From Candidatus Zipacnadia bacterium (GTDB lineage Bacteria; Armatimonadota; Zipacnadia; Zipacnadales; UBA5352), in NCBI GenBank assembly GCA_029820295.1, contig JALGVA010000035.1, positions 1 to 37,316 of the forward strand: 37,316 nucleotides of DNA, given 5' to 3'. The notes beneath the pieces are model-generated. The model made no database searches. It worked only from the letters and a program-made list of their open reading frames with translations, and was not told the DNA's origin. The position numbers and the translations under genes are program-made. How positions within the stretch are numbered: position 1 is the first letter of the stretch; each line of letters starts with the position of its first letter. Below are positions 1 through 37,316 of this stretch, one piece after another.

Positions 1-2748
1 CAGCGCCCGCGCCAGGCCCGGCGCTCGGCGGCACGCCGCCGCCACCTCGCGCGCGGTGGCCGCGCCCTCGATCTCGCGCGCGAGCACGATCGGCCCGTAA
101 CTCGGGAAGCCCAGCAGGTCCTGGTCGCGCACCACGCCCACGATCGCGCCCGCGTCGTCGGCGATGGCGAGGTGCTGTATGCCGTGCGCCTCCATGGCCA
201 TGAGCGCCTCGTAGATGCCCGCATGCTCGGGCACGCTGACGATGGGCGAGGTCATGACGCGGTAGACGGGCGTGGCCAGATCGCCGCCGCAGGCGACGAT
301 GCGCTCGCGCAGGTCGCGGTCGGTGAAGATGCCCACCACCTGCCCGCCCTCCGAGCGTACCAGCACCGCGCTGGAGCGGCTGGCGGTCATCAGGGCGGCG
401 GCATCGCGCACCGGGGTCTCGAGCGCGCAGAACACGGCGTTGCGGCCGATGCGGCCGACCGGCTCGTGCAGGAAGAGCATCGAGGCCTGCAGGCGCTCGA
501 TCATCGCGTCGCGCTCGGATGCCCGCTTCTCCTGCACGGTCACGTCCTCGATAGCGCCGTCGAGGAAGCGGGGCTCACCACGTTCGTCGGCGGCGGCCAC
601 GGCCCGGAGCGCCACGGTGCGCGTGGCGGCATCACCGTCGGTGACGTGCAGGCGGCGCTCCGCGCCGTGCTCGCGCAGCACCTCGGCGAGGAAGTCCTGC
701 CAGGCGCCCCCCTCGTCGAACAGCCCTGCCAGCGTGAGCGGGGCGTCCGGGTCGGCGTCCGGCCGACGCAGCAGCCTGGCCGCCGCCCGGCTGGCCGCCA
801 GCACCGTGCCCCGACCGGCGGCACGGGCGCGAAAGACCCCCGCCGGCATCGCCTCCGACAGCCGGCCCAGCGACTCGGCGCCGGGCACCGGGCAGACGTC
901 CTCCGCCTGCAGCGCGCCTGCGGTCGGGCCCAGGGGCTTGACCAGCAGCACCAGCTCGCTGCGCCCCGCGAAGGTGATGCGGCTGAGCGCCAGCACGCAC
1001 TCGACGGGCTCGCCGTCCCGGCGGCGCAACACTGCCTCGAAGCCGCCGGCCGGCTCCTCGCCCGCGACCGCGCGGTCGATCTGCTCCCACGCGCGCGTGT
1101 TGGCCGGCTCGTCGCGCGGCAGCACGTCATCGAGGTCGAGCAGCTCCATCTCGCGCGCACTCGCGCCCAGCATGCGCAGCATGATCGGGTTGGCGTAGTG
1201 CAGGCGGCCGTCGAGCACCAGCAGCGTGCCCTCGGTGGTGGCCTCGACCAACGAGCGGTAGCGCTCCGTGGACTCGCGCAGGCCCTCCTCGGCGTCGCGG
1301 CGTTCGCGCTCGAGGCGCAGGCTCTGCTGCATCACATACAGCAGCAGCAGCAGCACGATCACCGAGATCGCCACCGAGGCCTGCACCAGGCGGCGCTCGA
1401 CGGCCGCGATCTCCCGGCGCACGTCCTCGGTGTAGAGCCCGGTGCCGATGATCCAGCCCCAGGGCTCGAAGCCCTTGATGTACGACTGCTTGGGCGCCAG
1501 GCGCTCGGGGTCGTCCTTCCACTGCCACACGTAGTCGATGTAGCCCCGGTCCCGGCGGCGCACCAGCTCGGCGAACTCGACGAAGATGGGCACGCCGCGC
1601 GCGTCCCGGAAGTCGGAGACGTCCTGCCCGTCGAGGTCAGGGCGGTAGGGGTGCATGATCATGCGCGGCTGCATGTCCTGCAGCCAGAAGTAATCCTTGC
1701 CCTCGGGCCCGTAACGCAGCGCCTTGATGTCCGCGATGGCGAGGCGTTGCGCCTCCGCGCGCGACATCAGCCCCGCCTGCTCGTTGCGGTGGTAGGCTTC
1801 GAGGATGCTCCACGCCGAGTTGGTCAGCTCGCGGATCATCTCGCGCTTGCGTTCCATCAGCGAGCGCTCGAAGGCCGGAAGGAAGACCGCGAAGATCGCG
1901 GCCACGAAGAGCGCGACGGCGAGAACCGTCGGGAAGACCACGTGGAAGGCGAAGTGCCGGCGGCGCAGGCGCACGCGCGGGGCGGAGGTGGCCTCCGTGA
2001 TGACGCCGACCTGCCCGACCTCGGAGCCGCAGCACACCGCATCGCGGAAGAGCTTCCAGCGCTCGGTGGGCATGTCCACGCCCAGCCGCTGCTCGCCGAC
2101 GCCGCGGCGTTCGTGCGCATCCGAGCCGCCGCACACCAGCAACCCCACATCGTCCGCCATCGCCGCCAGGCGCTCGCGCTGCTCGGGCGAGTGTCCGCCG
2201 TAGTAGGCCTCGACGCCATCGAGGCCCGCATCGCGCAGCTCGGTCAGCAGGGCGCGCAGGTGCTCGGGGTCGGGCTCGAGCGCCAGCGGGTGGGCGAGGA
2301 AGGCCCGGCCGCCCGCGCGCCGGATCAGGGCAATGGCGTCGGCGATCTCGATCCAGCCGCCCGCGCCGGTGCCCGGGGCTCGCGAGTCCTGCGCCCGGCG
2401 GCGGGGGCGGTCGCGCATCGAGCCGGCGACGCTGTGCGGCGCCCGTGCCCGGCGCAGTGAGGCGAGGGTGGCGCGCAGCTCGGGGTCGTCGGGGTCGAAG
2501 CCGAAGCCGAGCAGGTGCGCCTCCCGCCCGTTGCAGCGCACCGTCAACTCGACGCCGGTGACGAAGCCGATGCCGCGCCGCGCCAGCCCGTGGCGGAAGC
2601 CGCGCAGGCCGTCCACGCAGTCGTGGTCGGTGAGCGATGCGAAGGCCACGCGGTCGTCGGCCAGCGCGGCGGCCAGCTCGCGCGGCAGCAGCGTACCGTC
2701 GCTGTAGGTCGAGTGGCAGTGGAAGTCGATGCGCGTGACCGCGTCCAT
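1..2748 (-). CDS. PHP-TM-Cache-TM-PAS-CBS signalling protein, 3' end beyond window
   Basis: The minus-strand frame is open from the ATG at 2748 to base 1, giving 916 residues without a stop. Residues 1-230 are a PHP phosphoesterase domain: DFHCHSTYSDGT near the N-terminus, then TDHD, LAHP and SDAHE, the usual metal-binding set. A membrane segment lies near 265-287, followed by a single Cache sensor domain ending in KGFEPWGWIIGTGLY (about 293-446). A second membrane segment is near 450-475. A PAS domain starting RYRSLVEATTEG, a weaker second PAS, and two CBS motifs (about 756-880) follow. The visible end resembles the stretch that precedes DUF294 nucleotidyltransferase domains, so such a domain may lie outside the window (inference). 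An in-frame ATG at 2787 is an alternative start; neither has a strong ribosome site. It is head-to-head with the gene at 2917. It probably couples an external ligand to cytoplasmic nucleotide or phosphoester chemistry. Confidence 0.85.
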   Translation of the reverse strand, partial: MDAVTRIDFHCHSTYSDGTLLPRELAAALADDRVAFASLTDHDCVDGLRGFRHGLARRGIGFVTGVELTVRCNGREAHLLGFGFDPDDPELRATLASLRRARAPHSVAGSMRDRPRRRAQDSRAPGTGAGGWIEIADAIALIRRAGGRAFLAHPLALEPDPEHLRALLTELRDAGLDGVEAYYGGHSPEQRERLAAMADDVGLLVCGGSDAHERRGVGEQRLGVDMPTERWKLFRDAVCCGSEVGQVGVITEATSAPRVRLRRRHFAFHVVFPTVLAVALFVAAIFAVFLPAFERSLMERKREMIRELTNSAWSILEAYHRNEQAGLMSRAEAQRLAIADIKALRYGPEGKDYFWLQDMQPRMIMHPYRPDLDGQDVSDFRDARGVPIFVEFAELVRRRDRGYIDYVWQWKDDPERLAPKQSYIKGFEPWGWIIGTGLYTEDVRREIAAVERRLVQASVAISVIVLLLLLYVMQQSLRLERERRDAEEGLRESTERYRSLVEATTEGTLLVLDGRLHYANPIMLRMLGASAREMELLDLDDVLPRDEPANTRAWEQIDRAVAGEEPAGGFEAVLRRRDGEPVECVLALSRITFAGRSELVLLVKPLGPTAGALQAEDVCPVPGAESLGRLSEAMPAGVFRARAAGRGTVLAASRAAARLLRRPDADPDAPLTLAGLFDEGGAWQDFLAEVLREHGAERRLHVTDGDAATRTVALRAVAAADERGEPRFLDGAIEDVTVQEKRASERDAMIERLQASMLFLHEPVGRIGRNAVFCALETPVRDAAALMTASRSSAVLVRSEGGQVVGIFTDRDLRERIVACGGDLATPVYRVMTSPIVSVPEHAGIYEALMAMEAHGIQHLAIADDAGAIVGVVRDQDLLGFPSYGPIVLAREIEGAATAREVAAACRRAPGLARAL

Positions 2749-2916
2749 GTGCCCACAACCGGCGCCGGGATGGGTGCGCGCGAGCATGGACGGCATTCGC
2801 CGGATGCGCGGGCTTTCCTTCCGGCCGGGGAAGGGCGGCCGACCGGGATCGGAGAAGTGAAACACGCTCCGCAGCCGACACCGCAGAGCACACCGCTTGC
2901 GCTGGAGGGCTGACCC

Positions 2917-5900
2917 ATGAGACGCCTGCTTGCCCTGACGCTGCTGGTCCTCGTGCCGGGGAGCCTGGCCGTGGGCTGGGCCGCCACGACGCCCGAGGAA
3001 CTCGAGGAGAACCACTCGCTGGAAACGTCCATCGTCACGCCGCACAAAGCCTGGGCGCGCGGGCACGTGGGCGGGCCGGTGCGCGCGCTGTTCTTCGTCT
3101 TCGGCGGCCACTACGGCCCCGACTGGGGCGAGCCCGGCACGCGCCTGCGCGAGGTGGTCGAGCTGTCCCAGCGCTTCGACATTGACGCCGAGGCGGTCTT
3201 CTTCTCGCGGCGCGGCGATGTCTGGTCGTTCCACGGGGGCAAGGATGGCGAGGAGCGCGCCCTGCGTCTGCTCGCCGAACCGCACGACCTCTACGTCATC
3301 GCCGGCTTCCCCATGGAGAAGCTGCCCGGAGAGGTGCAGTACCGCATCCTCGAGCAGGTGGTCGGGGGCGCCGGGCTGCTCTACTGCGGACAGGACGCCT
3401 CAGAGTACCTGACCGACAAGCGGCGCATCACGCCGACGCCGGCAATGCTGGCGGCCGGCCTCCCCGCTATCCCCACCGGCTCCGAGAGCGTGCCCCAGGT
3501 CGCCGCCGAGGTCGCCTCCGGCTACCGGCTCCGCGACGGGCGCGCCGCGTGGCTGCGCTACCCGGCCTGGGCGCTCACGCCCCGCGAGCCGTTCTCGTGG
3601 CGCGGTCTGGCCGACTATGAGTACCGCATGCTGCTGGTCGGCCGGGCGGCTCTCTGGGCGGCGGGGCGCGAGGGCGCGGTGCAGGTCAGCTCGGTGTGCG
3701 GCGACGAGCCGCTGCACGTGCGGCGCGATGATCCCGACGCCCGCGCCCGCGTTACGCTGGCCACGACCGGCGATCAGCCGGCGGAGGTGACGCTTGCGCT
3801 GGAGCTGCGCCGGCCGGTCGATGGCGCGACCTGGGAGCTGCCGGAGCAGTCGGTGACCGTGGCGGCGGACCGGGGCGCGAGTGTAGCCGTGCCGCTGCCC
3901 ACGCTGCGCGCGGGCGAGTATTACCTCGATGCCGTCGTGCGCAGCGACCGCGGCGTGGAGGCCTGCGGCGCCGGCAACCTGGTGGTGGACAGCGAGTTCG
4001 GCGTGCAGGCCGTCGCCCTCGACGCCGACTTCGTCGAGCACGGCGAGACCATCACCGGGACCGCCACGCTGCGCGGGCAGGCCCCCGCCGGGAGCGTGCT
4101 GCGCGTGCGCTTCCGCGACTCCTACGACCGCGTCATCGCCCAGCAGGACCTGCCGGTGAACGCCGGCCAGGCGGCCTACGGGTTCGAGTACGCGCCCGCC
4201 CCGGACGCGACCATCGAGATCCGCGCCGAGGCGGTGCTGCTGGTTGACGGCCGGGAGATCGAGATGCAGCAGGCGCTCTTCACCGTCCCCGAGCGGCGCC
4301 ACGGGCGGATGAATTTCGTGCAGTGGGACACCCCGCGCGATGTGCTCGGCCTCTATCAGTGGGAGGTGCTCAAGCGCGCCGGCTGGCAGATATCGCTGCT
4401 TGGGAGCATGGGTGGGCTGACCGCGCAGCCGTCCGCAACGCGCGCCAGCGACGTCTCGATGGTGCCCTACAGCACGCGCATCCTCGATCAGAAGGACGAC
4501 AACGGCTTCATGCAGCCGGTGTGCTGGAACGATGAGCCCGCCGTGGACGAGTACGTGCAGGGCATCGTGGACAACCAGGCGCGGCTGCGCGAGCAGGGCG
4601 TGTTCGTCTACTCGCTCGGCGATGAGGGCGTCACCAGGGGCTGCTGCGTGCACCCCGCCTGCATCGACGCCTACCGGCGGTGGCTCGAGGAGCAGTACGG
4701 GACCATCGCCGCACTGAACGAAAGCTGGGGCGAGGACTACGCGAGCTTCGCCGAGGTCGATCTGCTCGACCGCGCCGACAACATGGAGTCGGCCGCGCGC
4801 GAGAGCTGCCCGCCGCGCTGGTACGACCGCCAGGCGTTCGCGCGCTGGAACCTGTCGAACTTCGTCGGCCGCTTCGTCACCGCGTACTCGGACCTCGACC
4901 CGCAGGCGCTGACCGGCTACGAGGGCACCGGCCGGTTCGGCGACGACTACGACGCGATCTGCGGCACCAACCTGTTCTACGGGCCCTACCCGAGCATCGG
5001 CGACGACCTGGTGCGCTCGATCTTCCCACGCGAGCGCGTGCGCTCCAACTGGATGGGCTACTCGAAGACCGGCGACGCGCTCTGCGACGCGGCCTGGCGC
5101 ATGGTCATGAAGGGCATGGACAGCATCTGGTGGTGGATGTGGGACGGCATAGGCACTTACCGCGGCTACGTGCGGCCCACGATGGACCTGTGGCCCGCGA
5201 CCGAGGACGTGACCGCCGAGATGCGCCCGGTGCAGCGCGGCCTCGGCGACCTGATCATCAACTCGGAGATGGCGCACAGCGGCGTCGCGTTCTTCTACTC
5301 GCTACCTTCGGCGATCGGCTCGAGCTTCGACCAGGGCAACAGCTTCACCGCGCCCAAGGCCACGCACGAGGCGTGGGCGGAGATGACCTGGGAGCTGGGC
5401 CTGGACTTCCGCTACCTGACCAGCAATCTGCTCACCGCGGGCGAGCTGACCACCGACGAGTTCCGCGTGCTGATGCTGCCGATCACGCAGGCGATCGCGC
5501 CTGAGGAGGCCGAGGCTATCCGGGCCTTCGTGCAGGCCGGCGGCACGGTGATCGCCGACGTGCGCCCGGGGGTCTTCGACGGCCACTGCAAGGCCATCGA
5601 GCCGGGCGCGCTGGATGACCTGTTCGGCATCACGCGCACGTCCCGCGAGGCCGCGGTCACCGGGCCGCTGGCGCTCGGCACGGAGCTGGATGGTACGCCC
5701 ATCGAGGCGAGCTTCAGCGAGGTCAGGCTGGACCCGGGCGTGCAGGCTGCAGGCGCAACCGCGCTGGCGCAGGCGGGCGAGATCCCGGTGCTGCTGGTCA
5801 ACCGCGTGGGTGAGGGGCGCGCGATCCTGCTCAACTTCCAGCTCCCGGCCGCGCGCGTCGAGGACGACCCGGACGTCGCGGCGGCGTGGGATGTGCTACG

Positions 5901-6519
5901 GGCGCTCTACGCGGCGACCGGCGCCGGCTCGCCCATGCAGATGACCGCCCCCGACGGCGGCGCGCTGCCCTTCTGCGAGACGCGCTACTGGCGTAACGGC
6001 GATGCCCTGGTCTTCGGCGCCTACCGCAAGATGCGCTGCGCGTGGTTCAACCCGGGCTCGGGGACCGTTGCCGGGGAGCCGGTCGAGGCCCGCATCACGG
6101 TGCCTGCGGGCTACCACGCCTACGACCTGCGCGCCGGCGAGTACCTGGGCGAGGTCACGCAGATCGACGCCACACTGCGCTGGGGTCGCGCGAACTTCTA
6201 CGCGCTGGTCCCGTATCGGCTCGAGGGCCTGGGCGTGGCTCTCTCTTCGGCATCGCCCGAGGCGGGCAGTACGCTCACCGCGACCGTGACCCTCGACGCG
6301 CCCGCGAGCAGCCGCGCGCAGCATGCAGTGTGGCTGCAGGTCGTCGATCCGGCCGGTAACGAGCCGCTGTGGGGTCAGCGCGTGGTGCTGCTCGAGCGCG
6401 GCACGGGCGAGGCGCAGTTCACCATGGCCTACAACGATGCTCCGGGGCGCTGGCGTGTGCGCGCGACCGAGCTGTTCAGCGGACAGACTGCCGAGGCGGC
6501 GTGGACGGTGGGTGAGTGA
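2917..6519 (+). CDS. Secreted GH42-like beta-galactosidase family protein
   Basis: The 1200-residue protein begins with a signal peptide (about 1-23, ending GWAA). The ATG at 2917 has GGAGG about 8 bases upstream. An N-terminal region with beta-sandwich character runs to about 460. A TIM barrel follows, starting near FVQWDTPRD (467). SLGDEG gives a candidate acid/base Glu570, followed by a Cys motif (GCCVHPAC) and YRRWLEEQYGTIAALNESWG, a stretch typical of GH42 enzymes. A glutamine-amidotransferase-like 'trimerisation' domain lies about 790-990 (FVQAGGTVIADVRPG). The last 200 residues look like beta-rich accessory domains. GH42 normally cleaves beta-galactosides, but the protein is nearly twice the usual length and has DE where NE is usual, so the substrate is uncertain. 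It is probably periplasmic or extracellular and co-transcribed with the next gene. Confidence 0.8.
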   Translation: MRRLLALTLLVLVPGSLAVGWAATTPEELEENHSLETSIVTPHKAWARGHVGGPVRALFFVFGGHYGPDWGEPGTRLREVVELSQRFDIDAEAVFFSRRGDVWSFHGGKDGEERALRLLAEPHDLYVIAGFPMEKLPGEVQYRILEQVVGGAGLLYCGQDASEYLTDKRRITPTPAMLAAGLPAIPTGSESVPQVAAEVASGYRLRDGRAAWLRYPAWALTPREPFSWRGLADYEYRMLLVGRAALWAAGREGAVQVSSVCGDEPLHVRRDDPDARARVTLATTGDQPAEVTLALELRRPVDGATWELPEQSVTVAADRGASVAVPLPTLRAGEYYLDAVVRSDRGVEACGAGNLVVDSEFGVQAVALDADFVEHGETITGTATLRGQAPAGSVLRVRFRDSYDRVIAQQDLPVNAGQAAYGFEYAPAPDATIEIRAEAVLLVDGREIEMQQALFTVPERRHGRMNFVQWDTPRDVLGLYQWEVLKRAGWQISLLGSMGGLTAQPSATRASDVSMVPYSTRILDQKDDNGFMQPVCWNDEPAVDEYVQGIVDNQARLREQGVFVYSLGDEGVTRGCCVHPACIDAYRRWLEEQYGTIAALNESWGEDYASFAEVDLLDRADNMESAARESCPPRWYDRQAFARWNLSNFVGRFVTAYSDLDPQALTGYEGTGRFGDDYDAICGTNLFYGPYPSIGDDLVRSIFPRERVRSNWMGYSKTGDALCDAAWRMVMKGMDSIWWWMWDGIGTYRGYVRPTMDLWPATEDVTAEMRPVQRGLGDLIINSEMAHSGVAFFYSLPSAIGSSFDQGNSFTAPKATHEAWAEMTWELGLDFRYLTSNLLTAGELTTDEFRVLMLPITQAIAPEEAEAIRAFVQAGGTVIADVRPGVFDGHCKAIEPGALDDLFGITRTSREAAVTGPLALGTELDGTPIEASFSEVRLDPGVQAAGATALAQAGEIPVLLVNRVGEGRAILLNFQLPAARVEDDPDVAAAWDVLRALYAATGAGSPMQMTAPDGGALPFCETRYWRNGDALVFGAYRKMRCAWFNPGSGTVAGEPVEARITVPAGYHAYDLRAGEYLGEVTQIDATLRWGRANFYALVPYRLEGLGVALSSASPEAGSTLTATVTLDAPASSRAQHAVWLQVVDPAGNEPLWGQRVVLLERGTGEAQFTMAYNDAPGRWRVRATELFSGQTAEAAWTVGE

Positions 6520-6542
6520 TGATGCGCAGCGGAGGGACGATC

Positions 6543-7709
6543 ATGAGGTCGGCGATCCGGATGAGCGCATTCCTGATGGCGGCAGCCCTGCTCGGCAGCC
6601 TCGCCTTCGGCGCCGAGGGCGACAGTGTGAGTGCGACCGACAGCGGCGTGAGCACGCACCCGGCGAGCTGGGAGTGCACGCCCGGGCACCCGATCGAGAA
6701 GCGCGACTTCTCGCTCGACAACGGGCTGATCCACTACAGCTTCGCGTACTCGGGCTGCGTGCACCCCTCGCACGGGGAGAAGCGCCCCTCATCCGAGGGC
6801 AACTTCGGCATGCCGACGCCCACCCGCGCCAACTTCTACGCCGGCGGGTTCCTCGGTGTCATCATCAACGGGGAGGACGCGATCACCTACCGCGTAGAGG
6901 ATATGCAGGTGCTGGAGGAGGGTGAGCGCGGCTCGGTGCAGGCGATCTTCGCCCACCCCGATGCTGAGGTCGGCCTGCGCCTGATGCTGCTGCCCCACAG
7001 CAACCACGTGCTGGCGCTGGTGCGCTGGGCGCCGCGTGAGGGCGCGGCCATCGAGAGCGTGCGGGTGAAGCTGATCACCTACCCGAGCTTCTTCACCACC
7101 TTCCACAACCGCCAGGGCGAACGCCACTGCCGCACACCGCGCGCCGACCAGCAGGAGGTCAGCACGCTCGAGATCGTGCCTGGCGAGGACGCCTACCTTT
7201 ACTACTACGATGCGATCTTCGATGTGGCGCGCGGCGAGGGCGACGGGCCGTGCGCGACCGTGCTCGGGCCCGAGGGCGTCATCGGCGGACAGGTCGCCAT
7301 CAACGCCTACCCGGTCACCAGCTTCATCGACTTCGATCCGGCGGCGGGCGAGGCGCGGCTGGCGCTCTACGACTTCGCGGGCCTGACCAACGCTGAGGCG
7401 CAGGCCTACCTTGACGAGAACTGGCAGGCCGACCAGGCGGAGTTGGGGCAGATCGACTTCCGCCCGGCGGCGGCGCGCACGCTGGACGTGGCGGCCTTTG
7501 CGGAGCAGGTGCGGGGGCTGCTGACGGCCGCCGCCGACGATGGCGAGGCGCTGGCGCCGCGGGTCGAGGAGCTGCTGGGCAAGCTCGAGGAGGCACAGGC
7601 GAACGCCACGGCGGGCGATTGGCGGGCAGAGGCGAGTCTGAGCGGGCTGCTGCGCGATTCCGAGGCGCTGCTGTGGAAGCTGCGCATCTTCGCGCTGCTG
7701 AACGGGTGA
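6543..7709 (+). CDS. Secreted protein of unknown function
   Basis: I do not recognise a family. The chosen start is the ATG at 6543, because GGAGGG sits 7 bases upstream and the frame then opens with a clean signal peptide (MRSAIRMSAFLMAAALLGSL, cleaved near FGA). An upstream in-frame ATG at 6516 overlaps the stop of the preceding gene but would add charged residues before the signal. The mature protein (388 residues in total) is rich in aromatic and beta-prone segments, for example NFYAGGFLGVIINGEDAITY. It ends in a helical, alanine- and glutamate-rich tail from about residue 290. It lies 23 bases behind the GH42-like gene with no terminator between them, so a two-gene operon and a shared role in glycan handling are likely. 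An accessory or binding protein, or a new lyase-like beta fold, are both possible. Confidence 0.75.
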   Translation: MRSAIRMSAFLMAAALLGSLAFGAEGDSVSATDSGVSTHPASWECTPGHPIEKRDFSLDNGLIHYSFAYSGCVHPSHGEKRPSSEGNFGMPTPTRANFYAGGFLGVIINGEDAITYRVEDMQVLEEGERGSVQAIFAHPDAEVGLRLMLLPHSNHVLALVRWAPREGAAIESVRVKLITYPSFFTTFHNRQGERHCRTPRADQQEVSTLEIVPGEDAYLYYYDAIFDVARGEGDGPCATVLGPEGVIGGQVAINAYPVTSFIDFDPAAGEARLALYDFAGLTNAEAQAYLDENWQADQAELGQIDFRPAAARTLDVAAFAEQVRGLLTAAADDGEALAPRVEELLGKLEEAQANATAGDWRAEASLSGLLRDSEALLWKLRIFALLNG

Positions 7710-8006
7710 CGGGGGACGGGCCCGCAGTCGCGTGCAGGCAGCCCTCGCCGTCCGCCGTTGCCGTTGCGGGGTGTGAACTCGCAACACGCCGCACGTTAGC
7801 GTTGTCCTGTGCAGGGCCCGGCCTGTCGGGCATTCGTCGTTCTGTTCTGCGACAACGGCACCCTCGAGGACGCTGACAGGCCGGGAAGCCCGTCCTGCGA
7901 TGACGGCGCGAGAGGAACGTCACGGCAGGCCGGGCGGGGCTTCGCCGCAGGGCGGAGGACGGCCCGCAGGCGGCCCAGCCTCGGAGTTGTCCGGTGATGC
8001 CCGTGG
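7710..8006. other. Convergent intergenic region without a recognisable gene
   Basis: These 297 bases separate two gene 3' ends. Near 7749-7765 is a reversed run of the GGCAAC-type short repeat that also precedes hairpin elements elsewhere in the window. Near 7932-7970 there are GC-rich self-complementary stretches (GGGGCTTCGCCGC) that could form a weak hairpin. I see no U-run terminator and no convincing reading frame. Confidence 0.5.
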
Positions 8007-10103
8007 CTACTCGCGCCGGATGCGCACGATGGTGTGGTCGGTGACGCCCGGCACGGTCAGCTCGGTCCAGCCATCGGCCTCAGTGCAGGGGAAGGCCTCG
8101 CCGGTCAGCGCATTCTCCGCCCCGGCCACGGGCCAGCCGGGCCGCAGGCGCACGGTGATCGGGTCGGCGCGATGGAAGCGGTCAAGGTACATACTGTCGG
8201 TCTGCTTCTGCACGTGGATCAGGTGCAGCAGCCAGCCCTCGGCGTCCTCCATCAGCGCGTGCTTGACCGACAGCGGCGCGTCGATGCGCACCTTCGCCGA
8301 AACGCCCAGCACGTCGTTGATCAGGATGCGGAACACCTCGCGCAGGAAGGGGCTGGCCTTGGACTCGAAGCCGCGCAGGAAGGGCACGGGCAGGTAGACC
8401 ACGCGGCCGGCGCCGAACTCACTCAGCGTGATCGCCGGCCGGTCGGTCAGGTACGCCGGCGGGGCGTGGTCGTGGTAGACGTAGCGACCGCCCTCGAAGT
8501 CGCTCTCGATGACCGGGTCCATGATGCGCGCGAGCACGCGCGTGCCCTCGTGCGGCGTGCACAGCAGCGCATGGTTCTTCGGGTTCATGCGGTCGCTGGC
8601 GGTGTCCTTGATGAGCAGTGGCATGTCCGGCACGCGCGGCCGGAAGGCCTCGTCCAGTGCATCGAGGTAGCTGATGCTGAAGGGCGAGTCCTCGACGAAG
8701 TCCATCCCGAACAAGTCCGCAAGCGCGAAGTTGCTGCGCCGGGCGCCGCGCGCGTCGTAGAGCGAAGTCAGGTAGCCCGCCAGGAGGTTGCCGCCGCCCT
8801 CGACGTAGGCGCGTAGACGCTCGGCGAGATCGTCGGAGATGTGCGGGATGCACGGCAGGGCGACCAGCTCGTAGCGCTGCAGCTCCTCGAGCGCGATGTC
8901 CTCGGGGCGAATCTCCCACGGGATGTGCGTCTCCACCAGAAGCTGCGCGAGCGCGCCCTCGTTGCCGTAGGCCTCGGAGCGCAGGTGCGCGTTGCCGTCG
9001 GTGCGTGAGAGCGCGGCCAGCAGGCGGTTGTTGTCTGCCGAGTGCAGGCAGGCAACGACCGGCACCGGCGTGCGCTCGCGGCACAGCTCCTCGCGCGCGG
9101 CCACCCACTCGAAGGTCTGCGCGATGGTGTCCCAGACGATCATCGGCACCTTGCCCGCGCGGTCCCCGCAGGGATAGGGCACGTGGTTGATGTTGAGCGA
9201 CCCCCCGTGGGCGAGCGCGATCGCCGACAGGCCCTGGATGGTCTCGGGCGTGGTCACCGTCCAGTCGCCCCACGAGCCCTGGCTCTCGGGCATGAACAGC
9301 GTGAACGGCATGCGCAGGCCCTCGCAGAAGCGCGTGGTGTGACCGGCGTGCAGGTACGAGGGCGGGTGGGCCTCCGTGGAGAGGTAGTCGGCGCCGTCGT
9401 GCAGCGTCGCCGAGAGCTGCACCGGATTGCCGCAGCCGTTCCAGGACCAGCTCAGGCCCGGCCGCTCGGCGTTGCAGCGGTCCATGGCCGAGTGGATAAA
9501 CGCCTCACGCGTGTGCACCTGGTGGTCGTAGAAGTCCAGCCACTGCTCGACGCCGAACTCGTCAGGCTCCAGCGCATAGCCGAAGCGCGCCGCGAACTTC
9601 TCCCGGCAGGCCGGGCAGAAACAGCCCTCCGGCGAGAAGTACTGCAGATCGAGGAACCAGCCGTCGATGGGGTATCTGCGCGTCACCTCGGCCATGTGCT
9701 CGCCCACGTACTCGCGGAAGGCGTCGTTGCTCATGCACTGGCATGGGTAGAGGAACATGCGCAGCGGCTGCCCGTCGCGGCCGAGCTGGCTCCACTCGGG
9801 GTGCAGGCGCCCCAGATCCCAGCTCAGCACCATGTTGTAGTAGGCGATGAACTCGAGCCCCAGGCCCTTCGCGCGGCGGCACACCTCGCCAAAGATGTCG
9901 CCGGCCATCGACGGATTGGTGACGCCCACCTCGGTGGGGAAGAAGCTCCCACCGTGCGCGGTCTTGGCCTGGAAGATGAGCGTTTGCGCGCCTGTACGCT
10001 GCACCTGCTCGAAGTACTCATCGAAGTCGATGGTGACCTCGGGCAGGAAGTTGGGCATGTGCCAGTCGCAGAAGAGCATGCGTGAACTCAGCCGGTAGGC
10101 CAT
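8007..10103 (-). CDS. GHL6-type putative glycoside hydrolase, cytoplasmic
   Basis: The start is placed at the ATG at 10103 (MAYRLSSRMLFCDWHMPNF), with GGAG 9 bases upstream; the frame extends to 10205 but those residues look unlike coding sequence. The 698-residue product has no signal peptide. Its N-terminal half follows the pattern of hypothetical glycosyl hydrolase 6 (GHL6): a TIM barrel with FQAKTAHGGSFFPTEVG, then DGWFLDLQYF (about 146) and the Cys cluster CFCPACREKF (about 160). The region from about 410 (ALPCIPHIS, then YVEGGGNLLAGYL) resembles the beta-galactosidase trimerisation fold. The family has no settled activity; action on an imported oligosaccharide is an inference. It is head-to-head with the gene at 10262 across 158 bases. 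Confidence 0.75.
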   Translation of the reverse strand: MAYRLSSRMLFCDWHMPNFLPEVTIDFDEYFEQVQRTGAQTLIFQAKTAHGGSFFPTEVGVTNPSMAGDIFGEVCRRAKGLGLEFIAYYNMVLSWDLGRLHPEWSQLGRDGQPLRMFLYPCQCMSNDAFREYVGEHMAEVTRRYPIDGWFLDLQYFSPEGCFCPACREKFAARFGYALEPDEFGVEQWLDFYDHQVHTREAFIHSAMDRCNAERPGLSWSWNGCGNPVQLSATLHDGADYLSTEAHPPSYLHAGHTTRFCEGLRMPFTLFMPESQGSWGDWTVTTPETIQGLSAIALAHGGSLNINHVPYPCGDRAGKVPMIVWDTIAQTFEWVAAREELCRERTPVPVVACLHSADNNRLLAALSRTDGNAHLRSEAYGNEGALAQLLVETHIPWEIRPEDIALEELQRYELVALPCIPHISDDLAERLRAYVEGGGNLLAGYLTSLYDARGARRSNFALADLFGMDFVEDSPFSISYLDALDEAFRPRVPDMPLLIKDTASDRMNPKNHALLCTPHEGTRVLARIMDPVIESDFEGGRYVYHDHAPPAYLTDRPAITLSEFGAGRVVYLPVPFLRGFESKASPFLREVFRILINDVLGVSAKVRIDAPLSVKHALMEDAEGWLLHLIHVQKQTDSMYLDRFHRADPITVRLRPGWPVAGAENALTGEAFPCTEADGWTELTVPGVTDHTIVRIRRE

Positions 10104-10261
10104 GGCGGTCAGCTCCAGTTCGGGTGATGCCGGGTCGGCGGACGCCGGACGGTGCGCGGGGTTCTTCGGCAGGCAGGGCCCGGCGACCTCGCTGCACCGC
10201 CGCATCGTGCCGGGCGCATCAGCGAGGAAATGCGCCCCTCTGCGGTGAATGCCCCCGCACT

Positions 10262-12169
10262 ATGACTGCTTCCCGGCTGATGCTCGTGTGCTGTGCGACG
10301 CTGATGGTGACGGGGACTGCGAGGATGGCTATGGCTCAGGACGCCGGCAACCGCCTGCCTGTGAAGATCGCCGCGATGTACACCGGCTGGATCGCGCCCA
10401 ACCAGGCCGACCGCGACCTGCAGGCCGACGTGGTCGAGCGCATGCTCGATCCGCTTGCGGCCGCGCACTTCACCGCGTTCTACGCCAAGTTCCAGGGCGC
10501 CGGGGATGTGCAGTTCGACCTGACCGATCCCGAGCAGTTCGCCCGCGTGCAGCTCGTGGCCGACGCCTGCGCGGCGCGCGATCTGGCGCTGATAGCATAT
10601 ACGTATCATCACCCGCATCACGGCCGCAATCCCGAGCTGCACGCACAGTTCCCGCCCCTGGTGATGGAATCGGGCGAGATCCACGAGGACCGCTTTGCGC
10701 TGGCGGATTGGGAGTACTGGCGCTGGACCAGCGACGAGGTCTTCCAGCTCGCCCGCGCGAGCCTGGAGCTGCCCATCGCCGCGGTGGGCATCGACATCGA
10801 GGTGCTGCTGGGCGCGGTGCCCTCGTTCGATGACCGCGCCTGGGCGGACTTCGCGGGCGAGCGCGGCCTGGACGCGACCATCCCGGCCCCCGAGCGCGGC
10901 GCCCGGGTCGCCGAACAGGGCCTGCGCGATGAGTACCGCGAGTGGTACTACGCGCGCTGGGACGGCATCGTTGAGCGCTGGTGCGAGGAGTTGCACGCGA
11001 TCAACCCGGATGTGTCGATCTGCATCATGCCCGCGCACGAGAACTGGATCCTGCGCCCGTTCATGGTGCACGCGGCCACCGAGCGCGCCCCGGCGATCAT
11101 CGACCACTGGGGCATGTATAACGGCAGTGGCCTGACCGACGAGCTGCTGGAGGTTCAGGACCGCGTGAAGGCGCTCAATCCGCACAACCGCTTCACGCAG
11201 TGGCTGCGCCCCGACAGCTACCGGCCCGAGGACATCCGCGTGCAGTGCTACCACACGCTGCTGAGGACCGACGGCTACTGCAACTGGCACATCGGCATGC
11301 TGCTGCCACCGAACCCGAGCGTGCCGGAGCAGTGGGGTCCCGACGTCTACTGGCACGCCTACGCTGAGGCCAACGAGCGCGCGCTGGCCGACATCGCCGC
11401 CGGGCGCGAGGCGACCATCGAGTTCGTGCCGGTCGAGCCCCTGGTGGCGAAGCTGGACCTCTCGGCGTACGAGGCCGAGGCGATCCCGCAGCTCGCGCCG
11501 GTCGGCGACGGGACCGGCGAGGACGAGTGGATCCCCACGCGCGAGCTGGAGCAGTTCCTGATCTACGCAGAAGCCGGGCGGCCGATCTCAGCCACTATCC
11601 GCCACCTCGCCGGCTCCGCGCGCCCGCTGGCCCTGCAGTACGCCGTGATCGCACCGGACGGCGCGACGCTGCGTAACGAGGCTATCGGCCCCGGCGCCGA
11701 GGAGACCTTCTCGGTGGATGCACCCGCCGCCGGAACCTACGCGCTCTACGTCACCGGCGGCGCAGGCGGGCAGGCGTGGTACGGCGTGAACGTGCACAAC
11801 CCGCACTTCGCCTTCCCGTTCCGCAGCCAGGGCGAGGATCGAGCGCGGCTGTTCTTCGTCAAGTCGATGGGCCCGCGCACCTTCTGGCTCACGCGCACCG
11901 ACCCGGAAGCGGAGGCGGCGCTGATCGTCACCGCCGGTTCGCACCAGACGATCAGCGTGCAGATCGCCGACCAGGAGCCGGTGGACATCCTCGAAGGCCC
12001 GCAGCGCTTCGAACTGCCCGCGAGTGACGAGCCTGTCCGCGTGGTCATCGCCGCACCTGCCGATGTGCCCGACGGCTACTACGTGCAGTACGTAGGCATG
12101 ACGGTCGAGGGCGCGGTCTACCCGTACCTGTCGGTGGCCCCCGGGCGGCGGCTGCTGCCGGCGGAGTAG
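10262..12169 (+). CDS. Secreted putative TIM-barrel hydrolase of unknown family
   Basis: The ATG at 10262 begins a signal peptide (MTASRLMLVCC..., probably cleaved after MAMAQ), so the longer open frame from 10082 is rejected. No strong ribosome site is visible. The 635-residue product has a barrel-like N-terminal half: KIAAMYTGWIAP, then LALIAYTYHHPHH, then GIDIEVLLGAVP, then SICIMPAHENW and DHWGMYNGSG. These look like successive beta-strands ending in acidic or polar residues, as in glycoside hydrolases. From about residue 400 there are beta-sandwich regions, one with TYALYVTGGAGGQAWYGV. I cannot assign it to a named CAZy family. Its position among secreted and cytoplasmic glycan enzymes suggests a new or remote hydrolase. 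Candidate acids include the D and E of GIDIE. Confidence 0.7.
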   Translation: MTASRLMLVCCATLMVTGTARMAMAQDAGNRLPVKIAAMYTGWIAPNQADRDLQADVVERMLDPLAAAHFTAFYAKFQGAGDVQFDLTDPEQFARVQLVADACAARDLALIAYTYHHPHHGRNPELHAQFPPLVMESGEIHEDRFALADWEYWRWTSDEVFQLARASLELPIAAVGIDIEVLLGAVPSFDDRAWADFAGERGLDATIPAPERGARVAEQGLRDEYREWYYARWDGIVERWCEELHAINPDVSICIMPAHENWILRPFMVHAATERAPAIIDHWGMYNGSGLTDELLEVQDRVKALNPHNRFTQWLRPDSYRPEDIRVQCYHTLLRTDGYCNWHIGMLLPPNPSVPEQWGPDVYWHAYAEANERALADIAAGREATIEFVPVEPLVAKLDLSAYEAEAIPQLAPVGDGTGEDEWIPTRELEQFLIYAEAGRPISATIRHLAGSARPLALQYAVIAPDGATLRNEAIGPGAEETFSVDAPAAGTYALYVTGGAGGQAWYGVNVHNPHFAFPFRSQGEDRARLFFVKSMGPRTFWLTRTDPEAEAALIVTAGSHQTISVQIADQEPVDILEGPQRFELPASDEPVRVVIAAPADVPDGYYVQYVGMTVEGAVYPYLSVAPGRRLLPAE

Positions 12170-12442
12170 GCGAGCGAAGGGAACGGCAACGGCAACGGCG
12201 ATGGCTTGCGGGGGAGGGCTTCTTCCTGGAAGAAGCCCTCCCCCACACCCCCTCCCGCGAAGAACTTAAGGCTGCGCGCGGGCACTTTGCGGATCAGCCG
12301 GGGACCTCTTCGCGCATGGGACGGCTCACGCGAAACCGTGGCGCAGAGGCGCGCCTGCAGCGCAGCGGACTTCGTGCGCCCGCGGGCGGGTGGCGGCTGA
12401 GCGGGTGCCGCAGAGGATACCGAAGGCGAAGGAGGCGCGATC
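12170..12442. other. Intergenic region dominated by a family B repeat
   Basis: This 273-base gap between two co-directional genes starts with a short (GGCAAC)n-like run (12181-12200). It then holds repeat B1 (12205-12364), described separately, and ends with GGAGG at about 12431, the ribosome site of the gene at 12443. No other reading frame is convincing. Confidence 0.6.
12205..12364 (+). repeat. Family B hairpin repeat, copy 1
   Basis: The left part is a perfect 15-bp inverted repeat (arms 12210-12224 and 12230-12244, GGGGGAGGGCTTCTT) with a 5-base loop. The right part, from about 12261 (AGAACTTAAGGCTGCGCGCGG) through CGCGAAACCG at 12329-12338 to GCGCA near 12364, aligns with the right part of copy 2 near 20300-20405. 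This copy lacks the small GACCGC...GCGGTC hairpin present in copies 2 and 3. Confidence 0.75.
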
Positions 12443-13933
12443 ATGGCTCGCAGACTGAGCGCGGTGCTGCTGCTGGTGGCAGTGGGTGTATCTGGCGCGC
12501 ATGCCGGCTGGGACGTCTACCGCAGTCACCCCTTCGTCGAGGCGACCGCCGATGAGTTGGCGGGCTGCCTGCGGCATCCCGCTCGTGAGGTCAGCATCGC
12601 CGCCCTGCAGAACGAGTGGGCGCACGCGGCGGTCGGCATCAAGCTCGATGGTGGGGCCGACCCGGCGAAGGTCACCGTCACGCTCGTCGGAGAGGGGGCG
12701 ATCACGCGCCATCTGACGCTGCGCGTGGCCGGCTTTGTGGCGCAGAAGGACCTCGGGTACTCCATCGACCCCATCTTCGCCGACCCCGGCAGCCTGAGCC
12801 TCGACCTGCAGAAACACGTCCGCAACCTGGCGGACATCCACGGCTTCCCCACGCTGACCGTGACCGAACGCGATCCGGTGCTGCTGTGGATCACGCTCGA
12901 CAGCCGCGGCATGGCGCCCGGGCATCATCGCGCCGCGATTCGCTTCACCGGCGCTGACGGCATGGTCCGCGAGCTGCCGGTCCGGGTGCTGGTGGGCGCC
13001 TATGCGCTGCCGGTCGAGAACCCGCTGCGCACCTGGGGCTGGCAGTACGGGCGCGATTGGCTCGATGACTACCTGGAGTACGGGATCAATGTTGTGCACA
13101 TCGACGATGACATGCCCCGGGCGCGCGAGGTCGGCTACCGGTTCTTCGTCTTCCGCTTCAACCCGGCGTGGAAGCTCATCGACCCTGCGGACTACGATCT
13201 CGCTGAGGCAACTGCGCGACTCGAGCAGGTGCAGCGCATGATTGGCGAGATGAATCTGGGTCCCGACGAGTGGGCGCTCTACATGAAGGACGAGCCCAAC
13301 GACACGTCCGCACCGAACCAGCTCAAGTGGTCGGAGTGGATCCACGAGCGCTGGCCGGAGGCGCGCCTGCTGTTCAACCCCGGTTGGGGGCCCGGGCCGA
13401 CGAACGAGTGGGCCAGTGTGGAGGGCACGGTCGAGCCGCTCGCGCCGCATGCCGCGGTCTGGCTGCCCTACTCGCACTGGCTGTGGGATGGCGTGTCCGA
13501 GCGGTCGCTGCCCTTGATGCGAGAGAGCGCGGACGAGGTGTGGTTCTACGAGATCATGGGCTCGAGCTACGCGCGCAGGCCGACGGTGGGCCGGGGGATG
13601 CTGCGAAGTCTGGGCTGGGTCGCATGGCGCTACCGGCTGCAGGGCGCCTGCTGGTACTCGCTCAACGCCTATCAGGTGAACATGTGGGGCGACAACAGCC
13701 GCGCCGAGGAGTACGCCTGCACCTATGGAGCGATCCCGGGTCGCGGACTGGAGGCGGTCCGGCAGGGCCTGCAGGAGTACAGGCGCCTGCACGAGATGCG
13801 CCGCTTGGGCGTGCGCGCGGCCGAGACCGATGCGTTCGTGGCGCGGCTCTTCGCCGCGGGGAGCGTGCAGGAACTCGACACCATCCGCCGCGAGATGGAC
13901 GCCCGCCTGCTGGCGGCGGCGCAGGCGCGGTGA
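12443..13933 (+). CDS. Secreted DUF4091/GH123-like putative glycosidase
   Basis: The ATG at 12443 follows GGAGG (about 7 bases away) and opens a signal peptide (MARRLSAVLLLVAVGVSGAHA). Residues 25-190 are beta-rich (ITLDSRGMAPGHHRAAI), like the N-terminal domain of DUF4091 proteins. The remainder is a barrel with ALYMKDEPND, where Asp283-Glu284 match the catalytic Asp-Glu pair used by GH123 N-acetylgalactosaminidases. Later segments (VWFYEIMGSSYARRP, then RLQGACWYSLNAYQ) fit the DUF4091 pattern of a Trp-rich end of the barrel. At 496 residues the length is normal for the family. It is convergent with the URO-D-like gene at only 7 bases. Activity on amino-sugar galactosides is family-based inference. 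Confidence 0.75.
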   Translation: MARRLSAVLLLVAVGVSGAHAGWDVYRSHPFVEATADELAGCLRHPAREVSIAALQNEWAHAAVGIKLDGGADPAKVTVTLVGEGAITRHLTLRVAGFVAQKDLGYSIDPIFADPGSLSLDLQKHVRNLADIHGFPTLTVTERDPVLLWITLDSRGMAPGHHRAAIRFTGADGMVRELPVRVLVGAYALPVENPLRTWGWQYGRDWLDDYLEYGINVVHIDDDMPRAREVGYRFFVFRFNPAWKLIDPADYDLAEATARLEQVQRMIGEMNLGPDEWALYMKDEPNDTSAPNQLKWSEWIHERWPEARLLFNPGWGPGPTNEWASVEGTVEPLAPHAAVWLPYSHWLWDGVSERSLPLMRESADEVWFYEIMGSSYARRPTVGRGMLRSLGWVAWRYRLQGACWYSLNAYQVNMWGDNSRAEEYACTYGAIPGRGLEAVRQGLQEYRRLHEMRRLGVRAAETDAFVARLFAAGSVQELDTIRREMDARLLAAAQAR

Positions 13934-13940
13934 GGGCGGC

Positions 13941-14996
13941 TCAGGACTGGGGCGAGTACGCGCCCGCGGCCTCATAGAGCGCCAGAATGTTCTCGGTGGG
14001 CACGTCCGCCATGAACTCCTGGCTGGGCGCGCAGATCAGGCCCCCGTGGGGGAACAGCTCCAGCCGCGAGCGCACCTCGGCGCGCACGTCGTCGGGGGTG
14101 CCGAAGGGCAGCGTTTGCTGGGTATCGATGGAGCCGTGCAGGCACAGGTCGGCGCCGAACTCGGCCGCCAGCTTCTCGGCGGACATGTCCAGCGCGCGTA
14201 CCTGGACCGGATCGAGCGCGTCCATGCCGATCTCCAGCAGGTCGGGGATGAAGGCGTAGACGCTGCCGCACGAGTGCAGCATGACCTTCAGGCCGAAGTC
14301 GTGCGCCAGCGCGAAGTGGCGTGCCAGGTGCGGCTTGATGAAGTGGCGGAACATGGGCAGGCTGATGAGCGGCCCGGTCTGGCCGCCGTAGTCATCGCCC
14401 ATGAAGTAGATGTCCATGCGCCCCTGCGCCGCCTCGAAGTGCCGCCGCGAACTCTCCAGGTAGAAGTCGGCGATGCGCGTCAGCAGCGCCTCGGCGACCG
14501 CCGGCCGCGAGGCCATCGCCTCCAGCAGCTCCTGCATGCCCATGACGTACATGGCCTGGCAGAAGAACGGCGACCACGCCCCGCCCATGACCGCGTGGTC
14601 GCCGGCCGCGACGCAGGCATCGGCGATGGGCGCGTAGTCCCACCAATCGGGGTCGGGGAAGGGCGCGTGGCGCTCAACCTCGGCGACGGTGGTCGCGGTC
14701 GCCAGCGGCGCGCCGGTGACCCTTGAGGCGTAGGTGCCGCTGCTGCCCAGGGGCACGCTCCAGACGTTGCACTCGCGGCCGTCGGGCAGGTAGTGGTGCT
14801 CGGGTCCGATGTAGCGCGCCGCGCCGCGCACGTTACGCAGGTCAACGCCCAGGCGCACCAGCATCGCCTCAAAGTCCTCGACGCCCAGCGCCGCCATCAC
14901 CCGCTCGGTCACCGGCGGGTGCGCCCAGTAGTCCACCGGCACGCGGTCGGGCGTGCGATGCTCGATCGCGGCCAGCACCCGCTCCCTCGACGTCAT
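13941..14996 (-). CDS. URO-D superfamily protein, MtaA-like metal site
   Basis: The 351-residue protein starts at the ATG at 14996 (MTSRERVLAAIEHRTPDRVP), behind GGAGG at 8 bases. The N-terminal RERVLAAIEHRTPDRVP and the central LKVMLHSCGSVY...IPDLLEIG are typical of the uroporphyrinogen-decarboxylase superfamily. His241 and Cys243 (HSC) plus Cys322 (LICAPSQEF) resemble the zinc ligands of MtaA/CmuA-type corrinoid methyltransferases rather than true heme-pathway decarboxylases. No heme genes and no corrinoid protein are nearby. Relatives occur beside sulfatases and glycosidases in several phyla, with unknown function; removal of methyl groups from sugars or aglycones is speculative. It is divergent from the sulfatase at 15169 across 172 bases, so the two may share control. 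Confidence 0.85.
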   Translation of the reverse strand: MTSRERVLAAIEHRTPDRVPVDYWAHPPVTERVMAALGVEDFEAMLVRLGVDLRNVRGAARYIGPEHHYLPDGRECNVWSVPLGSSGTYASRVTGAPLATATTVAEVERHAPFPDPDWWDYAPIADACVAAGDHAVMGGAWSPFFCQAMYVMGMQELLEAMASRPAVAEALLTRIADFYLESSRRHFEAAQGRMDIYFMGDDYGGQTGPLISLPMFRHFIKPHLARHFALAHDFGLKVMLHSCGSVYAFIPDLLEIGMDALDPVQVRALDMSAEKLAAEFGADLCLHGSIDTQQTLPFGTPDDVRAEVRSRLELFPHGGLICAPSQEFMADVPTENILALYEAAGAYSPQS

Positions 14997-15124
14997 CTCT
15001 GCCTCCGTGGCGAACGGGCGTAGACGGGCCGATCCATCCGGCCTATCGTAGCGCGGCGGCGCGCGCCGCGCAACCGTCGCGTGCAGGTCCGGTCGCGCTG
15101 GCGGCGAACACACACGCACGTGCC

Positions 15125-15140
15125 GTCCCGCCCGCGGGAC
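15125..15140. promoter_or_regulatory. Candidate operator between URO-D and sulfatase genes
   Basis: GTCCCGC and GCGGGAC form a 7-bp inverted repeat separated by CC, 28 bases before the sulfatase start and inside the shared 172-base divergent region. The position suits a regulator site, but palindromes of this size arise by chance in DNA of this composition. No promoter hexamers are clear. Confidence 0.25.
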
Positions 15141-15168
15141 ACACCCGGATGTGCGGAGGCTGTGAGCG

Positions 15169-16524
15169 ATGAGCGACGCTGCCGCCGACCAGCGCCCCAA
15201 CTTCATCGTCATGTTCTGCGACAACCTCGGCTACGGGGACCTGGGCTGCTACGGACACCAGGTGCATCGCACGCCGAACGTGGATCGGATGGCCCGCGAC
15301 GGCATGCTGTTCACGGACTTCTACGTCACCGCCGGCGTGTGCACGCCGTCGCGGGCGAGCCTGCTGACCGGCTGCTACGCCCAGCGCGTGGACATGCACG
15401 TCTCCGACAGGGGCGGCGCGGTGCTGCAGCCGGTCGCGGCCAAAGGACTGAACCCGAGCGAGCGGACCATCGCCACGGTGCTGGGCGAGGTGGGCTACGC
15501 CACCGCCTGCATCGGCAAGTGGCACCTGGGCGACCAGCCGCCCTTCCTGCCCACCCGCCACGGCTTCGACTACTACTACGGCATCCCTTACAGCGAGGAC
15601 ATGACGCCGCGGCCGAACCAGAACTGGCCCGACCTGCCGCTCATGCGCGGCGAGGAGGTCATCGAGGCGCCGGTGGACATGCCCTCCATCACCGAGCGTT
15701 ACACGAACGAGGCCATTGACTTCATGGAGCGCAGCGCCGACCGCCCGTTCTTCCTCTACATGCCTCAGGCGCTGCCCGGCAGCGTGCGCTGGCCTGAGCC
15801 GGGATGGCGGTTCTCGGGCCGCTCGGGCAACTGGGCCTACGGCGACTCGGTCGAGGAGTTGGACTGGTCGGCGGGCGAGATCATCCGCGCGGTGCAGCGG
15901 CTGGGGATCGAGGGCCGCACGCTGGTGGTCTTCGTGTCGGACAACGGCTCGCCGCGCGGCCACGGGGGCAGCAACGCGCCGCTGCGCGGCTGGGGCTACA
16001 GCACCTGGGAGGGCGGCATGCGCGTGCCCTGCGTCATGCGCTGGCCGGGGCAGATCCCCGGGGGCGCGCGCTGCGAGGAGCTGTGCACCACCATGGACTT
16101 CATGCCCACCTTCGCGCAGCTCGCCGGCAGCCACGCGCCGCAGGACCGCGTCATCGATGGCCACGACATCCGGCCCATCATCTCGGGCGACGAGAACGCG
16201 CATTCGCCCTACGAGGCGTTCTACTACTACCACATGGACCAGCTCCATGCGGTGCGCTCGGGGCGCTGGAAGCTGTTCCTGCCGCGGGAGGACCGCAAGA
16301 CCTTCCACAGGGACGAATCGGGGCCGACCGAGGCGATGCTGTTCGACATGCAGACCGACCCGGGCGAGACCAACAACGTGGCGGCGCAGCATCCGGCCGA
16401 GGTCGAGCGCCTGACGGAGCTGGCCGAACGCGCGCGCGAGGAGCTGGGCGACACCGGCATCAGGGGCAAGGGCGTCCGCCCCGCGGGGATGGTTGAGAAC
16501 CCGACGCCGCGGGTACCGGAGTAA
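15169..16524 (+). CDS. Type I sulfatase, apparently cytoplasmic
   Basis: The 451-residue protein starts at ATG 15169, behind GGAGG. It carries the sulfatase signature CTPSRAS with Cys58 as the residue converted to formylglycine. Asp18-Asn19 (FCDNLGYGD) and FVSDNGSPRGHGG supply the usual calcium-site residues, with Asn where Asp is common. CIGKWHLGD is the second conserved block. The C-terminal MLFDMQTDPGETNNVA is typical of the family. There is no signal peptide. The enzyme should hydrolyse sulfate esters, probably on an imported oligosaccharide. Maturation needs an anaerobic sulfatase-maturing enzyme or a formylglycine-generating enzyme; neither is in this window. It is divergent from a URO-D-like gene and convergent with a GHL6-type gene. 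Confidence 0.92.
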   Translation: MSDAAADQRPNFIVMFCDNLGYGDLGCYGHQVHRTPNVDRMARDGMLFTDFYVTAGVCTPSRASLLTGCYAQRVDMHVSDRGGAVLQPVAAKGLNPSERTIATVLGEVGYATACIGKWHLGDQPPFLPTRHGFDYYYGIPYSEDMTPRPNQNWPDLPLMRGEEVIEAPVDMPSITERYTNEAIDFMERSADRPFFLYMPQALPGSVRWPEPGWRFSGRSGNWAYGDSVEELDWSAGEIIRAVQRLGIEGRTLVVFVSDNGSPRGHGGSNAPLRGWGYSTWEGGMRVPCVMRWPGQIPGGARCEELCTTMDFMPTFAQLAGSHAPQDRVIDGHDIRPIISGDENAHSPYEAFYYYHMDQLHAVRSGRWKLFLPREDRKTFHRDESGPTEAMLFDMQTDPGETNNVAAQHPAEVERLTELAERAREELGDTGIRGKGVRPAGMVENPTPRVPE

Positions 16525-16547
16525 ACGGACGGCAAAGGCGACAGCAG

Positions 16548-16600
16548 TGCCCCTTCGGGGCGCCCCCGGGCGAGGGCGCCGGGGCACAACAACAACGGCC
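16548..16600 (+). repeat. Family A hairpin repeat, copy 1
   Basis: A short hairpin (GCCCC, TTC loop, GGGGC; 16549-16561) is followed by a second GC stem around GGCGAGGGCGCC. The tail CACAACAACAACGGCC ends at 16600. The same order of hairpin, stem and tail recurs at 20594-20648 and 28715-28767. It lies between two convergent genes. Confidence 0.7.
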
Positions 16601-16698
16601 AGGCGGCAAAGACGAAGGACGAAGGCAGGGCGCGCCCGATGTGGAGCATCGGCGGGAAGCGCGCCCCTCCCTACGACGAGGCAACGGCGGCGGCGCCG

Positions 16699-18690
16699 CT
16701 ACTCCTCGAAGACCACCATCGCATGCCCGCTCATGTGCGGCACCGTGGTGTGGATGTAGCCGTCGCGCACCTCGAAGACGAGCTGCTCGCGCTCGGGCGC
16801 GAGGTAGACGCTCGACGGCTCGCGGCCCTCGGTGCGCAGCGCTACCTGCACGTCGCGCACCTCGATCGGCTCCTCGATCATGTCCACGCGCTCGCCCCGG
16901 CGCTCGGGCACGTACGCCAGCAGGTGCACCATGCGCCGCCCGGGCTGCTCGGTCACGGTCGCCCGGCCGAATGACGGCAGGTTCGGCGCCAGCAGCATCG
17001 GCTCGGGCAGCAGCAGGCCCAGCACGTTCGCCACGAGCCGGCGGATCGGCACCTGGGCGTCGGCGTAGTAGCCGGTGAAGACCGGGTTGGCGATGTGCGC
17101 GACCGGCCCGCGGCGGGTGACCGCCGGGCGGCCGGTGGGCCGGTCCGGCGGCAGGTAGACGAAGCCATGCCTGCCGTCCCAGTGGCGGTTGTAGTAGGGC
17201 GCGATGATTTCTGCGAGCACCTCCGTGCCCTCCTCGGCCTCGACGGCCGCGCCGCGCTGGTAGAAGGTGATGGGCATATCCGGCAGGCCCGCGGCGATCT
17301 CGGGTTCCGGCCGGAAGTAGGCCGGATCATACGGATCATCGCCCGCGTAGCGCAGGCCCCAGTCGTCGAACACAAAGCCCTCGCGGTCGGCATCGAGCCC
17401 CGACCAGCCGGTGGACAGCACCACGCCGCCCGCGTCGAGGTGCGCCCGTACCCGCTCCGCGATCTCGCCCTCCAGCTCGACGAAGTCGGGCAGGATCAGC
17501 ACCGGGTACTTGCTCCAGTCGGCGAAGGTGGTGACGATGTCGAACTGCCACTTCAGCTCGCACAGGATGCGGCAGGCGCCGCGGATGGCATTCCAGAAGC
17601 GCAGGTAGCGCTCCCACTGGGCGGGCGCGCGGTACCTGTAGCCGGGGTAGGGCGTGGGCCAGACGATGGCCGCCTCGGTGATGGCCTGTGCGCCGTCGAG
17701 CCAGGGCTCGAAGCGCTGCAGGCGATCATAGAGACGCTGGTACATCTCGAAGACCGGCCGGTTGATGTCGCCGCGTGGGTGGAAGTGGTCGCCGATGGTG
17801 GTGCGCATGGCGTTGGCCATGCCGTAGAGGCAATCGTATTCCAGACTGGCCTCGGTGCGGATGCCGCCGAAGTCGCCCCAGGACTTGTGGAAGCGTCCGG
17901 TCATGTTCAGCACCGGCTTGCCCAGTGTGCGCAGATGGCGCGCGCCCATGGGCAGCGACTCGTAACCCCAGCCGCCGGTGGGCAGGCACTCGAACTCCAG
18001 GTAGGTGCCGATGTCGTCCTGCGCCTCGTAGTCCAGCCCGTTGCAGTAGATGAGCAAATCGGGGTTGATGGCCTTCGCGGCGTCGGCGAGGCGGCGGGTC
18101 ATCTCGATGTGCTTGTCCCAGTTGAAGGCGTGGAGCTGCTCGGCGTCCTGCCAGTCCAGGCCCTGCTGTTCCATCTTCTCGAGGCACTCGACGCCCACGC
18201 ACGGGGGCGTGTAGATGCAGTCGAAGAAGAAGCCCGCGACCGGATAGCCGGACGCGACCTCGCGAACCATCTCCTCGATCCAGTCGGCGTAGCCGGTGTT
18301 GTAGCACATCGAGCGGAAGAAGTGGCTGAGCCGGTCGGGCTGGTAGACGTAGCCCTCCTGCGTGAGCACGCACCACTCGCGGTTGCGCAGCGCCTGCTCG
18401 TGGCTCAGGCCGATGTTCATGTAGGCGGTCAGCGCGATATCGCGCTTCGCGCAGGCCTCGGCGAGCGCGCCGAACATGTCGTACTCAAGCGATGGGTGGC
18501 GCAGGCCCACGCGGGTGTTGTAGTAGGCCAAGCCGAGGTTGCACTTGGCCGGGAAGACCATGTAATCGACGCCGCAGGACTTGAGGTGGTCGGTCACCGC
18601 GTCGGCGTCGAAGTTCGCGCCCACATCCGGGCACGCGGGCATGGTGTGGAAGTCGAAGAAGATGCACCACTTGGGTTCGTGCCGGGCCAT
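16699..18690 (-). CDS. GHL6-type putative glycoside hydrolase
   Basis: The start is taken at ATG 18690 (MARHEPKWCIFFDFHTMP), with GGGAGAGG just upstream; the frame continues to 18717 with little support. The 663-residue protein has no signal peptide. It opens with a TIM barrel of the GHL6 kind: DYMVFPAKCNLGLAYYNTRV, then YPVAGFFFDCIYTPPC (about 150), then LLIYCNGLDY. A Rossmann-like trimerisation domain starts near 395 (YPVLILPDFVELEGE, then LDAGGVVLSTGW). The C-terminus is beta-rich. It is only distantly similar to the enzyme at 8007-10103, so they probably have different substrates. It lies 38 bases downstream of the URO-D-like gene at 18729, on the same strand, making a clear two-gene operon. 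Activity is not established for this family. Confidence 0.75.
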   Translation of the reverse strand: MARHEPKWCIFFDFHTMPACPDVGANFDADAVTDHLKSCGVDYMVFPAKCNLGLAYYNTRVGLRHPSLEYDMFGALAEACAKRDIALTAYMNIGLSHEQALRNREWCVLTQEGYVYQPDRLSHFFRSMCYNTGYADWIEEMVREVASGYPVAGFFFDCIYTPPCVGVECLEKMEQQGLDWQDAEQLHAFNWDKHIEMTRRLADAAKAINPDLLIYCNGLDYEAQDDIGTYLEFECLPTGGWGYESLPMGARHLRTLGKPVLNMTGRFHKSWGDFGGIRTEASLEYDCLYGMANAMRTTIGDHFHPRGDINRPVFEMYQRLYDRLQRFEPWLDGAQAITEAAIVWPTPYPGYRYRAPAQWERYLRFWNAIRGACRILCELKWQFDIVTTFADWSKYPVLILPDFVELEGEIAERVRAHLDAGGVVLSTGWSGLDADREGFVFDDWGLRYAGDDPYDPAYFRPEPEIAAGLPDMPITFYQRGAAVEAEEGTEVLAEIIAPYYNRHWDGRHGFVYLPPDRPTGRPAVTRRGPVAHIANPVFTGYYADAQVPIRRLVANVLGLLLPEPMLLAPNLPSFGRATVTEQPGRRMVHLLAYVPERRGERVDMIEEPIEVRDVQVALRTEGREPSSVYLAPEREQLVFEVRDGYIHTTVPHMSGHAMVVFEE

Positions 18691-18728
18691 CGCGACCTCT
18701 CCCATCAACGAGCGCAATCAGGGACGAG

Positions 18729-19778
18729 CTACAGCGCCTCGAGCGTCCGCAGGACCGTCGGGACCGAGCGCTGCCAGTCGGGCGGGACCTCCTCGCTGAT
18801 CATCAGGCAGAAGCGGCTCGGGCCGGCCTCGCGGACCACGCGGCGGACCTGCGCGGCCAGCTCCTCGTCGGGCCGCGAATACCACCCCAGGTTCGGATGC
18901 AGCCACAGGAACTTCTCCGGCCACGCCGCGCGCGCCTCGCCGACGCTCATGTCACCCTCGGGGGCCTCGGTGAATGAGTCGATGCCGTCGAAGCCCAGGG
19001 CGGCGATCTCGTCGGCGATGACGCGAAGCTGGCCGTCGTAGTGCACCAGCAGGCGCTTGCCCGCGGCGTCGAGGATGTCGATGATCTGGCGGTACAGGGG
19101 GGCGAGGCGGTGGCGGAACTGGACCGGCCCCAGGGTATCGATCGACAGGTTCTCCCAGAGCTTGATCTGCGTCGCGGGCGTCTCGGCGGCGGCGCGAATC
19201 TCGTTGAGCTTGATTGCGGTCATCACCTCGAGCAGCTCGATCAGTTCGGGGCGCTCCTCGGCGAGGTCCAGCGAGAAGCGCTCGAGGCCCGCCCAGTCGA
19301 TCTGCACCACCATCAGCGGCGTGCGCCCACTGCCCAGGCCCTGGATCTGGCCGACGGTGATGCCCCCATCGCCCAGCTCGGCCTCGGAACGCAGGAAGGC
19401 GCTGTCGTCGGGGAAGACGCGCACGCCCTCCAGCGCGCGCGTCATGATGCGGTAGTCCTCGGGGCGCTTGATGAAGTGCTCCTGGCGCCACTCGCCCAGG
19501 TACCACTCATGCAGCTCGCCGGCGTCGGTGACCAGGCGCACGTCGCGGCGCTCGTGTTCGCCCTGGCGGGAGCTGGTCGCGATCAGCTCGAAGCCCGGGT
19601 GCTCGTGGCGGATCAGGTTCGCGTGGTTGATCTGCCCCAGACCAAGCGCGAAGAGCGAGTCCCAGTCGATGGGGCGGTTCTGGACGAACCAGTCGTAGAC
19701 AGCGTAGATCGGCCACTCGACAGCTTCGCCGGCGAGGGCGGCCTCAAAGCGCCGGCGGATTGTGGGTGAGCCGGCCAT
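18729..19778 (-). CDS. Divergent URO-D superfamily protein with HxD in place of HxC
   Basis: The frame gives 349 residues from ATG 19778 (MAGSPTIRRRFEAALAGEAV), with GAGG about 10 bases upstream. An in-frame ATG at 19820 has a closer GAGGTGG and cannot be excluded. The N-terminal RRRFEAALAGEAVEWPIYAVYDW and the order of secondary structure match the uroporphyrinogen-decarboxylase superfamily. The metal motif reads LVHYDGQLR: His246-Tyr-Asp248 instead of the HxC seen in the paralogue at 13941-14996. The chemistry may therefore differ, with a different metal or no metal. It is the first gene of an operon with the GHL6-type enzyme, which ties this protein to carbohydrate processing. Confidence 0.75.
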   Translation of the reverse strand: MAGSPTIRRRFEAALAGEAVEWPIYAVYDWFVQNRPIDWDSLFALGLGQINHANLIRHEHPGFELIATSSRQGEHERRDVRLVTDAGELHEWYLGEWRQEHFIKRPEDYRIMTRALEGVRVFPDDSAFLRSEAELGDGGITVGQIQGLGSGRTPLMVVQIDWAGLERFSLDLAEERPELIELLEVMTAIKLNEIRAAAETPATQIKLWENLSIDTLGPVQFRHRLAPLYRQIIDILDAAGKRLLVHYDGQLRVIADEIAALGFDGIDSFTEAPEGDMSVGEARAAWPEKFLWLHPNLGWYSRPDEELAAQVRRVVREAGPSRFCLMISEEVPPDWQRSVPTVLRTLEAL

Positions 19779-19862
19779 CGGTCGGGCGCCTCGTGTGCGC
19801 GATGGGTGCAGAGGCGACATTTCCACCTCGCGCGTGCCGCGCCCTCCGCGTGCGACGGGATG

Positions 19863-20405
19863 GAGGAGGGCGCTTTCCTGGAAGAGAGCGCCCTCCCCCG
19901 ACCGCTGCGCGGTCTCCCCTTCCCCCAGAGAACCTATGCATTGCCCACATCTGGGCGACACGGCGACGATCCGTATACGCCGTTGCTGTGGGCCGTACGG
20001 AGGGGCTGCTCCGAGGGGCGGCTGCGCAGCAGCCGCAACGAGGAGTGCGAGGGGCAGAGCGGAGCGACGCCCCTCGCAGCTTCCATGCCAGCCCGGTCGT
20101 TCCTCGTCCCGCGCAAGGTCCGAACGGCGGGCCGGGATGGAACCTGACGCCTGCGCAGCGCAGCCGCGCAGGCGTCACTGCTCGCGCCTGCGACGCTCGC
20201 AGCGGCCCCTCCGAACGAGTCGCGCCAACGGCATCGGCGTGCGCGCGCACCCTCGGCGAGAACCACGCCCGCGCCGAGATGTGGGCAATGCATAGCCCAG
20301 AGAACCTGAGGCTGCGCGCGGCGGCTTCAGCGATCGGCGGACGCGTATTCGCGCACGAAACGCCTCGCGCGAAACCGCGGCGCCGGGGCGCGCCCGCGGC
20401 GCACT
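19863..20405 (+). repeat. Family B hairpin repeat, copy 2, split by an insertion
   Basis: The left part has the imperfect hairpin GAGGGCGCT...AGCGCCCTC, followed by the small GACCGC/GCGGTC hairpin (19900-19914), matching copy 3. The sequence then reaches CCCAGAGAACCT and stops. It resumes after 20295 with CCCAGAGAACCTGAGGCTGCGCGCGG and continues to about 20405, aligning with copy 1 at 12261-12364. The 360 bases between are a separate element. Confidence 0.7.
19936..20295. mobile_element. MITE-like element with 19-bp inverted ends and 12-bp direct repeats
   Basis: CTATGCATTGCCCACATCT at 19934-19952 is matched exactly in reverse complement at 20277-20295. Outside these ends, CCCAGAGAACCT occurs at 19924-19935 and again at 20296-20307, as expected for a target duplication. 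Its exact length is ambiguous because the last two bases overlap the inverted repeat. Uninterrupted relatives of the target exist at 12255-12280 and 36464-36482. I see no transposase gene inside, so the element would need one supplied elsewhere. The interior contains further short inverted repeats such as GGGGCGGCTGCGCAGCAGCCGC. Confidence 0.75.
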
Positions 20406-20593
20406 CCCTGCGCTCCCGGTTTCGCGCGCTACCGGCCGAACGGCATGGGCCTCGGCGACCGGCGACGGGCAGCGGCAGACGACAGCGCTGGCGCATCCAG
20501 CGCTGCGCCCTCCGAACGACAACGGCAACGGCCCAACGGTTCACGGCAACGACACAGGCCGGCGCGGGGGCCGGCCTCTCCAACGCCAACGGT

Positions 20594-20648
20594 ATCGCCC
20601 TCAGGGCGATCCCCCGGCGAGGGCGCCGGGGGCACAACGACAACGGCC
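20594..20648 (+). repeat. Family A hairpin repeat, copy 2
   Basis: The first hairpin is ATCGCCC, TCA loop, GGGCGAT (20594-20610). The second stem pairs CCCCCGGC (20611-20618) with GCCGGGGG (20625-20632). The tail CACAACGACAACGGCC ends at 20648. The order is the same as in copies 1 and 3, with compensating changes in the first stem. It lies about 90 bases before the gene at 20736. Confidence 0.7.
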
Positions 20649-20735
20649 GATGGCGACGGCGGGGGAGGTCCCCCAGCCTGTCGGCGGCGAACTGGTGCGG
20701 GCCGAGATGGCGAGACGGCAGGGAGGCGGCGGCGC

Positions 20736-21518
20736 ATGAAGCTCACGGACGTCGGCTGGGTGTGGGAGGGCCAGGGGCTGGATCCGGGCGTGGACCCCTC
20801 GATCCTCGGAGTGGGCGACGGCTGCCGGTTCTTCGGCCTCACGCGCGCGAACTACATGTTCCACCCCAACACCGAGTTCGCCATGCAGCACATGGCGTGG
20901 CTCGACGAGGTGACCTGCGACATCGCCAAGTGGGGTTACGTAGACACCGATCGCGGCGGCACCGACCACCTGGTGGACGCCCGGCCCGAGCGCGTGCGCG
21001 CCGAGGCGGCGCTGGTCAGCGAACTGTCCACGCGCTACCCCAATATCACCGGGGCCTTCCACGATGACATGCTGGGGCTGGTGCGCCGCGAGGGCATGAC
21101 CCCCGAGCAGTATGCCGATGTCTACGCGGCGGTCAGGAGCGCCAACCCGGCGCTCAAGCTGTGGGTCGTCGTCTACACGCACGAGCTGGATGCCGACGAG
21201 TGGGACGAGTTCGCGCCCTTCATGGACATCGTCAACCTGTGGATCTGGCGCTCGGAGGAGCTGGTCGATCAGGACGCGCAGATCGTACGCTGCCGCGAGC
21301 GCTTCCCGGACAAGCCGCTGGTGATGGGCTGCTACCTGCGCGATTACACGCTGCGCGCGCCGGTGCCGATGCCCATGCTGCGCGTGCAGTGGGAGTCGGT
21401 GCTGCGCAACCTGGAGTCAGGCGCGCTCGACGGCTACTCGATCCTGTCGGCGAACCTGATCGACGGCCACCTCGAGCAGGCAACATACATCCGCGACCTG
21501 ATCGCGGCGAATGCCTGA
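20736..21518 (+). CDS. Putative TIM-barrel protein of unknown function
   Basis: The ATG at 20736 (MKLTDVGWVWEGQGLDPG) follows GGGAGG at 9 bases; the longer frame upstream crosses repeats and is not used. The 260-residue cytoplasmic product has no recognised family. Segments such as CDIAKWGYVDTD, then ITGAFHDDMLGL (about 105-116), then LKLWVVVYTHEL, then FMDIVNLWIWRSEEL and KPLVMGCYLRDYT look like successive strands of a TIM barrel. The HDD cluster and later acidic residues could be a catalytic or metal site. The sequence recalls glycoside-hydrolase-like barrels, but a sugar isomerase or epimerase cannot be excluded. It is convergent with the sulfatase at 21528, with 9 bases between stops. Confidence 0.7.
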   Translation: MKLTDVGWVWEGQGLDPGVDPSILGVGDGCRFFGLTRANYMFHPNTEFAMQHMAWLDEVTCDIAKWGYVDTDRGGTDHLVDARPERVRAEAALVSELSTRYPNITGAFHDDMLGLVRREGMTPEQYADVYAAVRSANPALKLWVVVYTHELDADEWDEFAPFMDIVNLWIWRSEELVDQDAQIVRCRERFPDKPLVMGCYLRDYTLRAPVPMPMLRVQWESVLRNLESGALDGYSILSANLIDGHLEQATYIRDLIAANA

Positions 21519-21527
21519 GCCCGCGCC

Positions 21528-23021
21528 TCAGTCCAGGAACGACTCGAACTCCGACCACCGCCGGCACTTCTTGTGGATCAGCCGCGCGGGCGTGAGCGCG
21601 TCGTCGCGGTCGAGCTGCCGGTCGAGGTCCATGTCCGACTTGCGCGAGTAGCGGTTCACCTGGTCAAAGAGCAGCTCCGTCAGCTCCAGGCGCGTCGCCA
21701 TCTGCGCCGGGTCCTCGTAGAGGTTGTGCATCTCGTAGGGGTCGCTCTCGTGGTCGTACATCTCCCCGCCGAGGTCGTGTGAGTAGTAGACCAGCCGGTG
21801 CGTGCGCGTGCGGATGGCGTTCACGCGACGCTGCGGCGGCGGGAAGTCCCACTCGCAGATAGCGAACTGCTTCCCCTCGCGCTCCCCGGCGATCTCGGGC
21901 AGGATGCTGCGCCCGTCCATGCCCTCGGGCGCGGGCACGTCGGCCAGTTCGCACAGCGTGGGGAAGATGTCCACGCTCTCGATGATGCCATCGCGGCTCT
22001 CGCCCTCGGGGCCGCCGGGATAGCTGATCAGGAACGGAACGCGGTGGATCGACTCGTAGATGCCGCAGTTCTTGTCGTAGGTCCCATGGTCGCCGGCGAA
22101 CTCGCCGTGGTCGGCGGTGTAGATCACGATAGTGTTGTCGAGGTCCCCGGCCTCGCGCAGGTGGTCGAGCACCCGCCCGATTTCCATGTCGATGACCGTG
22201 ATCAGCGCGAAGTGCGCGGCCAGCGCGCGCTTGAGGTCATCGGGGGTCTCGAAGGCGCCCATGCGGTTGCGGATCATGCGCATGATGAACTCCGGCCGGC
22301 CCGCCCAGTGGTTCTCCCACCAGTCCACCATGTCCGGCCCCAGCTCGATCTGCGCGGGGTCGTAGAGGTCGGCGTGCTCGGCGGCGGGCGCCCAGTGCGG
22401 GTGCGGGCGCTCGAAGCTCATGTGCAGCAGGAAGGGCCGGCGCCGGTCGCGATTGCGCAGGAACTCGACGCTCTCGCGACCGGTCCAGGCCTCGTTGGTG
22501 TGCTCATAGGGCAGGTCGGCGACGCCGTGGCGGTTGACGACGGTGGGATGGTCGCGCGGCAGCGTGCCATCTTCGTACCTGTCGGCGAGGCCGTGGTCGA
22601 TGAGGTACCGGAAGTAGTGGTGCCTGCGCGGATCGCGGCGGTCGGCGTCGCACAGGTCGCAGTAGCGGATGTGCTCGTAGGCCTCCTCATCCCAGTGCCG
22701 GATCATATGCCCCTTGCCGATCATGGCGGTCTGGTAGCCGTGGCGGCGGAAGGTGGCCCCGAGGGTGTCGGAGTTGCGGTCATCCAGCTCGAAGATGTTG
22801 TTGCCCACAATGCGGTGGGTGTGGGGATACTGGCCCGAGACGATGGAGATGCGCGAGGGCGCGCAGATGGGGTTGTTGCAATAGGCGCGGTCGAAGCGCA
22901 CCCCGCATCGCGCTATGCCGTCGAGGGTGGGCGTGCGCACGTTGGGATGGCCGGCACAGCCCATGCTGCCGGCGTTGTGCTGGTCGCTCATGATGAAGAG
23001 GACGTTGGGCCGCTGAGCCAT
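21528..23021 (-). CDS. Type I sulfatase, apparently cytoplasmic
   Basis: The 497-residue product starts at 23021 with MAQRPNVLFIMSDQHNAGSM. Asp13-Gln14 and the signature CAPSRISIVSG with Cys53 as the formylglycine precursor identify a sulfatase. Other family blocks are MIGKGHMIRHW, HMSFERPHPHWAP and YTADHGEFAGDHG, the last holding metal ligands. The SDQH start and long insert are more like choline- or heparan-type sulfatases than the arylsulfatase-like enzyme at 15169, so the two probably remove sulfate from different positions or sugars. There is no signal peptide. It is divergent from the sugar-isomerase-like gene at 23187 over 165 bases. The window holds no maturation enzyme. Confidence 0.92.
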   Translation of the reverse strand: MAQRPNVLFIMSDQHNAGSMGCAGHPNVRTPTLDGIARCGVRFDRAYCNNPICAPSRISIVSGQYPHTHRIVGNNIFELDDRNSDTLGATFRRHGYQTAMIGKGHMIRHWDEEAYEHIRYCDLCDADRRDPRRHHYFRYLIDHGLADRYEDGTLPRDHPTVVNRHGVADLPYEHTNEAWTGRESVEFLRNRDRRRPFLLHMSFERPHPHWAPAAEHADLYDPAQIELGPDMVDWWENHWAGRPEFIMRMIRNRMGAFETPDDLKRALAAHFALITVIDMEIGRVLDHLREAGDLDNTIVIYTADHGEFAGDHGTYDKNCGIYESIHRVPFLISYPGGPEGESRDGIIESVDIFPTLCELADVPAPEGMDGRSILPEIAGEREGKQFAICEWDFPPPQRRVNAIRTRTHRLVYYSHDLGGEMYDHESDPYEMHNLYEDPAQMATRLELTELLFDQVNRYSRKSDMDLDRQLDRDDALTPARLIHKKCRRWSEFESFLD

Positions 23022-23186
23022 GAGGGGAGGGCCTCCCGGAGGTCACCTGGTCTGCGTGCGGCGAGCTCTTCCGCGCGTGGCGCGCTATACCTGCGCGGGG
23101 CGTCGTGCAGGTCATGGGACGCGGTCGGCGAAGGGACGGTGCCGACGGTGCCGACCACAGACGCCCGATGGGAGAGGCGAGCCATC

Positions 23187-23945
23187 ATGTCCCACAAGTT
23201 CTCGTGTCGCGAACCGGTGTACCTGAGCTGGGAGAACGCCGTGAAGCTGCTGCCCGACGCCGGCATCCACGGCCTGGAGGTGAGCGTGCGCCCGCTCGAC
23301 GAGCTGCAGGCCATCGCCGCCGCGGCCGCGGACAACGGCGTCGCGCTCATGACCATGGCGGGCGGCGTGAAGCTCGATGACGACGAGTCGATCGCCGCGT
23401 ACATCACACAGATCGACGCCTGCGCACAGGTGGGCATCCCGATCTTCTTCACCAGTGCCTCCGGCGGCGAGCAGGAACGCGAGCGCTCCATGAGCCGGCT
23501 GCGCGAGCTGGCGGAGGAGGCGGCGGCGAAGGGCGTGGTCATCTCCCTCGAGACCCATCCGCCGTTCTGCCAGAACGCCGACGGCATGCTCGCGACCATG
23601 AACGAGGTCGGCCACCCGCATCTGGGCGTGAACCTCGACACCGCGAACATCTTCTACTACAACGAGGGCCTGGACAGCGCGGATGAGCTGGAGCGCGTCA
23701 TCGACCACGTGGTGAGCCTGCACCTCAAGGACACCGATGGCGGCTTCAAGTCGCCGCAGTTCCCGGTGCTGGGTGGGGGTGTGGTGCGCTTCGAGCGCAT
23801 CTTCGAGATCCTCGACGCCGCCGGCTTCGACGGCCCGATGGCGCTGGAGCTGGAAGGGCCGGTGATGTCGGGCAAGGACGTGGATGCGCGCCACGAGGAC
23901 GTGAAGGCGTGCATGGCCTACCTGGCCTCCATCGGCGTGGCCTGA
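23187..23945 (+). CDS. Sugar phosphate isomerase/epimerase-like TIM barrel
   Basis: The ATG at 23187 follows GGGAGAGG; the longer frame that begins at 21798 is the antisense of the sulfatase and is rejected. The 252-residue product belongs to the xylose-isomerase-like (AP endonuclease 2) TIM-barrel superfamily. The four metal ligands can be placed: Glu122 (SLETHPP), Asp151 (NLDTANIF), His179 (LHLKDTDGG) and Glu221 or Glu223 (LELEG). Such proteins isomerise or epimerise sugars, keto-sugars or inositols, often downstream of unusual glycan breakdown. Here it would act on a monosaccharide released by neighbouring enzymes. It is convergent with the GH20-like gene at 19 bases. Confidence 0.85.
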   Translation: MSHKFSCREPVYLSWENAVKLLPDAGIHGLEVSVRPLDELQAIAAAAADNGVALMTMAGGVKLDDDESIAAYITQIDACAQVGIPIFFTSASGGEQERERSMSRLRELAEEAAAKGVVISLETHPPFCQNADGMLATMNEVGHPHLGVNLDTANIFYYNEGLDSADELERVIDHVVSLHLKDTDGGFKSPQFPVLGGGVVRFERIFEILDAAGFDGPMALELEGPVMSGKDVDARHEDVKACMAYLASIGVA

Positions 23946-23964
23946 CGCTCAGACGGACGCTCTC

Positions 23965-26106
23965 TTACCGGAGCTGCCCGGCCCACTCGCGGAGCAGCTC
24001 CGCAGTGTCTTCGGCGGCGGCGATGTCCCCGCCCACGGGGTCGAAGCGATCGCGCGGGAACTTGCTGCGGATGTGTGCCGTCAGCTCCGCCCAGCAGGCG
24101 GCCACCTCCGCCCCATCGCCGGTCTGCAGCGCCTCCCACGACAGCGCCAGTCCCACGCAGAAACGGCGCCCCAGCTCCAGGCAGCATCGCAGCCAGTCAA
24201 GGTCCTCGCAGGTTCCCGCCAGGGGATCGCCGCAGGCGAGGGCCTCCTCGACCTGCGCCAGCGCCGCTGACGTGGCGCGCCGGCGAGCGCGCCAGTGCTG
24301 TCCGCGTGTGGTGGCGTCGATGTCGCCGGGCGCTCGCAGCCGTGCTGCCTCGCGCGTGATCGTGTGCCAGGTCATCGCGACCGGGCGGTCTTCAGGCGCG
24401 GTCGCGGCGAACACCTGCGCGAGATGCGAACCGGCGCAGGGGCCGTAGAGCAGCTCGCAGGCTCGCGCCAGCAGGCCGCCCTGGCCGAAGACTTCCGGAG
24501 GGCACAGCGTCCCCGAACGCGACGCCTCAAGCTGCGCCATCGCCTCTGCCTGGCCGTCGGCCACGGGAGCGGCGCCCGGGGCGTCGGCGTTCCAGGCGTA
24601 CTGTGCGGCCACGACCTGGGCGGGCTCGGCGACGCCGCCGAAGTGGACGCTGTAGATGGTCCTGGCGCCGGCGAAGTAGCGGTTGAGCGTGGGCGAGGCC
24701 GACACGGGTTGGTCGCTGTGGTAGGCATCACCGCCGCAGAAGGCGACCACGAATACGCCGTGCCCCGCGCCGACGGCATCGAGACGCTCCGCCAGCTCCC
24801 GCACACGCGGCCGGCCACTCGCCTCGGAGAGCAGCAGCTCGCGAACACCGAACTGCACGTTCGCCGCCGGGCCGATCAGCCGCGAGACCGTCTCGAAGTA
24901 GCGGCATTCGGCCTGCCGGTCCTCGTCGGCTTCATCGGCGGCGGCGTAGACCGGACCGACGAAGACCAGCCCGCAGTCGCGTGCGGCGTGGTAGTCGCCG
25001 TCGTCGCTGGCGATCGCGCCGACCGCGTCCACCACGCGCCGGAACCACGCCGCATACGCCCCGGCCATGCCATCGGGCGCGGTCGCGTCATCGCTGGGCC
25101 AGCGTCGGCGGCACTCGTCGCAGCGCCGCAGCCACGCGTGCGTGGCGCCCTGCCAGCGGCCGGCGTCGATGTCGTGGATGTAGAGCAGGCCCGGCTCGCA
25201 CGCGGCGACGAAGCGGGTCAGCTCGGCGAGCTTGGCGTCCTGCAGGCCCTCATTCGACAGGCAGGTGCCCCAGTGCCATGACTCCTCGTAGTGCGGCTCG
25301 CCGATGCAATCGTAGAGCGGGCCGTCGGGCCAGGGGCGGCGGTTCTCGAAGGCCCGGCCCATGTACGGCGCGGCGTAGAGTTCGGACTGCTGGTAGACGA
25401 AGCCGTAGCCGCCGCCGTAGCCGGTGTGCGCGAGCCGGATGCCGCGCTCGCGGGCATAGCGGGCCAACGCGCGCACTTCCTGCGCGTAGCCGGGCACGCG
25501 CTCGGGATCCCAGCCGAAGCCGTCGAACCAGACGAGGTTGAGCTTGCAGCGCGCGGCCAGGTCGAGCTTGCGACGCAGCCGCGCGAACAGGGCCTCGCGG
25601 CCATCGCCGCGCTCGTAGGCCCAGCGGTTGATCTCGACGTTGAGCAGCCAGTCCGCGGCGCGCAGGGCGAAGTCGGGCCGGTCCTCGACACGCCCTCGCC
25701 GCATGCCATCGGGGCCGATGAGCTGCAGGGCGGTCGCGGCGGCGTGGCGCAGGCCATCGCCGGTCAGTGCGGTCAGGATAGCGCGCTCCTCGCCCACGTC
25801 GAGGACATAGCCCTGCGCCCGCCCGAGCGGCGTCGCGAAGGCGGTCGAGCGCCTCCAGGCGATGTCCGCCAAGCCCACGTGGGTCAGGTCGTCAAGCAGG
25901 CCGATGATGACCTGTGCGTCGGTGGCACGCTCGGCCGGCCGGCAGGCGACGCCCTGCTCTATCTCGAGCTGATCTGCGAGCCAGCGCGCAGCCCGGACCG
26001 CCTCCTCGCCCCCGACGGCGGCGACAGTGAGCGACTCCGCGAGCGGGAGTGCGCCGTCCGCGAACTCCATCGACTTCGGCGTGGGCAGGACCTCGGGTGG
26101 CCGCAT
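23965..26106 (-). CDS. GH20-like (hexosaminidase-type) putative glycosidase
   Basis: The start is ATG 26106 (MRPPEVLPTPKSMEF), with GAGG 8 bases upstream; a much longer frame reaching 27417 is antisense to the next gene and is rejected. The 713-residue product opens with a domain like the N-terminal beta-alpha domain of GH20 enzymes: VLPTPKSMEF, then AQVIIGLLDD and GYVLDV, then the helix GLRHAAATALQLI. The barrel region has FALRAADWLLNVEINRWAY, KLNLVWFDGFGWDP and LLYIHDIDAGRW, then a Cys pair (RRCDECRRRW). I cannot identify the usual GH20 catalytic Asp-Glu pair with confidence, so activity on N-acetylhexosamines is only inferred. No signal peptide is visible. It is head-to-head with the secreted protein at 26251. 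Confidence 0.65.
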   Translation of the reverse strand: MRPPEVLPTPKSMEFADGALPLAESLTVAAVGGEEAVRAARWLADQLEIEQGVACRPAERATDAQVIIGLLDDLTHVGLADIAWRRSTAFATPLGRAQGYVLDVGEERAILTALTGDGLRHAAATALQLIGPDGMRRGRVEDRPDFALRAADWLLNVEINRWAYERGDGREALFARLRRKLDLAARCKLNLVWFDGFGWDPERVPGYAQEVRALARYARERGIRLAHTGYGGGYGFVYQQSELYAAPYMGRAFENRRPWPDGPLYDCIGEPHYEESWHWGTCLSNEGLQDAKLAELTRFVAACEPGLLYIHDIDAGRWQGATHAWLRRCDECRRRWPSDDATAPDGMAGAYAAWFRRVVDAVGAIASDDGDYHAARDCGLVFVGPVYAAADEADEDRQAECRYFETVSRLIGPAANVQFGVRELLLSEASGRPRVRELAERLDAVGAGHGVFVVAFCGGDAYHSDQPVSASPTLNRYFAGARTIYSVHFGGVAEPAQVVAAQYAWNADAPGAAPVADGQAEAMAQLEASRSGTLCPPEVFGQGGLLARACELLYGPCAGSHLAQVFAATAPEDRPVAMTWHTITREAARLRAPGDIDATTRGQHWRARRRATSAALAQVEEALACGDPLAGTCEDLDWLRCCLELGRRFCVGLALSWEALQTGDGAEVAACWAELTAHIRSKFPRDRFDPVGGDIAAAEDTAELLREWAGQLR

Positions 26107-26250
26107 GACGGATCGCCTCAGACTCGCGGATGGACGCGCCCCGCGCAGTTCCCTCGGCGGCGCGCCGGGTCCTCCGCCTGGGCGCAGGTGCGGGCGTGTG
26201 GTCGGCGAAGTGATGGCGGAGACCAAGTGCCGCCCGATGGGGTGACGACA

Positions 26251-28641
26251 ATGCGCGCGTTGCTGATGGCGGGCCTCGTGGCCCTGCCGCTGACCGCCTG
26301 GGGGCAGGCGGGCAACTGGATCGACAACGGGGACTTCGAGGCCGATGAGCCGGTCCTGTGGGCCACGGGGGTGATCGACCGCGAGGTAGTGCACTCGGGG
26401 CAGGGCGCGTTGCGCGTGGACATGCCCGCCGGAGAGACCAACCACTCCGCGCGCTACGGCGATGGCGTCGAGGTCAACCAGAGCGAGGCGGCGCCGGTGA
26501 TGGCCGCGTTCTGGGTTCGCCTGGAGGCCACGAAGCAGACCGGGGCGATCCGCGGGGGCGTGACCTTCCACACCGAGTTCCGCGAAGGCCCGATGCTGGC
26601 GTGGTACGCGCCCTTCGAGATCAGGCCCGAGGCCAACGGAAGCTGGGTCTACTGCGAGGCGCGCTGGGTGCCCAAGGCGCCCATCACGCGCATGCGCCCG
26701 TCGGTCTACATGCGGGGCTTCGAGGGCTCCATCTACGTGGATGACATCTACCTCGGCCCCGTGACGGAGCTGCCCGTGATCGAGCGCACCACCATCCCGG
26801 TCGCGGTCACCGGCACCGCCGGGCGCTTCACCGACTGGCCGCGGTTCGAGATCACGCGCTTCGAACCGACCGCGCAGGTCTTCCACTTCGTCAGCCCGGA
26901 CGAGACCAACCTCGAGCTGGTGTGCGACATCGACGTGACGCGCACCGCGCCCATCTACCTCACCTCGGAGTGGGGCAGCCAGTACTGGACGCTCCGCCGC
27001 ACCGACCGGCCGGCGCTGGCGGAGATCTACACGGATGAGCGGCTCGATCTGTCCGCGCCCGGCGTGCACACGGTGCCGCTGACCATGTGCGGCGCCTCGC
27101 ACGGGAACGCCGGAGAACTGTCTCCGGGCGGGTGGGCCGTCATCACCGAGCGCTTCAAGAGCTTCCTGATCTACGGCACCGAGCAGCCCGAGGGCGAGCC
27201 CTACGTCGATGCGCGCACCGGCGCGACCTTCAGCTACTGGGACTCGGTGAAGCTCGACCCGTTGAGCCTCGCGGTCGGCCCGTCGGGCGTGGCGGCGCCG
27301 TTCTCGCTGGCCGACCTGAGCGCGTACGCCGTCGAGGTCACCGCGCGCCGGACAGCGCAGGGCGTGGCGGTCACGCCGACGCTGCGCGACGCACAGGGCA
27401 CGGTAGTGCCGCTGCACGGGCTGAGCTTGACGGTCCGAGCCGGCGATCGGCGGGCTGAGCTGCGGGAGCAGGTCGGCCCTGATGGCATGCCCACGGGCGA
27501 CTATGTCTGGGCGAACGATGGCGATGCGCCGAACGAGGTCGCGGTCGGCGGGAGGGTGCGGCTGGCGACGCCAGACGGCCTGGTCGAGGAGCCCATCGCG
27601 GCGACCGTGCCGGTCGGCGAGGCGCCGCCTGAGACGGGCGATCTGCCGCCGCTGGAGCTGGTCGGCTGGGGCTCGGGCTCATACGAGGTCGCCGAGGCCC
27701 CCGGCGAGGGCGCGGAGAGCATCCGGCGGCTGGTGGCGGATGCGGCCGCGGCGGGGGTGCGCCGGCTGGTGTTCGGCGCGCGCGGCACACGCGGCGACGC
27801 CTACATGAGCGAGATCTCGAACTCCGAGCCGCCCGAGTACGACCGGCTCGCGCTGGCGGTCGAGGAGGGCCGGCGCCAGGGCGTGGCCATCTACGCGGGC
27901 TATGCGCTGGGCTGGGCGCAGGAGGTGGACCTGGCCGCGCACCCGGACTGGGCGATGATCCGCGCCGACGACTCGCCGGATACCTGGTACTGCTACAACA
28001 ACCCGCAGGTCCGGGCCTTCCACGCCGCGCTGGTGGCGGAGATCGTGCGCAACTACGACGTCGCGGGCATCGCGCTGGACGCCTGCCGGCCGGGCGGGGG
28101 CTGCTTCTGCCCGCGCTGCCGGGCGCTGTTTGCGGAGCGCTACGGGCGCAGCCTCGACGACGTGGACGCCTATGACCCCGACTGGGTGGAGTTCCAGCGC
28201 GACAGCATCACGGCCTACATGGCGGAGCTGCGCGACGCGGTGCGCGGGGCGCGGGCCGACGCCGAGCTGGCGGGTTACGTGTGGGCGCGGCTGGCGCCGG
28301 ACGCGGACCGGGCGAAGCAGGACTGGCCGCGCTGGCTGGCCGAGGACATCTTCGACTGGGTGTGCGTCGGCCAGTACACCGCAAGCACGCCGCTGTTCCG
28401 CGCCGAGTGCCGCACCCTCAAGATACTGGCCGACGAGCACCTGGGCGGCGACACCTCGCGCATCTGGCCGCTACTGGGCGTGACCTACATCCAGCACGCC
28501 TGGCCGAGCCACGCGCTGGCCGATCAGGTGATCGACCAGCAGCTTCGCGCGGCGCGTGAGGAAGGACTGGTGCGCGCGGGCTATTTCCCGTTCCACGGCA
28601 TCCGCACGCACCTGGCGACGTCGGCGGCGCACACGCAGTAG
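26251..28641 (+). CDS. Secreted CBM plus GHL-type TIM-barrel protein
   Basis: The ATG at 26251 has GGGGTGA upstream and begins a signal peptide (MRALLMAGLVALPLTAWG, then QAGNW). Residues 20-170 (GNWIDNGDFEADEP, then EVVHSGQGALRVDMP, then GSIYVDDIYLGPV) form a carbohydrate-binding-like sandwich. A beta-rich middle follows to about 460. The C-terminal TIM barrel (about 475-790) holds FGARGTRGDAYMSEISN, then AIYAGYALGW, then VAGIALDACRPGG. The Cys cluster GCFCPRC (about 616) is followed by RALFAERYG, as in GHL6/GHL10-like putative hydrolases. The 796-residue product is probably an extracellular or periplasmic glycan-binding hydrolase. The ORF could start at 25291 only by reading antisense to the GH20-like gene. 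Confidence 0.75.
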   Translation: MRALLMAGLVALPLTAWGQAGNWIDNGDFEADEPVLWATGVIDREVVHSGQGALRVDMPAGETNHSARYGDGVEVNQSEAAPVMAAFWVRLEATKQTGAIRGGVTFHTEFREGPMLAWYAPFEIRPEANGSWVYCEARWVPKAPITRMRPSVYMRGFEGSIYVDDIYLGPVTELPVIERTTIPVAVTGTAGRFTDWPRFEITRFEPTAQVFHFVSPDETNLELVCDIDVTRTAPIYLTSEWGSQYWTLRRTDRPALAEIYTDERLDLSAPGVHTVPLTMCGASHGNAGELSPGGWAVITERFKSFLIYGTEQPEGEPYVDARTGATFSYWDSVKLDPLSLAVGPSGVAAPFSLADLSAYAVEVTARRTAQGVAVTPTLRDAQGTVVPLHGLSLTVRAGDRRAELREQVGPDGMPTGDYVWANDGDAPNEVAVGGRVRLATPDGLVEEPIAATVPVGEAPPETGDLPPLELVGWGSGSYEVAEAPGEGAESIRRLVADAAAAGVRRLVFGARGTRGDAYMSEISNSEPPEYDRLALAVEEGRRQGVAIYAGYALGWAQEVDLAAHPDWAMIRADDSPDTWYCYNNPQVRAFHAALVAEIVRNYDVAGIALDACRPGGGCFCPRCRALFAERYGRSLDDVDAYDPDWVEFQRDSITAYMAELRDAVRGARADAELAGYVWARLAPDADRAKQDWPRWLAEDIFDWVCVGQYTASTPLFRAECRTLKILADEHLGGDTSRIWPLLGVTYIQHAWPSHALADQVIDQQLRAAREEGLVRAGYFPFHGIRTHLATSAAHTQ

Positions 28642-28652
28642 CCGCCAGGTAT

Positions 28653-28694
28653 CAGCTACCAGCGTCCAGCTACCAGCGTTCAGCTACCAGCGAC
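28653..28694 (+). repeat. Three tandem 14-bp units
   Basis: CAGCTACCAGCGTC, CAGCTACCAGCGTT and CAGCTACCAGCGAC follow one another without spacers. Only the last two bases vary. Confidence 0.9.
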
Positions 28695-28714
28695 GGCAAC
28701 GACGAGGGCAGCGC

Positions 28715-28767
28715 GGGCCTTCGGCCCCCCCCCTGGCGAGGGCGCCGGGGGCACAACAACAACAGCC
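28715..28767 (+). repeat. Family A hairpin repeat, copy 3
   Basis: The first hairpin is GGGCC, TTC loop, GGCCC (28715-28727). A GC stem around CTGGCGAGGGCGCC follows, then the tail GGGGGCACAACAACAACAGCC. It sits between two convergent genes, as copy 1 does. Confidence 0.7.
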
Positions 28768-28830
28768 GCGTCGTCAGACGGGGCGGCGCTCCCGCCCCGC
28801 CCGCCCGTTGGCGCTAAGAGAGCACCGCGC

Positions 28831-31800
28831 CTACCAGTAGAGCTTCAGCATGTCCGTGTCGAGCAGCGGCAGCACCAGGTGGATGGTGTCGCCATCGGCC
28901 TGGAAGGACAAGTCGCCGTAGCGGACGCTCTCCACGCGCGCCGGGATACGCGGGACCCGCACGGTCACCGCCAGCGCATCGGTCGGCTGCAGCGAGTAGT
29001 TTGCCAGCGTCACCACCGCGCCGCGCTCGCCCTCCAGGTAGAACGCCTCAATGAGCGGCCGGCTCAGCGCCACCGGCTTGCGGGCCCCCGCGTGCTCGGC
29101 CGCCAGCAGCAGCAGCTCGCGCTCGGCCGTCGGATACTCCCACGGGTTGTAGCTCAGCTCCTGCGGCTCCAGGTTGGCGAAGCTGCCGCGCAGCATCAGG
29201 TCCATCGCGTCATCCTCGCGCGGCGCCGGCGAGCCGAGCGCGTCACGCTTCGCCAGCGCCGCGTGGATGTAGCTGATCCCCGGCAGCATCCCGCAGGCGA
29301 AGACCGTGCCCTCCCCGGCGGCCACGCGCACCAGCGCCGGCGCGCGGTCGTCGAAGCGCGCCAGCACCCGCTCGCCGGAGATCTCCTGCCGCACTCCGAA
29401 CACGCCCATCTCCGCTCCGCGGAACTCGGCACCATCCTGCGCTTCCAGATTCGCGAGGTAGCGGCCGGGCCCCAGGTGCGTCTGCAGCGTCCGCACCTCG
29501 CCGCGCTGCAGGTCCAGCGCCTCATCAAGCGGGCGCGCCGGGCGGTTGTACTCGTCGGCGACCGCCGCGCCGGCTGCAAGATAGAGCGTCCCGCCGGCGT
29601 GCACCCACTCCGCGATCGGCCCGGCGGCCGAGCTGTGCAGGTTGGGGCCGAAGACGTAGAGCGCCCGGTAGCCCTCCAGGGCGCCGGCGGCGACCTGCTC
29701 CTCGCTCAGGAAGTCTACGGGCACCTGCGCGTGGATCAGCGCCAGGTAGGAGTGCATGCGGTCGTGACCGTAGAGGTCGTTGACGCCGACGGTCCAGATG
29801 TCGGAGGTGGTCGAGTAGAGGAAGGCCACGTCCGCCCGAACGCGCCGGGCCTGCATGAGCAGGTCCTCGGCGCCGCCGATCTCCCGGGAGAGTTCGGTCA
29901 TCGGGTGGTACATCTCGCCGCGCAGGTACCAGTTGGGCTCGTGGCCCGCGTACTGCGGGCCGTAGGCGAAGCTCTGCAGCACCCGGGCGCCGCGGCCCAG
30001 GCTACTGTAGGCCTTGAGCTTCACATCCAGCGGCGTGCGCCCGTAGCTGGTGATCACGTACATGCCGATGGGCTGGCCGCGTTCGGCGGTGGCGGCGCGC
30101 AGCAGGTCCACGTTGTAGCCGCAGCACTGGTAGGTGGAGGAGATGTTCGACCAGTCCTCGCTCCAGGCCATGGTCAGCGCCCCGGTGCCGAAGATGTGGA
30201 AGTAGTCGGCGCCCTGCGCGTACATGTTGGCTGAGTAGACCGCGCCGTCGCTGAAGTTCACCGTCGCCGGCGGCGGGCCGGGGAAGGCGTCACTGATCTC
30301 CCGCGTCTGCAGGCGCAGGAAGTCGGCGAAGGCCTTCGGGCGGAAGCGCTGCGACCAGTAGTAGAGCGCCGGCGCGCTCTCGCGTGCGTCGGCGGTCACC
30401 GGCGCGACCTCGTCCCAGGTCGCCGCCCCCAGCTCCTCCAGCGGCACACGCATCTCATCGCGCAGCCAGGCCCGGAAGGCCTCGGCGCACACCGCGCACG
30501 AGGCGGCGTGCTCGAGCGACCGCGCGCCCGGCTCGTCCATGAACATGACGACCGTCGGCGGCTCGTCCCAGCCGGCGGCGGACTGCGCGATGCGCTCGCG
30601 GATGCGCTCGACCTGTGGCTGCAGGTAGCAGTCATTGTCCATGTACCACGACGTAGTGCCGGTGCGCGTGGCGAAGAAGCCCAGCGAGCGCATCATCTCG
30701 TCCGGGCGGTCGGAGCTGCCGTTGAAGCCCATCTGCGCGGCGATGCGGTACTCGGCCTCACGGATGTCGGGCGCGAACAGACCCGCGCGCAGGCCCATCG
30801 ACAGGAAGAACGGGAACAGCTCGGGCCGGCTGCCGAAGGTCACCTCGGGGACGATCGAGGCCAGAGCCACGTTCCGCTCCACGAAGTCGCGGTCGCAGAC
30901 GAGCTGATCGGCGGTGTCGGCGTTGAGCACGCCCGGGGTGATGACCACCAGCCCCGCGCCCGGGCCCTCGCGGTGGAAGGACTTCACGATGGCGTCGTCG
31001 CCCGGCGCGGTGGCGAAGTCGAAGGTGGCGTCGAGCGCGGGCAGCCACTCATCGTAGGAGTACCTCTCCGCCCCGCGCAGCTCCAGCCGCGCGCCGCGGT
31101 CCTCGTGGATCGCCGGAGTGATGTCGCACCAGGGGGTCGACTCGCCGGCGGTCAGGAAGCTACGCGCGCCGCCCGACGGCGCGACCCGCTGCTCGAAGCC
31201 GTCCTTCGAGAGCGAGAAGTGCATGTACCAGGGCGCGCGGAAGTGGTCGGCGAAGCAGTGGATGTAGATCGGGGGCGTCTCGGTGAGCCCGAGGGTGACG
31301 CGCAGCCAGGTCTTCGGCTGGAAGTCGGCGACGTCGGGCTCGTACTCGGGGTCGGCGCTGAGTACGATCACGTCCACGTAGCGTGTCCAGCCCGAGCAGT
31401 CGATGGGCTCGAGCTTGCTCAGCTCCACGCGCGCCTCGCCCGCGGGCAGGTCGGCCTGGCAGCGGCTCCAGCGGTACTCGTGGATGCGCCCCGGTGGATC
31501 GTCCGGCGGCTCCTCGTCGAAACGGCCCTCGGCGAGCGTCTCGTCGCCGCGTCGGATGCTCAGCGCGAAGGCGCCGCGGTTGTAGCCGCGCTCATCGCCG
31601 GCCATGACCGTGTGCCGCACCCAGATGACGTAGTGGCCGGCCTCGGGGATGGTGACCTCGTGCGTCGCGATGCCTTCGCCGCCGGTCGCGCCCCACAGGT
31701 GGCGCAGGCCGCTGTCGGGGGCGTAGCGGTCGGTCTGCTCGCGCGCGACCCAGGCCTCGGTGTCGCACGCGAGGTCCTCGGCCTGCAGCACGACAGGCTC

Positions 31801-31863
31801 CGCGCAGGCCGCGCCCGCGATGGTGATGGCGAGCGCCATGTGGAGGCGGTGCAGCGTTCTCAT
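28831..31863 (-). CDS. Secreted CBM plus GH42-like glycosidase
   Basis: The start at 31863 has a strong ribosome site (GGGAGGAACGCC before ATG). A signal peptide (MRTLHRLHMALAITIAGAACA) is followed by a CBM6/35-like sugar-binding module at about 24-170 (VVLQAEDLACDTEAW, then IPEAGHYVIWVRH). After a beta-rich region comes a GH42-type barrel (about 330-690): SWYMDNDCYLQPQ, then VVMFMDEPG with Asp443-Glu444 at the acid/base position, then SCAVCAEAFRAWLRDEM, the GH42 Cys region. A glutamine-amidotransferase-like trimerisation domain (ALYVFGPNLHSS, then VHAGGTLYLAAGAAVA) and a beta C-terminus complete the 1010 residues. It probably acts on galactosides or related glycans outside the cytoplasm. It is divergent from the pseudopilin gene. 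Confidence 0.78.
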   Translation of the reverse strand: MRTLHRLHMALAITIAGAACAEPVVLQAEDLACDTEAWVAREQTDRYAPDSGLRHLWGATGGEGIATHEVTIPEAGHYVIWVRHTVMAGDERGYNRGAFALSIRRGDETLAEGRFDEEPPDDPPGRIHEYRWSRCQADLPAGEARVELSKLEPIDCSGWTRYVDVIVLSADPEYEPDVADFQPKTWLRVTLGLTETPPIYIHCFADHFRAPWYMHFSLSKDGFEQRVAPSGGARSFLTAGESTPWCDITPAIHEDRGARLELRGAERYSYDEWLPALDATFDFATAPGDDAIVKSFHREGPGAGLVVITPGVLNADTADQLVCDRDFVERNVALASIVPEVTFGSRPELFPFFLSMGLRAGLFAPDIREAEYRIAAQMGFNGSSDRPDEMMRSLGFFATRTGTTSWYMDNDCYLQPQVERIRERIAQSAAGWDEPPTVVMFMDEPGARSLEHAASCAVCAEAFRAWLRDEMRVPLEELGAATWDEVAPVTADARESAPALYYWSQRFRPKAFADFLRLQTREISDAFPGPPPATVNFSDGAVYSANMYAQGADYFHIFGTGALTMAWSEDWSNISSTYQCCGYNVDLLRAATAERGQPIGMYVITSYGRTPLDVKLKAYSSLGRGARVLQSFAYGPQYAGHEPNWYLRGEMYHPMTELSREIGGAEDLLMQARRVRADVAFLYSTTSDIWTVGVNDLYGHDRMHSYLALIHAQVPVDFLSEEQVAAGALEGYRALYVFGPNLHSSAAGPIAEWVHAGGTLYLAAGAAVADEYNRPARPLDEALDLQRGEVRTLQTHLGPGRYLANLEAQDGAEFRGAEMGVFGVRQEISGERVLARFDDRAPALVRVAAGEGTVFACGMLPGISYIHAALAKRDALGSPAPREDDAMDLMLRGSFANLEPQELSYNPWEYPTAERELLLLAAEHAGARKPVALSRPLIEAFYLEGERGAVVTLANYSLQPTDALAVTVRVPRIPARVESVRYGDLSFQADGDTIHLVLPLLDTDMLKLYW

Positions 31864-31993
31864 GGCGTTCCTCCCGGCTGTGTCGGGCCCGCTCTCGCCG
31901 ACTCAATGCGCTTCGTGGTCGCGTGGCACCTCCCGGGGGCCCGCGACCACATGCGCATGAGGCCCCGTGCCCCGCACGAGTCGTGATCTGTTA

Positions 31994-32022
31994 TTGACTG
32001 AGCTGATACGCTATGATATCCT
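31994..32022 (+). promoter_or_regulatory. Sigma-70-type promoter for the pseudopilin operon
   Basis: TTGACT (31994-31999) and TATCCT (32017-32022) are separated by 17 bases, within an AT-richer island (about 31987-32024) that stands out from the surrounding sequence. An alternative -10, TATGAT at 32012-32017, would pair with TTATTG at a 15-base spacing. It is the only clear promoter of this type I see in the window. Confidence 0.6.
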
Positions 32023-32073
32023 TTGGCCTCACGCGCCGACCGCCTGCCGGGACCGAGGGGGCCTTGGATTCCA

Positions 32074-32724
32074 GTGCGCCATGCGGGCTTCACGCTCATC
32101 GAGTTGCTCGTGGTCATCGCCATCATTGCCGTGCTGGCCGCGATCCTCTTCCCCGTCTTCGCCCGCGCGCGTGAGAAGGCCAAGCAGACGAGCTGCCTGA
32201 GCAACCTGAAGCAGCTCGGCACGGCGGCCATCATGTACGCTCAGGACTACGACGAGATGTACCTCACTCACTGCCACCGCCCCGACCTGTCCGGCCCCGT
32301 GCTTGCCTACTGGTTCGAGATGATCCAACCGTACGTGGCCAGCCACCAGGTTCTGGTCTGCCCGACTCACCGCGGCGCCGTGGGGGGTCACGACGTCGTC
32401 GCGAGCTACGGCTACATCTGCACCGGCTTTACCCTTAACCCGGCCAGCGTGAACTATGTGGGCCTGCCCCACTACGGGTCGCTCTCCCAGGTCTACTGCC
32501 CGGCCGAGATGATCATGATCGGCGAGTCCAGCAAGGCCACCTGCCGCGTTTGCCCGCATTACCACGTGCAGGACAGCGAACATATCCCGCCGGTACACCA
32601 CTACCCGGAGGATCTCAGCCGCCACAATGGCGGCGCCAACTACATGTTCTTCGACGGTCACGCGAAGTGGTACCGCTACGAGCAGACGCTGTCGCCGCGC
32701 AATCTGTGGAAGAACGTGCCGTGA
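32074..32724 (+). CDS. Type II/IV pseudopilin-like protein with DUF1559 H-X9-DG end
   Basis: The chosen start is GTG 32074, which gives the short leader MRHAG before the prepilin-peptidase site G/FTLIE, followed by a hydrophobic helix ([19 protein letters not shown]) and [19 protein letters not shown]. The frame could be extended to a TTG at 32023, but that lies against the -10 hexamer. A GA-rich site (GAGGGGG) precedes the GTG at a rather long spacing. The C-terminus contains [17 protein letters not shown], the H-X9-DG motif of DUF1559 pseudopilins common in Planctomycetota and Armatimonadota. These proteins are probably exported and assembled at the cell surface; their job is not settled. 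It is the first gene of a co-directional run with the thioredoxin-fold gene 37 bases downstream. Confidence 0.9.
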
Positions 32725-32761
32725 GCGGCGCGCACCACGCCGCGCGAGCCGGAGGATCGTC

Positions 32762-33244
32762 ATGCGTACCTACCACTTCGTGAGCCTGCTGGTGGTGACG
32801 GCCACGCTGGCGTTCGTGGCCGGCTTGAAGGTCGGTGAGGGGCGCGTGACGCCATCGGAGGCAATCCCGGCCGCCGCGGGCAGCGACGACGCCGTCTGCG
32901 CCTGCGAGCTGCCCGCCGGCATGGAGCAGACGGCCGAGCCGCCGCAGATCCCACCAGTGGAGGGCCTGACGACGCTCATCGCGTTCGGCGGCGACGAGAC
33001 CGACGAGTGCCGCCAGATGCGGCAGATGATCGTGGAGCTGGAGCCGCGGCTGGAGGGCCGGGTCGGGGTGCTCATCCTCGACACGACAGTCTACCCGCAG
33101 CAGGCCGCGCAGTTCCGCCTGCGCATGGTGCCCACCCAGATCTTCCTCAATGCCGATGGCGAGGAGGTCTCGCGGCATGAGGGCGTCCTGTCGGCCGAAG
33201 AGCTGCTGGCGAAGCTGCGTGCCGCCGGCGCCGAGATCGAGTAG
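32762..33244 (+). CDS. Membrane-anchored thioredoxin-fold protein with CxxM site
   Basis: The ATG at 32762 follows GGAGG (6 bases). The first 22 residues (MRTYHFVSLLVVTATLAFVAG) form a signal anchor or uncleaved signal. After a Cys pair (VCAC) in a linker comes a thioredoxin fold (about 68-155): TTLIAFGGDETDECRQM, then GRVGVLILDTTVYPQQA, then FRLRMVPTQIFLNADGEEV with the cis-proline, then a C-terminal helix. The active site is Cys83-Arg-Gln-Met86 rather than CxxC, so it may work as a monothiol reductase, an isomerase-like protein or a binding protein outside the cytoplasm. Its place beside an HTH-thioredoxin fusion suggests a shared redox theme. Confidence 0.82.
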   Translation: MRTYHFVSLLVVTATLAFVAGLKVGEGRVTPSEAIPAAAGSDDAVCACELPAGMEQTAEPPQIPPVEGLTTLIAFGGDETDECRQMRQMIVELEPRLEGRVGVLILDTTVYPQQAAQFRLRMVPTQIFLNADGEEVSRHEGVLSAEELLAKLRAAGAEIE

Positions 33245-33376
33245 CCACCCGAATCGGCACCGCGGACGGCGCTCGGCTGCGGCGGCGCGTGCTGCGGATC
33301 GCCGGGGACTGGGCTATCATCGGCCTCGGCCTCTATGCCATCGCCGGCGCCTGACCCGGCCGTGCGGAGGAGCATC

Positions 33377-34003
33377 ATGCGCTATCTGACCATCAGCCAG
33401 GCCGCGGAGCGCCTGCAGTTGAGCGTCCCCACCATCAAGCGCTACATCTACGACGGCGCGCTGGCCTCGACCAAGCTGCCCGGCGGCCAGCACCGCATCC
33501 CCGAGAGCGAGGTCGAGCGGCTGCTTGCCGGCGACGGCGAGCCGCCCCAGGGCGGGGACGCCGGCGACGCAGCGGGCGTCGAGGTCACGCCGGAGACGCG
33601 CCTGGAGGTCCTCGAGCGCTGGGCGACCGACCTGGAGGCCGAGGTGGAACGCCTGTCGAACGCACTGGCGGTGATATCACGCTATTGCGCCGACGTCCGT
33701 CCCGCCGAAGAGGATGCCACGATGCCCCGCCCGCAGCCGCGCGGCTCGATCCAGGTGCTCGGCCCCGGCTGCAAGCGCTGCCACGCTCTGCATGAGCTGG
33801 TGGTGCAGGTGGCGGCGGCCATGGGCCTCGCCGATGTCGAGGTCCGACACGTCACTGACCTGGGTGAGATCATCGCCTTCGGGCCCGTGGTGACCCCCGG
33901 GCTGGTCATCAACGGCGAGCTGGTGCTCAGCGGCTCGGTGCCCGCCGAGACCGAGCTGCGCGAGCTGCTCGCCGCCCACCTCGGACCGTCCACCCCGGCG
34001 TAG
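33377..34003 (+). CDS. Fusion of an excisionase/MerR-like HTH and a CxxC thioredoxin-like domain
   Basis: The ATG at 33377 follows GGAGGAGCATC. Residues 1-50 (YLTISQAAERLQLSVPTIKR, then GALASTKLPGGQHRIPESEV) are a helix-turn-helix of the excisionase/MerR type. A glutamate-rich helix (about 75-105) acts as a linker. Residues 125-205 form a small thioredoxin of the redox-active-disulfide family: SIQVLGPGCKRCHALHELV with Cys132 and Cys135, then PGLVINGELVLSGSVP. The frame is continuous across the junction, but an internal ATG at 33722 could also yield the thioredoxin alone. The obvious reading is a DNA-binding protein whose output depends on a dithiol switch; this is inference. It lies 38 bases before the alpha-mannosidase gene and could regulate it. 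Confidence 0.85.
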   Translation: MRYLTISQAAERLQLSVPTIKRYIYDGALASTKLPGGQHRIPESEVERLLAGDGEPPQGGDAGDAAGVEVTPETRLEVLERWATDLEAEVERLSNALAVISRYCADVRPAEEDATMPRPQPRGSIQVLGPGCKRCHALHELVVQVAAAMGLADVEVRHVTDLGEIIAFGPVVTPGLVINGELVLSGSVPAETELRELLAAHLGPSTPA

Positions 34004-34041
34004 CGGCCCCCCGGCAGGTATCCCGCCGCGGGAGCCGAACC

Positions 34042-36381
34042 ATGCCGCCGAGTACATCCGCCCGTCCCAGCGAGGCAGCCATGGCCATCGAGGAGATCTA
34101 CGTCCTGCATCACACCCACGTCGATGTCGGCTACACCGACCTGCAGCCGGTGGTCGAGGAGCTGCACGTTGAGTACGTCGCCCGGGCGCTCGAGCTGTGC
34201 GCCGCCACCGACGACTACCCCGACGACGCGCGCTTCCGCTGGGTGAGCGAGGTCTCGTGGCCGGTCGTGCGCTTCCTGCAGCGCCACCCCGAGCGCGCCG
34301 ATGAGCTGTTCGCGCGCCTGCGCGAGGGACGCTTCGAGCTGTGTGGCCTCTTCCTCGACCCGACCGAGCTGTTCGACCGCCGCGGCTTCGAGATGGCGCT
34401 GCGCCCCGCGCTGGACCTGGCGCGCGCGCACGACTTCGAGGTTACCACGGCCATGACCATCGACATCCCCGGGCAGGGCTGGAGCCTCGCCGACATCCTC
34501 GCCGAGCAGGGCCTGCCCTGGCTGTGCGCATGCCCGAACTCGATGGTCAGCAAGCCGGTCGAGGTCGAGCGGCCATTCTGGTGGATCGGGCCGAACGGCG
34601 GGCGCGTGCTCGTCTGGCTCACCGACTGGCGCAACGGCTGGTACGGCGAGGGCCATGTGCTGGGGTTCCGCGAGGGGCCGGAGGCCATGCAGCAGAAGGT
34701 GATGGCCTACGTCGATCAGCTCGCCGACGAGGGCTATCGCTGGCGCGTGCTGGCGCTGCATTTCGCGGCCGACAACTACCCGCCGTCGGCCGAGCTGCCC
34801 GAGCAGGTGCGCGCGTGGAATGAGCGCGGCGACCTGCCGCGCATGCGCATGGCCACCAACCGCGAGTTCTTCGAGCGTATGATGGCGCTCCATGGCGGCG
34901 ACTTCACCGGCCACCGCGCTGCGTGGCCGGACTGGTGGTCCGAGGGCCTGGGCTCGGCGGCCTACGAGAGCGGCCTGTCGCGCGAGACGCACTGCCGCCT
35001 GCGGCGCATCGAGGCCCTCCAGGAGCAGGTGGGCGACGAGCGCGACCTGTGGCCGATCTGGGAGGAGCTGCTGCTCTTCGACGAACACACCTTCGGCTGC
35101 CAGAGCATGGCGCTGCGCCCGCACTCGTTTCACAGCCGGGCGACCTGGGCGTTCAAGTCGGCGCGCATCTACCGCGCGCATGACATGGCGCGGCGACTGG
35201 AGGATGAGCTGGCTGCGGCCCTGCGCCCCGAGGCGGCCGAGGAGGCCGACCTGGATCATCGCGACGCCACGGTTGTAGAGGCGGGCCCGGGCGCGGCGCA
35301 GGTGACGATCTTCAATCCGCTGGCGCATCCCCTGCGCGAGCCCGTAGCGCTGCCGGCGCTGGACGCTGATGTGATTGGACTGCGCGCCGCCGATGGCACG
35401 ACCATCCCGGTGCAGCACTCAGATGCGACGCCGCTCGCGCCGAGCCGGGCGTGGGCGGTGGTGGACGTCGCGCCGGGCGAGACGCTTGCACTGACGGCAA
35501 TCCCCGGGACGGTCGCGGTCGCGCAGGACGCCGGCGCAGCCCAGGAGCTGGTGCTGCAGAACGAGCACTACCGGTTGGTCTTCGAGGCGAACGGCCGCGT
35601 GGCGTCGATCGTGGAGCTGGCGAGCGGCGAGGAGCAGCTTGACGCGCGCGCGCCCTGGGGCTTCGCCGAGACCATCCACGAGCACATCGGCAGCCGCGAG
35701 GACCGCGCGGCCGTCTGGGAGCGCGGCTACACCGAGATCCCGTACGGGCAGCGCCGCACCGACGCGCCGTTCGTGCGCGAAGGCGCGCTGGCGGGCGCGG
35801 AGCTGGTGGGCGTGCAGTCGGGGCCGGTGTTCGCGAGCCTGACCTGGCGCAGCAGCCTGCCCTTCGTGCGCCACCTCGAGACCGAGATCCGCCTCTGCCG
35901 CGGGCTGCGGCGCATCGACGTGACGGTGCGCCTCGACAAGCAGCCCTGCGAACGCTACGAGGGCCTCTACGTCGCCTTCCCGTTTGCCATCGAAGCGGCG
36001 CCGCGCGCGCTGCTGCACAGTTGCGACGCGGTCTTCGAGGCCGAGGCCGAGCAACTCCCCGGAACCTGCCGCGACTACTACGCGGTGGAGCACTTCGCGG
36101 CCCTGCAGGGCGCGGATCGCTGGGCGCTGGTCACCGCCGTTGAGGCGCCGCTGGTGCAGCTCGGCGAGATTACCTTCGGCAGATGGGCCGACCACCTGCA
36201 CATGAGCCGCTCGGCCATATACTCGTGGCTCACCAACAACTTCTGGTACACCAACTTCCCGGGCTACCAGCTCGGGGAGCTGTCGTTCAGCTTCGCCATC
36301 ACCACCGGCTCCGGCCAACTCAACATCGCCGCCGCCACGCGCTTCGGCGAGGCGGTGCGCGTCGGCCCGGTGGTGCGGTAG
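34042..36381 (+). CDS. GH38 alpha-mannosidase family protein
   Basis: The 779-residue frame starts at ATG 34042 (GGGAG upstream). ATG 34081, with GAGG upstream, is equally plausible and gives 766 residues. The N-terminal HHTHVDVGYTD holds His26 and Asp28 (numbered from 34042), the zinc ligands of GH38. Asp141 in TIDIPGQGW is the candidate nucleophile, and LLFDEHTFG carries the fourth ligand, His349. The helical middle domain and beta-rich C-terminal half (from about residue 410) follow the family plan. There is no signal peptide, so the enzyme should release alpha-mannose residues in the cytoplasm from imported oligosaccharides. It ends a co-directional run beginning at 32074. Confidence 0.92.
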   Translation: MPPSTSARPSEAAMAIEEIYVLHHTHVDVGYTDLQPVVEELHVEYVARALELCAATDDYPDDARFRWVSEVSWPVVRFLQRHPERADELFARLREGRFELCGLFLDPTELFDRRGFEMALRPALDLARAHDFEVTTAMTIDIPGQGWSLADILAEQGLPWLCACPNSMVSKPVEVERPFWWIGPNGGRVLVWLTDWRNGWYGEGHVLGFREGPEAMQQKVMAYVDQLADEGYRWRVLALHFAADNYPPSAELPEQVRAWNERGDLPRMRMATNREFFERMMALHGGDFTGHRAAWPDWWSEGLGSAAYESGLSRETHCRLRRIEALQEQVGDERDLWPIWEELLLFDEHTFGCQSMALRPHSFHSRATWAFKSARIYRAHDMARRLEDELAAALRPEAAEEADLDHRDATVVEAGPGAAQVTIFNPLAHPLREPVALPALDADVIGLRAADGTTIPVQHSDATPLAPSRAWAVVDVAPGETLALTAIPGTVAVAQDAGAAQELVLQNEHYRLVFEANGRVASIVELASGEEQLDARAPWGFAETIHEHIGSREDRAAVWERGYTEIPYGQRRTDAPFVREGALAGAELVGVQSGPVFASLTWRSSLPFVRHLETEIRLCRGLRRIDVTVRLDKQPCERYEGLYVAFPFAIEAAPRALLHSCDAVFEAEAEQLPGTCRDYYAVEHFAALQGADRWALVTAVEAPLVQLGEITFGRWADHLHMSRSAIYSWLTNNFWYTNFPGYQLGELSFSFAITTGSGQLNIAAATRFGEAVRVGPVVR

Positions 36382-36806
36382 GCGGACGGCAAAGGCAGAC
36401 GGCGACGGCTGTGGGGGAGGGGCTTTCTTGGAAGAAAGCCCCTCCCCCGACCGCTTCGCGGTCCCCCCTCCTCAAAGAATCTCAGGTGGCGTCATCACGG
36501 CGCGCGAGGCCGAGCAGACCCTGGCGCGCAGCAAGGGGACGGCATCGACCCTGGCGACCGGCACAGGGAACTGGCCGGGCGTCGCCTGAAGCGCCCGCGG
36601 GCGCGGGGAGCCGACGGATGCGAGGTCCGCGCAACCCGGAAGCGCGGATGCGCAGGTACGTGCGCACGGGGACTCGCGCGTGATCCATGACCATTGCTAC
36701 GGCGCAGCGCGCGCTTCGGCAGGCCTTTGGACGCGAGAGCGCAGACACTCAGGTGCGGCGGCACGTCACAGCCGTGCAGTGAGCTGAGTGCGGAGGAAGC
36801 ATTCTA
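36382..36806. other. 425-base intergenic region with a family B repeat
   Basis: The first 100 bases hold repeat B3 (36411-36482). The remainder (36483-36785) is GC-rich, with overlapping frames on both strands that lack start signals and family features; I see nothing else there. The final bases carry GGAGG (36793-36797), the ribosome site of the TusA-like gene. Confidence 0.6.
36411..36482 (+). repeat. Family B hairpin repeat, copy 3
   Basis: A perfect 17-bp inverted repeat (arms 36413-36429 and 36432-36448) is followed at once by a second hairpin, GACCGC-TTC-GCGGTC (36449-36463), then a C/T-rich run and AAAGAATCTCAGG. The same two-hairpin order is in copy 2; copy 1 has the first hairpin and the right-hand block. 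It may also stop transcription after the mannosidase gene, although no U-run follows. Confidence 0.75.
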
Positions 36807-37031
36807 ATGGCCGACGAGACACTCGACTGCACCGGGCTCGCGTGCCCGATGCCGATTGTGAAGCTGGCGAAGCCGGCAAAGACGCTGTCCCCGGGGGACA
36901 GCGTGACGGTGACCGCGGACGATCCGGGCTTCGAGCCTGACGTGCACGCCTGGGCCGAGGCACACGGGGATGAGCTGACGTCACCCACCGAGGAGGACGG
37001 CGTGTTCACCGCCGTCATCGCGCTGCAGTAG
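36807..37031 (+). CDS. TusA-family sulfur carrier protein
   Basis: The 74-residue protein starts at ATG 36807, behind GGAGG at about 9 bases. LDCTGLACPMPIVKLAK carries the family's Cys-Pro motif (CPMP), whose cysteine accepts persulfide sulfur. The rest (LSPGDSVTVTADDPGFEPDV) matches the two-layer TusA/SirA fold, and the length is normal. TusA proteins pass sulfur in tRNA thiolation, molybdenum cofactor synthesis or sulfur oxidation. Two DsrE-type genes follow immediately, so this copy probably belongs to a sulfur-trafficking set rather than to tRNA modification. The gene context does not show a direct link with the sulfatases, which release sulfate rather than sulfane sulfur. Confidence 0.93.
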   Translation: MADETLDCTGLACPMPIVKLAKPAKTLSPGDSVTVTADDPGFEPDVHAWAEAHGDELTSPTEEDGVFTAVIALQ

Positions 37032-37048
37032 GGGGCTGGAGGTGGGTC

Positions 37049-37297
37049 ATCGGAAACGAGCAAGCGAAGAGCGCGACCATCATTGTGTTCTCGGGCCCGC
37101 TGGACACGGTCATGGCGGGCTTCATCATCGCCACGGCCGCCGCGGCGAGCTACGTGGGCGAGGCCAGGGACTCAGGGATGAACCTGTTCATCTCGCAGGT
37201 CATGCCCGCACACCTTGCAGGCAACCGGACGGCGCCATGCGCTTCGTGTTCATCGTGCGCGCCGGGCCCTACGCCTTCCAGCACATGCAGACGGTGA
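37049..37297 (+). pseudogene. Decayed DsrE2-like gene with a large internal deletion
   Basis: The frame reads GNEQAKSATIIVFSGPLD, then MAGFIIATAAAA, which is the N-terminus of DsrE/F/H-like (DrsE_2) proteins. It then passes directly into SYVGEARDSGMNLFIS, which is the C-terminus of the same family. About 110 residues that normally lie between are missing, yet the frame is preserved. The position where a start should be, 6 bases after GGAGG, reads ATC (37049-37051) rather than ATG, and no other start lies upstream before the TusA stop. The normal terminal stop is also absent, and the frame runs into the next gene to 37297. A remnant is most likely; a short functional peptide using GTG 37085 is possible. 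Confidence 0.65.
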
Positions 37298-37316
37298 TCG
37301 ACCTGAGCGCGGCGTG
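37237..37316 (+). CDS. DsrE-family protein, 5' part only
   Basis: The ATG at 37237 opens MRFVFIVRAGPYAFQHMQTV, the beginning of a DsrE-like (PF02635-type) protein, and continues as IDLSA to the window edge (26 residues visible). The family handles sulfane sulfur together with TusA-type carriers. It overlaps the end of the decayed upstream gene in another frame, and no strong ribosome site is visible. The rest lies outside the window. Confidence 0.7.
   Translation, partial: MRFVFIVRAGPYAFQHMQTVIDLSAA

Follow-up and report, generated by a model that had tools for sequence, protein, structure and literature searches.

GlnD carries a polymerase-beta-type nucleotidyltransferase and a metal phosphohydrolase of the HD type on one chain. 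DUF294 nucleotidyltransferases (NTases) are widespread and have been placed in acetate and pyruvate regulons. In Pseudomonas, a cytosolic member of the cNMP-CBS-NTase type belongs to the CrbS/R acetate regulon along with a DUF485 protein and ActP (PMC5715377), and a connection to pyruvate metabolism has been reported for the exonuclease that is its operon partner (PMC9927547). Furthermore, DUF294_C and the C-terminal domains of GlnD were assigned to one Pfam clan (PMC3710099). Among Cache-type receptors, PscD accepts glycolate, acetate and propionate, and pyruvate only weakly, with Tyr90, Trp92, His103, Phe126, Tyr143, Trp145 and Lys156 as contact residues, and Adeh_3718 was crystallised with acetate (PMC5062169).

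We analysed a stretch of 37,316 nucleotides from a 'Candidatus Zipacnadia' genome (the window, numbered from base 1). On its minus strand, a reading frame runs stop-free from upstream of an ATG at position 2748 down to base 1. Since base 1 is also the end of a contig in this 331-contig genome, the receptor gene is cut off at its 3' side. Pfam and NCBIfam profiles combined with hydropathy gave the domain order PHP, TM, sCache_2, TM, PAS, PAS and paired CBS, and thereby recovered everything that the original prediction had read in this frame: the PHP motif set, two transmembrane segments, Cache, PAS and paired CBS domains. The features are as follows (the numbering of the profile-scanned protein equals the residue given here + 11).

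1..2748, minus strand: receptor gene, N-terminal 916 codons, with the 3' end lost at the contig end (open frame, contig edge).
2029..2736, minus strand: PHP phosphoesterase, residues 5-240 (Pfam PHP/PHP_C, NCBIfam NF041577, fold match, conserved ligands).
2359..2448, minus strand: low-confidence, probably flexible loop, residues 101-130, at the place where RNase AM and Cv1693 have a longer insertion (alignment gap to 2YB1, pLDDT ~50).
1855..1959, minus strand: TM segment 1, about residues 264-298, with basic RLRRR before it (hydropathy, model helix 260-324).
1396..1860, minus strand: sCache_2 domain, residues 297-451 (Pfam E 3.6e-35, structure matches, conserved pocket).
1312..1401, minus strand: TM segment 2, about residues 450-479 (hydropathy, model helix 440-503).
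958..1266, minus strand: PAS domain 1, residues 495-597 (Pfam PAS and PAS_8).
544..879, minus strand: PAS-like domain 2, residues 624-735 (PAS_4/PAS_8 stretch, PAS topology in the model).
115..459, minus strand: CBS pair, residues 764-878 (Pfam CBS, two stretches, E 1.4e-19; Foldseek CBS-pair matches).
1..114, minus strand: start of a helical stretch that leads into DUF294 and DUF294_C in homologues (L014, L020 and others), remainder missing.

Because the two TM segments flank the Cache domain, the PHP domain at the N-terminus and the PAS and CBS domains towards the C-terminus should both be cytoplasmic, and the basic stretch ahead of TM segment 1 fits a cytoplasmic PHP domain. The AlphaFold2 model of the 916 residues reached a mean pLDDT of 80 and a pTM of 0.45, the latter meaning that the placement of the domains relative to each other is not reliable.

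Scanning a single genome per species, we found 53 loci, most of which align with residues 1-916 over the full length (41-68% identity in that scan); overall, more than 30 independent loci cover essentially the complete 916 residues, with identities of 41-69%. The family occurs in Armatimonadota ('Candidatus Zipacnadia'), Chloroflexota (Anaerolineae), Verrucomicrobiota, Lentisphaerota, Fermentibacterota and Wallbacteria. Most complete homologues are single frames of 1225-1265 codons, the nearest being L014 (69% identical, 1227 aa), and the third-codon-position G+C is even along the window's gene (0.91-0.98). The architecture is thus firm: the open frame, the domain profiles and the many independent loci in several phyla confirm the PHP-receptor fusion, rule out an assembly join or frameshift near 1930-2030, which the original prediction had named as grounds for its refutation, and answer the concern that homologues might carry PHP and receptor parts as separate genes. 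Two homologues of Victivallis/PVC type (L051 and L053) have retained PHP, Cache, PAS-like and DUF294 domains, with no CBS pair detected.

It had also been guessed that a DUF294 nucleotidyltransferase lies beyond the contig edge. DUF294 itself (PF03445) was not found within the window, where the gene is cut before that region, and a search of the window's own bin gave no match to the missing 3' end. Every complete homologue of this architecture that was scanned, however, ends in DUF294 followed by DUF294_C (PF10335), in support of the guess. In the window's phylum, a strong DUF294_C match was found in 10 of the 201 sampled genomes, always in frames of 1231-1351 codons. The profile also matched in 119 of 247 Desulfobacterota-type genomes (a few matches being weak, and up to 6 per genome), where many of the proteins lie in frames of 400-520 codons. 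Homologues retain the NTase motif GS-x-GR-x-E...DQDN and a third Asp almost without exception (51-54 of 53-54), and the NTase aspartates are present in 52 of 53. We modelled the C-terminal 468 residues of L014 (pLDDT 88), for which the best non-CBS fold matches were GlnE (1V4A, 3K7D) and DrrA (6YX5), CBS pairs being matched as well. The predicted NTase fold of the homologues thus resembles that of the protein AMP-transferases GlnE and DrrA, at ~15% identity; neither of these is a receptor, and neither has a PHP domain. Toxin-like readings of DUF294_C based on its HEPN relatives (PMC3710099) were set aside, as the fold search led to GlnE/DrrA.

The PHP profile reached 26.0 bits when the protein was scanned and 29.2 bits in the scan of the genome, the latter above the Pfam cut-off of 26.4 bits, and PHP_C scored 26.6 bits, above its cut-off. 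The 3',5'-nucleoside bisphosphate phosphatase model matched the window protein with an E value of 8.6e-41. All nine PHP metal-ligand positions are present (H10, H12, D17, H42, E67, H78, H153, D210 and H212); across 44 sequences, eight of the nine hold 43-44 identical residues, and in a wider homologue set each position is kept in 45-47 sequences. In the AlphaFold2 model, the domain matches RNase AM (7UG9) with a TM-score of 0.85 by target length and also matches Cv1693 (2YB1). RNase AM (YciV) and Cv1693 share with the receptor the PHP fold and all nine ligands. However, the equivalog cut-offs for RNase AM and for the 3',5'-nucleoside bisphosphate phosphatase were missed (139.9 vs 400 and 105.7 vs 375 bits, respectively), and both enzymes carry a longer insertion between the PHP halves, which the receptor lacks, with query residues 104-117 spanning residues 101-155 of 2YB1. 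Since this insertion is missing, the substrate of the receptor PHP domain may differ from those of its enzyme relatives. Judging from the conserved residues, both the PHP and the NTase catalytic centres look active, and together with the homologue architecture this conservation supports the original view of a hydrolase and a transferase in one receptor.

The closeness of the PHP domain to RNase AM and the 3',5'-nucleoside bisphosphate phosphatase speaks for an explanation centred on nucleic acids, in which the NTase would extend RNA or synthesise a small signalling nucleotide, with the PHP domain trimming or destroying the product. PolX, in which PHP is joined to a polymerase-beta-type NTase within a single polypeptide (PMC6616362), is a further point in its favor. 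Conversely, the predicted NTase fold groups with the protein-modifying enzymes GlnE and DrrA, and the RNase AM insertion is missing from the receptor. We consider this explanation unlikely.

This same explanation bears on the contrast between the PHP receptors and the cytosolic cNMP-CBS-DUF294 proteins, whose loci were sampled from Gammaproteobacteria, Myxococcota and Desulfobacterota-type genomes. Of the 32 cNMP-CBS-DUF294 genes, 27 have a DnaQ-type RNase_T gene no more than 1.5 kb away, vs none of the 46 PHP receptors, and no such gene was found in the window; the Fisher test gave p ~3e-16 with related loci treated as independent, so that this value is only a guide. PHP and the DnaQ-type exonuclease did not co-occur in the sampled loci. 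Such a distribution favors the nucleic-acid explanation, as the role of the PHP domain would then parallel one that the exonuclease may have for the cNMP-type relatives, and DnaE replicases offer a known case of PHP and DEDD exonucleases substituting for each other as proofreaders (PMC5636811). At seven Myxococcota/deltaproteobacterial loci, the exonuclease gene is beside or near a PHP-less receptor, and in most of these it accompanies a tandem or divergent cNMP-DUF294 gene. Larger exonuclease partners, of 665-720 aa, also occur (L105, 10760-12964; L140, 8410-10521), and that of L105 consists of PAS domains followed by RNase_T. A strict swap of PHP for exonuclease, which the Myxococcota loci had suggested, was weakened by this association with cNMP-DUF294 genes and by the PHP-less receptors L145 and L151-L156, which carry Cache and DUF294 with no exonuclease nearby; in three of these genomes, none was detected genome-wide. 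Because some PHP-less receptors have neither partner, the swap is suggestive only, and its lack of strictness tells against the nucleic-acid explanation.

About 14 receptors without a PHP domain keep the NTase site. On a tree built from the Cache domain to the C-terminal end, PHP presence needs to have changed only once (42 rows) or twice (60 rows), a count that cannot separate gain of PHP from its loss. A single homologue, L017, has a broken PHP site (H78D, H212G), and it is also the one without the second NTase aspartate (DQD to DQS); its Cache pocket has been preserved. Its genome (G193) encodes an intact receptor copy as well, L110, and L017 is perhaps a sensing-only or decoy copy. This joint loss, in one case, points to a shared pathway for the two sites.

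These observations bear on two other explanations. The first is that the PHP domain only hydrolyses pyrophosphate or another NTase by-product, making the transfer irreversible. It would account for the presence of PHP and NTase on the same polypeptide with co-conserved sites; however, the receptors that keep the NTase site without PHP argue that PHP is not needed for transfer, and the nearest PHP relatives act on nucleotide phosphoesters, making this explanation highly improbable. The second holds that the two enzymes are independent outputs, for instance phosphatase action on nucleotides and, separately, modification of a protein, with only the input signal shared. Their location at opposite ends of the chain and their separability in evolution, as seen in the PHP-less receptors, agree with this idea, but PHP and NTase have stayed linked in different phyla, the tree calling for one or two changes, and both sites were lost in parallel in L017 (a single case). 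We regard independent outputs as quite unlikely.

For the sCache_2 domain, the best PDB matches were 5G4Y and 4K08 (39-40% identity, TM-score 0.90), which correspond to PscD in complex with propionate and Adeh_3718 with acetate. The predicted carboxylate pocket comprises Y353, W355, H366, F389, F392, Y406, W408 and K420. When the PscD contacts were aligned, all seven were matched (Y353, W355, H366, F389, Y406, W408 and K420), and these seven residues are conserved in at least 55 receptors. Given this match and conservation, a C2/C3 carboxylate is the best guess for the predicted ligand, and by sequence and model the receptor probably senses a compound of the acetate/propionate type. One pocket residue differs, as Met129 of PscD is replaced by Phe392, and this replacement may shift size selectivity.

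Furthermore, 34 of the 46 PHP receptors have a sodium:solute symporter gene (SSF, PF00474) no more than 4 kb away, and 23 of the 46 have a DUF485-type gene no more than 6 kb away, the usual gene order being DUF485, SSF, receptor. The loci without a symporter are mostly from Zipacnadia, the window's own clade, and no symporter was found in the window. An SSF fragment is present elsewhere in the window's genome, at a contig edge (G000:C136:3-407), and is 37% identical to a receptor-paired symporter from another genome; this fragment cannot be joined to the receptor's missing 3' end. Elsewhere in the window, between 2917 and 36378, glycoside-hydrolase-like and related genes abound (GH42-like, GHL6, sulfatase, sugar isomerase-like, GH20b, GHL10 and GH38), which suggests glycan degradation, and these neighbors gave no link to the receptor. 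At 33335-34000 on the plus strand, HTH_17 and Thioredoxin_3 share one frame, possibly encoding a redox-linked regulator.

We propose, tentatively and at somewhat less than even confidence, that the receptor is a GlnD-like nucleotidylation writer and eraser gated by a C2/C3 carboxylate and tied to symporter use. The sCache_2 domain would bind a small carboxylate of the acetate or propionate type outside the membrane, the C-terminal GlnE/DrrA-like DUF294 NTase would act as the writer, and the N-terminal PHP domain, a putative trinuclear-metal phosphoesterase, as the eraser; the signal-gated hydrolysis that had been suggested for PHP is likewise a proposed activity. CBS pairs typically sense adenine nucleotides, and the PAS and CBS domains would supply cytoplasmic inputs. 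By analogy with GlnD, ligand binding would shift the balance between attachment of a nucleotide to a partner and its removal. The likeliest partner would be either the sodium:solute symporter or its DUF485-type companion, whose genes neighbor that of the receptor in most relatives, and carboxylate uptake could thereby be tuned to supply and energy state. The domain architecture, the conservation of active sites and pocket, the fold matches and the gene neighborhood come from the analysis itself, and the ligand, the reaction, the opposed action of the enzymes and the target are inferred. The shared acetate regulon of the cytosolic Pseudomonas relative, a DUF485 protein and ActP speaks in favor of the proposal. 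The existence of PHP-less receptors implies that the writer need not have its eraser on one and the same polypeptide. We know of no precedent for the removal of nucleotides from a protein by a PHP domain, and our literature search found none. The absence of a symporter beside the receptor in Zipacnadia counts against the proposal. So does the finding that P. putida mutants in the cytosolic relative pp_0354 or in its partner exonuclease grow normally on acetate (PMC9927547).

The individual domains were already known, and the PHP-Cache-DUF294 combination is not in any paper that we found; our literature searches likewise returned none joining PHP with DUF294 or with Cache. The PHP-bearing receptor appears to be an undescribed signalling switch related to the GlnD/GlnE/DUF294 group. 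We consider it rather doubtful that it is a one-chain carboxylate-gated PHP/DUF294 writer and eraser and that, in addition, PHP domains and DnaQ-type nucleases are interchangeable NTase partners outside DNA replication. If true, this would reveal the reaction of the whole DUF294 family, and would provide a third setting in which PHP accompanies a nucleotidyltransferase, after the DnaE and PolX polymerases. Because a sensor of guessable ligand, a predicted writer and a candidate eraser are on one chain, usually encoded beside the likely target, the DUF294 question becomes directly testable.

Several described systems share parts of this design. The cNMP-CBS-DUF294 proteins of acetate/pyruvate regulons, Pflu5625 and pp_0354 (whose exonuclease is pp_0353), have in common with the receptor family the CBS pair, DUF294 and DUF294_C, and frequent SSF/DUF485 neighbors. 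They differ in having a cytosolic cyclic-nucleotide domain, absent from the window protein in the Pfam scan, instead of the TM-Cache-PAS part, and in that their counterpart to the fused PHP domain is a DnaQ-type exonuclease encoded by a gene of its own. The chemoreceptors PscD, McpP and Adeh_3718 share the Cache fold and pocket contacts of the window receptor, but their output is chemotaxis rather than an enzyme pair. PolX and DnaE also combine PHP with a nucleotidyltransferase on one chain; unlike the receptor family, they are template-directed DNA polymerases without a receptor. HD and ACT domains were absent from the window protein and the scanned homologues in domain scans. GlnD follows the same scheme as the PHP/DUF294 receptors, with an NTase and a metal phosphohydrolase on one chain; however, GlnD is soluble and uses HD for removal and ACT for sensing, whereas the receptor family has PHP and a membrane Cache domain.
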